This document shows, piece after piece, positions 1 through 64,000 of a DNA stretch of 64,000 nt. Origin of the DNA: Cystobacter fuscus (lineage in GTDB: Bacteria > Myxococcota > Myxococcia > Myxococcales > Myxococcaceae). Every line of letters starts with the position of its first letter. Position 1 is the first letter of the stretch. The stretch is from NCBI RefSeq assembly GCF_002305875.1, contig NZ_CP022098.1:9982001-10046000 (forward strand), read 5' to 3'. A program made the translations under genes and the position numbers. The notes beneath the pieces were generated by a model. That model ran no database searches and was not told the origin of the DNA. It saw only the letters and a list, made by a program, of their open reading frames with translations.

Positions 1-807
1 GGCGAACACCGGAAAGTCGCGCACCGCGCCCGCCGCGAAGCTGTAGCGCAGGCGGCCATCCTTCTGGGGCACCTCGCCCATCGCCACGCCCGTGACGTGC
101 ACCTTCCAGGCACTGGGAACGATGACGTTGGCGAGCACGTGGGCGGGCTCGTACAGCGCCAGGTCGCCCACGCCGGTGGGACCGCCCCAGGGCGTGCCGC
201 TCGCGTCGAGCGGAGGCACCCGGGGCACCACGCCCACCAGGCTCACGAAGTCCTCCGTCGCGGAGAAGGCCCCATAGTCACCGGCCTCGTTGTTCCCTCC
301 GCCCGAGGCCCCGAGCGCCCCCAACAGCGACGCCGTGCCCGGCTGCGCGCGAGGCACCCGCCCCTCCAGATCCAGTTCCACCACCACCGCGCTCCCCGGG
401 GCGAGCGGCTCGGCCAGCGGCAGCAGGTAGAGGCCGTCCTCGGGGCGCCGCGGCTTCACGGGCTTGCCGTTCACCGTCACCTCGGAGAGGGACATCCGGG
501 GCGCGAAGGCGTTGGGGGTGAGGCGCAGGGGGATGGCGTCGAGCGGACGGCCGCGCACGCTCCACTCCACCCGGAGGTGGCCCTTCACCGCGCGCGCGTC
601 CGGGTCCACCTCGAGCTGCACCTGGTAGCGGGGAAGCTCCTCCAGGGGCCCGAGCGCACGCGCCGCGCGTGCCCGCTCCTCGGTCTTGAGGTGCTGCAGC
701 GAGAACTGCACCTCGGGCGGGACGAAGTCGCCGGCGGCGGCGATCCCAGGAGCGAACAACAGGGCGAGCAGCGGCCAGTGACGCGGATGGGCGGGCATGG
801 GGGACAT
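1..807 (-). CDS. M1-type (gluzincin) peptidase, N-terminal part only
   Basis: The gene runs off the left edge, and only its first 269 codons are present. Reading leftward from the ATG at 805-807 (a second in-frame ATG at 796-798 is possible) gives a signal peptide of about 25 residues ending near LFAPGIAAAG. A beta-rich region follows, resembling the N-terminal domain of M1 aminopeptidases (segments such as YQVQLEVDPDARAVKGHLRV and SAWKVHVTGVAMGE). The catalytic HEXXH region would lie beyond the edge, so activity cannot be judged. The export signal suggests a periplasmic or secreted peptidase. It is divergent from the rhomboid gene, with 65 bp between them. Family assignment rests on recognising the fold-like pattern, so confidence is moderate. 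Confidence 0.6.
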   Translation of the reverse strand, partial: MSPMPAHPRHWPLLALLFAPGIAAAGDFVPPEVQFSLQHLKTEERARAARALGPLEELPRYQVQLEVDPDARAVKGHLRVEWSVRGRPLDAIPLRLTPNAFAPRMSLSEVTVNGKPVKPRRPEDGLYLLPLAEPLAPGSAVVVELDLEGRVPRAQPGTASLLGALGASGGGNNEAGDYGAFSATEDFVSLVGVVPRVPPLDASGTPWGGPTGVGDLALYEPAHVLANVIVPSAWKVHVTGVAMGEVPQKDGRLRYSFAAGAVRDFPVFA

Positions 808-872
808 GGTACACCCCGGGTGCATCCACTTCCCGCGCCCACGCCCCCTTCGCCTCTCCTATTGAGCACCGG

Positions 873-1597
873 ATGACCTCTCCCACCGATCCCCACGGCG
901 CCCCACCCTCCCCCGGGCCCGAGCAACGACCCCCACCCCCCCCGTTCTTGCCGCGTGCGCGCATGCCCCGCCCCCCACCGGTGTGCGCGGCCCTCATCGG
1001 CGGCTCGGTGGCCCTGTTCGTCGTGGATGCCGTGCTGAGCCAGGGCGAGACCCTGCGCGGGGGCCTGGGGCCCGTCTTCCAGTGGCTCGCCCTCTACGGG
1101 CCCCTCGTCCAGGACGGCCAGTACTGGCGGGTGCTCGGCTGCATCCTCACCCACGGAGGCCCGCTCCACCTGGCCTTCAACATGTGGGTGGCGTACTCGC
1201 TCGGCACGCCCTTCGAGCGCGCCATCGGCAGCGGACGCTTCCTGCTGCTGTCCATCATCGCCGCGCTGGGCTCGTCCGCCTTCGCCCTGCTGTTCAACTT
1301 CAAGGTGGTCACCGTCGGGGCCTCGGGGATGATCCTCGGCTACGGAGGCGCCATGCTCGTCACCGCCACGCGCGAGTTCCGCCGCGGCATCATCTTCTGG
1401 CTGGCGCAGGTGGCGGTGCTCAGCCTGATTCCCGGCGTGAGCTGGGCGGGGCACCTCGGCGGCTTCCTCTTCGGCCTGCCCGTGGGCGTCGCCCTGCGCG
1501 CCGGGCCCGCGTCTTCGCTCGCGCCGCGCCGCTGCTGCTCGCCATCGCGGGGGTGGTGGTCTACATCACCGCGCACCCGGAGCGCTTCCGGGGCTAG
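873..1597 (+). CDS. Rhomboid family intramembrane serine protease (apparent frameshift near 1503)
   Basis: Rhomboids cleave membrane proteins within the bilayer using a Ser-His dyad. After a proline-rich cytoplasmic start come about six membrane segments. HLAFN lies at residues 99-103, the catalytic serine at S151 in GASG, and the catalytic histidine at H194 in AGHLGG. The opening frame loses sense just after H194. The frame one base earlier continues with a convincing last membrane helix (AAPLLLAIAGVVVYITAHPE) and stops at 1597. Adding one G to the GGG at 1503-1505 joins the two into about 241 residues. The uncorrected frame would run to 2183 antisense through the next gene, which is implausible. 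A homopolymer base-call error is my preferred explanation. If the frameshift is real, the product keeps its dyad but loses the last helix. Confidence 0.82.
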
Positions 1598-1615
1598 ACG
1601 CCCCGGGCGGGAGCA

Positions 1616-2560
1616 TCAGAAGCGCAGTCCCCCGGCCGAGGCCGCCCGGGGATCGTTGATGACGCCATCGCACACGCCGCCGCAGACGGAGTCCGGACTG
1701 AGCGGCTGCGAGGTCGCCACCACCGTGCCCACGGCGGCGGCGGCCACCACCGCGCCCACGCCCGCCCAGAAGTACCAGCGCTGGGTGAGGGGCTTGCTCA
1801 CGGCGACCTCCGCCGGCGGCTGGGTGAAGGGCGAAGGCTCGGCCACGGCGCTGGGCGTGAGCACCGGCGCCCGGGGCTCGTCCGTCTTCGCGAGCGCACC
1901 CGGACGCAGGTTGAAGTTGACGGTGTACTCCTTGCCGGCGCGCACCGCGATGCGCTGCGACTCGGGGCGGAAGCCCTCCTGCTCGACGACGATCTCGTGC
2001 GAGCCGGCCGACAACAAGAGGTCATCGAGCGGAGTGCGGCCCTTCTCCTCGCCATCCACCAGCACCCGGGCGCCCGCGATGTCCGCCTTCACCGACACGA
2101 AGCCCGCCGTGGCCTCGAGCGACACGGCCACCTCGGTGCGCTCTCCCTCCTTGAAGGTGAGGCGCCGCGAGAAGTCCCGGTAGCCCGGCTTGCGCACGAC
2201 CACGGTGTGCTCGCCCTCGTCCACCTCGACGGGGTTCTTGGAGACCGGCCCCAGGTCCTTGTCATCCACCAGCAGGCGCGTGCCCCGGGTGCCGCCGTTG
2301 AACTTCACGAGCAGCTCGGTCTTCTTCACCAGGGGCGCGAGCAGATCAGTCTCGTCGTCCTGCTCCGCCTCGGCCGCCTTGCCGGGCTTCTTGCCCTTGG
2401 TGGCCTTGGTGGGCTTCTTGGCCTTGGTCGTCGTCTTGCCCTTGGTGGCGGGGGCCGAGGGCGTCAACGGCGCGAGGAGATCATCGTCCCCCTGGGCGAA
2501 GGCGCGGGGCGCGATGAGACAAAAAACCAACGCGATCAAATGGACGCGGCGCGAGAGCAT
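1616..2560 (-). CDS. PEGA-domain protein with signal peptide and C-terminal membrane helix
   Basis: This 314-residue protein starts with a signal peptide (cleavage near AFA-QG). A Lys/Thr/Ala-rich low-complexity linker follows at about residues 35-75. Two PEGA-type beta domains come next, at about 83-150 and 152-220, with the typical pattern of a short GxxVxVDG-like turn, GxHxIxVxxxGF and an aromatic/basic strand (GEHTVVVRKPGYRDF and GSHEIVVEQEGFRPE). A single membrane helix lies near 262-282, and a short cysteine-containing tail ends in F. PEGA domains are surface-layer-like modules common in myxobacteria, often on the envelope side of signalling or pilus proteins. The gene is convergent with the rhomboid gene. 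Function is unknown beyond an envelope-facing structural or adaptor role. Confidence 0.72.
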   Translation of the reverse strand: MLSRRVHLIALVFCLIAPRAFAQGDDDLLAPLTPSAPATKGKTTTKAKKPTKATKGKKPGKAAEAEQDDETDLLAPLVKKTELLVKFNGGTRGTRLLVDDKDLGPVSKNPVEVDEGEHTVVVRKPGYRDFSRRLTFKEGERTEVAVSLEATAGFVSVKADIAGARVLVDGEEKGRTPLDDLLLSAGSHEIVVEQEGFRPESQRIAVRAGKEYTVNFNLRPGALAKTDEPRAPVLTPSAVAEPSPFTQPPAEVAVSKPLTQRWYFWAGVGAVVAAAAVGTVVATSQPLSPDSVCGGVCDGVINDPRAASAGGLRF

Positions 2561-2600
2561 TCGGCGGAGAGGTTAGAGAGTCGCGCGGGAGGAATCAAAC

Positions 2601-3173
2601 ATGAGTGAAGGTTGTCGCCGAATGTCACGCACACGCCTGTGGATCGCCACCGGGGGTCTCGCCACCGCCCTCACGGCCTGTCCGGCCCGAACCCCCGCCC
2701 CACCACCCGCCGTCCCCAAGAACCAGGTGCCCGCCGGGTGCGAGCGGAACCAGACGGGGGAGTACCAGCACGCGGAGAATCCGAGCTTCCGCTACCAGGG
2801 CGCGGATGATGGGAGCACGCTCACACTTTCGGTGACACGCGCCCAGCAGGAAGCACCCGCCCCGGCGGACGCGGGCACGGCGGTGAGCATCGTCCTGGAG
2901 CGCACGCCCGAGGGTTTCGTGGGGGAGACGCGGGCCACGGCCTTCACCGCGGCGGGCACCGCCTGTCCGGTGAGCTTCCCCACGCGGGCGGTGGGCTGCG
3001 ACGAGCAGGGCCTCACGCTGCGCTCGGTGAGCGCGATGGCGCTGGACGAGGACTGCCGCCCGGCGGCCCACGGGCCCGCCCCCGAGTGGAAGGAACAACG
3101 GCTGCTCAAGCGGGAGGCCCAGGTCCAGCCCGCGCCGGATGCCGGGACTCCCTCGGGGGACGCGGGGGACTGA
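2601..3173 (+). CDS. Hypothetical lipoprotein
   Basis: The 190-residue product begins with a lipoprotein signal whose lipobox reads LTAC (cysteine about residue 27). A proline-rich stretch follows, then a compact domain with four cysteines (GCERN, ACPV, GCDE, DCRP) that probably form disulfides. The tail repeats the motif PDAGTP/DAG. The start at 2601 is supported by GGAGG about nine bases upstream; an internal ATG at 2622 would shorten the n-region. I do not recognise the family. It lies divergent from the PEGA gene with only 40 bp between, so the two promoters must overlap. Export and lipidation are inferred from the signal; nothing shows function. Confidence 0.6.
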   Translation: MSEGCRRMSRTRLWIATGGLATALTACPARTPAPPPAVPKNQVPAGCERNQTGEYQHAENPSFRYQGADDGSTLTLSVTRAQQEAPAPADAGTAVSIVLERTPEGFVGETRATAFTAAGTACPVSFPTRAVGCDEQGLTLRSVSAMALDEDCRPAAHGPAPEWKEQRLLKREAQVQPAPDAGTPSGDAGD

Positions 3174-3202
3174 AGCCCGTCCCCCCCCGCCCGCGCGAGC
3201 CC

Positions 3203-4717
3203 TCAGGCCGCGCGGCGGGTCTGCTCCTCGGCGACCACGGCCGCCGGAGCCGACTCACTGAAGCGCAGGCGGCCCTGCAGCAGGCTGGACACGCCGACGT
3301 AGAGAAAGCCGAGCTGGAACAGCAGGATGAAGGGCACCGAGGTGTAGATGCGCTTCTCGAAGGCGAACCAGAGCGCGCCGGTGAAGTAGAGCGCGAAGGT
3401 GAGCTCCAGGATGGGCATCAGCGTCTTGTCGCCGCGGTAGCTCTTCTTGATGGCGGTGACCTTCTTGCCCTCGGCCCCCGTCTTCGGCGTGCGGGTGAAG
3501 CCAGACTGCTGGCCCAGCAGCGCCTCGAGCACCGCCCGGGCGTTGTTGATGGCCAGGCCGATGCCCAGGCTCATCAGGAAGGGCAGATACTTGAAGCGAT
3601 CCCAACCCTTGGCCCCACGCTCGCGCTGCGCGGCCACGTAGAAGACGCACACGCTGGCGGTGGCGCTGATGAAGAAGGGCAGATCCAGGAAGAGCGTGCC
3701 GTAGAGCCCATGCTGGAAGCGCACCACCATGGACAGCGGCATGAGCGCGCTGAGCACCACCATCAACAGGTAGGCCATGTTGTTGGTGAGGTGGAAGAAG
3801 GCCTCGCGCTTGACGGCGAAGGGCAGGTCGCTCTTGAGGATCATCGGCAGGAGCTTGCGCGCCGTCTGGATGGAGCCCTTGGCCCAGCGGTGCTGCTGGC
3901 TCTTGAAGGCGTTCATGTCCACCGGCACCTCGGCCGGGGAGATGACGTCGGGCAGGAAGATGAACTGCCAGCCCTTCACCTGCGCGCGGTAGCTCAGGTC
4001 CAGGTCCTCGGTGAGCGTGTCGTGCTGCCAGCCGCCCGCGTCCGAGATCGTCACGCGCCGCCAGATGCCGGCCGTGCCATTGAAGTTGAAGAAGCAGCCC
4101 GAGCGGTTGCGCGCGGTGTGCTCGATGATGAAGTGCCCGTCCAGGAAGATGCTCTGCGCCTGGGTGAGGATGGAGAAGTCGCGGTTGAGGTGACCCCAGC
4201 GCACCTGCACCATGCCCACCTGGCTGTCGGCGAAGAACGGCACCGTGCGGTGCAGGAAGTCCGGCCCCGGCACGAAGTCCGCGTCGAACACCGCGATGAA
4301 CTCGCCCTTGGCCGTCAACAGGCCGTTCTCCAGCGCGCCCGCCTTGAATCCCTGACGGTTGGTGCGGTGCACGTAGACGATGTCGTGCCCCTTCTGCCGC
4401 TGGCGCTCCACACACGCCCGGGCAATGGCGCACGTCTCGTCCGTGGAGTCGTCCAGGACCTGGATCTCCAACAGCTCGCGCGGGTAGTCGATGCGGCACA
4501 CCGCGTCCACCAGGCGCTCCACCACGTACATCTCATTGAAGATGGGCAGCTGGATGGTGACGCGCGGCAGCTCCGCCAGCACGCCCCGGGGGGTCGGCAG
4601 CTTGAACTTGTGACGGTAGTACAGGTACGCCATCCGGTAGCGGTGCGACCCGTACACCGCCAACACACAGAGGACGCTGAAGTACACGCCCAAGAAGAGG
4701 ATTTCGACGGTGGTCAT
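3203..4717 (-). CDS. Processive family 2 glycosyltransferase (cellulose/mannan synthase-like)
   Basis: This 504-residue membrane enzyme should polymerise a beta-linked polysaccharide from a nucleotide sugar at the inner membrane. It has an N-terminal helix (residues 5-22), a cytoplasmic GT-A domain and four to five C-terminal helices. The processive-synthase motifs are all present: DDS at 89-91, DAD at 145-147, TED at 236-238 and QQHRW at 274-278. No PilZ domain is visible, and the length is short compared with BcsA, so it resembles the CslA/CelA-like group. The neighbours encode no accessory polysaccharide exporter, so the product cannot be named. The 231 bp upstream holds a strong-looking promoter and a perfect inverted repeat (separate entries). 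Confidence 0.85.
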   Translation of the reverse strand: MTTVEILFLGVYFSVLCVLAVYGSHRYRMAYLYYRHKFKLPTPRGVLAELPRVTIQLPIFNEMYVVERLVDAVCRIDYPRELLEIQVLDDSTDETCAIARACVERQRQKGHDIVYVHRTNRQGFKAGALENGLLTAKGEFIAVFDADFVPGPDFLHRTVPFFADSQVGMVQVRWGHLNRDFSILTQAQSIFLDGHFIIEHTARNRSGCFFNFNGTAGIWRRVTISDAGGWQHDTLTEDLDLSYRAQVKGWQFIFLPDVISPAEVPVDMNAFKSQQHRWAKGSIQTARKLLPMILKSDLPFAVKREAFFHLTNNMAYLLMVVLSALMPLSMVVRFQHGLYGTLFLDLPFFISATASVCVFYVAAQRERGAKGWDRFKYLPFLMSLGIGLAINNARAVLEALLGQQSGFTRTPKTGAEGKKVTAIKKSYRGDKTLMPILELTFALYFTGALWFAFEKRIYTSVPFILLFQLGFLYVGVSSLLQGRLRFSESAPAAVVAEEQTRRAA

Positions 4718-4841
4718 CTGACCTGGCCCCTCCCGCGGGTGAAGTCGCCGCGGTCATCAACCCTGCACGGCGGAGTGAAAGACCAACCCACACCGACCGC
4801 CGCACTCGGTCGAGCGGAGGCCCCCCGCCTCGTATGTACCC

Positions 4842-4865
4842 GGAATGACAAGGGTTTGTCATTCC
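4842..4865. promoter_or_regulatory. Perfect inverted repeat in the leader of the glycosyltransferase gene
   Basis: GGAATGACA at 4842-4850 and TGTCATTCC at 4857-4865 are exact complements separated by six bases. The repeat lies about 14-37 bases downstream of the transcription start expected from the promoter at 4886-4914, so it would be in the 5' leader of the glycosyltransferase mRNA. It is also downstream of ddl, so a terminator hairpin for ddl is the main alternative. The lack of a T-run and the AT-rich arms in a GC-rich genome favour a protein-binding operator. Confidence 0.5.
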
Positions 4866-4885
4866 CAGGCCGTCACGAGCGCCGG

Positions 4886-4914
4886 ACAATAGGGATGCGT
4901 CAGGTGGCTGTCAA
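4886..4914 (-). promoter_or_regulatory. Sigma-70-type promoter for the glycosyltransferase gene
   Basis: On the minus strand TTGACA (4914-4909) and TATTGT (4891-4886) are separated by exactly 17 bases, close to the vegetative consensus. It directs transcription leftward into the glycosyltransferase gene with a leader of about 160 bases. Few sites in this GC-rich window match so well. It is a sequence match only. Confidence 0.55.
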
Positions 4915-4948
4915 ATGCTTGTCGGGGTGGGAAGGTTTTCCAGAGACA

Positions 4949-5929
4949 TCAACCCGCCACCCGCCTGACCTCCCCAGTAGGCTCCGCCGGGGACAGCGCC
5001 GGCATTCCGGCCACCTCCACCTCGTCGCGCGCGGCGAGCTCCAGGATGCGCTCCATCAGCGCGGGGAAGTCGAGCCCCCGAGCGGCGGCGATCTTCGGCA
5101 ACAGGCTCGTGGGCGTCATCCCCGGCAGGGTGTTCACCTCGAGGATGACGTCGTTCTCCTCGTCCGAGCAGATGAGATCCACCCGGCCATAACCACGGCA
5201 GCCCAGGGCCCGCCAGGCCGCGAGCGCCAGCGACTCCACGTTCTTCAGGCGCGTGGGCGACAGGCGCGCGGGGACGAAGTAGCTCGAGCCCCCCTTGTAC
5301 TTGGCATCGTAGTCGAAGCCCTCGCGCGGGGTGGCGATCTCACACGAGCCCAGCACCTCCTCGCCGAGGATGCCCACCGTCACCTCGCGGCCGAGCACCC
5401 GGCGCTCCACCAGGGCCTCGCCTCCGAAGCGGCACGCCAGCGCCACCGCGGCCGGCAGCGCCTCCGCGTCGCGCACCAGCGCGAGCCCCACCGAGGAGCC
5501 CCCACACGCGGGCTTCACCACACAGGGAAACCCCAGGTCCCCATGCAGCTCCGCGGCCCGGTGCGCTTCCGCGCGACCCACCCGGTAGCCCAGGGGCGTG
5601 GGCAGGTTGTGCAACCGGAAAAGTTGTTTGGCCATGGGCTTGTTCATGGCCAGCGCGGAGGCCAGCACTCCCGAGCCCGTATAAGGCAAACCCATCAGCT
5701 CCAGCAGTCCCTGCACCTTGCCGTCCTCACCCATGCGCCCGTGCAGGGCCAGCACCGCCACATCCAGCTCGGCCTGGCGCAGGGCCCGATCCAGCCCGGG
5801 GCCGGCGAAGACGCGGACCACCTCGTGGCCACGGGACTCGAGGGCCGCCACCATGGCCTCCCCCGTCTTCAAGGAAATCTCCCGCTCCTCGCCCCAGCCC
5901 CCCATCAGGACACCCACGCGCTTGCTCAT
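4949..5929 (-). CDS. ddl: D-alanine--D-alanine ligase
   Basis: Ddl joins two D-alanines using ATP for the peptidoglycan precursor, in the cytoplasm. The 326-residue protein has the Ddl N-terminal fold (start MSKRVGVLMGGWGEEREISL). It also has the ATP-grasp domain with VVKPACGGSSVGL (about 142-154), the Lys/Ser loop YDAKYKGGSSYFVPA (about 209-223) and the metal-binding end VILEVNTLPGMTP. The ATG at 5929 is chosen because AAGGAGGG lies just upstream; extending the frame leftward to 6043 adds residues with no family character. The gene stands alone, downstream of the hydrolase gene. Length and motifs fit a functional enzyme. Confidence 0.93.
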   Translation of the reverse strand: MSKRVGVLMGGWGEEREISLKTGEAMVAALESRGHEVVRVFAGPGLDRALRQAELDVAVLALHGRMGEDGKVQGLLELMGLPYTGSGVLASALAMNKPMAKQLFRLHNLPTPLGYRVGRAEAHRAAELHGDLGFPCVVKPACGGSSVGLALVRDAEALPAAVALACRFGGEALVERRVLGREVTVGILGEEVLGSCEIATPREGFDYDAKYKGGSSYFVPARLSPTRLKNVESLALAAWRALGCRGYGRVDLICSDEENDVILEVNTLPGMTPTSLLPKIAAARGLDFPALMERILELAARDEVEVAGMPALSPAEPTGEVRRVAG

Positions 5930-6041
5930 GACTTGGAACCCTCCTTGAACTCCGGGCCAGAGCACACAGGATGCCAGCGCGAGTCCGGCACGCCAGATTC
6001 TGGATACCGAGGGGGATTCACGAGAGGTCGCTCCCGGACCC

Positions 6042-6077
6042 ACACGGCGCGAGCGTGTCCCGCCAACCGCGCCGTGT
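6042..6077 (-). terminator. Probable terminator of the metallo-hydrolase gene
   Basis: A perfect 10-bp inverted repeat (ACACGGCGCG at 6042-6051, CGCGCCGTGT at 6068-6077) lies 30 bases past the stop of the hydrolase gene and before the ddl leader. There is no T-run. Intrinsic termination is inferred from position and stability only. Confidence 0.4.
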
Positions 6078-6106
6078 CCGCCCGGCCACGTCCGTCCCCT
6101 CGCCCT

Positions 6107-6958
6107 TCACCCGAACCAGCGTCCCGACTCGGGGGCGAAGATGCGCAGTCTGTCCCTCAACCGCTCGGGCACCTGCGCCCGGAGGACGGCGTGCACCTCG
6201 GAGGGGCTGTAGGCCTGGCTGAAGTGCATCAACACCAGGGCCTCGTTCTGGAAGCGCTCCGCCCGCGCGCGGATCTCCTCGAAGTGGAGGTGCGAGCGCT
6301 CCTGGGCATCGCCCACCGTGCGCTTGCCGTCGAGGAACGTGCACTCGAGGATGAGTACCCGGCTGTCGAACAGCTCGGGGGACGTCTCCAACACCCGCGA
6401 GAGCGTGTCGGTGGCGTAGGCCAGCTCCAGCCGTTCCATCTCGTCGAACAGGTCCGCGCCCGCCTTGCGCCCCCGGGCGATCTCCTCCGGGGGCAGGTGC
6501 TGGTGCTCGGGCTTGAGCTTCGAGACGCGGCGGAAGAACTGGTAGCCGAGCGAGGGCACCGGATGGTGCGTGCGGAAGGCGCGCACCCACAGGCCATGCC
6601 CCAGGGAATGCGTGTCCCCCGGGAGCATCGGCACGGTCTCCACGTCCAGGGAGGCGCGCAGCAGCCGGCCCTGCACCGCGAGCGTCTCGCGCAGGGGCGC
6701 TTCGATCTCCGCGGGGAGGAACACGCGCGGAGGGGTGTCCTTGCCGATGAGACCGCGGATGCCGAGCAACGAGCCCAGGGCGCTCGCGTGGTCGGAGTGA
6801 CCATGGCTCAGGAAGATGCGATCCGTGCCCGCGAAGGAGCGGATGGGCACCCCCGCGTCGAGCACCACGCCCAGCTCCGGCACCTGCAACGACGTGTACA
6901 CGCCACCGACAGAGATGCCTCGAATCGTGTAGGGGCCCGCGCTGACCTCGGTGAGCAT
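6107..6958 (-). CDS. MBL-fold metallo-hydrolase, RNase Z-like
   Basis: The 283-residue protein carries the zinc motif SHGHSDH at residues 51-57 (H52, H54, D56, H57), a later THH at the third ligand position, an aspartate in AYATDT and a C-terminal MHFSQAYS histidine. This spacing resembles tRNase Z/ElaC-like beta-lactamase-fold proteins rather than beta-lactamases. The flexible-arm sequence of true RNase Z is not evident, so substrate is uncertain: tRNA 3' processing, another phosphodiester, or something else. The start at 6958 is taken from where family similarity begins; the frame stays open much further upstream without meaningful sequence. Confidence 0.75.
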   Translation of the reverse strand: MLTEVSAGPYTIRGISVGGVYTSLQVPELGVVLDAGVPIRSFAGTDRIFLSHGHSDHASALGSLLGIRGLIGKDTPPRVFLPAEIEAPLRETLAVQGRLLRASLDVETVPMLPGDTHSLGHGLWVRAFRTHHPVPSLGYQFFRRVSKLKPEHQHLPPEEIARGRKAGADLFDEMERLELAYATDTLSRVLETSPELFDSRVLILECTFLDGKRTVGDAQERSHLHFEEIRARAERFQNEALVLMHFSQAYSPSEVHAVLRAQVPERLRDRLRIFAPESGRWFG

Positions 6959-7023
6959 TCCCGGCACGCTAGCGAACAGCTGACCGGGCCCCAACTGTCC
7001 ACGCAACAGGAGCAAGCCCGGTC

Positions 7024-8004
7024 CTACTTCAACGCACCCGCCGGAATCTCGACCGCGTACGTATCGATGTCCGTGGCGCTGCCACTGCCCCAGTTGGAGC
7101 CGAAGACCACCCGGGTGAAGTCGCGGTTGACGCTGGCGTGAGGCTCGCTCCAGTAACCGTTCGATACGGTGCGGTGGTGCGCCAGCGTGTAGATGGTCGG
7201 GTTGGCCTTCAGCTGCACGGCCATCACCTTGCGGTGCAGCCACTGCTGGGCGCCGCCGTAGTCGGCATAGGTGCTGACCACCACCCAGCCGGGCCTGGCG
7301 AACGCCTTGCCCGAGACATGCAGCGCCGTCGCGGTACCGCTCACGTACGTCGAGAACAACGCCGTGCGCACGTTCACCATGAACACGTCGCCCGCCTTGG
7401 ACTGGTAGTCGACGGACACGTCGATGTCGTCGCCGTTGGCGTCCAGCGCGAGGTCCGAGTGCTCGGACTTCGATTGCAGTTGGGTCTTCGTGCTGAAGTC
7501 CCGCGAGAACGCCACCGTGCCGAGCGCACCGTCGCTGGACACCACACAAGAGTTACCGCTCGGGGACATGCTCACATGGTCGGGACGCTCGCCGTGGGTG
7601 TCGTACGTGCCCAGGATGGTGTCGCTGTCGCGATCCCAGGTGAACACGCCCAGGCTGCCCCAGTTGGTGTCATCGACCATGAAGCACCAGTAGCGCTGGT
7701 CCGCCGAGGGAGAGCCCTCCGACTTCGTCCATGCCGCCATCGCGGTCGGCCACCGGGCCTTCAGCCGTGCGCCAAAGTCGCCCACGACGCGCGAGGCTCC
7801 CGTCGAGACGTTCAGCTCGTGGAGCTTCATGCCGACGCCATTGGTGGGCAGGTAGTAGAGCAGGTCGGGATTCGTCGGGTGCCACTGAGGCTCCGCGTCC
7901 GCGGCCGGGCCCGACAGTTGCTTCAGGCGCGGGTGAATCCTTAAGCAACTCTGAAGGCCAGGAACGAACACCTCCAACCCCCGCCGGGCCCAGGGCTCGC
8001 TCAA
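7024..8004 (-). pseudogene. 5'-truncated PD40/TolB-like beta-propeller protein
   Basis: The frame encodes repeated propeller-like blades (PQWHPTNPDLLYYL, DHVSMSPSGNSCVVSS, PHASVNRDFTRVVFGSNWGS), as in secreted PD40 proteins and oligogalacturonate-lyase-like enzymes. Usual members start with a signal peptide and one or two more blades, which are absent. The only upstream start is a TTG followed by about 30 residues that look out of frame, and the next gene ends 10 bases away. I therefore call a 5'-deleted remnant. It could still be expressed as a cytoplasmic fragment of about 300 residues. The deletion junction coincides with the insertion-like cysteine-rich gene next door. Confidence 0.55.
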
Positions 8005-8013
8005 CCCGCTCTG

Positions 8014-8583
8014 TTACGGCTGGCAGACGTAGTAGCGCTTGTTGTCGCAGAACTCCCCACTGCACTGCACGCCCATGGCGAAGTAACCACTACCAAACCC
8101 GAGGTAGCCGCCATTCTCATCGGACATCCATCCCGTCCAATAGCAGTTCCTCTGGCTGATGTTGCTCATGTAGGAACACTGGATGGAGATGTTGTCGCAG
8201 TAGTCATGGCTGCACGCGACCGCCGTGATCCAGAAACCGGGGTCGCAGTACTTGTAGTTGACGCCCTCATCCGAGAAGTAGCCGGTCCAGTACGAGCTCC
8301 CACGAACACCGGCCGTGGGCTGACAATAAAAACGAATGTTGTCGCAGTAATCCCCGCTGCATTGAGCGGCGCTGATCAGGCTGCTTCCATCACAGGAGAT
8401 CGGCGAAAACTCATCCGAGGTGTACGGGGTCCACCCGGAAGAGACCGCTTGCTCCTGGGTCGCGAGGTCCGCCACCTCTTCGCGACCCTGCGCGTCCTCC
8501 GCGGCACCCACACCACAGGCGCCGAGAACGAAGGTACTTCCCATCATCAAGACAGACATCAGAGAGCTTGATTTGATCGACAT
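8014..8583 (-). CDS. Secreted cysteine-rich protein with three internal repeats
   Basis: The 189-residue product has a signal sequence (MSIKSSSLMSVLMMGSTF, then LGAC as a likely lipobox). About 25 linker residues follow, then three repeats of about 43 residues. The shared pattern is W-T-x3-S-D-E, a Cys-containing turn, I/M-x-A/G-x2-C-S-x2-Y/F-C-D-N-x5-C. The third copy lacks the first cysteine and has a shifted last one. The start at 8583 is supported by GAGGAG nine bases upstream. Codon use is visibly less GC-biased at third positions than in neighbours, which suggests recent acquisition. I do not recognise a named family. A disulfide-stabilised extracellular domain, perhaps carbohydrate- or ion-binding, is a guess. 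Confidence 0.65.
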   Translation of the reverse strand: MSIKSSSLMSVLMMGSTFVLGACGVGAAEDAQGREEVADLATQEQAVSSGWTPYTSDEFSPISCDGSSLISAAQCSGDYCDNIRFYCQPTAGVRGSSYWTGYFSDEGVNYKYCDPGFWITAVACSHDYCDNISIQCSYMSNISQRNCYWTGWMSDENGGYLGFGSGYFAMGVQCSGEFCDNKRYYVCQP

Positions 8584-8847
8584 GACCAGTGCTCCTCTTG
8601 AGTGCGTTGCTCGTGGGGTTTGTTCCCACCATGTGGTGGCGTGCCGCGATCGCGGAGGCCAGACGACCAACGCGCTCGCCCACGGTTTGCGTCTGGACGA
8701 CAATACATGATTCAGAACAGCAAGTCCCGACAGAAATGACTTCCATGCGACGGCGGGCAGCGTCTCGCGCTCATTCGCGTTGGCTGGTTCAAAGCCCGTG
8801 GCTTCCAGGTGCAAGCCACGTGGCCTTCGCGGTGCCACCTCCTCTCG

Positions 8848-10380
8848 TCAGCGGAAGAGCTTGATGAAATCAGCGGTGTTGACCTGCTTCGGTCGAGGCA
8901 GCCACGCCGGCTGATCCGCGCCACGCGGCGACAACACGTTCATGTAGTGGTGGGGTGTGCGAGACAGGGTCACGTTCTCCGTCACGCCCTGGTAGATACC
9001 GAGCGGCGTGAGTGACGTGAAGAGCTGCGGGTCGATCAGCGTGTGCTCCCCACCCGAGCGGAGCGCGGACTCGACATAGCGGGGCTCGAAGAGCCCGAGT
9101 GTCACCGCCCACATCGCGGCGCGCGTGAGCGAGACATGGACGCGGTAGCTGCCCCCCTCCACCGCGCGCCTCGCCAGCGCCGCCATGGCACCCGTCGCGC
9201 CGAGCCACGCGACGAGATAGTCGTTGATGATGGACGTGGGTGGCAGCCGGGGCGCCGCGAGCGTCCCCTCGGCCGCGACCATCCCCGTGACCGTGCCCGC
9301 CACCTGATCGAAGCCGACGCGGTTCTTCCAGGGGCCGTCCTCGCCGTGCGTGCTGACCGTGACGTGGATGAGGCCGGGGCGCACCGCCGTGGCGGCCTTC
9401 AGGTCCACGCCCAGCTCGGCGAGCAGGCCGGGTCGGCGGTTGGCGTAGAAGATGTCGGCGTCGCGCAGCAGCGCGTGCAATTGCCGGCGGCCGTCCTCGG
9501 ACTTCACGTGCAGCCGCGTGGAGCGCACCCCGACGTTCGCCGTCGCGAGCAGGGTGTCCTGCTCCCACTCCATCACGCGCCACACGTTGAGGCAGTCCGC
9601 TCCGAGCGACGCAAGCGACCGGCCGATGCCCGCCCCGGCGATCACATGCCCCATGCCCAGCGCACGCACCCCGGAGAGCGGATGGGTGCCGAACGACGGC
9701 AACGGCTCGGGCGCGGAGTCACCGACCTTCTCGATCTCGATGAGGGGCCGGCTGGCGAGGTACTCGAAGACCTCCGTCGCGACGAACTCGTCCACCGTGC
9801 GGACCTTCGCGAAGACGATGCCGTGCTGCTCCCCGAGCGCCTCGAGTTCGTCCGCGGTGTATCGGGCAATGGCGCGTCCGAGCGCCTTCGGGTTGTCGGC
9901 GCACTCGAGCACCGCGAGCATCCGCGTCTTCAGGCCGGGGTAGATGTTGGCCGGCAGGATGTGGCGTCCGTCCTTCGTGGGATAGAAACCCAGGTACGAG
10001 AAGATGGTCCGGTCCGCCACGTCCGCCGGAAAGCCATTGAGCGTCTCCCACTTCAGCTCCGAGGCGGGCGCGAGCCGGCGGATGGCCTGCCCGAGGTCCA
10101 CGTGGATGTCCTGCCCGAGCCCGCCGCGCATCCGCCAGAGCTTCGCCGCGATGACGGACTGCTGCACGAGCGCGAGCGACGCCGCGCCACCGAGGCGCAG
10201 GTTGCTCGGCATGAGCGGATCGCACTTGTCGAAGCGGATGGTTCCCCCGCAGTCCTCCGGGGTGAAACCGAGCGGCGCGAGCATGGCACGCAGCGCTTCG
10301 TGCAGGTCGAAGGTATCGGTCGTCGCGCGCTCGTGTACGCCCTTCAGCATCGCCGCGCGCAGCTGTTCCACGTTCGTCAT
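8848..10380 (-). CDS. Family III CoA-transferase (CaiB/BaiF type), two-part
   Basis: Family III enzymes move CoA between carboxylic acids through an aspartyl-CoA intermediate. The 510-residue protein is longer than the usual 380-400. Its first part (about 60-200) has a CaiB-like core (LRLGGAASLALVQQSVIAAK, GQDIHVDL). The segment that normally opens the family appears only at about residue 240 (LSGVRALGMGHVIAGAGIG), followed by LGADCLNVWRV, RPGLLAELGVDLK and a second core (VAWLGATGAMAAL, YRVHVSLTRAA). It thus looks like an internal duplication or circular rearrangement, as in some fused CoA-transferases. The catalytic Asp could be in either VDLGQA or DYLVAW; I cannot decide. It stands alone on the minus strand. 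The substrate is unknown. Confidence 0.75.
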   Translation of the reverse strand: MTNVEQLRAAMLKGVHERATTDTFDLHEALRAMLAPLGFTPEDCGGTIRFDKCDPLMPSNLRLGGAASLALVQQSVIAAKLWRMRGGLGQDIHVDLGQAIRRLAPASELKWETLNGFPADVADRTIFSYLGFYPTKDGRHILPANIYPGLKTRMLAVLECADNPKALGRAIARYTADELEALGEQHGIVFAKVRTVDEFVATEVFEYLASRPLIEIEKVGDSAPEPLPSFGTHPLSGVRALGMGHVIAGAGIGRSLASLGADCLNVWRVMEWEQDTLLATANVGVRSTRLHVKSEDGRRQLHALLRDADIFYANRRPGLLAELGVDLKAATAVRPGLIHVTVSTHGEDGPWKNRVGFDQVAGTVTGMVAAEGTLAAPRLPPTSIINDYLVAWLGATGAMAALARRAVEGGSYRVHVSLTRAAMWAVTLGLFEPRYVESALRSGGEHTLIDPQLFTSLTPLGIYQGVTENVTLSRTPHHYMNVLSPRGADQPAWLPRPKQVNTADFIKLFR

Positions 10381-10448
10381 GGTCTTCTCCCGTCTCCAGT
10401 CCTGAAGAGGTCCGGTGTCGCAAGCGTTGACTGGACCTGATCCACGTC

Positions 10449-10476
10449 ACCGGTTCAAGCCCGGTCGGACTCTCCA
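10449..10476 (+). other. tRNA 3'-end-like fragment (T-arm, acceptor 3' strand, CCA)
   Basis: ACCGG-TTCAAGC-CCGGT (10449-10465) is a perfect T-arm with a seven-base loop. It is followed by seven bases CGGACTC, one discriminator base T and CCA at 10474-10476, exactly the spacing of a tRNA 3' end. Upstream, AGGTCCG at 10408-10414 can pair with the acceptor strand at six of seven positions. However, only 34 bases separate it from the T-arm, and no good D- or anticodon arm forms. It is best read as a decayed tRNA or an attachment-site remnant. Confidence 0.45.
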
Positions 10477-10541
10477 CCGGTCTGGCGAAAAGGCCGGGGA
10501 GCCTGGTGCGGGGCTGGCATCCGGCCCCCCTCGCCGACGCG

Positions 10542-11570
10542 TCAGCGAGAGCCCATGTGCCGGGCGATGAGCGCCTCCGCCTCGGCGGGGTGGCGCTTGC
10601 ACTCGAGCAGCGCGCGGAGCACGAGCGGCACGACGATCGTCGCATCCGACTCGATGACGAACATGGGCGTGGTCTCGGTGAGCTTGTCCCAGGTGATCTT
10701 CTCGTTGGGCGTGGCGCCGGAGTACGAGCCGTACGAGGTCGTCGAGTCGCTGATCTGGCAGAAGTACGCCCACGGCTTCACGGGCTGGGCGAGGTCGTAC
10801 TTGATGGACGGCACGACGCAGATGGGGAAGTCCCCGGCGATGCCACCGCCGATCTGGAAGAAGCCGATGCCCTCGCCCGCGGAGAGCTCCTGGTAGCGGT
10901 CGTAGAAGTCCGCCATGTACTCGATGCCGGACTTGACGATGCTGGCGTGGCACTCGCCCGAGCGCACGTACGAGGCGAAGATGTTGCCGAAGGTGGAGTC
11001 CTCGTAGCCCGGCACGACGATGGGCAGCTTCGCGCGCGCGGCCGCGAGCAGCCAGCACTCCTCGGGGTTGCCCTCGTGGGAGGAGGGAGGAATCGCCTGG
11101 ATGACCTCGTAGAAGTACTCGTGCCAGAAGCGGCGCTCGCCACCCTCCGTGGCGCGCTGCCACATGGGCACGATGATCTTCTCGACGGCACGGAACGCCT
11201 CGTCCTCGGGGATGCTCGTGTCGGTGACGCGGCGCATCCGGTCGGCGAGGATCTGCGTGTCCTTCTCCTTGGTGAAGTAGCGGTAGTCCGGGAAGTCCTT
11301 GTAGCTGTGGTGGGCGACGAGCCGGAAGAGCGACTCCTCGAGGTTGGCGCCGGTGACGGAGAGGCCATGGATGAGGCCGGCGCGGATGGCGGGAGCGAGG
11401 GTGATGCCGAGCTGGGCGGAGGACATGGCCCCGGCCACGGCCCAGAACATGCGGCCACCCGCGGAGATGTGGCGCCAGTAGGCGAGGAGCGCGTCGCGCG
11501 TGGCGCGGGCGTTGAAGTTCTTGTAGTTGCTCAGGACGAAGTCGAGGACGGGGAGCTGGGCGTCGGACAT
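10542..11570 (-). CDS. Deoxyhypusine synthase-family protein (bacterial subgroup)
   Basis: The 342-residue protein matches the NAD-dependent deoxyhypusine/homospermidine synthase fold. Visible segments are SAGGRMFWAVAGAMSSAQLG, a Rossmann-like core, GYEDSTFGNIFASYV, FFQIGGGIAGDFPICV and SYSGATPNEKITWDKL. The reaction in characterised members moves the aminobutyl group of spermidine to an acceptor. The imine-forming lysine of eukaryotic enzymes sits just after the GGG turn. Here that place reads GGGIAGD, with no lysine, so a different amine reaction is likely. Bacteria lack eIF5A, and the EF-P in this window is a separate protein. The start at 11570 has AGGAG upstream. Divergent from the pirin gene. 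Confidence 0.8.
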   Translation of the reverse strand: MSDAQLPVLDFVLSNYKNFNARATRDALLAYWRHISAGGRMFWAVAGAMSSAQLGITLAPAIRAGLIHGLSVTGANLEESLFRLVAHHSYKDFPDYRYFTKEKDTQILADRMRRVTDTSIPEDEAFRAVEKIIVPMWQRATEGGERRFWHEYFYEVIQAIPPSSHEGNPEECWLLAAARAKLPIVVPGYEDSTFGNIFASYVRSGECHASIVKSGIEYMADFYDRYQELSAGEGIGFFQIGGGIAGDFPICVVPSIKYDLAQPVKPWAYFCQISDSTTSYGSYSGATPNEKITWDKLTETTPMFVIESDATIVVPLVLRALLECKRHPAEAEALIARHMGSR

Positions 11571-11773
11571 GGGAGGCGTCTCCTGAAACGGCACGGGTGG
11601 GAACCCGGACGACGCCACTACGACCAACGCCATCCGAGGACGCCCTACGGTCACGACGTCGCGTCGCGCCGCCATCGGAGCGTCGAATGGCTGGGCGGAG
11701 AGCTAGCACGAATCCCATGGGTGGAACAATGCGTCCCGAAGTGGGCGCCTAGTTCACGAGGGGTCTCGCCCAC

Positions 11774-11807
11774 ATGATGTCTGTCAGACAAGGAGACACG
11801 ACATCAT
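11774..11807 (+). promoter_or_regulatory. Nested palindromes over the pirin start region
   Basis: ATGATGTC (11774-11781) and GACATCAT (11800-11807) are exact complements. The right arm includes the first bases of the start codon at 11806, and the ribosome site AGGAG (11791-11795) lies between the arms. Inside is a second palindrome, TGTCTG-T-CAGACA (11778-11790), of the kind bound by TetR-type repressors. Either an operator or an RNA hairpin hiding the start is possible; the sequence does not separate the two. Confidence 0.45.
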
Positions 11808-12501
11808 GATGATCGTTCGGAATTCAGAAGCGCGCGGCCATGCGAACCACGGGTGGTTGGATTCCCATCACACCTTCTCGTTCGGGGACTACTTCGACCC
11901 GTCCGCCATGGGCTTCCGTGCCCTGCGCGTCATCAACGAGGACCGGGTGGCCGCGCGCAGCGGCTTCGGCACGCACCCCCACCGGGACATGGAGATCATC
12001 ACCTACGTGCTCGACGGCCAGTTGGAGCACCGCGACAGCCTGGGCTCGGTGGGCGTGCTGCGCGCGGGAGAAATGCAGCGGATGACGGCGGGCACGGGCG
12101 TGCGACACAGCGAGATGAACAACTCGGACGAGGAGGTGCACTTCCTGCAGATCTGGATCCTCCCGGAGCGCAAGGGGCTGACTCCCGGCTACGAGCAGAA
12201 GGAGTTCCCGCTCGCGGAGCGCCAGGGCAAGTTCCGGCTGGTGGTGTCCCCCGAGGGGCAGGACGGCTCGTTGAAGGTGCACCAGGATCTGCGGCTGTAC
12301 AGCACCGTGCTGGGCCAGGGAGAGAAGACGGAGTACACCCTGGCGCCAGGGCGGCACGCGTGGCTGCAGGTGGCGCGCGGCGCGGGCACGCTCAACGGCG
12401 TGGCGCTCAAGGCCGGTGACGGCGTGGCCGTGTCCGAGGAGTCCCGGCTGGAGCTCTCCGCGACCGAGCCGCTCGAGGCCCTGCTGTTCGATCTGGGCTG
12501 A
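11806..12501 (+). CDS. Pirin family bicupin protein
   Basis: The 231-residue protein is a typical bacterial pirin of the YhhW/quercetin 2,3-dioxygenase-like type. An N-terminal cupin carries the metal motif THPHRDMEIITYVLDG (about 56-71), with a further His and Glu in GTGVRHSEMN. A second, metal-free cupin fills the C-terminal half, and the protein ends at the usual length. Members bind Fe(II) and either oxidise flavonols or act in redox-linked regulation; which applies here is not visible. ATG at 11806 follows AGGAG after ten bases; the adjoining ATG-ATG gives two possible starts. The upstream palindromes suggest dedicated regulation. Confidence 0.88.
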   Translation: MMIVRNSEARGHANHGWLDSHHTFSFGDYFDPSAMGFRALRVINEDRVAARSGFGTHPHRDMEIITYVLDGQLEHRDSLGSVGVLRAGEMQRMTAGTGVRHSEMNNSDEEVHFLQIWILPERKGLTPGYEQKEFPLAERQGKFRLVVSPEGQDGSLKVHQDLRLYSTVLGQGEKTEYTLAPGRHAWLQVARGAGTLNGVALKAGDGVAVSEESRLELSATEPLEALLFDLG

Positions 12502-12530
12502 GCCGGATGCAAACGAAATGCGGCCGAGGG

Positions 12531-13199
12531 CTACGACGTGACGCGCGCGAGCGAGAAACCGTCGTAGCCCTTGCTGCCCACGGTCTGGATGGCGGTGGCG
12601 CTCACCCGCGGCTCGGCGGCGACGCGCTCGTAGAAGCGGCGCACGCCCTGGACGCTCGCCTCGGGGCTCGAGGAGTCGAGCACCGCGCCCTTGCGCACGA
12701 CGTTGTCCGTGACGATGACGCTCCCCACGCGCGAGAGCTTGAGCGCCCACTCGAAGTAGTCCGCGTTGTGCTCCTTGTCCGCGTCGATGAAGGTCAGGTC
12801 GAATGGACCCACCTTCTCCGCCGCGAGCTGGGGCAAGAGATCGAGCGCACTGCCCAGACGGACCTCCACGAGGTGCGAGAGGCCGGCACGCTCGATGTTG
12901 GCGCGCGCGAGCTCGGCGTGCTTGGGCTGGAACTCCAGGGTGATCAGCCGGCCATCCTTGGGGAGCGCCCGCGCGAGCCAGATGGTGCTGTATCCGCCCA
13001 ACGTGCCGATCTCCAGGATGGTGCGCGCCCCCTGCACCTGGGCCAGCAGCATCAGCAGCTTGCCCTGGTTGGGCGACACGTTGATGGCGGGCAGACCCGC
13101 CCTGGCACTGGCCTCGAGTGCCTCATCCAGGGCCGCTTCCGGCGGCACCAGATGGTCGGTGATGTAGCGGTCGACCGCGGTCCACTTTTCCTGAGTCAT
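12531..13199 (-). CDS. SAM-dependent O-methyltransferase (class I, CCoAOMT-like)
   Basis: The 222-residue protein has the family-3 O-methyltransferase layout. An N-terminal helical pair (VDRYITDHLVPPEAALDEAL) is followed by NVSPNQGKLLMLL, the SAM motif ILEIGTLGGYSTIWLA (about 60-75), the acidic strand FDLTFIDADKEHNADYFEWA and DNVVRKGAV, which supplies the metal-binding Asp-Asn. These enzymes methylate catechol-like hydroxyls with Mg2+. The substrate is unknown. ATG at 13199 is the start that matches the family; the open frame further upstream has no family sequence. Convergent with the pirin gene, 29 bp apart. A link between pirin dioxygenase activity and catechol methylation is possible but speculative. 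Confidence 0.88.
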   Translation of the reverse strand: MTQEKWTAVDRYITDHLVPPEAALDEALEASARAGLPAINVSPNQGKLLMLLAQVQGARTILEIGTLGGYSTIWLARALPKDGRLITLEFQPKHAELARANIERAGLSHLVEVRLGSALDLLPQLAAEKVGPFDLTFIDADKEHNADYFEWALKLSRVGSVIVTDNVVRKGAVLDSSSPEASVQGVRRFYERVAAEPRVSATAIQTVGSKGYDGFSLARVTS

Positions 13200-13358
13200 G
13201 GGTCCTCGCTGAACAGGGTGTCGGAAGGGCCCCCATGAAAGGACCTGACGCGGGATTCGTCCACCCGCCCCCGCCGCGCTCAGTAGTCGTCCAAGGACCA
13301 CGGATTACACTTCCTTGAACTCCGTCGCCGTGGGGCAGCCAGGTGATGGCACCGCGCC

Positions 13359-14021
13359 TCATCCACCCCGGGAAGGCGCGATCGGGGCGGCATCCGTCCC
13401 CAGCCGTCTTTTCAGTTCCGCGAGCGCGGAGCGTCCCGGGCCATTGCACGCGATCACGTCCACGATGGTGGCGGAGGGGATGGCACGCGCGAGCAACACC
13501 CCATTGGGAGCGCGGAAGATGCGCAGCCCCGAGGCCCGGAGGCGCGCGGGGGAGATGACCAGCAGCACATCCACACCGGCGCGCTTGCCCACCTTCGAGT
13601 CCACCGCGGCGGCCAGGTGGACGTGGGTGCGCGCCGCGGAATGGATACCCTCTCCGGAGAGGATGGCGCGCGCGGCGGCTACGGACGTACCGTGGTAGAG
13701 GGGCGCATCTCCGAGCACTTCGTCCCAGCTGCGCTCCAGCCCGTCGAGCGTCACGGGGGTGCCCTCCAGGGAGTGTCCCTGCACGGCGCGCACCTGCTTG
13801 CCCCGCACCTCGTAGCGCGACTTGTTGTTCTCCGCGACCACCTCGTCGAGTTCCTCACGAGACAGCCCCGTCATCCGCAGCACCTCGCCGATGAGGGCAA
13901 AGCCCGCGGAGTCCATGACGAGGCCCATCTCCCGGGCGCCGTGGCGCAACAACCATGAGAGCTTCTTCGATTTCCTGGCGAGCGCCTGGAGTTCCTTCTC
14001 CGGGCGGCGTGAACTGGCCAT
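13359..14021 (-). CDS. kptA: RNA 2'-phosphotransferase (Tpt1/KptA)
   Basis: KptA removes an internal 2'-phosphate from RNA using NAD+, giving ADP-ribose 1'',2''-cyclic phosphate. The 220-residue protein has all family blocks: KLSWLLRHGAREMGL (20-34), a winged-helix part, RYEVRGKQVRAVQGHS (69-84) with the catalytic Arg/His, LYHGTSVAAARAIL (108-121) and RTHVHLA (131-137). Bacteria lack the tRNA splicing that makes the eukaryotic substrate, so its bacterial substrate is an open question; 2'-phospho ends from RNA repair are one idea. No RtcB or ligase gene is adjacent. Start ATG at 14021, preceded by AAAGGAAG. Divergent from the LysR gene. Confidence 0.9.
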   Translation of the reverse strand: MASSRRPEKELQALARKSKKLSWLLRHGAREMGLVMDSAGFALIGEVLRMTGLSREELDEVVAENNKSRYEVRGKQVRAVQGHSLEGTPVTLDGLERSWDEVLGDAPLYHGTSVAAARAILSGEGIHSAARTHVHLAAAVDSKVGKRAGVDVLLVISPARLRASGLRIFRAPNGVLLARAIPSATIVDVIACNGPGRSALAELKRRLGTDAAPIAPSRGG

Positions 14022-14096
14022 GACCGTTCTTCCTTTCTTCCGAGGAGGAACACTAGCCGACCCCCTCCCCGCCCACGAATCGGGACTTCCCACCAG

Positions 14097-14115
14097 CTAT
14101 CGAGGAAACGGATAG
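14097..14115 (+). promoter_or_regulatory. Candidate LysR-type operator (ATC-N9-GAT)
   Basis: CTATC (14097-14101) and GATAG (14111-14115) form a dyad with nine bases between, matching the T-N11-A / ATC-N9-GAT pattern bound by LysR proteins. It ends eight bases before the LysR start codon, in the 102-bp space shared with kptA, so autoregulation and control of kptA are both possible. Confidence 0.4.
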
Positions 14116-14123
14116 TTCCACTC

Positions 14124-14978
14124 ATGGAAACGGATGGGCTTCGCGCCCTGGTGGCGTTCGCGGAGGCTGGCTGCAATCTGACGCTCGCGGGGCGCGCCAT
14201 CGGGCTGTCCCAGCCAGCGGTGCATGCGCGGCTGCAAGGGGTGGCGCGAGCGCTGGAGATCTCCCTCTACGAGCGGCGGGGCCGGCGCCTCCAGCTCACC
14301 CCGGATGGAACGCGCGTGCTCGCCTGGGCGCGTGACGTGCTCGAGCGTGAGCGAGCCCTGCGCGTGGAGCTGCGACAGGGACACGCGGAGGAGCGGGTGG
14401 TGCTCGCCTGCGGAGAGGGAGCCCTGGTGCATGTGGTGGCCGAGCGCGTCGCTCCGCTGCTTCGCGAGCGGACCGGAGTGCTCTCCTTCCTCGTGCTGGA
14501 TGGCCCCGCCGCTGTCGCCGCCGTGGAGCGCGGCTCGGCGCACCTGGCGGTGGTGGCCGGGCCCGCGTCCAGTCCCCCGGGGCTCCGCTCGCAACCGCTC
14601 GTCACCGCCTCGATGTTGGCCGTGGCTTCCCGGCAACACCCGCTGGCACGGGCGGGACGCGAGGTGGAGGTGCGGGCACTACTCGAGCACCGGCTCCTGG
14701 TGCCTCCGCTCGGCCGCGCCCTGCGCGCCACCCTGGAGGACGCCGCCGCGGCCCATGGACGGACCCTCGAGGTCGCCGCGGAGGTGACCGGCTGGGAGGC
14801 GGTCTGCCGGCTCGCGACGTTGGGGGTGGGAGTGGGAGTGATCAACGACGTGGTGGCCACCCCGGGCCTCGCACGCCTGTCCGTGCGCGGCCTTCCCCCG
14901 GTAACCTACCGGTTGCTGATGCGGCGTGGACGCGGCACTCGGCTCGCGGAGGAGGTGGTGCGGACCCTGCTCGGCTGA
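14124..14978 (+). CDS. LysR family transcriptional regulator
   Basis: The 284-residue protein has the LysR winged helix-turn-helix at its start (LRALVAFAEAGCNLTLAGRAIGLSQPAVHARL in outline, residues 6-37). The linker helix follows, then a substrate-binding domain in two lobes from about residue 90. The HTH carries a slightly unusual NLTLAGRAIG in place of the common FTRAAERLH. The effector is unknown. It is transcribed away from kptA with a dyad just upstream, the usual arrangement for a LysR regulator controlling its divergent neighbour. This would make kptA the likely target, but that is inference from layout. Confidence 0.85.
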   Translation: METDGLRALVAFAEAGCNLTLAGRAIGLSQPAVHARLQGVARALEISLYERRGRRLQLTPDGTRVLAWARDVLERERALRVELRQGHAEERVVLACGEGALVHVVAERVAPLLRERTGVLSFLVLDGPAAVAAVERGSAHLAVVAGPASSPPGLRSQPLVTASMLAVASRQHPLARAGREVEVRALLEHRLLVPPLGRALRATLEDAAAAHGRTLEVAAEVTGWEAVCRLATLGVGVGVINDVVATPGLARLSVRGLPPVTYRLLMRRGRGTRLAEEVVRTLLG

Positions 14979-15049
14979 CCACACGTCAGATGGGATAGGG
15001 TTCCGCTCGAAACACGAATGGCTCGAACAGGAATGGAGCACGAACGAGC

Positions 15050-15586
15050 ATGTGGAAGAACTCGCCCCCCGACACCGCGGAAGTCATGGCGACGGTCAGG
15101 GCCGTGGCCGAACAGAAGTGGAAGGAGTCACTGGCTCCGAGGAACGCGAATCCGGCCGATGCCACATTCATCGGCTGGAGGACCTATATCAGCGACCCCT
15201 TTCCGCTGACGTGGCCGTCCGTGGAGGGGACTCTTGTTTTCTACGCTCTCGCACGGGGCATGAATCCCCTGGTGCTGCGGGACGGGGAGTTCGTGGGTCC
15301 CACCTGGGCCAGGATGACCTACTCGCTCCAGGACAAGAAGACCGAGCTCACGCTCCTGGACGTCCGACTCGAGTCTCGCGGAGTCCAGGGAGTACGCCCC
15401 CTGCGGCAAGAGGAACTCGAGATTCTGAAGTTGAAACCGCTGGATTCCCTGCTGGGTTCGCGGGAGGCAGCCGCGGATCAGAAGCTCAAGTCTTATTACT
15501 GTCTTCAGCTCTCGCTCGGAAACATCCCGTCCGAAGCAGTCACTGCTCATACGGCATTCTTCAAATGGCTCGACTGTAGAGACTAG
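15050..15586 (+). CDS. Hypothetical protein
   Basis: The 178-residue protein has no signal peptide, membrane helix or motif I recognise. It is mildly acidic/basic mixed with a tryptophan-rich first half (FIGWRTYISDPFPLTWPSVE) and a Leu/Lys-rich middle (RQEELEILKLKPLDSL). The start at 15050 is an ATG without a strong ribosome site. Codon choice in the last third (for example consecutive TCT TAT TAC TGT CTT) is less GC-biased than in neighbours, hinting at recent acquisition. It sits between two LysR genes and points toward oxyR, with its stop 34 bp before the oxyR stop. A cytoplasmic accessory protein is all that can be said. Confidence 0.5.
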   Translation: MWKNSPPDTAEVMATVRAVAEQKWKESLAPRNANPADATFIGWRTYISDPFPLTWPSVEGTLVFYALARGMNPLVLRDGEFVGPTWARMTYSLQDKKTELTLLDVRLESRGVQGVRPLRQEELEILKLKPLDSLLGSREAAADQKLKSYYCLQLSLGNIPSEAVTAHTAFFKWLDCRD

Positions 15587-15620
15587 AGCACTGACGAGGT
15601 GACGGGAGCGCAGGCGTGTC

Positions 15621-16547
15621 TCAGCTCCGCTTCGCCGCCTCGCGCCTCCCGGGCCACGCCGCGCGCATCGTGTCCGCGAGCGCCCGGAGCGCCCCGGCCC
15701 GAGGGTAGCCCGGCCGCCACACGAGGGCGAGGATGCGGCTCGGAGACGGAGTCAGGGGCCGCACCTCGAGCTGGCCAAACCGGTTCTCGAGGGGCACCGA
15801 GAGCGCGGGCAGCAGCGTGATGCTCCCCTCGCCCGACATCACCATCTGCGCCAGCGTGGTGAGGCTCGTCGCGCGGAAGTCCACCTCGCGCGCGCCCACG
15901 CGGGTGCACAGCGCGAGCGCCTGGCTGCGAAAGCAGTGCCCATCCTCCAGCAGCAGCACGTTCTCCTCGTCGAGGTCACGCAGCTGCACCTGCTTCTTCT
16001 TCGTCAGCGGATGACCCGGAGGCAGCGCGACGACGAAGGCATCCTCCGCGATGACGGTCTGCTCCACGTCCCCCAGCTCCGGATCCAACGCCACCAGGGC
16101 CGCGTCCAGCCTCCCCTCCTCCAGCCCGCGCACGAGCAGCTCCGTCTTCTCCTCGCGCAGCCGCAACCGCATGCGGGGGTATTGCTTCGTCACCGCCGGA
16201 ATCACCTCGGGCAACACGTAGGGCGCCACGGTGGGGATGACGCCCAGTTGCAGGGGGCCCGCGAAGGGATCCGACAGGCGCGACGCGGCCGAGAGGATGT
16301 CCCCCGCCTCGGTGAGCACGCGGCGGGCGCGGGACACCAGCTCCTCGCCCGCCTGGGTCAACATGACGCGGCGCTTGTCGCGCTCGAAGAGCTTCACCCC
16401 GAGCACGTCCTCCAACTGCTGGATCTGCGCGCTCAGGGCGGGCTGCGACACGTGACAGCGCTCGGCCGCCTTGCGGAAGCCGAGCACGTCGGCGACGGCG
16501 ACGACATATTCCAACTGCCGCAGGGTCAGGTCGTTCAGGGAGGCCAT
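15621..16547 (-). CDS. oxyR: Peroxide-sensing LysR regulator OxyR
   Basis: OxyR activates antioxidant genes once H2O2 makes a disulfide between two cysteines. The 308-residue protein has a typical LysR HTH (residues 5-35, with AAERCHVSQPALSAQI). Its regulatory domain contains GHCFRSQALALC, giving C205 and C214 at the spacing of the E. coli redox pair C199/C208. The segment VIPTVAPYVLP is also typical. It is divergent from catalase with a 123-bp gap that contains an OxyR-like dyad just upstream of the oxyR start, so autorepression and catalase activation from one site are expected. High confidence from cysteine context and neighbourhood. Confidence 0.93.
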   Translation of the reverse strand: MASLNDLTLRQLEYVVAVADVLGFRKAAERCHVSQPALSAQIQQLEDVLGVKLFERDKRRVMLTQAGEELVSRARRVLTEAGDILSAASRLSDPFAGPLQLGVIPTVAPYVLPEVIPAVTKQYPRMRLRLREEKTELLVRGLEEGRLDAALVALDPELGDVEQTVIAEDAFVVALPPGHPLTKKKQVQLRDLDEENVLLLEDGHCFRSQALALCTRVGAREVDFRATSLTTLAQMVMSGEGSITLLPALSVPLENRFGQLEVRPLTPSPSRILALVWRPGYPRAGALRALADTMRAAWPGRREAAKRS

Positions 16548-16560
16548 GGCTCCGGGAAGT

Positions 16561-16581
16561 TTGATAGGAACAGGCTATCAA
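16561..16581 (+). promoter_or_regulatory. OxyR-type binding site between oxyR and catalase
   Basis: TTGATAG (16561-16567) and CTATCAA (16575-16581) are exact complements with seven bases between, giving the ATAG-N7-CTAT core of the OxyR half-site. A weaker copy with ATCG...CGAT at 16586-16596 continues the helical phase, as needed for a tetramer. It is 13 bases upstream of the oxyR start and upstream of the presumed catalase promoter. Confidence 0.72.
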
Positions 16582-16599
16582 GTCCATCGGAACGATGTC

Positions 16600-16629
16600 T
16601 TGGCCCGTTCAGACCGGACTCTCTACCTT
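16600..16629 (+). promoter_or_regulatory. Possible catalase promoter
   Basis: TTGGCC (16600-16605) and TACCTT (16624-16629) are spaced by 18 bases, about 20 bases downstream of the OxyR dyad. This is where a class-I-activated promoter would lie. Both boxes are imperfect, so the call rests mainly on position. Confidence 0.3.
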
Positions 16630-16670
16630 GAGGGACATCCACGGCGGACTTCCCGCCCACCCCAGGAGAG

Positions 16671-18149
16671 ATGTCCTTGAGCACCCGTCCCCAGCTGACC
16701 ACGGAGTCCGGAGCCCCCGTCGCCGACAACCAGCACTCGCAGACCGCCGGAGCCGCGGGTCCGGTGCTGCTGCAGGATCACCACCTGCTCGAGAAGCTCG
16801 CCCGCTTCAACCGCGAGCGCATCCCCGAGCGCGTCGTGCACGCGGTGGGCTCGGGCGCCTACGGCACCTTCGTGGTGACCCACCCCGACATCGCGCGCTA
16901 CACGCGCATGAAGCTCTTCAGCGAGCAGGGCAAGCGCACCGAGGTCTTCCTGCGCTTCTCCACGGTGGCCGGCTCCAAGGGCGCGCCCGACACCGCGCGC
17001 GACCCCCGGGGCTTCGCGGTGCGCTTCTACACCGAGGACGGCAACTGGGACCTGGTGGGCAACAACACCCCCATCTTCTTCCTGCGCGACGGCATCAAGT
17101 TCCCGGACTTCATCCACTCGCAGAAGTACGACCCGTACAGCAACCGCCAGGAGCCCGACAACGTCTGGGACTTCTTCTCCCACTCGCCCGAGGCCACGCA
17201 CCAGTTCACCTGGCTCTTCGGTGACCGGGGCATCCCCGCGTCGCTGCGCCACATGGATGGGTTCGGCTCGCACACCTTCCAGTGGGTGAACGCGAACAAC
17301 GAGCGCTTCTTCGTGAAGTTCCACTTCAAGACCAACCAGGGCATCCGCACCCTCTCCACCCAGGAGGCCGAGGCCATCGGCGGGAAGGATCCGCAGCACC
17401 ACCAGAGCGACCTGTACGCGGCCATCGAGCGCGGTGAGTTCCCGTCCTGGACGCTCAAGGTGCAGGTGATGCCCGAGGCCGACGCGGCCACCTACCGCTT
17501 CAACCCGTTCGACCTCACCAAGGTCTGGTCCCAGAAGGACTACCCGCTCATCGAGCTGGGCCGCATGGAGCTCAACCGCACGCCGGACAACTTCTTCGCC
17601 GAGGTGGAGCAGGCGGCGTTGGATCCCGCTCACTTCGTGCCGGGCATCGGCCCCTCGCCGGACCGCATGCTCCAGGCGCGCCTGTTCGCCTACGGGGACG
17701 CGGCCCGCTACCGGCTCGGCATCAACCACACCCAGTTGCCGGTGAACTCGCCCAAGGGCGTGAAGGGCGGCGCGCGCAACTACGGCCGCGACGGCGGCAT
17801 GCGCTTCGATGGCAACGGCGGGCGCTCGAAGAACTACGAGCCGAACAGCTTCAACGGCCCCGCGCAGTCCAACGAGCCCTCGGGCCTGGGCGTCTCCGTG
17901 AGCGGCACCACGGGCACCTACGTCAACCCGCGGCACGCCGAGGACAACGACTACGTGCAGGCGGGCGACCTGTACCGGCTGATGGACGAGTCGGCGCGCG
18001 AGCGTCTCGTGGCGAACATCGCGGGCAGCCTCGCGCAGGTGAGCCGCGAGGACATCATCACCCGGGCCATCTCCCACTTCCGTCAAGCGGATGAACAGTA
18101 CGGCGCGCGCGTGGCCGCGGCCGTCCACAAGCTGCGTCAGTCGCGTTAG
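16671..18149 (+). CDS. katA: Monofunctional heme catalase
   Basis: Catalase converts H2O2 to water and oxygen. The 492-residue protein is a small-subunit (clade 3-like) catalase. The active-site histidine is in [13 protein letters not shown], the asparagine in NNTPIFF, and the proximal heme tyrosine in [16 protein letters not shown]. The catalytic region and the C-terminal helices are complete. There is no signal peptide, so it should be cytoplasmic. AGGAGAG precedes the start. It is divergent from oxyR and followed 45 bp later by an ankyrin gene, the same order as the katB-ankB pair of pseudomonads, where the ankyrin protein supports full catalase activity. Induction by peroxide through OxyR is expected. 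Confidence 0.95.
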
Positions 18150-18194
18150 ACCGTCACCCTTCCACCTCCAACTCCAACGACAAGAGAGACAGCC

Positions 18195-18734
18195 ATGAAG
18201 ACCGGGACCCAGGAGTCGCAGTCCGCAGTGATCGACGCGGAAGTGTTGGAGGTGGCGCGCATGGCGTTCCAGTACGCGCGCGGTGGAAACGCCACGGAGC
18301 TCGCCGCGATTCTCGACGCGGGGCTGCCCGCCAACCTGCGCAACGAGCGCGGCGACACGCTGCTGATGCTCGCGAGCTATCACGGCCACGTGGACGCCAC
18401 CCGGGTGCTGCTCGAGCACAAGGCCGACCCCGAGCGCACCAATGACCGGGGGCAGACGCCCCTGGCCGGCTGCGCCTTCAAGGGAGACCTCGCCATGGCG
18501 CGGCTGCTGCTCGACCATGGCACCCAGGTCGACGGCGCGGGCCCGGACGGCAAGACGGCGCTCATGTTCGCGGCGATGTTCGACCGCGTGGAGATGATGG
18601 AGGAGTTGATCTCGCGGGGCGCGATCCCCGAGCGCCGGGATGCGGAGAAGCGCACGGCGCTCGACTACGCCCGTGCCATGGGCGCCCACCGCGCCGCCGA
18701 GCGGCTCGCGGCGTTGCAGCAGACCCCGGCTTGA
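18195..18734 (+). CDS. ankB: Ankyrin-repeat protein, catalase partner (AnkB-like)
   Basis: The 179-residue protein consists of an N-terminal helix pair and four ankyrin repeats. Examples are RGDTLLMLASYHGHVDATRV, RGQTPLAGCAFKGDLAMARL and DGKTALMFAAMFDRVEMMEE, with a last degenerate repeat TALDYARAMGAHRAAERL. No signal peptide is seen, unlike the exported AnkB of Pseudomonas, so it probably acts in the cytoplasm with the catalase next door. AAGAGAGACAGCC precedes the start. Co-transcription with catalase is likely given the 45-bp gap. The role as a catalase-protecting partner is inferred from the known gene pairing. Confidence 0.85.
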   Translation: MKTGTQESQSAVIDAEVLEVARMAFQYARGGNATELAAILDAGLPANLRNERGDTLLMLASYHGHVDATRVLLEHKADPERTNDRGQTPLAGCAFKGDLAMARLLLDHGTQVDGAGPDGKTALMFAAMFDRVEMMEELISRGAIPERRDAEKRTALDYARAMGAHRAAERLAALQQTPA

Positions 18735-18766
18735 CAATTTTTTCCCCGCCACGCACCTTGTGGAGC

Positions 18767-18850
18767 GTGAGCTTCGTTCGCGCCACCACCACGACCACGA
18801 CTACCGCCACTTCCCTCGGCGGGAGTGGACTCGTGCGTGGCGTGAGCTGA
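18767..18850 (+). CDS. Threonine-rich leader peptide upstream of thrS
   Basis: In this frame the codons 18785-18805 are ACC ACC ACG ACC ACG ACT, then ACC: seven threonines in a row, followed by Ala and another Thr (18809-18811). The peptide would be about 27 residues, start at GTG 18767 (TTG at 18758 is an alternative) and stop at TGA 18848. Its start is weak: GGAG lies only one base before the GTG. Leader peptides rich in the cognate amino acid are the hallmark of translation-coupled attenuation, and the next gene is a threonyl-tRNA synthetase. The same repeat read in another frame is His-rich, so chance composition must be kept in mind. Confidence 0.5.
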   Translation: MSFVRATTTTTTTATSLGGSGLVRGVS

Positions 18851-18899
18851 CGAACGCACGGTCCCTTGCCCCGCCGTCTTCCGGCCGGGGCGTCCGTGC
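18831..18899 (+). promoter_or_regulatory. Mutually exclusive hairpins in the thrS leader
   Basis: Segment 1 (TCGTGCGT, 18831-18838, last codons of the leader ORF) pairs over eight bases with segment 2 (ACGCACGG, 18854-18861, one G-T pair). Segment 2 also pairs through GCACGG (18856-18861) with segment 3 CCGTGC (18894-18899). That second hairpin is extended by GCCCCG (18868-18873) with CGGGGC (18886-18891). Only one can form. A ribosome stalled on the Thr codons would leave segment 1 free, while one reaching the stop would cover it. No T-run follows, so classical intrinsic termination is not evident. Confidence 0.45.
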
Positions 18900-18953
18900 A
18901 AGCGCTCAGTGCTCCGACCGGAAAACCTCTCTCTTTCCGATTCGGAGTCACCC

Positions 18954-20159
18954 ATGCTCGACGTTCATGATCACCGTTCCCTGGGCCAGCGCCTGGACCT
19001 CTTCCACCTGCAGGAGGAGGCCCCCGGCATGGTGTTCTGGCACCCCCGGGGCCACCTGCTCTACCGGCTCATCGAGGAGCGCGTCCGCAGGCAGATGCGA
19101 CTCGAGGGCTACGAGGAAGTGAGGACGCCTCAACTGCTCGCCCAGCCCATCTGGGAGCGCAGCGGCCACTGGGAGAACTTCCGCGAGAACATGTTCCAGC
19201 TCGCCGAGGAGGGCGGGCGGCACCTGGCGCTCAAACCGGTGAGCTGCCCCGGCCACATCCAGCTCGTGCAGCGCATGGGGCCCAGCTACCGCGACCTGCC
19301 CTTGCGGCTGGGCGAGTTCGGACTCGTGCACCGCAGCGAGCCCAGTGGTTCGCTCCACGGGTTGTTCCGCCTGCGCCAGTTCACGCAGGACGACGGGCAC
19401 ATCTTCTGTGCCGAGGAGCAGATGAGGGACGAGGTCCTCCGCTTCTGCCGCTCGCTGCGCGCCTTCTACGCCGACTTCGGCTTCGAGGACGTGCAGGTGG
19501 CCTTCTCCAGCCGTCCCGCCCAGCGGGCCGGAAGCGATGAGGTGTGGGACGTGGCCGAGTCCCTGTTGCTCGAGGCGGCCCAGCAGGCGGGGCTGCACTG
19601 CCGCATGCAGCCGGGACAGGGCGCGTTCTACGGGCCCAAGCTGGAGTTCGTGCTCAAGGATCGGCCCGGCCGCGACTGGCAATGCGGGACGATCCAGCTC
19701 GATCTCGTGCTCCCGGAGCGCTTCGATCTGCACTACGTGGATGCCTCGGGGCAGAAGCGCCGGCCGATGATGTTGCATCGCGCGATGCTCGGGAGCCTCG
19801 AGCGCTTCATCGCCATCCTCCTGGAACACCACGGGGGCGCGCTGCCCGCGTGGCTGTCACCGGAGCAGGTGGTGGTGGCCTCGATCGGGGAAGGAGCCGC
19901 GGGCTACGCCGAGCGCTTCGCCGCGAAGCTGCGCGAGGCGGGCTGCCGGGCGCACGCGGATGCACGAGCCGAATCGCTCTCCCGGAAGATCGTCGACGCG
20001 CATCAGGCCGGAGTGCCCTGGCTCGTCGTGGCGGGCGCTCGCGAGGTGGAGAAGAACGGGGTCCGGCTGCGGCGGCGGGATGGCGAGCAGCATGACCTCG
20101 CCTGGGAGGAAGCACTGGCGGAGCTCGTCGCCGAGTGCCGGCCCTCGCCCTCGGTGTGA
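18954..20159 (+). CDS. thrS: Threonyl-tRNA synthetase lacking TGS and editing domains
   Basis: The enzyme charges tRNA-Thr. At 401 residues it holds only the class II catalytic core and the anticodon-binding domain; the usual bacterial form is about 640 residues with TGS and editing domains in front. Motif 1 is around RLIEERVRRQMRLEGYEEVRTP, motif 2 is RSEPSGSLHGLFRLRQF, and motif 3 is MLHRAMLGSLERF. The three zinc ligands are conserved: Cys in SCPGH, His in QDDGHIF, His in LHRAMLG. ATG at 18954 is preceded by GGAG six bases upstream. Without editing it would be prone to charging serine unless another enzyme corrects this. It is probably a second copy used under special conditions; the Thr-rich leader supports starvation control. 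Confidence 0.9.
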   Translation: MLDVHDHRSLGQRLDLFHLQEEAPGMVFWHPRGHLLYRLIEERVRRQMRLEGYEEVRTPQLLAQPIWERSGHWENFRENMFQLAEEGGRHLALKPVSCPGHIQLVQRMGPSYRDLPLRLGEFGLVHRSEPSGSLHGLFRLRQFTQDDGHIFCAEEQMRDEVLRFCRSLRAFYADFGFEDVQVAFSSRPAQRAGSDEVWDVAESLLLEAAQQAGLHCRMQPGQGAFYGPKLEFVLKDRPGRDWQCGTIQLDLVLPERFDLHYVDASGQKRRPMMLHRAMLGSLERFIAILLEHHGGALPAWLSPEQVVVASIGEGAAGYAERFAAKLREAGCRAHADARAESLSRKIVDAHQAGVPWLVVAGAREVEKNGVRLRRRDGEQHDLAWEEALAELVAECRPSPSV

Positions 20160-20168
20160 CCATGAATC

Positions 20169-20199
20169 GCCCGTGCCAGGCCCACGCCCTGGCACGGGC
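20169..20199. terminator. Bidirectional terminator between thrS and the methyltransferase gene
   Basis: GCCCGTGCCAGG (20169-20180) and CCTGGCACGGGC (20188-20199) form a perfect 12-bp stem with a seven-base loop. It lies ten bases after the thrS stop and between two converging genes. No T-run follows on either side. Confidence 0.6.
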
Positions 20200-20241
20200 G
20201 CTCTCACGTCGAGGAATCCTTCCAAGACGAAGCCCGGAAGC

Positions 20242-21015
20242 TCACCGTGGCTTGATGAACTTCAGGGCGAAGCGGTCGCTGGTGCCACGGAGCGCCCCGG
20301 CGGCGACCGGGCTGGAGTTCCAGTCGCGCGTGTCCTGGGGATTGCGCCAGACATCGCTGTCCCGCAGGAACTGGAAGCCCGCCGCGAGCACCTCGTCGCG
20401 CACGGTCTGCTCGTCGATGCGGTGCAGCGTCTGGGCGTCGCTCACGCCCGTGCCGGGCTTCGCGCTCGAGTCGAGGACGACGTAGACCCCACCCGGCTTG
20501 AGCGCGCGGAAGACGGCCGCGTTCATCTTCGCCCGGTCGGTGCCGAGCCACACCGTGTCGTGATAGATGATGTTGCTCACCACCGCGTCCAGATCGGTCA
20601 CCTCGGGCGGAAGGGGCTCGTCCAGCTCGCGATCCACCCGTACCACGTTCTGGTTGACCGGTCGGGCGAGCCGCTCGCTCCAGGGCTGCTCCGCGAAGCG
20701 CTCGAGGACGAGCCGGGGATTCTCGCCATAGACGACCCCGCGAGGACCCACGGCGCGCGCGAGCAGCTCGGTGGTGTATCCACCCCCCGCCATCAGCTCG
20801 GCGACCTTCATGCCGGGCCGCACGCCCACGAACTCGAGCAGGGCGGCGGGATGACGGCCTGGGTCGAGGGCCCGATCGGACTCGGGCCGGTCCGCGGCGG
20901 CGACGATGGCTCCGGCGGGAGAGATCACGTCCTCGGACGCGGGAGCCGAGGGAGCGGCGGGTGTATGGGAACAACCCACGAGGGACAGGCAGGCAGCGGC
21001 GAGAAGGAATCGCAT
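20242..21015 (-). CDS. Exported lipoprotein with a class I methyltransferase fold
   Basis: The 257-residue protein starts with a lipoprotein signal (lipobox LVGC, Cys15). It then shows a complete Rossmann methyltransferase core: KVAELMAGGGYTTELLA as the SAM loop, VYGENP, DLDAVVSNIIYHD and LKPGGVYVVLDSSAKPG. Related predicted methyltransferases with signal peptides occur in many Gram-negative bacteria. SAM is not expected in the periplasm, so either the fold is repurposed or the cofactor is not SAM. It is divergent from the glutaminyl cyclase-like gene, 53 bp apart, and both products are lipoprotein-like. The start is supported by the signal sequence. Confidence 0.78.
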   Translation of the reverse strand: MRFLLAAACLSLVGCSHTPAAPSAPASEDVISPAGAIVAAADRPESDRALDPGRHPAALLEFVGVRPGMKVAELMAGGGYTTELLARAVGPRGVVYGENPRLVLERFAEQPWSERLARPVNQNVVRVDRELDEPLPPEVTDLDAVVSNIIYHDTVWLGTDRAKMNAAVFRALKPGGVYVVLDSSAKPGTGVSDAQTLHRIDEQTVRDEVLAAGFQFLRDSDVWRNPQDTRDWNSSPVAAGALRGTSDRFALKFIKPR

Positions 21016-21068
21016 GGGGCGCGGAGCTTAGGCGCACCGGGAGCGGGCCTCGCGGTATTTTGCGGCCC

Positions 21069-21854
21069 ATGGCGCACCGATTGTCCCTCTGTGTCCTCAT
21101 GATCATCGCGGCGGTCTCCTGCCGGAGTGAAGTGCACTCCCCACCGCCTCCCGCGAACGCGCCGGTGGAGGGATTCGAGATCGTTCGAAGCTGGCCCCAT
21201 GATCCCTTCGCGTTCACCCAGGGGCTCGTCTTCCGGCAGGGCAAGCTGTACGAGGGAACGGGCCTCCAGGGCCGCTCGAGCCTGCGGGAAGTGGAGCTCG
21301 AGACGGGCGTGGTGCTGCGCCAGTCCCGGCTCGAGCGCCAGTACTTCGGCGAGGGGATCGCGATTCGAGGCAACCGGCTGTACCAGCTCACCTGGCGCTC
21401 CCAGGAGGGCTTCATCTACGACGCCGCGACGTTCGAGCGGGTGGGTCACTTCACCTACCCCACCGAGGGATGGGGACTCACCGAGGACGGGGAGTCGCTC
21501 ATCATGAGCGATGGCAGCAGCACGCTGCGCTTCCTGGACCCCGACACGTTCGCGGTCCGGCGTACCGTCAAGGTGCAGGATGCTGGCCGGGAGATCTCCC
21601 AGCTCAACGAGCTGGAGTATGTCCGCGGCGAGGTCTACGCGAACGTGTGGATGACGGACCTCATCGCGCGCATCGATCCGTCCACGGGGCGGGTGAAGGG
21701 CTGGATCAATCTCGCGGGGCTGCTGCCACGCGCGGAGCGCACGGGAGACGAGGACGTGCTCAATGGGATCGCCTATGACGCGGCCGGGGATCGGCTGTTC
21801 GTCACCGGAAAGTACTGGTCGAAGCTGTTCCAGATCCGCGTCGTGCCCCGCTGA
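21069..21854 (+). CDS. Glutaminyl-peptide cyclotransferase (beta-propeller, plant/bacterial type)
   Basis: These enzymes turn N-terminal glutamine into pyroglutamate. The 261-residue protein has a lipoprotein-like signal (AAVSC near residue 18). It then shows the five-bladed propeller pattern of the papaya-type cyclase: WPHDPFAFTQGLVFRQGKLY, EGTGLQGRSSLREVELETG, FGEGIAIRGNRLYQLTW, LNELEYVRGEVYANVW and LNGIAYDAAGDRLFVTGKYW. All family blocks are present, so activity is likely. The start at 21069 follows from the signal peptide. The protein would act on exported proteins in the periplasm or outer membrane. It shares its upstream region with the exported methyltransferase-like lipoprotein. Confidence 0.87.
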   Translation: MAHRLSLCVLMIIAAVSCRSEVHSPPPPANAPVEGFEIVRSWPHDPFAFTQGLVFRQGKLYEGTGLQGRSSLREVELETGVVLRQSRLERQYFGEGIAIRGNRLYQLTWRSQEGFIYDAATFERVGHFTYPTEGWGLTEDGESLIMSDGSSTLRFLDPDTFAVRRTVKVQDAGREISQLNELEYVRGEVYANVWMTDLIARIDPSTGRVKGWINLAGLLPRAERTGDEDVLNGIAYDAAGDRLFVTGKYWSKLFQIRVVPR

Positions 21855-21863
21855 GCCCAGGGC

Positions 21864-23228
21864 TCACGGGGTCGAGGAGCTGGCCTTCATCGGAGGGCGC
21901 GTGCCACGGGCCAGGCCGTTGAGGTAGTTCAACGCCACCTGGAGCTGATGATCCGTCAGCTTCGACGTCACGTCCCAGGCCCGCGGCTCCTCGGAGAACC
22001 GCCTGGCCTTCACCACGGGAGCGTCCTCGGTCGCCGCCCCGGGCTCGGCCTTGAAGTGCCGCTCCAGGTCCTTCTCCCGCGTCTCGTCCTTCGCCGTGCG
22101 CTCGCCCGTCGCCGACTCCGCCACCTGGTAGTCCGGCGTGATGCCCTTCTCCTGGATGCTCCGCCCCTTGGGCGTGTAGTAGCGCGCCACGGTCAGCTTC
22201 AACCCGGAGCCGTCCTCCAGCTCGATGACGGTCTGCACGCTCCCCTTGCCGAACGTCTGGGTGCCCAGGATGGTGGCGCGGCCATGGTCCTGGAGCGCGC
22301 CCGCGACGATCTCCGACGCCGAGGCGCTCCCCGCGTTCACCAGCACCACCAGGGGATAGTCCGGCTCCGTGTCCCGGTCCTTGCTGCGCTCCTCGGTCGT
22401 CTGGCTCGGGTTGCGCCCGCGCGTGCTCACGATGGTGAGGTTGCCCGGCAGCCACAGATCGCTCACGGCCACCGCCTGCTCCAGCAGGCCGCCGGGGTTG
22501 TTGCGCAGATCCAACACCACGCCACGCAGCGGCTTGTCCTCGTTCTGCGCGCGCAGCCGGTCCAGCTCCTTGCGCAGGTAGAACGCCGTGCGGTCCTGGA
22601 AGCTCTTCACCTTCACGTGGGCGATGCCCCCGTACAGGGCACCCTCCACCGAGATGATGCGGACATGGTCGCGGATGAGGGCCAGCTCCCGCGGCGCGCT
22701 GAAACCCTCGCGCATGATGGTGAGCAGCACGCGCTTGCCCGCGGGACCGCGCATGCGCTGCATCACCTCCACGTGGCTCAGACCCCGCGTGCGCTCGCCG
22801 TCGATGGCGACCAGCTCGTCCCCCACCCGGATGCCCGCCCGGGACGCCGGCGTGTCCTCGATGGAGGAGGACACCCGGAAGCCGTCGCCCTGGGGGGCCA
22901 GCTCGATGCCCACCCCACCGTACTCGCCGGAGGTGTCGATCTTCATCTCCTTGAAGACCTCGGGCGGCATGAAGACGGTGTGGGGATCCAACGTCCCCAA
23001 CATGCCCTGGATGGCGCCCTGCATGAGCTGGCGCTCGTCCACCGGATCCACGTAGTTGTTCTCCACGTAGGACAGCACCCGGGCGAACACCTCGAGCTGC
23101 TCGTAGGCCAGGGTGTTCGCGGAGGGCTCGCGCGCCTGGGCCGGGAGCATGGGAGCCAGGAGCCACAGGCCGGCGGCGAGTGCCGCGCGCCAGGAGTGCA
23201 AGGAGCGCATGGAGGCGGACTCTACCAT
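21864..23228 (-). CDS. C-terminal processing peptidase (S41, CtpA/Prc family)
   Basis: Ctp proteases trim or degrade periplasmic proteins, including cell-wall hydrolases. The 454-residue protein has a signal peptide (to about residue 32), a PDZ domain (about 98-170, GGVGIELAPQ and AGIRVGDELVAIDG) and the S41 core. The catalytic Ser303 lies in GSASASEI and Lys328 in GKGSVQ, exactly 25 apart as in E. coli Prc. The C-terminal tail after residue 385 is charged and linker-like. ATG at 23228 has GGAGG seven bases upstream; ATG at 23210 is an alternative. It ends a minus-strand run that also holds EnvC and FtsEX, fitting a role in controlling septal wall hydrolysis. Confidence 0.92.
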   Translation of the reverse strand: MVESASMRSLHSWRAALAAGLWLLAPMLPAQAREPSANTLAYEQLEVFARVLSYVENNYVDPVDERQLMQGAIQGMLGTLDPHTVFMPPEVFKEMKIDTSGEYGGVGIELAPQGDGFRVSSSIEDTPASRAGIRVGDELVAIDGERTRGLSHVEVMQRMRGPAGKRVLLTIMREGFSAPRELALIRDHVRIISVEGALYGGIAHVKVKSFQDRTAFYLRKELDRLRAQNEDKPLRGVVLDLRNNPGGLLEQAVAVSDLWLPGNLTIVSTRGRNPSQTTEERSKDRDTEPDYPLVVLVNAGSASASEIVAGALQDHGRATILGTQTFGKGSVQTVIELEDGSGLKLTVARYYTPKGRSIQEKGITPDYQVAESATGERTAKDETREKDLERHFKAEPGAATEDAPVVKARRFSEEPRAWDVTSKLTDHQLQVALNYLNGLARGTRPPMKASSSTP

Positions 23229-23248
23229 CCGGCCGCCTCCCGGTCCGA

Positions 23249-24109
23249 CTACAGCCCGGCGGAGTCGGCGAACTGGAGCAACTCCGCCACCAGCTCGCCC
23301 GGCCGCTCGACATGCGGCAGGTGACCGAAGCCGTCCACCACGCGCACGCTCGAGTGGGGCGGCAGGTGGGTGCGAAAGAAGTCGAGGCTCTCACGGGGCA
23401 GGAGCTTCTCGTTCGCCCCCCACACGCACAGCACGGGCATGGCGAGCCCCTGGAGCTGCTCGGGCTTGAGGTACTCGCCCGTGGCGATCACGTCCGCGCT
23501 CAGCGCCCGCACGGCGGGGGTGCCATAGACGCCCCGGAGGGCATTGGCGAAGAACATCATCGCCCAGGGAGGCCGGTGGAACAGGCGCTGGGTGAGCGCA
23601 CGGGCCTGCTCGCCCGTGCGCACGTTCATGGACTCCAACACCTCGCGGATGAGCTCGTGCCCCACGTCCGCTCCCGCCGAGGCCACCAGGGCCAGGGCGC
23701 GAACCAGCTCCGGGTGCTCGGCCGCCAGTTGCACCGACATGGCCCCACCCAGGGAGTTGCCCACCACGAACGCCGGGGCGCCCACCACCTCGCGGCAGTA
23801 GCGCACCAGCATCTCGTACTGGCCCCGGACGCACATCGGCCCGAGGCAGTACTCCGGGGAGAAGCCATGCCCCGGCAGGTCCACCGCGAACACCCGCTCG
23901 AAGCGTTTGGCCAGCGGGATGAGGACGCGCCCGAAGCCACTGGCCGCCCCGCCCAGCCCATGCACCAGCACGATGGGCGGACCCTTGCCGCTGCCCTTCA
24001 ACGTGAAGTGATGGAGGCGCTGTCCGCCCACCATCACTTCTTCCGAGCGCACCCCGCGCATCACCAACAGGCGCCGCGAGACTTCCTGGAGTCCGGAGAT
24101 GAGGTCCAC
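23249..24109 (-). CDS. Alpha/beta hydrolase
   Basis: The 286-residue protein has the classic fold. The oxyanion loop is VHGLGG (49-54), followed by VDLPGHGFS (76-84), the nucleophile elbow GNSLGG with Ser119, and a C-terminal histidine in GFGHLPHVERP. The acid residue is not obvious: the segment where Asp is expected reads VWGANEKLLP, with Asn and Glu. No signal peptide is seen. The best guess is a small esterase, lactonase or C-C hydrolase; the substrate is unknown. It lies 20 bp upstream of the Ctp gene and 9 bp downstream of the oxidoreductase gene, so these genes are probably one transcript. Confidence 0.8.
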   Translation of the reverse strand: MDLISGLQEVSRRLLVMRGVRSEEVMVGGQRLHHFTLKGSGKGPPIVLVHGLGGAASGFGRVLIPLAKRFERVFAVDLPGHGFSPEYCLGPMCVRGQYEMLVRYCREVVGAPAFVVGNSLGGAMSVQLAAEHPELVRALALVASAGADVGHELIREVLESMNVRTGEQARALTQRLFHRPPWAMMFFANALRGVYGTPAVRALSADVIATGEYLKPEQLQGLAMPVLCVWGANEKLLPRESLDFFRTHLPPHSSVRVVDGFGHLPHVERPGELVAELLQFADSAGL

Positions 24110-24118
24110 GACGAGACT

Positions 24119-25216
24119 CTAACTCCGCCCCTGCCGCACCGCATCAGCCCCATGCGCCGCTCCCTGGGAGCCGGGCGGGCGCTCCAGGGGAATGCGCCGG
24201 CCCTCGGAGGCGCTGCGCTCGGCGGCCTGGACGATGCGAATGACCTGACCCGCGCTCTCGGCGGTGACGGGGACGGGGCCCTCGCCGGCGATGGCCCGGG
24301 CGAAGCACCGGTAGAACGACTCGTATTGGCCCGGCAGTGTGGGCACCTCGCCCCCCTGGCTCAAGCGGCCATGGCGCGCGGCGGGCTCCTGGCCCCAACC
24401 CGCCTGACCGGGCCGGAGCCCCGCCTTGAGCTGCTCTTCCTGCGGGTCGAGCCCGTACTTCACCCACGCGTCGCGCTCACCCTGGAGGACGAAGCGGGGC
24501 CAGGGCTCATGCACCACGGAGCCGGAGTGCAGGATGACGCGCAGCTCGCCATAGCGCAGCAGCAGGTGGAACCAGTCCGTGGCCCGGGCGCCCTCGCGCT
24601 GCTGGCCGAGGTCGGCGCTGACGGACTCGGGCATCCCGAAGAGCTGCACGGCCTGATCGATGAGGTGGGAACCGAGATCCCACAGGGTGCCGCCCCCGGG
24701 CACGGCGTCCTCCTTCCAGCGCGCCTTCACCTGGGGTCGGAAGCGATCGTAGTGACTCTCGAAGCTGAACAACCGGCCCAGGCGCCCCTGCTCGAGCAAC
24801 TGGCGCACGGTGAGGAAATCGCCATCCCAGCGCCGGCTGTGGAAGACGGTGAGGCACCGTCCGCGCTCGCGCGCCAGGGCATCCAGCCGCGAGGCCTCGG
24901 CGGCGTCCAGGGTGAAGGGCTTGTCGACGACCACGTGCTTGCCAGCCCGGAGCGCGCGCTCGGCCAGTGGCGCGTGCGTGTCGTTGGGCGAGGCGATGAT
25001 GACGACGTCGAGGGAAGGGTCCTCCAGGAGCGCGTCCGGGGAGAGCACGCGCGCGCCGGGCCAGTCGCGCGCCACCTCCGCGGCGCGTTGGGTGGCGACC
25101 GCCGCCAGGGTGAACGCGGGCTCGGCGGCGAGCAGGGGCGCGTGGAAGACGGTGCCGGCGAGGCCGTAGCCGATGAGGCCCGTTCGCAGGGGAGCGCGAG
25201 AGGAGGAAGCGGTCAT
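24119..25216 (-). CDS. Gfo/Idh/MocA family NAD(P)-dependent oxidoreductase
   Basis: The 365-residue protein begins with a Rossmann domain (LIGYGLAGTVFHAPLL) and carries the family motif VVDKPFTLD (EKP-type lysine). The C-terminal alpha/beta domain has GGGTLWDLGSHLIDQAVQLFG, whose His is a usual catalytic residue. It resembles YhhX/scyllo-inositol dehydrogenase-type members. The natural substrate, probably a sugar or cyclitol, is unknown. ATG at 25216 is chosen; a TTG at 25234 that overlaps the envC stop as TTGA would add six residues and allow translational coupling. It follows envC directly, although no sugar genes are nearby, so its presence in this cell-division cluster is unexplained. Confidence 0.87.
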   Translation of the reverse strand: MTASSSRAPLRTGLIGYGLAGTVFHAPLLAAEPAFTLAAVATQRAAEVARDWPGARVLSPDALLEDPSLDVVIIASPNDTHAPLAERALRAGKHVVVDKPFTLDAAEASRLDALARERGRCLTVFHSRRWDGDFLTVRQLLEQGRLGRLFSFESHYDRFRPQVKARWKEDAVPGGGTLWDLGSHLIDQAVQLFGMPESVSADLGQQREGARATDWFHLLLRYGELRVILHSGSVVHEPWPRFVLQGERDAWVKYGLDPQEEQLKAGLRPGQAGWGQEPAARHGRLSQGGEVPTLPGQYESFYRCFARAIAGEGPVPVTAESAGQVIRIVQAAERSASEGRRIPLERPPGSQGAAHGADAVRQGRS

Positions 25217-25230
25217 GGATCGTCCAGGGT

Positions 25231-26346
25231 TCAATGAGCGGCCGCCAGCCAGGGCGCGGGATCCAGGGCCTGACCGGAGCGGCGGATTTCGAAATAGAGG
25301 TAGGCGCCCTTGAGCGAGCCCGTCTCGCCCACCTCGCCCACCGTGTCACCCGCGGCCACGCGATCGCCCACGCCCGGAGTCACGGAGGACAGGTGGGCCA
25401 CCAGCGAGTGGTAGCCCCCGCCGTGATCGAGGATGAGCAGGTTGCCATAGCCGCGCAGCCAGCCCGCGTACGCCACGGTCCCTTCGGCCACGGCCTTCAC
25501 GGGAGTACCCGCGGGAGCGCGGATGTCCACGCCCTTCTGCACGGTGACGGTGTTGAAGCGCGGGTTGACCACGCGGCCGAATCCCACCTCGATGACGCCG
25601 GGAGCGGGAGGGGACAGCTTGCCCTTGAGCGCCCCGAAGCCGGAGGTAGCGGGCCCCTCGTTCATCTCCTGGAGCACCCGGCCGAGGTCCGCGTCCGCCT
25701 GCTCCAGCTCGCGCACCATGCGCCGCGCCAGCTCCGCCTCGCCCTTGATGGTGCCCACCAGCTCCTCCAGCGCCTCCTGCTGCGCCCGGGCCATGCGCGC
25801 CTGCTCGCGCAGGAACGCCAGCCGCACGTCCAGCGAGCCCTGCAACCGGCGCAGCTCGGCCGAGACCCGCTGCCGCAACCGCGCCACGCGCTGCACCGTG
25901 CGCAACTGCCGCAGGTCCTCCTCCAACGTCGCCCGCAGCGCGCGCGAGCGCCACACCATGGCGGAGAAGTCCCGGGCGCTGAGCAGCACCTCCAGCGGCC
26001 GGCGGCGCATGAGCCGGTACATGCTCCACAGCCGGGGCGACAGCCGGCGCAACTGCTCGCGCAGCATCTCCCGTGTCACCTCGTCCTCGTGCTCGGCCAC
26101 GGCCAGCCGCTTGCGGAAGACGACGAGGTCTCGCTCCAACACCCGCACCCGCTGGGCACTGGTGGCGGCGCGCTGCTCCACCATCTCCAGCACCTCCAGC
26201 GCGGACACCTTGCGCGACTCGATGAGCGCGAGCGCCGCGCGCTGCGTGGACAACTTCTCGCGCACGGACTCGCGCTCCGCCGCCTCGTCCTGGGAGAAGG
26301 CCGCGGGCGCCCACGACAGCAGGAGGAGCAGCAGGAGCCGGTTCAT
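25231..26346 (-). CDS. envC: EnvC-like murein hydrolase activator (coiled coil + degenerate LytM)
   Basis: EnvC, recruited by FtsEX, activates cell-wall amidases at the septum. The 371-residue protein has a signal peptide (to about residue 18, AAFSQ). Long coiled coils span about 22-235, and a LytM/M23 domain spans about 255-365 (GVIEVGFGRVVNPRFNTV, KGVDIRAPAGTPV, YHSLVAHLSSV). The first zinc histidine normally precedes KGxD; here it is Gln (VQKGVD), so the domain cannot bind zinc in the usual way, as in E. coli EnvC. Its ATG overlaps the ftsX stop by four bases (ATGA). Order ftsE-ftsX-envC with overlaps strongly supports the assignment. Confidence 0.9.
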   Translation of the reverse strand: MNRLLLLLLLSWAPAAFSQDEAAERESVREKLSTQRAALALIESRKVSALEVLEMVEQRAATSAQRVRVLERDLVVFRKRLAVAEHEDEVTREMLREQLRRLSPRLWSMYRLMRRRPLEVLLSARDFSAMVWRSRALRATLEEDLRQLRTVQRVARLRQRVSAELRRLQGSLDVRLAFLREQARMARAQQEALEELVGTIKGEAELARRMVRELEQADADLGRVLQEMNEGPATSGFGALKGKLSPPAPGVIEVGFGRVVNPRFNTVTVQKGVDIRAPAGTPVKAVAEGTVAYAGWLRGYGNLLILDHGGGYHSLVAHLSSVTPGVGDRVAAGDTVGEVGETGSLKGAYLYFEIRRSGQALDPAPWLAAAH

Positions 26347-27245
26347 ACCCGGAGAAAGCGCCCCACCGCGATGAAGCTGCCCCCCAGGCCCAGCGCGCAC
26401 CCCACCGCCACCATCTCCAGCGCCAGGGCCGGCTCCAGCAGGGGCACCGCGCCGCCGGGGCCCACCAGGAAGGACAGGAGCGAGTTCATCCCCGGCCCCA
26501 CCAGCCGCTCGAACAGCGCGAGCCCCGCGAGCGCCACCCCGGCCCCCAGCAGGCCCTGGAGGAAGCCCTCGATGAGGAAGGGCATCTTCACGAAGCGATC
26601 CGTGGCGCCCACCAACTTCTGGATCTCGATCTCCCCACGCCGCGAGTAGATGGCCAGTTGCAGCGTCGCGGACACGATGACCACCGTGGCCAGCAGCACC
26701 ACCGCGAACGCCACCCAGCCGCCATAGCGCAGGGCGCGAGAGATGGCCGACAGCCGCTCCACGGCCTCCTCGCCATAGTCCACGCCGGTGACGCCGGGCA
26801 GGGCGCGCAGCTCCTTGGCCAGTTGCTTGAGCGCGCCGGGAGTGCGCCGCTCGGCGGGCACCTGCAGCTCCAGCGACGGGGGCAGCGGGTTCTCGGGCAG
26901 TTGCGCGAGCGCCTCACCCAGGTCACCCAGCTCCCGCGCCAGACGATCCAGCGCGGCCTGGGGAGGCACGAGCGAGGCGCGTCCGCCGCTGGCCGCTTCC
27001 ATGCGCTCGCGCAGCACCGCGGCGCCCTCCTCGTCGAGACCGGGAGAGAGGTACACCGTCACCTGCACCTCGCCGCCCAGCGAGGCGAGGAGCGCGTCCA
27101 CTCCGCGGCCCATGGCCTGGGCGAGCCCCGCCGCGAACAGGGCGATGGCGATGGTGGTCACGGCGATGAAGTGGACGAAGGGCGCATGGCGCAGCCCCGA
27201 CGCCGCCGAGCGCCAGAAGTAGGCCGTCTTGGCCAGGACGCTCAT
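26343..27245 (-). CDS. ftsX: Cell-division protein FtsX (permease subunit)
   Basis: FtsX is the membrane half of the FtsEX complex, which transmits ATP hydrolysis to periplasmic EnvC. The 300-residue protein has a short cytoplasmic start and a first helix at about 25-45. A large periplasmic loop of about 115 residues carries EnvC contacts. Three C-terminal helices follow (about 170-195, 220-245, 275-295). The motif VGATDRFVKMPFLIEGFLQG is characteristic. The start ATG overlaps the ftsE stop (ATGA), and its own stop overlaps envC, so the three are translationally coupled. Confidence 0.94.
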   Translation of the reverse strand: MSVLAKTAYFWRSAASGLRHAPFVHFIAVTTIAIALFAAGLAQAMGRGVDALLASLGGEVQVTVYLSPGLDEEGAAVLRERMEAASGGRASLVPPQAALDRLARELGDLGEALAQLPENPLPPSLELQVPAERRTPGALKQLAKELRALPGVTGVDYGEEAVERLSAISRALRYGGWVAFAVVLLATVVIVSATLQLAIYSRRGEIEIQKLVGATDRFVKMPFLIEGFLQGLLGAGVALAGLALFERLVGPGMNSLLSFLVGPGGAVPLLEPALALEMVAVGCALGLGGSFIAVGRFLRV

Positions 27246-27937
27246 CCCGCCGCCACCCGTCGGGCGGCCTTCACCCCGTCCTCGTCCGACACGATGAAGC
27301 CTCCCTCCAGGCGCAGGGTGCGCTTCTGGTAGCGGGTGATGAGGCCGGTGTCGTGGGTGGCCACCATCACCGTGGTGCCTCGCACGTTCACGTCCATGAG
27401 CAGATCCATGATCTCCACGGTGAGTGCCGGGTCCAGGTTGCCCGTGGGCTCGTCGGCCAGGAGGATGGTGGGATCATTGACGAGCGCGCGGGCGATGACC
27501 ACGCGCTGCTGCTCACCACCGGAGAGCTTGAGGGGCATGGAGCCCGCCTTGTGCTGCAGACCCACGAGCTTGAGCATGCGGTGCACGCGCTCGCGCGCCT
27601 CGGCGCGGGGCACGCCCAGCACGTCCAGGGTGAAGGCGACGTTGTCCTCCACGGTGCGGTGCGGCAGGAGCTTGAAGTCCTGGAACACCACGCCGATGTT
27701 GCGCCGCAGGTAGGGCACGGCCGACTCGCGGATGCGCGCGATGTTGCGCCCGCCCACGAGGATCTGCCCCTTGGTGGCCTTCTCCGCGCAGAAGATGAGC
27801 TTCATGAGCGTCGTCTTGCCCGCGCCCGAGGGGCCCGTGAGAAAGACGAACTCGCCCTTCTGCACGTGCAGGTTGATGTCCGAGAGGACCGGCGGATCGC
27901 CCGGATAGGCCTTGTAGACGTGGAACATCTGGATCAT
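27242..27937 (-). CDS. ftsE: Cell-division ATP-binding protein FtsE
   Basis: FtsE is the cytoplasmic ATPase of the FtsEX complex. The 231-residue protein has the Walker A motif GPSGAGKTT (about 36-44), the Q-loop VVFQDFKLL, the signature LSGGEQQR, Walker [13 protein letters not shown] and the H-loop VATHD. Length and the start [18 protein letters not shown] are typical. It is the first gene of the ftsE-ftsX-envC run, with 54 bp before the upstream hypothetical gene. Confidence 0.95.
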
Positions 27938-27991
27938 CGGCGGGGGCGATTATGGCCCCGCTCGCGCCCCATGTGCCACGGGACAGCCGCA

Positions 27992-28546
27992 CTACTGGTT
28001 GTTGTCCTCGCCCGCCAGGTAGCTGAGGATGACCTCGTCCAGGCTCTTCTCGGAGATGAGGTCCTCGCCGAACAACGTCTCCACGCCCACCTCGTTGATC
28101 TTCGGCTGCACCTGCATGGCGCGCGCGGCGGCGATCTCCGGAGGAAGGTGGGAGCCAGGGGACGCCGCGGGAGGAGGCGCCTTGGGGGCGGCATGCCCCG
28201 GAGGCGGACGCGCATGGGGCGCGTCCTCGGCGGTGCCGAGCTGTCCGGGCTGGTAGTGGCGCACGCCCGTCTCGTAGCCGTCGTAGACCCCGTTGATGAG
28301 GTTGCGCAGCATCTCCTTGTGCTGCTCCTCCATCAACTCGCGCACGACCTCGGCGAGGCTCTCCGCGTTGAGGATGTCCGCGTAGGACGTCTTCTTCGAC
28401 GCGAGGATGTTCCCGCCCACGAACAGGTGCGTGATGATGTGGGGATTGTTGACGCCCGAGTCCTCGGTCTGGACGTGGTAGACGCGACCCTTGTACTTGA
28501 TGTTGTGGTTGAAGCCGGTGACGGCTTTTTCGAAGGTTTTCGCCAT
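27992..28546 (-). CDS. Conserved hypothetical protein
   Basis: The 184-residue protein opens with a compact domain (about 1-75; FNHNIKYKGRVYHVQTEDSG, NPHIITHLFVGGNILASKKT) that looks like a small all-beta module known to me only as a myxobacterial hypothetical. A helical segment follows (LMEEQHKEMLRNLINGVYDG), then a Pro/Ala/His-rich linker (about 110-145) and a short acidic C-terminal helix (SEKSLDEVILSYLAGED). No signal peptide or catalytic motif is visible. ATG at 28546 is chosen because similarity-like sequence begins there. It is divergent from carF and 54 bp upstream of ftsE, so it may lead the ftsEX transcript. Confidence 0.6.
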   Translation of the reverse strand: MAKTFEKAVTGFNHNIKYKGRVYHVQTEDSGVNNPHIITHLFVGGNILASKKTSYADILNAESLAEVVRELMEEQHKEMLRNLINGVYDGYETGVRHYQPGQLGTAEDAPHARPPPGHAAPKAPPPAASPGSHLPPEIAAARAMQVQPKINEVGVETLFGEDLISEKSLDEVILSYLAGEDNNQ

Positions 28547-28723
28547 GCCCGAGTGAGCGGACCGTAGCAGTGCGACCCGGGCGAAACAAGAAACGCGTCG
28601 GATTGTGTGCGACGTCCGCCTGCTGGCCAGCCCGAGAGCGGAGCAGACGGCCGGTCCGTTCACCATCCGACGCCGCTGTGCCTCACATGGGATTAAAGTC
28701 CGTCTCCCCCAGGGGGGAAGGCA

Positions 28724-28743
28724 GCGCCGGCGTTTCCCGGCGC
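28724..28743 (+). promoter_or_regulatory. Hairpin in the carF leader
   Basis: GCGCCGG (28724-28730) and CCGGCGC (28737-28743) are exact complements with a six-base loop, ending two bases before the carF ribosome site GAGGGA (28745-28750). It would place a stable stem just before the start codon at 28755. A regulatory role is possible but unproven. Confidence 0.35.
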
Positions 28744-28754
28744 GAGGGAACACG

Positions 28755-29609
28755 ATGAAGACCGAGCTCAAGAACCAGTTGCGCCAGCAGGACGCCACCG
28801 TCCTGGCCCAAGGCTACTCTCCAGCGATCCGCGCCATGGAGGTCATCAGCATCGTCGCCTTCGTGGCCTTGGAGTCGGCGCTCGTCTGGCGGCTGTGGGG
28901 CAACCCCCTGGTGGGCCCCTGGATGGTGCTGAGCGCCGTGCTGCTGGGCTACCTGGCCGCGGACTTCGTCTCCGGCATCGTCCACTGGATGGGGGACACC
29001 TGGGGTTCCACCGACATGCCCGTGCTCGGCAAGGCCTTCATCCGGCCCTTCCGTGAGCACCACGTGGACGAGAAGGCCATCACCCGGCACGACTTCGTGG
29101 AGACCAACGGCAACAACTGCCTCGTCTCGCTGCCCGTGGCGCTGCTCGCCCTGCTGCTGCCCCACACCAGCGCCACCTGGGTGTTCCTCTCCAGCTTCCT
29201 CGGGGCGATGATCTTCTGGGTGATGGCGACCAACCAGTTCCACAAGTGGTCCCACACGGACGAGCCGCCCGCGCTCATCGGCTTGATGCAGCGCGTCCAC
29301 CTCATCCTGCCGCCGGATCACCACCGCATCCACCACACGGCGCCCTACGACAAGTACTACTGCATCACCGTGGGATGGATGAACAAGCCGCTCGCGCTCA
29401 TCGGCTTCTTCCCGATGATGGAGCGCGTCATCACCTGGGCCACGGGCCTGATTCCCCGCAAGGACGACATCGGCGCCGAAGCGGCCCTGGAGCTCTTCCA
29501 GACCCAGGCCGCCGACGCGCCCCCCGTGGTGAAGGCCGCCCAGGAGCTGCTCGAGGGTGGCGCGCTCGCCGAGGAGGCCAGTGCCGTGTCCCCGGTGCGG
29601 CCGTCCTGA
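28755..29609 (+). CDS. carF: Plasmanylethanolamine desaturase CarF (TMEM189/PEDS1 family)
   Basis: CarF makes the vinyl-ether bond of plasmalogens, and in Myxococcus it is needed for the light-triggered carotenoid response to singlet oxygen. The 284-residue protein has about four membrane segments and the histidine-rich metal site of the family: H77 in GIVHW, H102-H103 in REHHVD, H112, H163 and H167 in FHKWSH, H189-H190 and H193-H194 in DHHRIHH. The C-terminal 45 residues are soluble and Ala-rich, slightly different from other members. ATG at 28755 is preceded by GAGGGA. It is divergent from the ftsE-side hypothetical gene. No car regulators are in the window. Identification is firm on the histidine pattern. 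Confidence 0.93.
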   Translation: MKTELKNQLRQQDATVLAQGYSPAIRAMEVISIVAFVALESALVWRLWGNPLVGPWMVLSAVLLGYLAADFVSGIVHWMGDTWGSTDMPVLGKAFIRPFREHHVDEKAITRHDFVETNGNNCLVSLPVALLALLLPHTSATWVFLSSFLGAMIFWVMATNQFHKWSHTDEPPALIGLMQRVHLILPPDHHRIHHTAPYDKYYCITVGWMNKPLALIGFFPMMERVITWATGLIPRKDDIGAEAALELFQTQAADAPPVVKAAQELLEGGALAEEASAVSPVRPS

Positions 29610-29636
29610 CACACCGCCGCGCGGTGGCGCGGCCCC

Positions 29637-30455
29637 TCAGAAGGTCAGGTCCACCTGCTCCGCCGAGGGGATGCGCCGCCCGAGGAAGCGCTCCCCCACC
29701 TCCACGAAGCGCTCGGGCACGTCGGTGACGAAGAAGTGGTGGGAGGGGGCGCGTCCCGCCGGAGCCAGCAGCCCGCGCTCCACCAGCAGCCCCGCCACCA
29801 CCTCGGCGGTGGCCTCGGCCGAGTCCACCAGCGCCACCTGGGGGCCGACCACCTCCGCGATGATGTCCTTGAGCAACGGGTAGTGCGTGCAGCCCAGCAC
29901 CAGCGTGTCCACCCCGCCGCGCACGAACTCCCCCAGGTACTCGCGCGCCACCAACCGTGGCACGTCTCCGGAGAGCCAGCCCTCCTCGGCCAGGGGAACG
30001 AACAGCGGACACGCCCGGGCCTTCACCCGCGCCCCCGCCGGTCCGGCCGCCGCCTCCAGCTCGCGCTGGTAGGCCCCGGAGCGGATGGTGCCCGGCGTGC
30101 CGATGACGCCCACCTGTCCACCCCGGGTGCGCCGCAGCGCCGCCCTCGCCCCGGGAGCGATCACCCCCACCACCGGCACCGGCAGCGCCGCCGACAGCGC
30201 GGGCAGCGCCACCGCCGAGGCCGTGTTGCACGCCACCACCAGCACCTTGATGCCGCGCTCCAGGAGGAACGCCGCGTTCTTCAGCGAGTAGCGCGTCACC
30301 ACCTCGCCGGACTTGGTGCCATAGGGCACCCGTGCCGTGTCACCCAGGTACAGGGTGCTCTCGCCGGGAAGCTGGGACATCAGGGACTTGAGGACGGTGA
30401 GTCCTCCAACCCCCGAATCGAAGACACCGATGGGACTGTGGCTGTCTGGCCGCAT
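29637..30455 (-). CDS. murI: Glutamate racemase
   Basis: MurI supplies D-glutamate for peptidoglycan, in the cytoplasm. The 272-residue protein shows IGVFDSGVGGLTVL at its start, GDTARVPYGTKS, and the two catalytic cysteines: C76 in VVACNTAS and C189 in LGCTHYPLL. Length is normal. ATG at 30455 is set by the family start; the frame upstream runs into the terminator hairpin. The gene converges on carF with 27 bp between. Together with ddl it is one of two peptidoglycan-precursor genes in the window, though they are not linked. Confidence 0.95.
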   Translation of the reverse strand: MRPDSHSPIGVFDSGVGGLTVLKSLMSQLPGESTLYLGDTARVPYGTKSGEVVTRYSLKNAAFLLERGIKVLVVACNTASAVALPALSAALPVPVVGVIAPGARAALRRTRGGQVGVIGTPGTIRSGAYQRELEAAAGPAGARVKARACPLFVPLAEEGWLSGDVPRLVAREYLGEFVRGGVDTLVLGCTHYPLLKDIIAEVVGPQVALVDSAEATAEVVAGLLVERGLLAPAGRAPSHHFFVTDVPERFVEVGERFLGRRIPSAEQVDLTF

Positions 30456-30509
30456 GACGGGGGCTCCTATCACGTTTGATGCCAACCCATGGCGGCCCCC
30501 CGCAAAGCA

Positions 30510-30539
30510 GAAGGGCCAAGGCGAAGGCCCCGGCCCTTC
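30510..30539 (-). terminator. Terminator after the lipoprotein gene
   Basis: GAAGGGCC (30510-30517) and GGCCCTTC (30532-30539) form an eight-base stem 25 bases past the lipoprotein stop and 55 bases before the murI start. It separates the two same-strand genes. The T-run is short or absent. Confidence 0.5.
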
Positions 30540-30563
30540 CCACCCCAGCATGGAGGTGGACGA

Positions 30564-31637
30564 CTACTTGCGCAGGAGGTTGATGGTGTAGGCGTCCGAT
30601 TCCTTCTTCTGGACGAAGGCCGTCACCGTCAGCGTGGGAGGATTGCTCTCGTTGGTGTAGGTCACCTGCGAGCCGCTCATGCCGCGGATGAACACGTCAT
30701 ACTGCCCCGGCCGCAGGTACTTGTAGAGGATGGGAGCGCCCGTGCAGGACTGCGCGTCGCCGTCCTCCCCGTAGACGAGCTTGCCCGTCACCCGGTCACG
30801 CATGTTGATGCGCACCCCCGTGACGCCCGCCTGCTCACAGGTCTTCTTCGTGGCGCCGTCGAGCAAGTCCCAGCGCAGCGACATGCCGCCCACCATCCAG
30901 AGCGTGTAGGACACCGAGATGGGGCTGCCCGCCTGCGTCGTCAGCGTCCCGCTACGGTAGTAGTAGGGCGTCGCACCCGAGCTGGTGACGTTCATGCCCA
31001 CGAACTCGATGGTGTGGTTGCCGGGCGCCAGGAAGGGCGAGGACACCTGCTTGCCCCCGATGCCGTCCTCACATGCCAGGCGCGCCCACTCCCCGTTGTC
31101 GATGCGCACGTCCACGTGGGTCACCCCCGCCTGGGCACAGGTGGGGTTGGAGTTGTTGGTGTTGCCCTCGAAGGACCAGGAGACGTAGGCGAAGGAGCTG
31201 CCGCCGCCCTGGGGGGTGAGGTTGACGTTCACCCGGGTCTCGCCGTTCACCGTGAAGTCGCCGCTGGCCCGGTAGAGCACCTTGTTGTCGTAGCCCACCG
31301 CCTCCAGCGTGTAGCTGTAGGTCCGGGGCAGGAAGTCGTGCAGCACGATGCCATCCGACCCCCCGGTGTTGCAGGCGTACACGCCGCCATTGTGGAGCGT
31401 CTCACCGGGGATGGAGATGCGGATGCTCTTCACGTCGGGCACGTCCGCGCACCGGCCCGCCCCGATGTTGGCGAACGTCCAGAGGAAGATGACGTCTCCG
31501 GGATAGGTCGGATCGGGCCGCGGCTGACTCGGCGACGGCGTGTAGCAGCAGGGGCCGTCATCATCCCTGTCGACGATGATGCAGCCCGAACCGGCCATGG
31601 TCAGACAGAGGAATGCGAGAAGGATTCTGGCGTTCAT
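30564..31637 (-). CDS. Lipoprotein with three repeated beta domains
   Basis: The 357-residue product has a lipobox (AGSGC, Cys19) followed by an Asp/Pro-rich tether. Three repeats of roughly 105 residues follow, each opening with a tryptophan strand and C-x3-G/D-V-x2-V-x-I: CADVPDVKSIRISI, CAQAGVTHVDVRI and CEQAGVTGVRINM. Each repeat also has a second cysteine about 30 residues later and a GxYxxxxxG beta turn (LPRTYSYTLEAVG, APGNHTIEFVGMN, RPGQYDVFIRGMS). This looks like a PEGA- or Ig-like surface repeat. The function is unknown; a cell-surface structural or adhesin role is a guess. It is divergent from tolQ. Confidence 0.65.
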   Translation of the reverse strand: MNARILLAFLCLTMAGSGCIIVDRDDDGPCCYTPSPSQPRPDPTYPGDVIFLWTFANIGAGRCADVPDVKSIRISIPGETLHNGGVYACNTGGSDGIVLHDFLPRTYSYTLEAVGYDNKVLYRASGDFTVNGETRVNVNLTPQGGGSSFAYVSWSFEGNTNNSNPTCAQAGVTHVDVRIDNGEWARLACEDGIGGKQVSSPFLAPGNHTIEFVGMNVTSSGATPYYYRSGTLTTQAGSPISVSYTLWMVGGMSLRWDLLDGATKKTCEQAGVTGVRINMRDRVTGKLVYGEDGDAQSCTGAPILYKYLRPGQYDVFIRGMSGSQVTYTNESNPPTLTVTAFVQKKESDAYTINLLRK

Positions 31638-31808
31638 GGAAGCGCTCTCGGGTGGGGAAGGGGAGAGCGGGCGTTCAGCCCGCCACACTTCTCCCTGGAC
31701 TCCCCATTCCGGGAATTATTCATTTCGTTCGACGCAGCAACCAACCAACCCCCCTCCCTCCGGGCTTTGTTTGACCCACCCGGACCCAGGTGTTACGGCC
31801 TGCACCCC

Positions 31809-32519
31809 ATGCTGATGCCCCGCTTCCCCCTGGCGCTTGGCGCCATGAACTACGTGCAGATCCTCCAGGACGCGTCCTTCCTGGAGCTGGGTGTCCTGGG
31901 CCTGCTCATGGTCGTCTCCGTGGCCTCCTGGGCGCTCATCGCCCTCAAGGCGACCCAGCTCGCGCGTGCCCGGAGCCAGTCCCTCACCTTCCTCGACACC
32001 TTCTGGAAGGCCTCCCGTCTGGAGACCATCTACCAGGACGCGCAGAAGCTCGAGGGCTCGCCGCTGTCCAAGGTGTTCTGCGCCGGGTACGAGGAGCTGA
32101 CCAAGCTCGCCCAGGCGAAGGAGGGCGCCAATGGCGCCATGGCCGAGCGGCTCGGCGGCATCGAGAACGTGGAGCGGGCACTCAACCGGGCCTCCACCAA
32201 TCAGCTCACGGACCTGGAGGCACGCGTGTCCTTCCTGGGCACGGTGGGCTCGGCCGCGCCCTTCGTGGGCCTGTTCGGCACGGTCATCGGCATCCTCAAC
32301 GCCTTCAACTCCATCGCCGAGCAGGGCAACGCCACGCTCGCCACGGTGGCCGCTCCCGTGGGCAACGCGCTGTTCGCCACCGCCGCCGGCCTCTTCGCCG
32401 CCATCCCCGCGGTGGTCGCCTACAACTCGTTCGTCAGCCGCATCAAGGTGTTCGACACGGAGATGGCCAACTTCTCCGCGGACTTCCTCAACATCGTCAA
32501 GCGGCACTTCTTCCGCTAG
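31809..32519 (+). CDS. tolQ: TolQ, proton-channel subunit of the Tol system (MotA/TolQ/ExbB)
   Basis: TolQ with TolR forms the inner-membrane proton channel that energises outer-membrane constriction. The 236-residue protein has three membrane helices (about 22-46, 140-162, 178-200) and the conserved VSFLGTVGSAAPFVGLFGTVIGI, with Thr in the channel. The start could be 31809, 31815 or 31845; none has a strong ribosome site. A weak promoter (TTGACC at 31771-31776, TACGGC 17 bases later) would put the transcript start almost at 31809, which leaves 31845 a real option. First gene of tolQ-R-A-B. Confidence 0.9.
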   Translation: MLMPRFPLALGAMNYVQILQDASFLELGVLGLLMVVSVASWALIALKATQLARARSQSLTFLDTFWKASRLETIYQDAQKLEGSPLSKVFCAGYEELTKLAQAKEGANGAMAERLGGIENVERALNRASTNQLTDLEARVSFLGTVGSAAPFVGLFGTVIGILNAFNSIAEQGNATLATVAAPVGNALFATAAGLFAAIPAVVAYNSFVSRIKVFDTEMANFSADFLNIVKRHFFR

Positions 32520-32534
32520 GGAGCACGGCACACC

Positions 32535-33002
32535 ATGGGCATGGGCTCCAACTCCAACAAGGGAAGTGGCCGCGTCACCATGAGCGAGATCAACGTCACG
32601 CCCATGGTGGACGTGATGCTGGTGCTGCTCATCATCTTCATGGTGACCGCGCCCCTCATCCAGCAGGGCGTCAAGGTGAACCTGCCCGAGGCGCGCGCCG
32701 CCGCGGTGGAGGCCTCCGACAAGAAGCTCGTGCTGTCCATCGACGCGCAGCGGCGCGTGTACCTCGGCGAGGCCGAGGTGCTCATGGCCGAGTTGGAGAA
32801 GAAGCTCGCCACCAACGCCAAGGCCCAGGCGGACAAGGAGCTCTACCTCCACGCGGATCGGGACGTGCCCTACGGCGTGGTGGTGGACGTCATGGCCGCC
32901 GCGCAGCGCGCGGGCATCACCAACGTGGGGATGATCACCGATCCCTCCGCGGGCGGCCGGGCCTCGGCCTCCAGCAAGGGAAAGAAGGAGGCGCGACGCT
33001 AG
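32535..33002 (+). CDS. tolR: TolR, proton-channel subunit (ExbD/TolR)
   Basis: The 155-residue protein has one membrane helix (about 23-42) containing the key aspartate in VTPMVDVMLVLLIIF. A periplasmic domain follows (YLHADRDVPYGVVVDVMAAA), then a short basic tail. Polar start residues GSNSNKGSGRVTMSEINV match the family. It lies 15 bp after tolQ and 4 bp before tolA. Partner of TolQ in proton-driven movement of TolA. Confidence 0.92.
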   Translation: MGMGSNSNKGSGRVTMSEINVTPMVDVMLVLLIIFMVTAPLIQQGVKVNLPEARAAAVEASDKKLVLSIDAQRRVYLGEAEVLMAELEKKLATNAKAQADKELYLHADRDVPYGVVVDVMAAAQRAGITNVGMITDPSAGGRASASSKGKKEARR

Positions 33003-33006
33003 CCCC

Positions 33007-33783
33007 ATGCATCCCGCCGCCAATCAGAGCCTGCTCGCCTCGCGTCCCTCGCGCGTGGGCCGCTTCCTGGGCTTCTCCCTCGCGGGCCACGCCCTGGTCC
33101 TGGCCGCCGTGGGCGTGTACACCACCTGGTTCCAGGCGCCTCCCCTGAAGCTGGAGCAGACGCCCATCCGCGCCACCCTGGTGCGCCTGGGCAAGCCCCG
33201 GGACGAGAAGCTCCTGCCGCGCAAGGAACAACCCCCGCCGCCGCCTCCCAAGAAGGTGGAGGCGCCGCCCTCGCCCACGCCCCCGCCGCCCGAGCCTCCC
33301 AAGGAGGCCGTGGCCATCCCGAGCCTCAAGCCGGAGCCCGCGCCCAAGCCCGCCCCCCAGCGCGGAGAGACCCAGGGCGAGAACCGCCGCGATCGGCTCT
33401 TCGGGGCCTTCGACAAGCTCGCCAAGCCCTCCAAGCAGGAGGAAGACCCCGAGGGCGCCGAGGATGGCGACCCCAATGGCGACGCGGCCAAGGCCGAAGG
33501 CGAGCGCTACTTCGGCCTCATCTCCTCGCAGGTGCGCCGCCACTACAACGTCGCGGACACCATCCCCGACAACGAACGGCTGATGCTCAAGGCCCAGGTG
33601 GCCATGCGCCTGGGCCGCGCCGGAGAGGTGCTCGAGGCACGGCTGGCCAAGGCCAGCGGCAATACCCTCTTCGACTCGGCCGTGCTGTCCGCGGTGAAGA
33701 AGGCCTCCCCCTTCTCTCCTCCCCCCGATCCCTTGCGCGACATGCTGCAGAAGAGCGGCATCGTCCTGGAGTTCAGTCCGTGA
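33007..33783 (+). CDS. tolA: TolA-like energy transducer (TonB/TolA C-terminal type)
   Basis: The 258-residue protein has one N-terminal membrane helix (about 16-38). A Pro/Lys/Glu-rich rod follows (about 60-120, PPPPPPKKVEAPPSP and PEPPKEAV), shorter than the helical rod of E. coli TolA. The C-terminal domain of about 95 residues (ISSQVRRHYNVADTIPDNER, VAMRLGRAGEVLEARLAKAS, VLSAVKKASPF) is of the TolA/TonB type. The rod is TonB-like, but its place between tolR and tolB indicates TolA function. Its stop overlaps the tolB GTG start (GTGA). Confidence 0.85.
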   Translation: MHPAANQSLLASRPSRVGRFLGFSLAGHALVLAAVGVYTTWFQAPPLKLEQTPIRATLVRLGKPRDEKLLPRKEQPPPPPPKKVEAPPSPTPPPPEPPKEAVAIPSLKPEPAPKPAPQRGETQGENRRDRLFGAFDKLAKPSKQEEDPEGAEDGDPNGDAAKAEGERYFGLISSQVRRHYNVADTIPDNERLMLKAQVAMRLGRAGEVLEARLAKASGNTLFDSAVLSAVKKASPFSPPPDPLRDMLQKSGIVLEFSP

Positions 33784-35069
33784 ACGTGAAAGCCCTCCTC
33801 GTCTCCCTGGTGTTGTCGTTGCCGCTCGCGGCGCTCGCCCAGGCGCCCGTCATCCAGATCTCCGGCGCCACCTTCCAGCCCCTTCCGCTCGCCCTCTCCA
33901 CGCCCCTCACCCAGGGCGGCGAACTCAAGTCCTCCGCCGCCGCGGTGGATGACGCGCTCCTGTTCGACCTGCGCGCCTCGGGCCTCTTCCAGGTGCTCGA
34001 CCGGGCCAGCTTCCTCGCCGACGCCAAGGAAGGCATGACGGCGGGCAGCATCAACTTCGCGCGCTGGGCGGACGTGGGCGCCGAGGCCCTGGTGAAGTAC
34101 ACCCTCACGCGCGAGGGCGACGAGCTCAAGGCCGAGGCGCGCGTGTTCAACGTGGGCAACGGCCGCGAGGAGTTCAAGACGGCCCAGAGCGGCCCCACCG
34201 CGCAGCCCTCGCAGCTCGCCCACAAGGTCGCCGACGCCATCTACCGCCACTACACCCGCGAGCCGAGCCCGTTCCTCGTCCCCATCACCTACGTGCGCAA
34301 GTCGGGCACCAACAAGGACGTGTGGGTGGCGGACTGGGATGGCCGCAACGCCCGGCAGCTCTCCCGGGGTGGCATCAACGTGCTGCCGGCGCTCGGGCCG
34401 GATGGCCAGGTGGGCTACACCTCGTACCAGGGTGGCAAGCCGGACCTGTACGTCCACAAGCCGGGCGCGGACGCGGTCCGGCTCAAGACGAGCGAGGGCC
34501 AGATGGCCACCGGCATCGCCTTCTCGCCGGATGGCAAGCGCGTGGCCTACGCCCTGGCGGATGACGACAGCACCCAGATCTGGGTCGCGGGCGCCAATGG
34601 CGAGGGCGCCCGGCAGCTCACCGACACGCGCTTCGGCATCAACACCAGCCCCGCCTGGTCTCCGGATGGCAAGCGCATCGCCTTCGTGTCCAACCGCGGG
34701 GGCTCGCCCCAGGTGTACGTGATGAACGCGGATGGCTCCGGCGTGCGGCGCCTCACCTTCCAGGGCAACTACAACCAGACGCCGAACTGGTCGCCGCGCG
34801 GCGACCTCATCGCCTTCACCGCGCGCGACGAGCGCAACGCCTTCGATCTCTTCACCGTCCACGTGGACACCGGAAAGATCACCCGCCTCACCCAGGACCA
34901 GGCCAACAACGAGGAGCCGAGCTTCTCGCCCAACGGGCGCCTCGTGCTCTTCACCTCCACGCGCAACGGCCCCTCGCAGCTCTTCGTCATGACGGCCGAA
35001 GGCAACAACCCCCTGCCCCTGCCCGGCCAGGACAAGGCCGCGCTCACCACGCCCGACTGGGGCCGTTAA
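33780..35069 (+). CDS. tolB: TolB, periplasmic beta-propeller of the Tol system
   Basis: The 429-residue protein has a signal peptide (to about residue 22, ALAQA) and the TolB N-terminal domain (about 25-160). A six-bladed WD40-like propeller follows, with repeats such as [42 protein letters not shown] and [17 protein letters not shown] at 33780 overlaps the tolA stop. Normally TolB shuttles between TolA and Pal; no pal follows here. The next gene is an unrelated aminotransferase 43 bp away. Confidence 0.94.
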
Positions 35070-35112
35070 GCGCTCCCTCCCGAGGGGGACTGCGTCTACA
35101 CTCCCCGGCCCC

Positions 35113-36297
35113 ATGGACCGGTCCCCCCTTCGAGCCCACTGGGCGCTCGACCCCGAAACACTCTTCCTCAACCACGGCTCCTTCGGCGCCTGCCCCACCC
35201 GGGTGCTCGAGGAGCAGTCCCGGCTGCGCGCGCGCATGGAAGCCAATCCCGTGCGCTTCCTCCACCGCGACCTGCCGGACCTCGCCGACGCGGCCCGCGG
35301 CGCGCTCGCGGACTTCCTCGACGCCAACCCGGACGAACTGGCCTTCGTCCCCAACGCCACCACCGGCGTCAACACCGTGCTGCGCTCGCTGCGCTTCGCC
35401 CCCGGCGACGAGCTGCTCACCACCGACCACGAGTACAACGCCTCGCGCAACGCGCTCGACTTCGTGGCCCAGCACTGGGGCGTGCAGGTGGTGGTCGCGA
35501 AGCTGCCCTGGCCCACCCCCTCCCCCCAGGCCGTGGTGGACGCGGTGCTCGCGCGCGTCACCGAGCGCACCCGGCTCCTTCTCATCGATCACATCACCAG
35601 CCAGACGGGCATGATCCTCCCCGTGGCCTCGCTCGTGCGCACGCTGCGCTCGCGCGGCGTGGAGACGCTCGTGGATGGGGCGCACGGACCCGGTCAGATT
35701 CCCCTGTCCCTGCGCGAGCTGGGCGCCGCGTACTACACCGGCAACTGCCACAAGTGGCTGTGCGCGCCCAAGGGCGCCGCCTTCCTCCACGTGCGCCGAG
35801 ATGCGCAGGCGCTCATCCGCCCCCTCGTCATCAGTCACGGGTACAACTCGCGGCGCGAGGATCGCTCGCGCTTCCGCCTGGACTTCGACTGGCTCGGCAC
35901 GAACGACCCCACCCCCTTCCTGTGCATCCCCAAGGCGATTGAAGTCATGGCGGGCCTGGTGCCCGGCGGCTGGCCCGAGGTGATGGCCCGCAATCGCGCC
36001 CTGGCTCTCTCCGCGAGAACCCTGCTCCACCAACGACTGGGCGGCGCCCCCCGCTGCCCCGAGGACATGGTGGGCAGCATGGCCACCGTGGCCCTCCCGG
36101 ACGGCTTCCCCGAGGAGCCCTCCGTGCTCGGGTTGGATCCACTCCAGGAGCGGCTCTTCCTCGAGCACCGGATCGAAGTGCCCATCACGCCCTGGCCCCG
36201 GGCCCCCCAGCGTCACGTGCGCGTGTCGGCCCAGCTCTACAACTCGCTCGCCGAGTACCAGCGGCTGGCGGAAGCTTTGGAGGCGCTGCCACGCTGA
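35113..36297 (+). CDS. PLP-dependent class V aminotransferase (isopenicillin N epimerase-like)
   Basis: The 394-residue protein has the class V fold. Substrate-side residues are in FLNHGSFGACP (18-28), and NATTGVN (81-87) should bind the PLP phosphate region. The cofactor Asp188 is in VDGAHGPGQ and the Schiff-base Lys214 in TGNCHKW. The C-terminal domain ends with the usual RVSAQLYNS. Members include isopenicillin N epimerase and various cysteine desulfurase-like lyases; no beta-lactam genes are near, so epimerase activity should not be assumed. It is 43 bp after tolB and 15 bp before the Ppx/GppA gene, so partial co-transcription with tol is possible. Confidence 0.87.
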   Translation: MDRSPLRAHWALDPETLFLNHGSFGACPTRVLEEQSRLRARMEANPVRFLHRDLPDLADAARGALADFLDANPDELAFVPNATTGVNTVLRSLRFAPGDELLTTDHEYNASRNALDFVAQHWGVQVVVAKLPWPTPSPQAVVDAVLARVTERTRLLLIDHITSQTGMILPVASLVRTLRSRGVETLVDGAHGPGQIPLSLRELGAAYYTGNCHKWLCAPKGAAFLHVRRDAQALIRPLVISHGYNSRREDRSRFRLDFDWLGTNDPTPFLCIPKAIEVMAGLVPGGWPEVMARNRALALSARTLLHQRLGGAPRCPEDMVGSMATVALPDGFPEEPSVLGLDPLQERLFLEHRIEVPITPWPRAPQRHVRVSAQLYNSLAEYQRLAEALEALPR

Positions 36298-36311
36298 GTA
36301 AGCTGCGCTGA

Positions 36312-37238
36312 ATGCCTCGATACGCCACCATCGACGTGGGGACCAACTCGGTCCTCCTGCTCGTCGCCGACCGCCATCCCGATGGCCGCTTCCACGCCGT
36401 GCAGGAGCGCGCGGAAATCACCCGTCTGGGACGCGGCGTGGACCAGAGCCGCCGCCTGTCCCCCGAGGGAATGGAGACCACCCTCCAGGTGCTGACCGAC
36501 TTCGCCGACGAGGCCCGGCGCCTGGGTGCCGAGGCCATCGCCGTGTCCGCCACCAGCGCGGCGCGCGACGCGGAGAATGGCGCCGAGTTCCTCGCCGCCG
36601 CCCGCACGCGCGCCGGAGTCACCGTGGAGATCATCCCCGGAGAGCTGGAGGCCCAGCTGTCCTTCACCGCGGCGTACGCGGACTTCGGACGCACGGCGCG
36701 CGGTCCCCTCGTCGTGGTGGACATCGGCGGAGGCTCCACCGAGTTCATCTACGGGGACACCGCGGGCAAGGTGACCTTCCGCCACAGCTTCGACGTGGGC
36801 TCGGTGCGCATGACCGAGCGCTACGTGCGCGCCGATCCCCCCTCCGCCGAGGACCGGACCCGCGTGGAAGCGCACCTGCGCGAGACATTCTCCTCGCTGC
36901 CGCCCTGTCCCCCGGGTGCCCAGCTCGTGGGCATCGCCGGCACGGTGACCACCCTGTTCACCGTGCGCCACGCCATCGATCCGTATGACGCCAGGCGGGT
37001 GCATGGAGGCACGTTGTCGCTCGCGGAGCTGGACGCGCTGGTGGACTGCCTGTGCCAGAAGCCCCTCGCCGAGCGCCAGAAGCTGCCCGGCCTGCAACCC
37101 AAGCGCGCCGACGTGATTCCCGCCGGAGCCCTCATCCTGCGCGAGTGCCTGCGGGCGCTCCGGCTGGACAACTGCCTCGTGAGTGATCGCGGCCTGCGCT
37201 GGGGCCTGCTCGCGCACCGCTTCGGAGCCACCTCTTGA
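36312..37238 (+). CDS. Ppx/GppA family phosphatase (exopolyphosphatase-like)
   Basis: The 308-residue protein is the short, two-domain form of the ASKHA-fold family, which hydrolyses polyphosphate or pppGpp. The two nucleotide-binding loops are IDVGTNSVLLLVADR (7-21) and VVVDIGGGSTEFIYG (about 136-150), with Glu in the second. There is no C-terminal HD domain, so it resembles the minimal Ppx types rather than E. coli Ppx. Which substrate it prefers is not visible. Its stop overlaps the TTG start of the MFS gene, indicating coupling. Confidence 0.9.
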   Translation: MPRYATIDVGTNSVLLLVADRHPDGRFHAVQERAEITRLGRGVDQSRRLSPEGMETTLQVLTDFADEARRLGAEAIAVSATSAARDAENGAEFLAAARTRAGVTVEIIPGELEAQLSFTAAYADFGRTARGPLVVVDIGGGSTEFIYGDTAGKVTFRHSFDVGSVRMTERYVRADPPSAEDRTRVEAHLRETFSSLPPCPPGAQLVGIAGTVTTLFTVRHAIDPYDARRVHGGTLSLAELDALVDCLCQKPLAERQKLPGLQPKRADVIPAGALILRECLRALRLDNCLVSDRGLRWGLLAHRFGATS

Positions 37239-38479
37239 GCCCGCCCGTCGCCGTGGCGTCCCCGGCCGCCGCCCCCAACAGCACCTACGCGCTGTTCATC
37301 CTCTCGCTCATCAACCTGGTCAACTACCTCGACCGGTACATCGTCACGGTCGCCCTGCCCCACATCCAGCGCGACTTCCAGCTCGACAACACCCAGGCGG
37401 GACTGCTCGGCAGCTTCTTCATGGTGGTGTTCATGCTGGCCTCGCCCATCAGCGGCTTCCTGGGCGACCGCGTCCCGCGCCGCTTCCTGGTGGCCGGAGG
37501 CGTGCTGCTCTGGAGCCTCGCCACGGGGGCCTCGGGACTGGCGAGCACCTTCGCCGCGCTGATGGTGGCGCGTGCGTGCGTGGGCATCGGCGAGGCGGGC
37601 TATGGCGCGGTGGCCCCCTCCATCATCTCCGACCTCTTCCCGCGCGAGCAGCGCACGCGCGTGTTGTCCGTCTTCTACATCGCCATCCCCGTGGGCGCGG
37701 CGGCCGGCTACGGACTCGGCGGTTGGTTGAGCAACGCCTACTCGTGGCACGTGGCCTTCTACGCCGGAGGCGTGCCGGGCATCATCCTCGCCGTCATGGC
37801 CTTCTTCATGCCCGAGCCCCAGCGCGGCGCCATGGATGGTCCGGACGCCCAGAAGAAGCTGCCCTTCCTCGTGGGCCTCAAGGGCCTGGGGCGCAACCCC
37901 GCCTTCTGGTGGACCACGAGCGGCTACACCCTGATGACGTTCTCCATCGGCGGACTGGCCTTCTGGCTGCCCTCCTTCCTCGTCAACGAGCGGGGAATGG
38001 CGCTGGATCGAGCGGGCTTCCTGTCCGGGGCGGTCACCGCGCTCGCGGGCCTGACGGGGACGATGGCGGGCGGCTGGCTGGGAGACCGGATGGATCAGCG
38101 GATGCCGGGCGGAGGTCTGCGCCTGTCGGGCGTGGGGCTGCTGCTCGCCGCGCCGCTCATGGTCCTGGCGGTGAAGGTGTCGGCGCACGCCCCCATGTTC
38201 GCCATCATCTTCATGGCCCAGTTCCTCATCTTCCTCAACAGCGGGCCCATCAACGCGGCCATCGTCAACGGCGTGCCCCCCGCCTTCCGCGCCTTCGCCA
38301 TGGGGCTCAACGTCCTCTTCATCCACATGCTGGGCGACGCCCTGTCCCCCACGGTGATTGGTAAGCTGGCGGACGTCAGCAGCCTCGCCGTGGCCATCCA
38401 GGTGAACGCGATTCCCGTGCTTCTGGGAGGGCTCGCGCTATTGATGGCGGGCAAGGCGTTCCGGCATGTAAACGACTGA
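37235..38479 (+). CDS. MFS transporter, spinster-like
   Basis: The 414-residue protein has twelve membrane helices. MFS motifs include FLGDRVPRRFLVAGG between helices 2 and 3 and the helix 4-5 region ARACVGIGEAGYGAVAPSII. The sequence NYLDRYIVTVALPHIQRDF near the start is typical of the spinster (sphingolipid/sugar) group. The substrate is unknown. The TTG start at 37235 overlaps the previous stop; a GTG at 37253 would also work. A terminator hairpin follows immediately. Confidence 0.87.
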   Translation: MSPPVAVASPAAAPNSTYALFILSLINLVNYLDRYIVTVALPHIQRDFQLDNTQAGLLGSFFMVVFMLASPISGFLGDRVPRRFLVAGGVLLWSLATGASGLASTFAALMVARACVGIGEAGYGAVAPSIISDLFPREQRTRVLSVFYIAIPVGAAAGYGLGGWLSNAYSWHVAFYAGGVPGIILAVMAFFMPEPQRGAMDGPDAQKKLPFLVGLKGLGRNPAFWWTTSGYTLMTFSIGGLAFWLPSFLVNERGMALDRAGFLSGAVTALAGLTGTMAGGWLGDRMDQRMPGGGLRLSGVGLLLAAPLMVLAVKVSAHAPMFAIIFMAQFLIFLNSGPINAAIVNGVPPAFRAFAMGLNVLFIHMLGDALSPTVIGKLADVSSLAVAIQVNAIPVLLGGLALLMAGKAFRHVND

Positions 38480-38500
38480 GAACCGGGCTCCTCCCGGTTC
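38480..38500 (+). terminator. Terminator after the MFS gene
   Basis: GAACCGGG (38480-38487) and CCCGGTTC (38493-38500) form a perfect eight-base stem with a five-base loop directly after the MFS stop, and 20 bases before the next start. No T-run. Confidence 0.5.
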
Positions 38501-38520
38501 CCCTCACCCAGGAGTAGTCC

Positions 38521-39594
38521 GTGAGCAGCCTGCTCTTCTCCCCGTTGCGCCTGCGCGGGGTCACGTTGAAGAACCGAATCGTCGTCTCGCCCATGTGCCA
38601 GTACTCGAGCGAGGACGGTTTCGCGAACGACTGGCACTTCGTCCACCTGGGCTCCCGGGCCGTGGGCGGCGCGGGGCTCATCATCCTCGAGGCCAGTGCC
38701 GTCGAGGCCATCGGCCGCATCAGCCCGCAGGACCTCGGCATCTACAAGGACGAGCACGTCGAGCCGCTCGCGCGCATCGTGAAGTTCCTCCACGAGCAGG
38801 GCTCGGTGGCGGGCATCCAGCTCGCGCACGCGGGGCGCAAGGCCTCCTCGAGCCCTCCCTGGATGGGCGGAGCGCCCATCGCCTCCACCGCCCAGGGAGG
38901 TTGGACCCCTGTCTCCGCCAGTGGCCTCCCGTTCGACCCGAGGAACCCGGTGGTGCCCACGGCGCTCGACGAGACGGGCATCCAACGCATCATCCGCTCC
39001 TTCGCCGAGGCAACCGACCGCGCCCGGGCCGCGGGCTTCCGGGTGGTGGAGATCCACGGCGCGCACGGCTACCTGCTGCACGAGTTCTTCTCCCCGCTGT
39101 CCAACCAGCGCACGGATCGCTACGGCGGCTCCTTCGAGAACCGCACGCGGCTCATCCGCGAGGTGACCCGCGCGGTGCGCCAGCGCTGGCCCGAGGAGCT
39201 GCCGATCTTCGTGCGACTGTCCGCCACGGACTGGGTCGAGGAAGGCTGGTCGGTGGAAGACTCGGTGGCGCTCGCGAAGCTGCTCAAGGAGGATGGCGCG
39301 GACCTCATCGACTGCTCCTCGGGAGGCGCCGTGCCCGGGGTGAGGATTCCCGCCGGGCCGGGCTACCAGGTGCCCCTGTCCGAGCGCGTGCGCCGCGAGG
39401 CGGACATCGCCACGGGCGCCGTGGGCTTCATCCAATCCGCCTTCCAGGCCGAGAGCACCTTGCGCACCGGGCAGGCGGACGTCGTGCTGCTCGCGCGCGA
39501 GCTGCTGCGCGACCCCTACTGGCCCCTGCACGCGGCGAAGGAGCTGTACACCCAGGTGGCGTGGCCGAAGCAGTACGAGCGCGCGCAGAACTGA
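38521..39594 (+). CDS. Old yellow enzyme family NADPH oxidoreductase (YqjM/NamA type)
   Basis: These FMN enzymes reduce activated C=C bonds of enones and similar compounds. The 357-residue protein matches the thermophilic-like YqjM class. Cys26 lies in SPMCQY (redox tuning of FMN). LAHAGRK (101-107) and the substrate-binding pair H179/H182 in IHGAHGYLLHEFFSP follow, and NQRTDRYGGSFENR is a family signature. The start is GTG at 38521; no ATG fits. It converges on the acetyltransferase gene, 12 bp apart, and is separated from the MFS gene by a hairpin, so it is probably a single-gene unit. Confidence 0.93.
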   Translation: MSSLLFSPLRLRGVTLKNRIVVSPMCQYSSEDGFANDWHFVHLGSRAVGGAGLIILEASAVEAIGRISPQDLGIYKDEHVEPLARIVKFLHEQGSVAGIQLAHAGRKASSSPPWMGGAPIASTAQGGWTPVSASGLPFDPRNPVVPTALDETGIQRIIRSFAEATDRARAAGFRVVEIHGAHGYLLHEFFSPLSNQRTDRYGGSFENRTRLIREVTRAVRQRWPEELPIFVRLSATDWVEEGWSVEDSVALAKLLKEDGADLIDCSSGGAVPGVRIPAGPGYQVPLSERVRREADIATGAVGFIQSAFQAESTLRTGQADVVLLARELLRDPYWPLHAAKELYTQVAWPKQYERAQN

Positions 39595-39606
39595 GCCGGC
39601 GGGAAC

Positions 39607-40371
39607 TCAGCGCGAGCCCAGGCTGCCTGGCCGAAGGCCGAAGTGCGAGAGCAGCAGGTGCTCGCGCTCCTCGGCCGCTCCGAGCCAGCGCTCCACGCAA
39701 TGTCCTCCCTCCGAGAGGATGAGCCGCTCGCCGCGCAGGGTCACCCGGCCCCGGGGCGTCTTGCGCGTGCAGAGCAGCTCCCGGCGCAGGGGCGACCCGG
39801 GCGGCGGGTAGTCCCGGCCGAGCGCCACGACGTCCTCCCACCGCCTCGGCTCCCGGGAGAACGTGTAGAGCCACGGGCACGAGCCGTCCGGCTCCTCGCG
39901 AGCGAGGACCCACTCCTCACCCTGGGGCTCCAGGAGGAACATCCGCCCCGCCGTGGGCCAGCGTCCGGGGACCAGGGGCAGGGGCTCGTCGAAGGCCTCC
40001 CCGAAGCCCACGTCCACGAGCCACTTCTCCTCCAGGGTGACTTCCAGGACGAGGTGCGCGAACCCGGGCGCCATGGGCCACTCGCCCGAGGCGGACACCC
40101 GCGCCGCCAGATACGTCACCTGGAAACCCAGCTCGCGCAGCAGCGCGGCGAACAGGCCATTGAGCTCGAAGCCCAACCCTCCCCGGTTGCCCCGCACGAG
40201 CTTGTCGAAGAGCGCCTCCTCCTCGAGCACCATGGGTCGGCCGCCGAGCACGTCGAGGTTCTCGAAGGGAAGTGCCTCGAGATGCTGGAGGTGCAGGCGC
40301 CGCAACGTCTCCAGCGTGGGCCGTAACGGACCTCGGTAACCCATCCGCTGAAGGTAGTGACCGAGATCCAT
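39607..40371 (-). CDS. Arylamine N-acetyltransferase homologue lacking the catalytic cysteine
   Basis: NATs transfer acetyl from acetyl-CoA to arylamines through Cys-His-Asp. The 254-residue protein aligns well (LHLQHLEALPFENLDVLGG, FAHLVLEV with H106, WLVDVGFG with D120). However, the RGGxCxExN motif reads RGGLGFELN at 63-71: the codon for residue 67 is GGC, giving Gly where Cys is required. The rest of the fold appears complete and unframeshifted. Either the protein is no longer an acetyltransferase, or a single-base TGC-to-GGC change has recently killed it. ATG at 40371 is chosen; starts at 40380 or 40386 are possible. It is the last gene of the long minus-strand run. Confidence 0.85.
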   Translation of the reverse strand: MDLGHYLQRMGYRGPLRPTLETLRRLHLQHLEALPFENLDVLGGRPMVLEEEALFDKLVRGNRGGLGFELNGLFAALLRELGFQVTYLAARVSASGEWPMAPGFAHLVLEVTLEEKWLVDVGFGEAFDEPLPLVPGRWPTAGRMFLLEPQGEEWVLAREEPDGSCPWLYTFSREPRRWEDVVALGRDYPPPGSPLRRELLCTRKTPRGRVTLRGERLILSEGGHCVERWLGAAEEREHLLLSHFGLRPGSLGSR

Positions 40372-40448
40372 GGCACGCATCAGCATAGAGCCCGCGCGCC
40401 ACGCGCCCAAATCCGGGCCGGTTCCCACACTCCCGGGATGTCGACTGT

Positions 40449-42704
40449 CTACCGGCCGTTCTTGCGGACGGACAGCTCCACGATGAAGTCGGGCCCGCCC
40501 TGTGCGCGGCCCTCGGCCCACTCCAGCACCCCGGGCCGATCGTCCCCGGCCCACAGGCCCAGCAGCTCGTACGTCATCCACTGGGCGAGCGAGCGCGCCA
40601 CCCGCTGCGCGCCCTCGCGCGACACCGTCGACAACGAGCCCTGCGCGTCCATCAGCCCGCGCACCAGCCTCGCCGGAATCATCCAGCACTCGGCGCGCAG
40701 CGCGGGCGGCACCAGGAACAGACAGACGGAGGACTCGCTCCGGCCCAGCACCGCGTCCACCTGCTCGCGCGCCAGCCGCAGGTTCGGCGCCCACTGGCCC
40801 TCGCCCCGCTGCTCCAGCTTGCGCGCCTGCACGAGCACCGCGCGCTTCGTCGTGAGGAAGCCCTCCACCTCCACCGTCAGCACGAAGCCCAGCTCCACTC
40901 CCGCGGGCCTCGTCCCCTCCACGACCTCCGTCCCCTGCCCCGCGTCCTCCCGGCGCCGGTACTGGAAGCCCAGCTCCAGGGGCACGGGCTGTCCCTGCGC
41001 GAGGAGGATCGACAGGTCCGAGCGGATGCTGTCCACCTCGTTCTTCAAGTCCTCCAGCAGCCGGGAGACCAGGACGGACTCGTCCTCCCGGAAGTGCTCC
41101 GGATAGCGCGCGGAGAAGTCCCGCTCCACGCGGCCGAAGGCGCCCAGGAGCAGCTCCTCCAGGTCCCGATCCCGCAGCCACGTCCGGCCGCCCCCGAGCG
41201 TCAGGGCTCCGGCGGAGCGCAGATGCCGCAAGGCGCCCGTCAGGGTCGCGGGCGTCTCCGGCTCGGAGGACTCGGGCCCCGCCGCGAGCCACGCGTTGAT
41301 GGCCCGCACGCGGAAGCGCACCCGCGTGGAGGGATGATCTCCCAGCCGGCGCAGGAGCCTGCGATCCGTGGACGTCTTCACCAGCGACAGCGTCACCAGC
41401 TCGGCCTCGGAGGCGGCCGCGTCCGGCGCGCACCAAAGGACGAACTCCATGGCCGCCTTGCGCAGCACGGGCTTCTTCGCATAACGGCGCGTCACCTCCT
41501 GCCGCCACGCCGCCAGCTCGTCCGCGCCGGGCCGGTGCTCCGACTCCATGCGGGGCCACAGCTCCGCGCACTCCTCGGCGAGCCACTCCAGGGCGTCCGC
41601 CACCGGCAGGCTCCGCACCCGCTCGCGTGCCCGGTTGCGGCACTCGAAGGCATCCTCCGCGCCCTGGCGCAGCGCCACCCGGAACAGCCGCTCCTCCACC
41701 CACAACAACACGAGCGCCAGCCCTGGCTCGGCCTTGGGCACCAGCCGCTCCCAGCAGGTGTCCACCACCCGCCGATGCCTCGCGAACTCCCGATCCTCGT
41801 GGAGGCTGGCCACCACCGCGTTCAGGGACGCGCGCAGGCCCTCCACCGGCGGCTCGAAGGAGACCAGCACCTCACTGAGGTTGTCGATGACCGCCACCGC
41901 GCCTCCCTCCTCCAGGTTCCGGGCGAGCAGCAGGCCCGCCCGCGTGCACCAGCGCGCCTCGCGCTTGCCGTGCGCGTAACACCCCAGGAAGCCGCGCAGC
42001 TCACCCGGGCCCCGCGCCGAGGCCACGAGCTGGAAGAGCTTCTCCTCGAGGATGTCGCGGCACTCGCGCCAGGGAATCTTCGCCGCCCGCTCGCGGATGA
42101 AGGCCACCAGCTTGTCACGACCCTCGCGCAGGTGCGGCAGCAGCTCCCGGAGCTGATCCAACCGGCCGATGAGCCGCTTGTCCGAGCCCAGCAGCGTCTT
42201 CAGGTCCACCGCCACCGTGTCGTTGAAGCACAGCACCCGACCGTCGAACGTGCAGCGCACGCCGCTCACCAGGCGCCGCAGCTCGTCGGGGTGGCGCTTG
42301 AGGTAGCGCGCGACCACCTTGGACAGCTCGGCGTCCATCTCGCGCGTGAGCGGCTCGACCGCCTCGCCCTGTCCACCACCGCGCAGCGCCTGGACGAGCT
42401 GATCCTGCCGGGAGAGCAACCGCTGGAGCAGCTCGCGGGGCGCCTCCGAATAGGGCCACAGCAGCTCACCCGAGTGGACCAGCAGGAACAACAGCTCTCC
42501 GGGAGAGCGCGGGCCCACGTCCAGCCGGGCCCAGGTGGCCGCCTGCGCCCGCTCGCGCTCCTCCAGGGTGGCCCGCCGCACCCAGTCGGCGAGCTGCTCG
42601 GCCCACTGGGGACGCGATGCGAGGACCGCGTCGGCGGGAGCGCCCGAGGCCTGCTCGTAGAGCGCCTGGAGGGAATCAGGCCAGTGGGGATCGACGGAAG
42701 ACAT
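40449..42704 (-). CDS. Large hypothetical protein with possible nuclease-like C-terminal domain
   Basis: I do not recognise this 751-residue protein. Residues 1-500 are mostly charged helices without signal or membrane segment, possibly helical repeats. From about 520 the sequence becomes alpha/beta. There is an acidic helix (ESVLVSRLLEDLKNEVDSI), then ELGFQYRRRE, then two strands with GVELGFVLTVEVEG and RAVLVQARKL. After that come LREQ-like helices, a hydrophobic strand SSVCLFLVPP and a final PDFIVELSV. The spacing E ... E/D ... QxRK resembles PD-(D/E)XK-type nuclease cores with the last acid replaced by Gln, but this is only by eye. It lies 7 bp downstream of the acyltransferase gene in the long run. 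Function unknown. Confidence 0.6.
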   Translation of the reverse strand: MSSVDPHWPDSLQALYEQASGAPADAVLASRPQWAEQLADWVRRATLEERERAQAATWARLDVGPRSPGELLFLLVHSGELLWPYSEAPRELLQRLLSRQDQLVQALRGGGQGEAVEPLTREMDAELSKVVARYLKRHPDELRRLVSGVRCTFDGRVLCFNDTVAVDLKTLLGSDKRLIGRLDQLRELLPHLREGRDKLVAFIRERAAKIPWRECRDILEEKLFQLVASARGPGELRGFLGCYAHGKREARWCTRAGLLLARNLEEGGAVAVIDNLSEVLVSFEPPVEGLRASLNAVVASLHEDREFARHRRVVDTCWERLVPKAEPGLALVLLWVEERLFRVALRQGAEDAFECRNRARERVRSLPVADALEWLAEECAELWPRMESEHRPGADELAAWRQEVTRRYAKKPVLRKAAMEFVLWCAPDAAASEAELVTLSLVKTSTDRRLLRRLGDHPSTRVRFRVRAINAWLAAGPESSEPETPATLTGALRHLRSAGALTLGGGRTWLRDRDLEELLLGAFGRVERDFSARYPEHFREDESVLVSRLLEDLKNEVDSIRSDLSILLAQGQPVPLELGFQYRRREDAGQGTEVVEGTRPAGVELGFVLTVEVEGFLTTKRAVLVQARKLEQRGEGQWAPNLRLAREQVDAVLGRSESSVCLFLVPPALRAECWMIPARLVRGLMDAQGSLSTVSREGAQRVARSLAQWMTYELLGLWAGDDRPGVLEWAEGRAQGGPDFIVELSVRKNGR

Positions 42705-42711
42705 GTGCCGC

Positions 42712-44064
42712 TTACCGCCCTGGTATCACATCCGGCGTCGCGGCAGCAGACGCCAACCTCGGGTGGTACTCCCCCGCCAGCCGCTCCACCTGCTCCGCCA
42801 GTCCTCCTCCCTCGGCGAGCAGGCGGGCCTTGAGCCGCGCCCGGTTGCCCAGGGTGAAGAACACGGACACGTCATGCCGCACGACGCCCCAGCGCTCGGA
42901 GAAGTACAGCGTGAGGAGCGCGAGCGGAGGAACACCCAGCAGCACCGCCACTCCCACCGGCGCCCCGAGCCACAGCCACGCCCCCACCGTGAGCGCCGCC
43001 CACCACACCGCCGACGTCACCGCCGCCGCGAGGAACTTCACCGTCGCCTGCACGTCCAGCTCCGCGTTGCGGCTCGCCCAGCGCGGAAACAGGTAGGGCA
43101 CGTAGAACAGACACAGCCCCACGAGCGACAGGGGCAGGCCCACCACGAGCAACAACAGGTTCTTCAGCGCGAAGCGCGCCACGGGCCCGGGCTGGTACTC
43201 CAGCGAGAGATCCGCGGGGTCCGCGCGCACCAGGGACAGGTGGCGCTGGAAGGTCATCATCTGGCCGCGCACCCGCTCGAAGCGCTCGGGCTCTTCCGCG
43301 CGGAACAGCTCGAGTCCCCGCGCCCAGTAGCGCAGCCGCTCCGGATCCTTCGCCTGCTTCTGGCGCAGGGCGTAGAGGTCCTCGGCGAGTTGGATGAGCG
43401 GCAGGTCCTCCCACTTGTCCAGGTTGAGGGTGACGGCGCGCAGTGCTCCGGCGATGCGCTCGGTGAGCGCGCGCACCGAGGCGGCCTCGTCCGCGCCGTC
43501 CGCGGGCAGGAAGTCGCGCACGTCGATGGGGGTGCCCACCTCGATGAGCACCTCGCTGCGGAACAGGTGCTTGTCCGCGTACGTGAGGCCCACCGGGACG
43601 ATGCGCACGGCGGCCCCCTGCTTCGCCGCCCCGAGCGCGATGCGCGCCGCGCCCGTCTTCAGCTCCGCGAGCCCGGGCTCCGAGTGGCTCTTGCCCTCGG
43701 GAAAGAGGGTGATGGCCCGGCCCGCCACGAGCGCTCCGCGCGCCGCGTCCAGCGTGCCCTCGTTGCGGCCCATCTGCGTGGGGTCGTCCTGCTTGCGGTA
43801 CACGGGCAGCGCCCCGAGCCCCCGCAGCAACGCGCCGATCACCGGAATGCGGAAGAGCGGCTCCTTGGCGAGGAACGTCACCTGCCGGCGCGTGAGGATG
43901 AAGACGAGCGCGGGATCGATGAGCCCGTTGGGGTGATTGCCCACGAAGATGACGGGCCCCTCGGTCTCTGCCTGGGGGGCATGCACCTTCACCCGGTAGA
44001 AGAGCCGCAGCAACAGCGCCACCACCGTCCGTACGAAGCTGTAGAACACGCGCGCAGTGTACAC
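42712..44064 (-). CDS. 1-acylglycerol-3-phosphate O-acyltransferase-like (PlsC family)
   Basis: The 450-residue membrane protein begins with a PlsC acyltransferase domain. The catalytic block is GNHPNGLIDPALV (about 42-54), with the His/Asp pair at H44 and D50. The second block is ITLFPEGKSHSEPGL (about 118-132), and the third PVGLTY. After the roughly 220-residue catalytic domain comes a coiled segment, then three to four C-terminal helices (about 295-380). This longer form is found in GPAT-like proteins of proteobacteria. GTG start at 44064. Its place directly after tamA suggests a role in envelope lipid supply, but no substrate can be named. Confidence 0.85.
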   Translation of the reverse strand: MYTARVFYSFVRTVVALLLRLFYRVKVHAPQAETEGPVIFVGNHPNGLIDPALVFILTRRQVTFLAKEPLFRIPVIGALLRGLGALPVYRKQDDPTQMGRNEGTLDAARGALVAGRAITLFPEGKSHSEPGLAELKTGAARIALGAAKQGAAVRIVPVGLTYADKHLFRSEVLIEVGTPIDVRDFLPADGADEAASVRALTERIAGALRAVTLNLDKWEDLPLIQLAEDLYALRQKQAKDPERLRYWARGLELFRAEEPERFERVRGQMMTFQRHLSLVRADPADLSLEYQPGPVARFALKNLLLLVVGLPLSLVGLCLFYVPYLFPRWASRNAELDVQATVKFLAAAVTSAVWWAALTVGAWLWLGAPVGVAVLLGVPPLALLTLYFSERWGVVRHDVSVFFTLGNRARLKARLLAEGGGLAEQVERLAGEYHPRLASAAATPDVIPGR

Positions 44065-44124
44065 CGGGCGGCGCGGGGCCCAATCGTCCCCTCCCCCAGG
44101 GGCCCCGGCCCGGAACCGGAGGGC

Positions 44125-47100
44125 TCAGAACGCGCCGATGCTGAAGTGGATCTGCCCCCAGGGCTCGTTGAGCACCTCGTCCGGGTCCAGGTTGATGCCC
44201 ACGTCGAAGGCGAGTGGGCCCACGGGCGTCACGTAGCGGAAGCCGGCGCCCACCGTGTAGCGCAGCGTGGAGAACCGGTAGGCCGTCCAGTCCAGCCAGA
44301 GGTTGCCCGCCTCCAGGAAGAGACCCAGGTCGAACGAGGAACGCACGGGGATGCGCAGCTCCGTCTTGGCCAGGGTGAACAGCTCACCGCCCTCGCTCAC
44401 GGGCGGCTGCCCCGCGAGCAGGGTCAGCAGCTCCGCGCTACAACCCGCCGGCTGGATGAGCGAGCGGCAATCGGCCACCTGACTCCGCAACTGCGTGCGC
44501 CGGTCCTCGCCGAGGATGCCGTCCTCGCGGAAGCCACGCAGGTTGCTGGAGCCGCCCAGGAAGAAGCGCTTGGAGCCGATGACCCGGGCGTCCTTCTCCA
44601 ACGGCAGGATGATGCCCGCGCGAACCGACACCGCCAGCACCGTTCCCGAAGGCAGGGGCGCGTACACGCTCGCGTTCCCCGAGAGTTTCGCGTTGTGCAG
44701 GGGCAACGCCTCCAGCGGGGTGCCGCTGCTCGTGGTTTCGTACGATTGCAGATCCCTCATCCACTCGGCGCTGGTGGACACCAACAAGCCCTTGTGCGGA
44801 TTGGCCGGGTTGTCGCGCAGATCCACCGCCGCGGAGGCGCGCAACGAATGCAGGATGAAGAAGCCGTAGGGGAAGCGCAGCCGCTCCTGGTCCGCCCGAT
44901 TCAGCGTGGCGAGTGGGCGGGCGCCGGCCTGCAGCACGTTGCCCTCCAGCTCGTACTGGAGCGTGGCGTTCAACCAGCGTGTCACCGACCAGTCCAGGCC
45001 CGTCACCGCGGCGACCCGGGAGGACAGATAGGAGGGTCGCTGCACGCGCTCGGTGATGAGATCCAGCCGCGCGCCGACCTCCAGGGGTTGCAGGCCGTAG
45101 AGCCGCGGCAGCACCGCCGACAACACGGCACGCCCGCCGAAGTCATTCATCCACGGCGCCGGAGCCGGACACTCCTCGGGCACCTTCTCGCACGTCACCC
45201 GGAGCGCGTTCGCCTTCTCCACGCCCTGGGTGCTCCACCCCACGTAGTTGAGCTTCAACCGGGCGGACAGGTTGAGGCCGCGGCCATCCACGTTCGTGCG
45301 GGCCGCGTCCAGCACCAGGCGCGGACCTTCCGACAGGAAGTAGCCCCCGGCGATCTCTCCCTCCCAGCGCGGGCGCTCGCGCACCTCCACGACGATGTCC
45401 TTGCTCGCCTCCGGCACCTCCGGCTTGTCCAGCCGCACCGTCACCTGCCGGAAGATGTTGAGCAGCGCGAGCCGGCGCTGGCTCTCCACGAGCTTGTCCG
45501 GCACCACCACCTCGTCTTCCTTGAGGCGCACCGTGGCGCGCACCACGTCTTCCTCGGTCCGCACCAGGCCGCGCACGAGGATGCGGCCCACCGTCACCCG
45601 GGGCCCGGGCTCCATCCGGAAGAGCAGCGACACGCCCTCCGCTCCCGGCGTGGGCTCGGCCTCCACGCGGGCGAAGAGATAGCCCTGGCGGCCCAGCTCG
45701 GTGACGAGCTCCCGCCGGCCGGACTCCACCGTGTCGGGGTTGAGCGCCTCGCCGGGCGCCACGTGCACGAAGCGTTGGCCCTCGAAGCCCGGGGGACCGC
45801 CCTCCAGACGCACCGCCGCCACGCGCAGGGGCGTGCCCTCATGCACCTCGAACCACGCCTCGGCGAGGCCCCGGGTCAGGCTCTCGCGCATGCGGGTGAA
45901 GCGCACGTGGGCCTCCAGGAAGCCTCGCTCCCGGTACGCCTCCGTCATCGCCTCCGCGGCGTCCCGGTACGCCTCCTCGACGAAGACGATGGCCGGATCC
46001 AACAACCACTCGCCCGGTCCCCGGCGCGAGCCCTCCGGCCCCATCTCCGCCACGCCCCGCAGGCGCGGCGGCGTGCCCGGCTGGGGCGTGCTGGCCCGCA
46101 GACGCTCGGTGAGAATCTCGCGCAGCGCCTCGCTGGACAGGACCGTGTTGCCCCGGAAGTGCACCCGGCTCACGCGCAGCACGGGCCCCTCCTCGATGTC
46201 GAAGGCGAGCACCGCCGCCTCGCCCTGGGGATGCACCAGCTCGCGCGGCTCCACGTGCACGGAATGAAAGCCCCGGTAGAGGTAGAAGAGCTCGAGCCGC
46301 CGCGCCAGCCGCGCCACCGTCGCCGAGTCCAGGGGCTCCGCGCCCTCGTAGGCGAGCACCCGCCTGAGCAGCGCGTCCGCGAAGTGATGGTTGCCGTGGA
46401 AGTGGAGGCTGAAGCGCGGCCCGGCGGACAGGGGCACCACCACGGTCGCCGCACCCGCCGCTTCATCGAGGATCGGCCGGCCCACGCTGGCGCGCCAGTG
46501 GCCGCGCTCGCGCAGCAGGGTGCGCAGCCGCTCGAGACCCGCGTCCAACCCTCCCCGGTCCAGCACCCCGCCCACGCGCAGGCCCAGCGTGGCGAGCAGC
46601 TCGGACAGGGGCAGCCCCGGACTGCCCGTCACCGACACGGCCGCCACCTGCGTGGGCCGGCCCTCGAAGACGGTGAAGACGAGCGCCACGCCGCCAGTCT
46701 CCTGCTCACGCGTGAGCTCGATGCGGGCCTCGTTGTAGCCCTGACGCCCGTAGGCCCGGGCCATGCCCTCGAGGGCCGCCTCCAGGCGCTCCTCGTCGAG
46801 CCGCTGGCCCACGACGATGCCCCGCGCCTCGAGCACGTCCAGGAGCGCCTCGTCCGAGAGGACGACATTGCCCTCCACGGAGAGGCGCAGCAGGGGTTGA
46901 ACGGGCGTGAGCTCGAACACCACGCGCACGCCCCCGGGCACGTCCACCGAGCGCACGACGATGTCGGAGAAGCGCTCGCTCGCCCACAACCGCTCCACCG
47001 AGCGCCGCACGGCGCGGGCCGAGAGGGCCTGGCCCTTGCGGACCGCCACCAACGTCGAGAGTCCCTGGGTGTCCGCGTTACCCGGCAGGTGCAGCTCCAC

Positions 47101-47256
47101 GCTCACGACCGTGGGGGTATCCGGCTGCGCCAGCGCGCGCGGGGACAGCAGCCACAGGACGAACGTCAGCGCTACTCGGACTCCCAGCCCAGCTTGAGCT
47201 CGAGTCCAAGGTTTCCGAGGGGGCTGAGGGCGTTCTCGCTGTGCTCGTTGTCCCAC
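44125..47256 (-). CDS. tamA: TamA/BamA-family outer-membrane protein with about seven POTRA repeats
   Basis: Omp85 proteins insert barrels into the outer membrane. The 1043-residue protein has a signal peptide (hydrophobic part about 27-44, ALAQP). About seven POTRA-like repeats of 75-110 residues follow (starting near 48, 115, 190, 270, 350, 475 and 560), each ending in a VxxVxxxG strand. A 16-strand type barrel runs from about 640, with the loop-6 motif NLRGF (in FFLGGSSNLRGFRED) and a terminal Phe. TamA normally has three POTRAs and BamA five. It overlaps the end of tamB by 85 bases in another frame; the start is GTG at 47256, without a good ribosome site, so a start nearer the signal peptide is possible. 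Confidence 0.85.
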   Translation of the reverse strand: MGQRAQRERPQPPRKPWTRAQAGLGVRVALTFVLWLLSPRALAQPDTPTVVSVELHLPGNADTQGLSTLVAVRKGQALSARAVRRSVERLWASERFSDIVVRSVDVPGGVRVVFELTPVQPLLRLSVEGNVVLSDEALLDVLEARGIVVGQRLDEERLEAALEGMARAYGRQGYNEARIELTREQETGGVALVFTVFEGRPTQVAAVSVTGSPGLPLSELLATLGLRVGGVLDRGGLDAGLERLRTLLRERGHWRASVGRPILDEAAGAATVVVPLSAGPRFSLHFHGNHHFADALLRRVLAYEGAEPLDSATVARLARRLELFYLYRGFHSVHVEPRELVHPQGEAAVLAFDIEEGPVLRVSRVHFRGNTVLSSEALREILTERLRASTPQPGTPPRLRGVAEMGPEGSRRGPGEWLLDPAIVFVEEAYRDAAEAMTEAYRERGFLEAHVRFTRMRESLTRGLAEAWFEVHEGTPLRVAAVRLEGGPPGFEGQRFVHVAPGEALNPDTVESGRRELVTELGRQGYLFARVEAEPTPGAEGVSLLFRMEPGPRVTVGRILVRGLVRTEEDVVRATVRLKEDEVVVPDKLVESQRRLALLNIFRQVTVRLDKPEVPEASKDIVVEVRERPRWEGEIAGGYFLSEGPRLVLDAARTNVDGRGLNLSARLKLNYVGWSTQGVEKANALRVTCEKVPEECPAPAPWMNDFGGRAVLSAVLPRLYGLQPLEVGARLDLITERVQRPSYLSSRVAAVTGLDWSVTRWLNATLQYELEGNVLQAGARPLATLNRADQERLRFPYGFFILHSLRASAAVDLRDNPANPHKGLLVSTSAEWMRDLQSYETTSSGTPLEALPLHNAKLSGNASVYAPLPSGTVLAVSVRAGIILPLEKDARVIGSKRFFLGGSSNLRGFREDGILGEDRRTQLRSQVADCRSLIQPAGCSAELLTLLAGQPPVSEGGELFTLAKTELRIPVRSSFDLGLFLEAGNLWLDWTAYRFSTLRYTVGAGFRYVTPVGPLAFDVGINLDPDEVLNEPWGQIHFSIGAF

Positions 47257-50200
47257 TGAAGCTGCGCGGAGAGGCGGTTGTCGAAGCGGTACTCGGCACG
47301 AGCTCGGGTGCCGCGCCCGCTCACGGGCTGTGAGAGCCCAATCTTAAGCTGCTCGGTGAGGAACTTCGACTCCAACCGTGCCGTGGGCTCGGCCTGCTGG
47401 GTGACGTCGTTGTAAGTGGTGGAGATCTGCAGGGACAGATCCTTGATGACCGGGTTGCTGGGAAGGAAGCGCTTCACCTGCCGGTCCAGGCCGGACATGT
47501 TGAAGAAGGCCTCGGCGGCGAGCCCCACGCCAGCCGAGGTGGCCGTCTCCCGATCCGTGCTCATGAAGCCCAGGGTGAGCAGCGACAGCACGTCGCCCTC
47601 GGGCAGAGCCGGCTCGGAGGTGAGCAGCACCTGAGGCGCGGCGGGACGGCCGAAGGCGTGCAATTTCACCTGGTATTCGCGCACCTGGGACTGGGCGCGC
47701 AGGTCGAACACCGGATCAATGCCATACCGGTCCTGGAATTCAATCTGACCGCGGGTGATGGTGAACTGGTTGTTGCGGAAGAAGGCCTGGCTGTCCGCGT
47801 CGGTCTCCACCGTGCCGAGCACGCCCGGGCGCGCATTGGTCCCGGTGAGGTCCAGGGAGCCGAACAGCCGGGCCCGGGCCAGGTTGTTGTCCACGTACAC
47901 GTCACGCAGGTTCAACCTGACGTCCAGGGTCAGGTACTCGCGAGGACGCTCGGTGGTGGGGGAAGGCAGCACGATGCGCCGGGACAGCCGCTTGAGGATG
48001 TCCTCCAGTTCCAGGCCGCGACGGTAGCGCAAACCGAGGATGTCCAGCACGCCACCCAGCCGCAGCGCCTCCGGCGTGCCGGTGAGAGACAACTCCCCGG
48101 TGGTGGTGAAGGGCAGGTCCTCGTGGAAGCGCATGGACACCTCGGTGAGATGCACGTCCAGCAACACCTCCTTGGGCTGGAAGTCGTCCAGACGCACCTG
48201 CCCCTTGGCCTTGACCTGGCCCTCGTTGAGCGTGCCCTTCAGCTCATCGAGGAGGATCCGCTGCTCGGTGAACTGCACCAGTCCGGATACCGACCGGGCC
48301 GCCATCGGCTGGTCGCGCAGGGACAGCCGGGCGTCGGAAATGAGGGCCGAGCCCTCCAGGGATGGACGGTCCGGCCTGCCACTGGCCACGGCGCTGAACT
48401 CCACGCGCCCCGCGGTGCGCGTGAACATCGGCGCGAGCGACTCCAGCAGGCGCAGGTCCATGGCGCCCTGAAGGAAGAACTCCATCTGCTCGGGAGTGGC
48501 CCAGCCGCTGGCGGACAGCGTGGTGTCCTGACCGCGCAAGGTGAAGGAGGGGACCACCAGCCGCCCGTTCGCGTAGTCGAGAACGATGGGCCCTTCGTTC
48601 TCGGCCGAGATGTCCTCACGCGACAGGGCGAGCCGCTCCACCTTGGCCTTGAGCAGGAGCGCATCCGTGTCGCGCAACGCGCCCTGGGCCTGGACCACCG
48701 CCTTGATCGAGCCGGACACCCCCTGGGTGAAGGCATTGGCGGGCAGCAGGGGACGGATCTCCGGCAGCTCCAGCGTCACCAGGGCCTCGAAGGGATAGGG
48801 CTCCTTGAGGCGCAGGGACAGCACGCCACTCGTGTCGCGCGAGGGACGGCCCACCACCTGCAGCTCGCGGCCCTCGAGCCGGGCCTCCAGGTCCATGTTG
48901 CCGAGGTCGCGCTCGGCGAACGTCACCCGGGGTCCCCACACCCGCGCCATCGTCACCGGCACGTCCGTGTCACCCGACACCGTGCCCTCCAGCGCCAGCA
49001 TCCCCTCCACGCCCAGGCGCCGGGCCGACTCCGGGCCGACGAGCTCCGCCAGGGACAGACGCTCCCCGCCGAACCGGTAGTCCAGCCGGCCCTTGTCCGG
49101 CCCGGAGAGGAAGAAGGAGCCCTCCACCCAGGTGAGGCCCAGCGCTCCCTCCAGCGCCGTGCGCTCGAGCACCATGGCCCCGCTCCGGTCGAAGCGCAGC
49201 CGCGTCGAGCCATCCCCCATGTGGCGCCCGTAGTAGGTGGTGTTGCGGAAGTCCAGGGCGACCAGTCCCTCGAACTGCTCCAGCGGGCTGTCGATCTCCA
49301 CGCGGCCCGAGGCCTCGCCCACCAGCGGCCCCTGCAGGAGGGAGACGTTGGGGTGCATCGGGGCGATGAAGTCGATGAGATCCTCGGTGCGGCCGCGCGG
49401 CACCTCCACCTCGGTGCGCAGGTGCAGGGAACGGCCGAAGGTGAGCGCCGCGTTGCCGAAGTACTGGGTGCGCCCCTTCTGGCCGGAGAACATGGGCAGG
49501 CCCAGCACCTTGTCCTGGTACGTCACCTTGCCCTGCACCACGCCCAGGTCGAAGTTCCAGAACTCGAAGTCGCGCAGGGACAGGTCCGCGCCGATGCGCA
49601 CCTTCGTGTAGGGGCCCTCGACGGTGGTGCTCACCGAGCCACGTCCCGCCCACGCGAGCTGGGCGATGTGGCCGAAGTCCGACAGGTCCACGTCCCCCCG
49701 GACATCCACCAGCAGGCCCCGTTGGGTATCGAAGAAGAGCGTGGCGCCACCGCCGAGGCGCGAGCGGCCCGAGTCGATCTGCATGTCGGAGAAGGTGACG
49801 CGGTCGGACAGCAGCGACACCCGCGTGCGCGCGTGGCCCTGCGCGTAGGTGAGGAAGGTGCGTCCGCGATCCGCCGGCGCATCGAAGGCGCGCGAGGCGA
49901 GCATGAAGCGGCCGTGGGACAGGTCCAGGTCACCCGAGAGCTGGAGCCTGGGCAGGAGCGTGCCGGACAGTCGGGCCTTGGCCGTCGTGATGGGGAAGTC
50001 CACCCAGGAGCCCGGAACACCGGCCTTCTCCAGGATGCGGCCGAACGACGCGTCATGGACATCCAACACCAGCGAGACGGGCAGGCCCGAGCGCAGCGCG
50101 AGCGAGCCGGTGATGCGCGCGTCTCCCGCGCCGATGGGCAGCCGCAGCTCCTCGAGCGTCACCGTCTCGCCGGAGTAGATGAGCCGCGCGGTGAACGTGC

Positions 50201-51113
50201 CCGGAGAGTACTTCCCATACGCGAGCCCGCTGCCCGACAGCTCCGCGGACACGGTGGGCGCGGCCGGAGGACCATTCACCGTCAGGCGCGTCCAGAGGTG
50301 GCCCTGGGCGGGCCTGGGCAACAACCCCGAGCGCGACAGCGTGCGCAGCGGCAGGAACAGCTGGGCATCGAGCGCGAGGTTCGGCTCGCACAGCCGCTCC
50401 ACCCGCCCGGAGATGTTCACCGTCGCCTCGTCGAGCGCCACCTCGCCCCGGTCCACCTCCAGCAACTGCTCCTCCACGTCCAGGGCGCCCGACACGGCCA
50501 GACGTCCCAGGGCGAGCTCCTGTCCGGGCCCCAGCCGCACGAGGCCCCGCCGAGCCTCCACCTCGAATTCCTCCTCGCCCCAGCGCTCGCGCAGGTTCAC
50601 GTCCAGCTCGGACAGCTCCACCTGCCGGCCACCGGGCAGCAGCAACCGCACCTCCGCGCCGGTGAGGCTCAGCCGAGCCAGACTCAACCGGCGCAGGGGC
50701 ACGAGCGGGCACACGCCCGGCTCACTCCGGGGCGCCCGCGGGCGCGTCAGGTCCAACGCGAGCCGGGGCCGGCTCACGCGCACGAGATCGATGGCGAACT
50801 GACCCGAGAAGAGGTTGGGCAGGCCGAGCTGCACCTCGGCCTGGTCCGCGGCGAACAGGGGCGGGTCGCTCTTGCCGGGCTCGGAGACGGACACGCCGCG
50901 CAGCACGAGCCGCTGGCCGAGCGGATCCACCTCGCACTCCCCAATGCCCACGTCCAGGCCGAGCAGCGCGGGCAACTGGCGCCGCGCCTGGGCGCAGACG
51001 GTGTCCCAGGCCGTGCGCGTACGCAGCAGCAACACCGTCCCCACGACGAGCGCGAGGACGATGAGCCACGCGGGAATGCGCCGCGCGCCCTGCTGCCTGT
51101 TCCTTGGGGCCAA
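47172..51113 (-). CDS. tamB: TamB-like translocation and assembly module protein
   Basis: TamB is anchored in the inner membrane and spans the periplasm as a long beta-taco that carries phospholipid or assists barrel insertion. The 1313-residue protein has one N-terminal helix (about 12-30). Repeated beta segments follow throughout, and a TamB C-terminal domain begins at about 970 (RLNLRDVYVDNNLARARLFG, RGQIEFQDRYGIDPVFDLRA, LTSEPALPEGDVLSLLTLG). The last residues LGLELKLGWESE are typical of the C-terminal strand. TTG start at 51113, five bases after the ATPase stop. In most bacteria tamA precedes tamB; here tamB is upstream. Confidence 0.9.
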   Translation of the reverse strand: MAPRNRQQGARRIPAWLIVLALVVGTVLLLRTRTAWDTVCAQARRQLPALLGLDVGIGECEVDPLGQRLVLRGVSVSEPGKSDPPLFAADQAEVQLGLPNLFSGQFAIDLVRVSRPRLALDLTRPRAPRSEPGVCPLVPLRRLSLARLSLTGAEVRLLLPGGRQVELSELDVNLRERWGEEEFEVEARRGLVRLGPGQELALGRLAVSGALDVEEQLLEVDRGEVALDEATVNISGRVERLCEPNLALDAQLFLPLRTLSRSGLLPRPAQGHLWTRLTVNGPPAAPTVSAELSGSGLAYGKYSPGTFTARLIYSGETVTLEELRLPIGAGDARITGSLALRSGLPVSLVLDVHDASFGRILEKAGVPGSWVDFPITTAKARLSGTLLPRLQLSGDLDLSHGRFMLASRAFDAPADRGRTFLTYAQGHARTRVSLLSDRVTFSDMQIDSGRSRLGGGATLFFDTQRGLLVDVRGDVDLSDFGHIAQLAWAGRGSVSTTVEGPYTKVRIGADLSLRDFEFWNFDLGVVQGKVTYQDKVLGLPMFSGQKGRTQYFGNAALTFGRSLHLRTEVEVPRGRTEDLIDFIAPMHPNVSLLQGPLVGEASGRVEIDSPLEQFEGLVALDFRNTTYYGRHMGDGSTRLRFDRSGAMVLERTALEGALGLTWVEGSFFLSGPDKGRLDYRFGGERLSLAELVGPESARRLGVEGMLALEGTVSGDTDVPVTMARVWGPRVTFAERDLGNMDLEARLEGRELQVVGRPSRDTSGVLSLRLKEPYPFEALVTLELPEIRPLLPANAFTQGVSGSIKAVVQAQGALRDTDALLLKAKVERLALSREDISAENEGPIVLDYANGRLVVPSFTLRGQDTTLSASGWATPEQMEFFLQGAMDLRLLESLAPMFTRTAGRVEFSAVASGRPDRPSLEGSALISDARLSLRDQPMAARSVSGLVQFTEQRILLDELKGTLNEGQVKAKGQVRLDDFQPKEVLLDVHLTEVSMRFHEDLPFTTTGELSLTGTPEALRLGGVLDILGLRYRRGLELEDILKRLSRRIVLPSPTTERPREYLTLDVRLNLRDVYVDNNLARARLFGSLDLTGTNARPGVLGTVETDADSQAFFRNNQFTITRGQIEFQDRYGIDPVFDLRAQSQVREYQVKLHAFGRPAAPQVLLTSEPALPEGDVLSLLTLGFMSTDRETATSAGVGLAAEAFFNMSGLDRQVKRFLPSNPVIKDLSLQISTTYNDVTQQAEPTARLESKFLTEQLKIGLSQPVSGRGTRARAEYRFDNRLSAQLQWDNEHSENALSPLGNLGLELKLGWESE

Positions 51114-51118
51114 AACCG

Positions 51119-52048
51119 CTACAGTTTACCCAGTCCCTCGAGGTAGCGATCGATCTCCGCGAGGTCCACCTTCGGGCTGCTGACTGGCCGACTGGCGGGG
51201 GTGGAAAGTGGGGGGGTGGTGGCAGCGGAGCCGCCCTGCAATCCCAGGTTGTCCGCGACCCGCTGGATGAGCGGCTGGCCGATCGTCTGCTCGCGGAGCA
51301 GGAAGGCCTCGAAGAGGGCGTTGTCGCAGATGCTGTTGATGACGCGCGGGGTGCCACCCGAGCGCTGATGCACGGTGGCCAGCGCCTCGGCGGTGAAGGG
51401 CATGCGCGGGCAACCCGCCAGCCGCAGGCGGTGCTTGATGTAGGCCTCGGTGGACTCGGCGGTGAAGGGCTCGAGCTTGTAGCGCAGCGCCACGCGCTGG
51501 GCGAGCGGCGGATCCAGCTTGAGGTTCTTCTCGATCTCCGGCAGCCCGAAGAAGACGAAGGAGATGAGCTTGCGCTCGGGAACCTCCAGGTTGAGCAACC
51601 CCCGGAACTCCTCCATGAGCTCGCGCGTCTCGAGCATCTGGGCCTCGTCGATGAGGACGACGGCCTTCTTGCCGGACTCGTAGATTTGAAGCAGCCGCTG
51701 GTAGAGCTGCGACAGCAGGGCGAGCTTCTCCTGGGCGGGGTTCTCCACGCCCAGTTGCAGGGCGATGCGGCGCAGGAGCCAGTTGGCGGTGATGCCCGAG
51801 TGGATGATGACGAGCAGCGCGGCCTCGTACTCGGACTCGGGCAGCGAGTCGAGCATGCGGCGCGCCAGCGTCGTCTTGCCCGCCCCGATGTCACCCACCA
51901 GGATGGACAGGCCCTTCATGTAGCTCACCGCATGCATGAGCCGCGTGAGGGCCTGGGAGTGCTGGGCCGAGTTGTAATAGAAGCGGCTCACCGGAGCGTT
52001 GGAGAAGGCCTCCTGGGTGAGTTCGAAGTAGTCGAGGTAGGTGGTCAT
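51119..52048 (-). CDS. ExeA/GspA-like AAA ATPase
   Basis: The 309-residue protein has the N-terminal YFELTQEAFSNAP motif typical of this group. Walker A is GDIGAGKTT (52-60), Walker B AVVLIDEAQML (129-139) and sensor segment VFFGLPEIEKNL. A winged-helix-like end carries RSGGTPRVINSICDNAL. In type II secretion, ExeA with ExeB helps the secretin pass the peptidoglycan; ExeA itself is membrane-anchored with a peptidoglycan-binding domain, which is missing here. This shorter cytoplasmic form could serve the PilQ secretin encoded upstream, or be a general ATPase. It lies between sgmX and tamB with short gaps, so co-transcription is likely. Confidence 0.85.
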   Translation of the reverse strand: MTTYLDYFELTQEAFSNAPVSRFYYNSAQHSQALTRLMHAVSYMKGLSILVGDIGAGKTTLARRMLDSLPESEYEAALLVIIHSGITANWLLRRIALQLGVENPAQEKLALLSQLYQRLLQIYESGKKAVVLIDEAQMLETRELMEEFRGLLNLEVPERKLISFVFFGLPEIEKNLKLDPPLAQRVALRYKLEPFTAESTEAYIKHRLRLAGCPRMPFTAEALATVHQRSGGTPRVINSICDNALFEAFLLREQTIGQPLIQRVADNLGLQGGSAATTPPLSTPASRPVSSPKVDLAEIDRYLEGLGKL

Positions 52049-52072
52049 GGTCTCGGCGAACCTCGGACTGCG

Positions 52073-55000
52073 CTAGACGTAGCCGACCTTACGCGGTTTG
52101 GCGGCCGTGGGGGGAGCCGCCACGGGAGGCCGGGACCCCGTCCCCGCGGCCCCGCCGGGCCGGGAGGTGGCGGTGGGCAGCGGATCCGCCACCGGAGACG
52201 TGGTGGCGGACAGCCGCTCCACGTGGGCGGCGACGTCGCGGAACTTCGCGTCGAGCCCGGCGACCCGCTGGAAGTGGTAGAGCGCCTTGCCGGACTCGCC
52301 CACGGCGTCGTAGGCCATGGCCAGCTCGAAGCCGAGCGCCTTGGGGACCTCCCCGACGGCGTGCTCGGAGGCGAGCGCCTGCTTGAAGGTTCCCACCGCC
52401 GCGCGGGCATCGCCCTTCTGGAGCTGCAGCATGCCCGTCATGGTGAGGCAGTCCAGCTCGCGCTTCTTGCCCAGGCAGCCCTCGCGCGCCACGGCGAACT
52501 CGTGGAGCGCGTCGTCGATGAGTCCCATCTCCCGGTAGGCGATGCCCAGATCGTAGTGCGTGTCCACGTCCTCGGGCTTGACCACCTTGGCGAGGCCCTT
52601 CTTGAACTCGGCGAACACCTCCTCCACCGAGTACTGGAAGTCCTCCTCCACGGGAGGCGCGGCCTGCTCGAGGCCCAGGTCGCCGAACTCGCCGGCCAGC
52701 TCCGACGCCAGCACGAACGCATCGCGCTCCGCCGGGGACTCGCCCAGGGCGGGCACCACGGGCACGGCCAACTCGGTGGCGGCATCCTCGGCCTCCGCGG
52801 CCTCCGGAGTCTCACCCGACTCGAGCGCCTCGAGTCGGGCCATCAACTCGCTCGCGCGCGCATGGCCCGGGAAGGCGATCATCACCGTCTCGAGGATTTC
52901 CCGCGCCTCCTCGTAGATGCCCTGGTCGAGGAAGAAGCTGGCCTCGTCGCACTCCTCGCCACCGGGCTCTTCCTCGGGCGCCTCGACCACGGGCGCGGGC
53001 CTGGCGGCCGGCGGAGGAGACTTGGCGGCCACGGCGGGCTTGGCGGCGGGCGCGGCGGGCTTCGCGGTGGGAGCAGCGGGCCTGGCGGCGGGCGCGGCGG
53101 GCTTGGCGGCGGGCGGAGCCTTGGCGACGGGCGCGGGCGCCTGGACGGGGGCCCGGGGCGCCACGACGACGGGAACGGGCTCCGGCTCCAGCTCGGGCTC
53201 CTCGAGCTCGTAGGCGCCGAGCGCGGGCGAGTCCGCCGGCGTGCCCTCGTCGTCCATGACGGGAGCGGCGAACGGATCCGGCTCGGAGCCGGTGGAATCC
53301 AGCTCCAGCGAGTACTCGCGCGCCGGCTCTTCCTCGTCGGTCTCCTCGCCCGTCAGCGGCTCGTCCTCGAACGACGCCTCCAGGGGCTCATCCAGGGCGG
53401 CCGTGCCGACATAGGCGACCGTGGTCGCCTCGGGCTCTTCTTCCGCGCCGAGCAGGGGCTCGTCCTCCGCCTGCTCATCCGCGAGCACCACGCCCTCCTC
53501 CTCGGAGTCCGAGGGGAGGCTGAACTCGCCGGAGACGATCTGCGCGTCCTCGTCGTGCTCGTCGCTCGCGGAGACGAGGGCCATCTCGTCATCCATGGGC
53601 TGCGCGAGGGCATCCGCGGGAGCGTCGGCCACGACGATCTCATCGTCGTTGGAGTCGACGAGGATGGCGTCCTCGGCCACCGACTCCACGGAGGAGCCCG
53701 CGCTGGCCACCGCGTCATCCGTCTGCAGCACGGACAGGAAGGCGGGGACCTCGGGGTGGCCGGGGTTCTGCTGGAGGATGGTGGCCAGGTAGGGCTGGGC
53801 GCGCTGCACCTCGGAGCGGCGCGTGCACAGGCGCAGCACGTTGAGCAGCTGCTCGCTGGCCTGGGCCACGTTCCCCGAGGCGACGTAGATGTGGTACGCC
53901 TTCTCGTGCGCGTCGAGGTTCTCGGGGTCCACCGCGAAGATCTTCCGCAGGTGATCGAGCGCTTTGTCGTGCAGGCCGTACTTGACGTAGACCTCGGTCT
54001 CCGTGAGCAGCTTGGAGAACTGATCCTTGCCCGAGGAGGCCGGAGCGGCGGTGGCGGGAGTGGCGGCGGGAGCCGCTGGCGCCGGGGTGCTCGGAGGAGG
54101 CGAGGCCGGAGCGGGAGACTCCGCGGGCGTGGCCGCCACGGCTTCCATGGAGCGCGAGGGCCGGGAAACAGGCGCGGCGGCGGCCGGGGACACGGCGGCC
54201 ATCGAGCGCGAGGGCCGGAAGGGAGGCTCGGCGGAGGACGCCGCGGGAGCCTCGGCCTGGTAGGCCTGGAGATCCGCGTCGGTCGGATCCAGCTCCGCGA
54301 TGCGATCCCAGATGTCGCGGGCGTCCTGGGCGCGCGAGCGCTCCTGATAGACCTTGGCCAGCTCCTTGTAGACGGAGATGGTCTTGGCGGTCTGGCCGAG
54401 CCCCTGGAACGCCTGGCCCAGCATGCTCAGCGTCTCGACGTCCCGCCCGTCGGCCTTGAAGCACACCTGGAGCCGGGCGAGCGCGCGCTTCTGGTCTCCG
54501 CGCGCGAGGTACTGCTGGGCCAGATCCTTGGCCAGCGCGACGTTTTCCGGCTCCAGCGAGGCCAGGCGCTCGGCCACGCGGAACCAGTCATCCATCCGGT
54601 TGTTGCGCTTGAGGTACTCGGCGGCCTTCTTGAACTCCTGGGCGGCCTCGCGCGCCATGTTCTCGCGCGCGTACAGCTCGGCGAGCTTGATCTTCGACGC
54701 CACGTTCTCGGGGTCGAGATCCACCATCTTCTTGAGCGTATCCAGGGAGTTCTTGACGTCGCCGGCCTTGTCGTAGTGGTTGGCGACGATCTGGAAATAC
54801 GCCATGGCCTCGGACATCAGGCCGAGCTGCTGATGGAGCTCCGCGAGCTTGAGGTTGACGTCCAGCAGGTTGGGGTTGAGCTTGAGGACCTGCTTGTAGA
54901 GCGCGACGGCCTTGAGGAAGAAGCCATCGGCCGAGTAACCCTCGGCGACCTTGGTGAAGTAGAAGGCCGCCTGGACGTTGTCGTTCTTCTTCTGGAACAG

Positions 55001-55135
55001 CTCCCCCATCTTCTGCAGGACGCGGCCGTCCTTGGGGTCTGAATCCAGGACCTTCTGGTATTCCTTGATGGCCTTGTCGTAGGCGCCCTTCGCGACGAGC
55101 TTGGCGGCGGCTTCGATGATCTTGTTCTTGTCCAT
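52073..55135 (-). CDS. sgmX: TPR protein SgmX (polar activator of type IV pili)
   Basis: In Myxococcus SgmX is recruited by MglA-GTP to the leading pole and activates type IV pilus extension. This 1020-residue protein has N-terminal TPRs (about 1-285), a Pro/Ala linker with two copies of RPSRSMxAV (about 290-370) and a second helical TPR block (375-475). A long acidic disordered stretch follows (475-650), then a PAAKPAA-type low-complexity stretch (about 650-720). The C-terminal TPRs (about 725-980) hold VDTHYDLGIAYREMGLIDDA. The assignment rests on size, architecture and position after accC in the same order as in M. xanthus; TPR sequence alone would not settle it. It probably has its own promoter in the 176-bp gap. 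Confidence 0.75.
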   Translation of the reverse strand: MDKNKIIEAAAKLVAKGAYDKAIKEYQKVLDSDPKDGRVLQKMGELFQKKNDNVQAAFYFTKVAEGYSADGFFLKAVALYKQVLKLNPNLLDVNLKLAELHQQLGLMSEAMAYFQIVANHYDKAGDVKNSLDTLKKMVDLDPENVASKIKLAELYARENMAREAAQEFKKAAEYLKRNNRMDDWFRVAERLASLEPENVALAKDLAQQYLARGDQKRALARLQVCFKADGRDVETLSMLGQAFQGLGQTAKTISVYKELAKVYQERSRAQDARDIWDRIAELDPTDADLQAYQAEAPAASSAEPPFRPSRSMAAVSPAAAAPVSRPSRSMEAVAATPAESPAPASPPPSTPAPAAPAATPATAAPASSGKDQFSKLLTETEVYVKYGLHDKALDHLRKIFAVDPENLDAHEKAYHIYVASGNVAQASEQLLNVLRLCTRRSEVQRAQPYLATILQQNPGHPEVPAFLSVLQTDDAVASAGSSVESVAEDAILVDSNDDEIVVADAPADALAQPMDDEMALVSASDEHDEDAQIVSGEFSLPSDSEEEGVVLADEQAEDEPLLGAEEEPEATTVAYVGTAALDEPLEASFEDEPLTGEETDEEEPAREYSLELDSTGSEPDPFAAPVMDDEGTPADSPALGAYELEEPELEPEPVPVVVAPRAPVQAPAPVAKAPPAAKPAAPAARPAAPTAKPAAPAAKPAVAAKSPPPAARPAPVVEAPEEEPGGEECDEASFFLDQGIYEEAREILETVMIAFPGHARASELMARLEALESGETPEAAEAEDAATELAVPVVPALGESPAERDAFVLASELAGEFGDLGLEQAAPPVEEDFQYSVEEVFAEFKKGLAKVVKPEDVDTHYDLGIAYREMGLIDDALHEFAVAREGCLGKKRELDCLTMTGMLQLQKGDARAAVGTFKQALASEHAVGEVPKALGFELAMAYDAVGESGKALYHFQRVAGLDAKFRDVAAHVERLSATTSPVADPLPTATSRPGGAAGTGSRPPVAAPPTAAKPRKVGYV

Positions 55136-55217
55136 CGAGCGTGGGCTTCCTGCCGAGCGAACCCCCTGGAAAACCTGGGGTTTCTGCTTCCTTCAAGGAG
55201 ACTGCGAGGGAGGTGGG

Positions 55218-55247
55218 AGGCTAGCGGAATCATCCCTCGGGGGTCAA
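55218..55247 (-). promoter_or_regulatory. Possible sgmX promoter
   Basis: On the minus strand TTGACC (55247-55242) and TAGCCT (55223-55218) are 18 bases apart, about 75 bases upstream of sgmX. The gap between accC and sgmX (176 bp) is one of the larger ones in this run, consistent with an internal promoter. Confidence 0.4.
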
Positions 55248-55311
55248 GGAATCCACCGGGTTGGCCCCTCTGTCGGATCAGGAGCCTGGGTGACGAGCAG
55301 ACAGGCAGCCG

Positions 55312-56697
<1,386 letters not shown>

Positions 56698-56738
56698 GAT
56701 GTCGTGCCTCCGCGGGGCGCGAGGAGCGCCCGCGTATG

Positions 56739-57319
56739 TCAGACCGGCTCGATGCGGAACAGCGTCTGGCCGAACTCGACCGGTTGCCCGTTCTCCACGA
56801 GGATTTCCGCCACGCGACCCGCCACGTCGGCCTCAATCTCGTTCATCAACTTCATGGCCTCGATGATGCAAAGCACCTGGCCCTTCTTCACCACCGAGCC
56901 CACCTCCACGAAGCTGGGCTGGTCCGGGGCCGGCGTCCGGTAGAACGTCCCCACGAAGGGGCTGGTGACGGCATGGCCGGACTTCTCCGCTGCGGGGGCG
57001 GCAGCGGCGGCGGGAGCCGGCACGGGCGCGGCGGGCGCGACGGCCGGGGCGCGGCGGCCACCAGGGGGGCGGGCGTCACCGAGGGGGTGATGGGCGCCGC
57101 GTGCACGATGGTCGGCGAGGGCACGTGGCCCCGGCGGATGAGCAGGCGCTCATCGCCCCGCTGCCAGTCGAGCCGCGTTACCTCCGAGGCCTCGAGGATC
57201 TCGACGATCTGCCGCAGGGACTCCACGTCCAGGGAGGTGCTGTTGCCCTCCACGCGGATGCCCTCGGTCCGCGCGCCGGACGCGGACTCGGTTCGGACTG
57301 CCTTGCGCTTGCTTGCCAC
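56739..57319 (-). CDS. accB: Biotin carboxyl carrier protein AccB (apparent frameshift near 57046)
   Basis: AccB carries biotin between AccC and the carboxyltransferase. The first frame gives a normal N-terminal region (RIEVEGN-like start, [28 protein letters not shown]) and an Ala/Pro linker. The biotinyl domain ([20 protein letters not shown] and the biotin Lys in EAMKLMNEI) is one base out of frame. Adding a single C to the CCCC run (GGGG at 57046-57049 on the plus strand) restores a continuous protein of about 193 residues through [10 protein letters not shown]. Since accB should be essential, a base-call error is more likely than mutation. GTG start at 57319 has GGAGGGG upstream. Confidence 0.85.
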
Positions 57320-57353
57320 GGTTGCGTCCCCTCCCTGGGCCCCGATGAACCGA

Positions 57354-57935
57354 CTAACCCGCGGTGGCCACGCGCGTGAGGTACTTGCCACCCTCGCGCG
57401 TGTCGATCTTGAGGACGTCGCCCTCGTTGATGAACAGCGGCACGTTGACGACGAAGCCCGTCTCCAGCGTGGCCGGCTTCAAGGCGCCGGACACGGTGTC
57501 GCCACGCACGCCCGGATCGCACTTGGTGACCTTCAAGTCCACCGAGTTCGGCAGCGTCACGGCGATGGCCTTGCCGTTCCAGAAGAGCACGTCGGCGTCG
57601 ATGTTCTCCTTCAGGAAGTTCTTCGCGTCGCCGAGCACCTTCTCGCTGAGGAAGGTCTGCTCGAAGTTGCGCTTGTCCATGAAGTAGTAGTCGCCGTCCT
57701 GCACGTACAGGAACTGCATCGCCTTCTCTTCGATGTCCGGCACGCCCACCTTGTCACCAGACTTCATCGTGGGCTCCAGCACGCGCCCGGACAGCAGGCT
57801 GCGGATCTTGGTGCGCACGAAGGCCGAGCCCTTGCCGGGCTTGACGTGCTGGAAGTACTCGATCACGAACGGCTCACCGTCGATCTCGATCTTCAGGCCA
57901 TTGCGGAATTCGGATGTATCGATGACACCGGCCAT
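57354..57935 (-). CDS. efp: Elongation factor P
   Basis: EF-P relieves ribosome stalling at proline runs. The 193-residue protein has the three beta domains. The tip loop reads HVKPGKGSAFVR, with Lys35 at the position modified in many bacteria. No modification genes (epmA/epmB or the arginine-rhamnosyl type) are in the window. It precedes accB by 34 bp. Several neighbours are proline-rich (SgmX linker, PilP, TolA), for which EF-P should matter, though that is inference. A promoter is visible at 57975-58003. Confidence 0.95.
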   Translation of the reverse strand: MAGVIDTSEFRNGLKIEIDGEPFVIEYFQHVKPGKGSAFVRTKIRSLLSGRVLEPTMKSGDKVGVPDIEEKAMQFLYVQDGDYYFMDKRNFEQTFLSEKVLGDAKNFLKENIDADVLFWNGKAIAVTLPNSVDLKVTKCDPGVRGDTVSGALKPATLETGFVVNVPLFINEGDVLKIDTREGGKYLTRVATAG

Positions 57936-57974
57936 GGGGACAGCTCCTTCGGACGACTCGCGAAAAGTCCGGGG

Positions 57975-58003
57975 TGTCTAGCCGATGGTGACGCGGCTTG
58001 CAA
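57975..58003 (-). promoter_or_regulatory. Probable promoter of efp-accB-accC
   Basis: On the minus strand TTGCAA (58003-57998) and TAGACA (57980-57975) are separated by 17 bases, giving a leader of about 30 bases before the efp start. It lies just after a hairpin that would end the mglC transcript, a sensible operon boundary. Confidence 0.5.
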
Positions 58004-58011
58004 AGTGGAAA

Positions 58012-58029
58012 GGCGCGGCGCATCGCGCC
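58012..58029 (-). terminator. Hairpin after mglC
   Basis: GGCGCG (58012-58017) and CGCGCC (58024-58029) with a six-base loop lie 15 bases past the mglC stop. On the minus strand the stem is followed by TTTCC. Plausible as a weak terminator between the pil-mglC and efp-acc units. Confidence 0.4.
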
Positions 58030-58043
58030 GTCCGCCCGCCAGC

Positions 58044-58406
58044 CTACAACTCGGCGCGGATCTTGGGCGCGGTGAGCCGCAGGACGTAGCGGCCCTTGCC
58101 GTAGTTGCCATCCGCCCGGAGGGCGAGCACCAGGAAGTACTCGGGTGACACCAGGCGCATGAGCGTCAGCACCCTCTCGCTGTTGATGCTGACCTCCTGC
58201 ACCTCGCCCGTCTTGAGCGCCTCGGCGGCCTGCCGGAGCTGACCGAGCAGGTTGGCGTACTCGATCCACGCCCCGTTGAGCTCCAGCTCGAGCGCCTCCT
58301 CGTTCTGGTGGGTGTCCACGGCGATGCCGTCGAACCCCATCACGCTGCAGGCCAGCGCCCCATCTACCTGATTGACCACGGACTCGAGGTGCGTGCGGAA
58401 GGACAT
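58044..58406 (-). CDS. mglC: Roadblock/LC7 protein MglC
   Basis: MglC is a roadblock-domain relative of the GTPase-activating protein MglB, and in Myxococcus it is part of the polarity module that sets reversal of motility. The 120-residue protein is a single roadblock fold (ESVVNQVDGALACSVMGFDG, LLGQLRQAAEALKTGEVQEV, SERVLTLMRLVSPEYFLVLA). Its place two genes after pilQ and directly before efp matches the M. xanthus mglC locus as I recall it. No mglA or mglB is in the window. The protein is cytoplasmic, with no signal peptide. It may work with sgmX, encoded four genes downstream, since both belong to the polarity pathway. Confidence 0.85.
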   Translation of the reverse strand: MSFRTHLESVVNQVDGALACSVMGFDGIAVDTHQNEEALELELNGAWIEYANLLGQLRQAAEALKTGEVQEVSINSERVLTLMRLVSPEYFLVLALRADGNYGKGRYVLRLTAPKIRAEL

Positions 58407-58440
58407 GGCAGCTGGCTTCTAGGCGGCTGGGAGTGGTGGG

Positions 58441-59106
58441 TCAAGGAGTGGTGGGAGCGAAAGTGGGAGGCGGGCAAGCGGTCCGCACGTCCTGTCCAAA
58501 ACTGCAGATGCCCGCAGTGACCGGATTCGATGAACAATCGAGGCTACGGAACACCCTCACGGGGAAGGAGAACTCGTTGCTCTCCGCGTTGCTGGTGGAG
58601 CCCACACGGCCCCGGGCTTTGATGTAGACGATGACGCTTACCCCAGGCTCCCCCGGGGTCGCCGTGAGCAACTTCTCAAGTGCCAGGGGGCCAAAGGCGT
58701 TCACGGGCACGTAGCTGCTGTCACCGGTGGTGCCCGCCGGGATGACGGCGTTCGTGGCAGCGCGATCCTCATCGGGAAGGCCGAGCTCCGGGGACGACTC
58801 ATAGCGGTAGACGAACTCGGTCAGGGTGATGCTCTCCCCCCCCACGAGCGTCGGTGTGTCTCCGACGAGGATGGTGCGGGCAGCGGGAATGGTGCTCCGC
58901 ACCCTCACGGCCATCACGTAGTTGTCTCCACCCGCCACGTCGAGAGAACCCTGGCTGATGAACTTGGAGGTATCCGGCTCACACGCCCCCCCTGGAGAGC
59001 CCGCCAGCGCCAGGACATTGGAAAACAGCACGGGCGCATCTTCTTGCGAGGAGGCGCAACCCGACTGCGCCACCGCCAGCGCCGCAACCATCATCAATCG
59101 CTTCAT
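58441..59106 (-). CDS. Lipoprotein encoded between pilQ and mglC
   Basis: The 221-residue product has a lipoprotein signal (MMVAALAVAQSGC, Cys at about 17) and a single domain rich in beta strands. Examples are DNYVMAVRVRSTIPAART, ESITLTEFVYRYESSPELG and GVSVIVYIKARGRVG. The tail holds paired cysteines (DCSSNPVTAGICSFGQDVRTAC). ATG at 59106 has GGAG nine bases upstream; ATG at 59112 is an alternative. A gene at this position is expected in M. xanthus, but no function is known to me. Its setting suggests an outer-membrane factor tied to the PilQ secretin; this is context only. Confidence 0.7.
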   Translation of the reverse strand: MKRLMMVAALAVAQSGCASSQEDAPVLFSNVLALAGSPGGACEPDTSKFISQGSLDVAGGDNYVMAVRVRSTIPAARTILVGDTPTLVGGESITLTEFVYRYESSPELGLPDEDRAATNAVIPAGTTGDSSYVPVNAFGPLALEKLLTATPGEPGVSVIVYIKARGRVGSTSNAESNEFSFPVRVFRSLDCSSNPVTAGICSFGQDVRTACPPPTFAPTTP

Positions 59107-59144
59107 GGACATCGGCTCCATTCGACGGCTCGAGTAAATACCGG

Positions 59145-61874
59145 CTAGAGGCTCTGCGCGATCGTCTGCCGGTTGAGGATGCGCGGCGTGATGAAGATGA
59201 GCAGTTCCTGCCGGTTGTCGCTCTCCGCGTGCCGCTTGAACAGCAGGCCCAGGATGGGAATCTTCGACAGGAAGGGCACCGAGGCGGTCGTCGTGCTGCC
59301 GCGGCGCACGTAGATGCCACCGATGACGGTGGTGTCACCGTCCTTCACCAGCACCTGGGTATTGGCCTCCTTGCGCTGGATGGCGGGCTGACCGTTGGAA
59401 CCGGTGTTGGCCGGGTCCGGCTGGTTGTTCTGGGCGTTGATGGTCATCAGGATGCTGCCATCCTGGGTGATGTGGGGCGTCACCTCGAGCGACAGGCGCG
59501 CCTCGACGAAGGTGGTGTTGGCGCCCGCCGAGGACACCTGGCTGAAGGGCAGCGACACGCCCTGGCTGATGCGGGCGGTGTTGTTGTCCAGGGTCGTCAC
59601 CTTGGGCGAGGAGATGGTCTTCAGCGTACCCTCGAGTTCCGCCGCCGACAGGCGCAGGTTGAGGGCGAGCGCACCACCCGCCGAACCGAAGACGAAGCTC
59701 ATGGCACCACCCGTTCCCACGTCCGCGGCCGCCGGCAGGTTGACGGCGAAGTTGGGGATGGGGGGAAGGCCCGGTGCCGTTCCCGTCACACCACCGGTCG
59801 CCACCGCCGTGCTGGGGAAGATCAGACCGGTGGCATTACCCACGGACCGCGAGGCGATGGCCTGGCCACCCCACTGCACACCCAGTTCCCGGCTGAACGT
59901 GGTGTTGGCTTCCACGATACGGCTCTCGATGAGCACCTGGGGCGTCTGGGTGTCCAGGTTGCGCACGAGGGCGCGCGCCTTCTCGATGTTGGCGCGCACA
60001 TCCTTCGTGATGAGCACGTTGGTGCGCGTGTCCACCGTCACCGTGCCCCGCTCGCTCAGCACGTCCTTGACCCGGGCGGCCATTTCGCTGGCGGTGGCGT
60101 AGTTGACCGGGATGAGGTTCACCACCAGGTCCTCCAGGGCGATGAGCGACTTCTTGCGCTCCTGGCGCAGCTTGCTCTCCTCTTCCAGCGTCTTGAGCGG
60201 AGCCACGCGCAGGATGTTGCCGAGGTCCTCCTTGCCCAGCGACTTGGTGCGCAGGACGATGTCGAGCGCCTGATCCCACGGCACGTTGCGCAGGCGCAGG
60301 CTCAGCTTGCCCGTCACGTCATCGGAGACGACGATGTTCTTCTTGGCGAGCTCCGCGATGATGCGCAGCAGGTTCTGGATGTCGATGTCCTTGAACTCGA
60401 AGGACACCTTCTTGCCGCGGTAGCGGGCCTGCTGCGGCGCGCCCTCGGCGGCGTAGGTGGGCGCCTCGGCGGTGAAGCCAGCGGTGCGCTGGGTGACGGT
60501 CACCTGCTCCGTCTTCACGCCATTGACGCTCAGCCGCCACGACAGACCGCCCGACACCTGGCTCACGTTCTCCTCGATGGCGCCATCGGCGGCCACCACC
60601 AGGCGCACCCGGTTGCCCTCACCCGGCACCGAGAAGGCGCTGATCATCTTCACCGGCGTGTCCAGCTCGCTGGTGTCCAGGCTGCGCTCCAGCCGCCGCG
60701 GCAGCCGGGCATTCTCCAGCGTCAGCACCGCGCTGCGCGGATCCGGCCGTTCCACCTTCCACGCCACCGCGCCCGACAGCTTCAGGTTCACCCGGCCGCC
60801 GGACTCGTTCTCGTCGAAGGACAGCTCCTTCACGTCGACGGCGGGCAGGCGCGCGTCCACGGGGGTGGTGCGCAGGGGCTCGCTCTCGGCCACCATCTTC
60901 TCCGGCGTGCTGGCCGGAGCGTTGGACTGACGGGCCAGCTTTCCACCGAACACCACGGCCAGACCGCGGCCCGAGCGCTCCACGTGATAGGCGGGCATGG
61001 TGTTGCGCACGTCCAGCACCAGACGAACCTTGTCCGAGTGGGCACCCACCCGCAGGTCCTTCACCGCCCCGGAGTTCACGCGCGGAGCCCGCGCCGCCAG
61101 GCCCACGCCATACACGTCCACCGCGAGCCGGGGAGGATCCGCCAGCTCCAGTACCTCGTAGCGGGCGACCTCGCCGTCCGCGCGGATGTTCAGCGTGTCG
61201 CGGGCGAAGGAGAGCCCGGTGATGCGACGGGCCGGATGCGCCACCTCGCGCTCGTCCGCCTCGGCCGCCACCACGTTCTCCGGCAGCGCGGCGGCCTTGT
61301 CCTGGCTCACCTCCGCGACGGGCCGGGGAGAAGCGGCCCGGGTCTCCGCGGGCCCGGCGCTGGCCACGGGGGCCGGCTCGGGCTTCACCTCGGGCGCGGG
61401 CGTCTTCACCTCGGGCGCGGGCGTCTTCACCTCGGGAGCGGCGGCCACGGGCGCGGGCGCCTGGGTGCCCTCCACGGAGATGACGACCCGGTTGCCATCC
61501 GCGCGCACGTCATATTGAGCCGCCTGCTGCAGGGCCACCAGGAGCCGGCCCACGCTGGCGCGCTCGTCGGAGAACTGGGAGGCCACCACGCCCACCACCG
61601 GACCCTGCCCGTTGTGGTGGCCCTTGATGCCCGTGGCGTCCGCCGACGACAGGTCCACCACCAGGCGCTCGGGTCCACTGAGCCGGAAGACCGTGAAGGT
61701 GGGCGCCCGTGTGCCCGTGACGACCACCTGGGCGCCCGCTCCCGTCTGCACGACCTTCAGGTCCCGCAACGTATTGAGTTCGGCGGCCTGGGAGTCCAGG
61801 CCCAGGGTGGCGACCACCAGGGCCACCACCACGCTCACCAACTTGCCCCTCGTCACAACGCTCTCCTCGAGCAT
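59145..61874 (-). CDS. pilQ: Type IV pilus secretin PilQ
   Basis: PilQ forms the outer-membrane gate for the pilus. The 909-residue protein has a signal peptide (to about 30) and three AMIN domains (about 35-135, 210-300, 325-430) that bind peptidoglycan. The linker after the first carries three PAPEVK repeats. An STN domain follows (about 470-530, VSFEFKDIDIQNLLRIIAEL), then a secretin N1-type domain (about 580-650, VNYATASEMAARVKDVLSE) and the secretin core from about 650 (VLIESRIVEANTTFSRELGV, VPFLSKIPILGLLFK, ELLIFITPRIL). Length is close to that of the Myxococcus protein. ATG at 61874 has AGGGGA upstream. Confidence 0.96.
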   Translation of the reverse strand: MLEESVVTRGKLVSVVVALVVATLGLDSQAAELNTLRDLKVVQTGAGAQVVVTGTRAPTFTVFRLSGPERLVVDLSSADATGIKGHHNGQGPVVGVVASQFSDERASVGRLLVALQQAAQYDVRADGNRVVISVEGTQAPAPVAAAPEVKTPAPEVKTPAPEVKPEPAPVASAGPAETRAASPRPVAEVSQDKAAALPENVVAAEADEREVAHPARRITGLSFARDTLNIRADGEVARYEVLELADPPRLAVDVYGVGLAARAPRVNSGAVKDLRVGAHSDKVRLVLDVRNTMPAYHVERSGRGLAVVFGGKLARQSNAPASTPEKMVAESEPLRTTPVDARLPAVDVKELSFDENESGGRVNLKLSGAVAWKVERPDPRSAVLTLENARLPRRLERSLDTSELDTPVKMISAFSVPGEGNRVRLVVAADGAIEENVSQVSGGLSWRLSVNGVKTEQVTVTQRTAGFTAEAPTYAAEGAPQQARYRGKKVSFEFKDIDIQNLLRIIAELAKKNIVVSDDVTGKLSLRLRNVPWDQALDIVLRTKSLGKEDLGNILRVAPLKTLEEESKLRQERKKSLIALEDLVVNLIPVNYATASEMAARVKDVLSERGTVTVDTRTNVLITKDVRANIEKARALVRNLDTQTPQVLIESRIVEANTTFSRELGVQWGGQAIASRSVGNATGLIFPSTAVATGGVTGTAPGLPPIPNFAVNLPAAADVGTGGAMSFVFGSAGGALALNLRLSAAELEGTLKTISSPKVTTLDNNTARISQGVSLPFSQVSSAGANTTFVEARLSLEVTPHITQDGSILMTINAQNNQPDPANTGSNGQPAIQRKEANTQVLVKDGDTTVIGGIYVRRGSTTTASVPFLSKIPILGLLFKRHAESDNRQELLIFITPRILNRQTIAQSL

Positions 61875-61942
61875 GCTTCCCCTCAACAAGTTGCACTGTG
61901 CCATTGGGCGCCAGGATTGCTCGGCTCCAAGACACCGGGACG

Positions 61943-62515
61943 CTACGGCTCCCAGTTCTTGCCTGTCATCATGTTGTAGGCAGGATCCATCTTGTCATCC
62001 TGCTTCAGCCCCAGCTTCACTGGGTTGTAGACCACCCGCTCCGGCGTGGTGATGGTCTCGGTGACGACCACCTCATCCCGGAGGATCTGCGTGACCTTGC
62101 CACCCGAGCGGCCCACCCGGCTGTTGCGGCGCACGATGTGACCGCGCCCCATCGGGTCCTCCACCATGGCCATCGGGTTGGCATCCCCCGACACCACGGC
62201 CACCAGCTTGAGCTGGTCGATGTCCCACTGACAGAGCGCCTCGGTGCAGGCCGTCAGCAGCTGCGCGCCCACGGGCGTGTCAGCGGCCTTGATGTCCTCG
62301 ACGGGGCTGCGGAACGGATCGCGCTTGCCCACCGGGTTGTAGTTGTAGACATACAACGGAGCGGCCACCGCGGGCTCCGCGGGTTTCTCCGGGGCGGGCT
62401 CTTCCTGAGCCGCCGGCCTGGCCGCTACTGGCGGGGGCGGCGGCTCTTCCTCGCCGCAACCCACCAGGGAGAGGGCCAGCGCCCCCGAAATGAACATGGA
62501 GTGGAACGTCTTCAT
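61943..62515 (-). CDS. pilP: Pilus assembly lipoprotein PilP
   Basis: PilP links the inner-membrane PilMNO complex to PilQ. The 190-residue protein has a lipobox (SLVGC, Cys20), a Pro/Ala/Glu-rich tether (about 24-55) and the PilP beta domain (about 60-160), with KRDPFRSPVED, DIDQLKLVAVVSG and MVEDPMGRGHIVRRNSRVG. The remaining tail is a MXXN-like extension. ATG at 62515 is supported by AAGGGG upstream. It lies between pilO and pilQ as expected. Confidence 0.93.
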   Translation of the reverse strand: MKTFHSMFISGALALSLVGCGEEEPPPPPVAARPAAQEEPAPEKPAEPAVAAPLYVYNYNPVGKRDPFRSPVEDIKAADTPVGAQLLTACTEALCQWDIDQLKLVAVVSGDANPMAMVEDPMGRGHIVRRNSRVGRSGGKVTQILRDEVVVTETITTPERVVYNPVKLGLKQDDKMDPAYNMMTGKNWEP

Positions 62516-62591
62516 CCTCTGGACCCCTTGTCGCCCCAATTCCAGGACCGATCAAGTTTCTGCGACGACATTGGTTTTCGGTGGGCCTCGC

Positions 62592-63164
62592 CTATTTGAC
62601 GAAGCGGAAGGTCGTGGCCATGAACGAACTGCTGAGCACCACCTTTTCGTTCTTCACCCGGGCGCCCTCGAGCTTGATGTTGTTGACGTTCACGATGCGC
62701 CGCATGTTCGACACCTCCTGCAGGAACATGGCGATCTCGTGGTAGTTGCCACTCACCACCATGCGCACGGGGATGCGCGAGAAGAACTCGTCGCCCACCA
62801 CCGACTCGGGACCCGGCTCCACGCGGGAAATCTCCAGCCCCGACTTCTTGCCGATGTCGTTGAGCTGCGCGAGCAGCTCCTCGACGTCCTTGTTCTGGGG
62901 CAGCTCGGTGAGCGCCTCGGCGAGCTTCTGCTCCAGCACGTCCATCTCACGCCGACGCTCGTTGAGGTTCTGGGCGATCTCGCTCTTCTCCGCCAGATCC
63001 AGATCCAGCTTGCGCTGCTGCGCGCGCAACGAGACCGACTCGTTCTCCAACGGCTCGATGACGAGGAAATAGTTGGCGGCGGTCATGAGGACCACCAGTG
63101 CCGCCAGGCCACCGAACTTCGCCGCGGGCGGCGCCTTCACGATCCTGTCGAGATACTTGTCCAT
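62592..63164 (-). CDS. pilO: Pilus assembly protein PilO
   Basis: PilO pairs with PilN in the inner membrane. The 190-residue protein has one helix (about 17-36) followed by a coiled coil (about 40-90, VSLRAQQRKLDLDLAEKSEI) and a ferredoxin-like domain (about 90-190, LEISRVEPGPESVVGDEFFS and VSGNYHEIAMFLQEVSNMRR). ATG at 63164 is preceded by AAGGGA. The 14-bp gap to pilN and the 76-bp gap to pilP fit one operon. Confidence 0.94.
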   Translation of the reverse strand: MDKYLDRIVKAPPAAKFGGLAALVVLMTAANYFLVIEPLENESVSLRAQQRKLDLDLAEKSEIAQNLNERRREMDVLEQKLAEALTELPQNKDVEELLAQLNDIGKKSGLEISRVEPGPESVVGDEFFSRIPVRMVVSGNYHEIAMFLQEVSNMRRIVNVNNIKLEGARVKNEKVVLSSSFMATTFRFVK

Positions 63165-63178
63165 CGCGATGCGTCCCT

Positions 63179-63859
63179 TCAGATGGCGTAGTTGGAGGAG
63201 AGGGAGATGTCGAATTCCACCGTCGACACATCACCCGGCTTGGAGTTCTGGTTCTGCTGCTGGGTGCTCCTGAGGTCCACGTTGGTGAAGAAGGGCTTGA
63301 TGTCCCCCACCGGGAACTCCTCGATGGAGACCTCGGCCGACAGCAGCTCGACACGCGAGGTCTTCGCATCGCGGCGCTGCTCCACCAGGCGGCCAATGCC
63401 CTTGGGCGTCCACACCATGCCGTTGAGGTTGCGCATCAGCTCGGCCACGTCGTCATGGCTGACGGCGGAGCCGAGCAGGCTCACCGCGCCTCGCTCCTCG
63501 TTGAAGCTCTTGATCCAGGCCTTCTTCGGGATGGAATTGGCCAGCGCGTCCAGCATCCGCACGGGACCGGAGCGGCCGCGACGCAGCTCGTCCAGCACCG
63601 CGAGCTTCTTCTCCACCTCGGCCTTGCGAGCATTGATGTGCTGCACCTCGCCGATCGTCTTCTCCAGGTCGGCGATGCGCTTGCGGGTCTGCGCGAGACC
63701 TTCCCTCTGCTTGACCACGACGCCTTCACGGTCGGAGTACCAGAAGAAGTTGCCCGCGCCCGCGCCCAGCAGGACGAGCGCGAAGAGGGCCAGGATCTGC
63801 CGGCCCGCCTCCTGCTTGACTTTCTTGCGGACGGGCAAAAGGTTGATGCGGATCATCAT
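63179..63859 (-). CDS. pilN: Pilus assembly protein PilN
   Basis: PilN binds PilM through its cytoplasmic N-terminus (IRINLLPVRKK, residues 3-13) and PilO through its periplasmic domain. The 226-residue protein has one membrane helix (about 23-42), a coiled coil (REGLAQTRKRIADLEKTIGE) and a periplasmic beta domain (GAVSLLGSAVSHDDVAELMR, VELLSAEVSIEEFPVG). Two ATGs in a row (63859 and 63856) are possible starts. It follows pilM by 30 bp. Confidence 0.95.
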   Translation of the reverse strand: MMIRINLLPVRKKVKQEAGRQILALFALVLLGAGAGNFFWYSDREGVVVKQREGLAQTRKRIADLEKTIGEVQHINARKAEVEKKLAVLDELRRGRSGPVRMLDALANSIPKKAWIKSFNEERGAVSLLGSAVSHDDVAELMRNLNGMVWTPKGIGRLVEQRRDAKTSRVELLSAEVSIEEFPVGDIKPFFTNVDLRSTQQQNQNSKPGDVSTVEFDISLSSNYAI

Positions 63860-63889
63860 GTGAGTCGGTCCTTCGGAAAGGGAGGGAGA

Positions 63890-64000
63890 TCAGGCCAGCT
63901 TGTCGCCAGGACGCCGGAGAGCCAGACCCACGGCCACCGCGGCCATCGGCGCCACCTCCATGATGAAGGCGGGGTCGAACTTGCGGTTGTCCACGTCGAT
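63890..64000 (-). CDS. pilM: Pilus assembly ATPase-fold protein PilM, C-terminal end
   Basis: Only the last 36 codons lie in the window; the rest is beyond the right edge. They read IDVDNRKFDPAFIMEVAPMA followed by AVAVGLALRRPGDKL-A and TGA at 63892-63890. This is the characteristic end of the actin-like PilM, which sits on the cytoplasmic face and binds PilN. Position before pilN confirms it. The gene is expected to open the pilMNOPQ operon. Confidence 0.88.
   Translation of the reverse strand: MDVDNRKFDPAFIMEVAPMAAVAVGLALRRPGDKLA

Follow-up and report, generated by a model that had tools for sequence, protein, structure and literature searches.

The question raised by this locus is what a short reading frame crowded with threonine codons does shortly before a gene for threonyl-tRNA synthetase (ThrRS). 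The window, by which we mean the whole 64,000-nucleotide stretch analysed (G000:C1:9982001-10046000), belongs to a myxobacterial genome of 12.35 Mb. An earlier sequence-only reading had proposed that this frame, together with competing hairpins, attenuates expression of an editing-free thrS according to threonine supply. That reading was followed up here by comparison with relatives and by RNA folding.

The short thrS gene and its threonine-rich leader

The short thrS (18954-20159, forward strand) encodes a 401 aa protein made up only of the class II catalytic core and the anticodon-binding domain, the TGS and editing domains being absent. It passes the TIGR00418 model (451.7 bits against a cut-off of 383.65) and contains the active-site motifs CPGH, HRSEPSG, QDDGH, YGPK and LHRAMLGS, so that the description of the gene as editing-free holds. 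The same genome also has a full-length ThrRS gene at another locus (G000:C1:5810753, open frame of 677 aa), and the short ThrRS is therefore a second enzyme, without a proofreading domain. Among 145 genomes of the order, 67 from 11 genera carry short thrS, and nearly every one of these that was searched at low stringency has the long gene as well. No inhibitor-resistance role for the short enzyme is indicated by residues with known involvement in resistance: YGPK keeps its glycine, which we take to be Gly463, a position studied for ThrRS inhibitors (PMC11252418), and LVLP keeps its leucine, presumably the borrelidin position. An operon or fixed gene neighbourhood was likewise rejected, since the 5' neighbours in the window are a catalase gene (16671-18149) followed by an ankyrin-repeat gene (18195-18734), whereas in Myxococcus L034 inspection by eye found a transporter-like ORF on the 5' side and CBS-like and MsrB-like ORFs on the 3' side.

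The leader ORF extends on the forward strand from a GTG at 18767 to a TGA at 18848-18850, comprising 27 codons plus stop (VSFVRATTTTTTTATSLGGSGLVRGVS*). As first read, it contains seven consecutive Thr codons (18785-18805) with an eighth one codon further on (18809-18811), and it ends about 100 bases 5' of thrS, the exact distance to the ATG (18954) being 103 nt. Within the window the seven-codon pattern has no second copy, shuffles giving an expectation of 0, and all frames of the whole genome together hold only about 8 distinct sites. A longer ACN repeat of ~16 codons is present in the same genome outside the window (G000:C1:3322253-3322299).

None of the 70 orthologue loci in the order lacks a leader ORF; they provide 67 distinct sequences and include two loci from records duplicating or neighbouring other genomes counted. 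In all 70 it has 21-28 codons, 6-10 of them for threonine, and a stop 100-123 nt 5' of thrS; every one of the 67 distinct leaders thus places 6-10 Thr codons before a ThrRS gene, translation of the leader itself being inferred. Threonine is kept while the third position varies. Counted on the leader tree, codons with a Thr majority changed 38, 22 and 55 times at positions 1, 2 and 3, or 21, 12 and 52 times when the variable edge codon was left out, and the remaining leader codons had no comparable third-position excess. Usage in the leaders was ACC 321, ACG 125 and ACT 76. These counts indicate that the leader Thr codons are selected as threonine at the codon level. They also settle a weakness conceded at the outset, that the ACC/CAC repeat reads as His-rich in another frame: third-position changes in the Thr frame would turn His into Asp or Tyr, and the His frame was rejected as the coding frame in favour of the conserved Thr frame.

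Linkage between leader and gene was strict. When 193 genomes of the phylum were searched with a covariance model of the region (R1), under strict filters that could lose weak matches, 66 genomes were positive; each contained a single match, which in every case ended at the start codon of short thrS, and under these filters no match away from short thrS was obtained in any of the 193. No Thr-run leader precedes any of the seven housekeeping thrS genes that were checked in the group. Two relatives of short thrS lie outside the order, L036 (from a Polyangiaceae MAG, 54% identity) and L158 (G162, 57%), and both genes are preceded by Thr-run leader regions (L036:2260-2503 and L158:820-1003), with leaders reading ...VTTTTPTTTLRGG... 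and VRRAPHGATTTTTVKS..., respectively, and with a GC hairpin before the gene. From these leaders outside the order, the association of leader and gene appears to be old. The 3' half of the leader in L036:2260-2503 is different, and no obvious TTGAC box stands there at the usual distance.

The poor start signals of the ORF, the other weakness noted initially, are accounted for if the leader is read from a leaderless transcript, as it seems to be. A putative promoter (18731-18759, forward strand) consists of TTGACA at 18731-18736, a 17-nt spacer and CACCTT at 18754-18759; its first box shares bases with the ankyrin-repeat stop codon, a neighbourhood that is not kept in Myxococcus. A script located a TTGAC box at the matching place in 66 of 67 leaders, and all 67 have it once L022, located by hand, is included; a CAYYTT-like hexamer follows 17 nt past the box in most. 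The start codon (GTG in 57 distinct leaders, ATG in 10) falls exactly 36 nt past the first T of TTGAC in 59 of 67 and at 35-37 nt in 65 of 67. Box, 17 nt, hexamer and about 7 nt make ordinary promoter geometry, by which transcription would begin at the leader start codon, and this constant spacing is the reason for regarding the leader as probably leaderless, which would account for the missing ribosome-binding site. The start site itself is inferred from this geometry. TTGAC at the right spacing with a start codon and Thr codons occurs at a handful of places genome-wide, at control level; the spacing alone is therefore no evidence, and its conservation is.

Five RNA segments and their alternative pairings

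Between the Thr codons and the gene, the forward strand can be divided into five segments. Segment 1 (GGCGGG..GGAC.CGTGCGT, 18818-18838) is the 3' part of the leader ORF and pairs with segment 2 (ACGCACGGTCC..CCCGCC, 18854-18875), which can pair instead with segment 3 (TTCCGGCCGGGGCGTCCGTGC, 18879-18899). Segment 4 (GCTCCGACCGGAAA, 18911-18924) can pair either with segment 3, leaving the Shine-Dalgarno sequence of thrS free, or with segment 5 (TTTCCGATTCGGAG, 18934-18947), whose 3' end is the Shine-Dalgarno GGAG itself (18944-18947). The sequence-only reading had paired the 3' end of the ORF with 18854-18861, and TCGTGCGT (18831-18838) is indeed complementary to ACGCACGG (18854-18861); the pairing is real, and the extent given to it was too short, as 1:2 comprises 17 pairs joining 18818-18838 to 18854-18875. 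The GC hairpin described as ending at 18899 was recovered in the minimum free energy fold. A second hairpin (18912-18947), which contains the Shine-Dalgarno sequence, had been overlooked. In the window 3:4 and 4:5 have 12 pairs each, and the leader folds more stably than its shuffles (z -5.3).

Support from the alignment of 67 leaders differs among the helices. In 2:3, 95.6% of cells were paired and the covariation score exceeded all 500 shuffles. In 4:5, 80.4% were paired, 47 cells carried changes in both partners (23 in shuffles), and the covariation score of 0.122 (0.052 in shuffles) was never reached in 500 shuffles. For 3:4 pairing reached 85.7%, against 30-59% when the arms were slid, and no covariation was found on this alignment. 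For 1:2 it was 85.8%, with few covarying columns, and column-wise pair counts on the MAFFT alignment were for most measures no better than shuffles. This weak signal reflects indels that shift the register, and hence a per-sequence arm-swap test was used, in which cognate and swapped arms of 13 representatives below 80% identity were compared over 5000 permutations. The permutations disregard phylogeny, and the p values are indicative only. Cognate arms were the more stable for 1:2 (-35.0 against -31.7 kcal/mol), 2:3 (-29.6 against -26.4) and 4:5 (-18.3 against -14.8), each at p<0.0002; for 3:4, among the same 13 representatives, they were not better than swapped ones (p=0.41). Against dinucleotide-shuffled arms the mean z was -3.2 for 1:2, -3.0 for 2:3, -1.8 for 3:4 and -2.7 for 4:5.

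On this evidence pairings 1:2, 2:3 and 4:5 are judged to coevolve across clades, with the reservation that segment 1 is coding sequence and part of its conservation could lie at the protein level. The 3:4 pairing, which would free the Shine-Dalgarno sequence, is conserved without covariation, and is supported but weaker. The earlier proposal had asked for an alignment of relatives, in which the Thr codon run, the leader stop and the two pairings it had named are all kept, with compensatory changes; the outcomes it had listed as refuting, relatives without a Thr run or pairing and codon changes that lose Thr identity, were not seen. One clade (L017-L021 and L154-L156) has ATG AAG starts and swapped 1:2 helix sequences, GCGGTC/GACCGC, a natural compensatory set. 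The most divergent orthologues, L024 (G009:C347) and L023 (G067:C1070), have 64% identity and lie at contig ends. L024, the most divergent member, has no clear 4:5 Shine-Dalgarno hairpin, which may reflect a variant output or poor assembly.

Energetics of the switch and the inferred mechanism

The two combinations of helices were each obtained by folding. The single-sequence minimum free energy fold from 18816 gave 2:3+4:5, and unguided RNAalifold on 23 representatives gave 1:2+3:4; in these predictions both states arise unprompted, one per method. With segment 1 available, the two lie only 3.7 kcal/mol apart in the window. Masking segment 1, as a ribosome at the stop codon would, favoured 2:3+4:5 by 11.6-16.4 kcal/mol, and with segments 1 and 2 removed from play the minimum was 3:4. 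Several sequences, the window among them, still prefer 2:3+4:5 at equilibrium even though segment 1 is free. Once 1:2 has formed, 3:4 and 4:5 have on average much the same probability, and the modelled opening of the Shine-Dalgarno sequence exceeded 0.3 in only 4 of 67 leaders. Because switching at equilibrium is this weak, the switch would have to depend on the sequence in which the helices form as the RNA is transcribed, as other attenuators do. The 1:2 hairpin alone has -37.4 kcal/mol and is complete once 18876 is transcribed, ahead of segment 3. The geometry of the ribosome also fits: with its A site on one of the seven Thr codons it would reach, given the size of its footprint, to roughly 18800-18818, leaving segment 1 free, and at the leader stop it would cover the inner part of that segment.

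The reading that we consider probable is a threonine-responsive, ribosome-mediated translational attenuator of the second ThrRS gene. What comparison of relatives establishes is the conserved Thr codons, the pairings 1:2, 2:3 and 4:5 and the strict linkage to short thrS. The start site, the stalling, the direction of the response and the translational output are inferred, direction and output from the layout, and no expression data bear on them. Transcription would start at or next to the leader GTG, so that a ribosome would enter the leader immediately. If Thr-tRNA were plentiful, this ribosome would reach the leader stop and cover segment 1; segment 2 would then pair with 3, segment 4 would be left for 5, and the thrS Shine-Dalgarno sequence would be hidden. 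If Thr-tRNA ran short, through threonine starvation or a block of the main ThrRS, the ribosome would stall on the Thr codons, 1 would pair with 2, 3 would be freed for 4, and with the Shine-Dalgarno sequence exposed the reserve ThrRS would be made. The layout meets the general criterion for an attenuator, mutually exclusive helices of which the first overlaps the leader ORF. It also meets an ermC-like one, since hairpin 4:5 holds the thrS Shine-Dalgarno sequence, its alternative partner 3:4 resting on conservation and L024 being the exception. The comparative data thus support the original attenuation reading in its kept Thr run, stop and pairings, with the response in vivo remaining an inference.

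Whether the output might be transcriptional with the same sensor, by termination at 2:3 or 4:5 despite the missing T-run or by Rho acting on untranslated RNA, deserves the most serious consideration among the alternatives, and we regard it as unlikely without dismissing it. The hairpins are strong and GC-rich, a hidden Shine-Dalgarno sequence would favour Rho polarity anyway, and Rho has also been suggested for the Mycobacterium cys leader (PMC1262725). The absence of a T-run had already been remarked on, and no T-run or other terminator-like site was found in 18600-19100 or is visible in relatives; the U-run expected after the hairpin of an intrinsic-terminator attenuator is lacking. Moreover, the coevolving second hairpin holds the Shine-Dalgarno sequence in nearly all relatives, a feature for which termination has no need. 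This conserved sequestering hairpin supports the suggestion that translation, and not intrinsic termination, may be what is controlled.

The remaining explanations dispense with amino-acid sensing or with function altogether. A ribosome leaving the leaderless ORF might simply reinitiate at thrS; the distance of 100-123 nt in all relatives and a leader that is likely always translated are compatible with this, but it would leave unexplained both the Thr codons, kept through synonymous drift and matching the product, and the mutually exclusive pairings, and we think it very improbable. Slightly less credible again is the view that the region is an RNA element recognised by the ThrRS protein, as the E. 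coli thrS operator is, the Thr run being secondary. In E. coli, translation of thrS is repressed when ThrRS binds tRNA-like arms in the leader of its own gene. Autoregulation is mentioned in PMC2965389. Against such an element, the short ThrRS lacks the N-terminal domains of the E. coli enzyme, and what is conserved is a cognate codon run with competing helices that matches no Rfam family. That a low-complexity ACC/CAC repeat in GC-rich DNA arose by chance with incidental hairpins can draw on the other ACN repeats in the same genome, but is already contradicted by 70 of 70 orthologues, by coevolving arms and by a single copy per genome tied to one gene, and can hardly be entertained.

Known regulators and significance for the Myxococcota

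No Rfam match at gathering threshold, to a T-box or any other known RNA, was obtained in the window, and such an identity for the leader was rejected. In Firmicutes, thrS and thrZ are under T-boxes, thrZ being a second, inducible ThrRS. T-boxes resemble the translational attenuator proposed here in that synthetase expression is raised when the cognate tRNA is uncharged, but they bind the tRNA directly, and the thrS leader has no match to them. Those of ileS in Actinobacteria are translational and hide the Shine-Dalgarno sequence (PMC1262725). Anabaena thrS2 encodes a second, editing-impaired stress ThrRS under Zur/zinc control (PMC4787780); it is comparable as a second editing-defective ThrRS made under stress, and differs in answering to Zur and zinc rather than to a Thr leader and in an editing domain that is degenerate, not absent. 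The leaderless polycysteine uORFs of Mycobacterium (Canestrari et al. 2020, cited in PMC9031893 and PMC13236596) share a codon run for one amino acid in a short, apparently leaderless ORF, with control attributed to elongation speed on the run codons. They concern cysteine, a cys operon and Actinobacteria, whereas the present leader concerns threonine, an aminoacyl-tRNA synthetase, Myxococcota and a five-segment covarying RNA. No conserved hairpins were found in the cys leaders of Mycobacterium (PMC1262725).

Classical attenuators (trp, thr, ilv, pheST, trpS2, leuS) also combine a cognate codon run with a stalled ribosome that selects between exclusive hairpins, and in pheST, trpS2 and leuS the target is likewise an aminoacyl-tRNA synthetase; they differ in ending with a U-run terminator, whereas the last hairpin of the thrS leader hides the Shine-Dalgarno sequence. 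The earlier remark that attenuation of synthetase genes is rarely described in Gram-negative bacteria was overstated, as control of E. coli pheST by a leader peptide is established. Lopatovskaya et al. 2010 reportedly cover attenuation of such genes. Attenuators with terminators have also been predicted for Streptomyces trpS2 and leuS (PMC1262725). Translational attenuators of the ermC type share the 1:2/3:4 versus 2:3 layout and the release of a hidden Shine-Dalgarno sequence by a stalled leader ribosome. They control antibiotic resistance genes, the stall being set by drug and nascent peptide; an amino-acid shortage is not their trigger, and their sequences are unrelated to the thrS leader. 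No open-access report of a Thr leader at thrS, or of attenuation in myxobacteria, was found, and as the subscription literature was not covered, priority is uncertain.

Judged across relatives, the thrS leader is real, conserved and more elaborate than first proposed, with every comparative test supportive except 3:4 covariation. We incline, with limited assurance, to a broader interpretation: an old and previously undescribed RNA regulator of the Myxococcota, in which a leaderless Thr uORF and a five-segment Shine-Dalgarno switch would allow a reserve ThrRS only when Thr-tRNA runs out, a substitute for a T-box that would trade accuracy for charging under starvation or ThrRS-inhibiting antibiotics. 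For myxobacteria, it looks like an unreported means of detecting uncharged threonine tRNA in the absence of a T-box. If this is true, it would represent an amino-acid-sensing attenuator of an aminoacyl-tRNA synthetase that is translational, not transcriptional, outside Firmicutes and Actinobacteria, and an RNA switch of ermC-like layout that is yet triggered by uncharged tRNA. The puzzling editing-free second ThrRS would then have a function, as a reserve enzyme made on demand, and nutrient sensing by leaderless uORFs would be predicted in Myxococcota.
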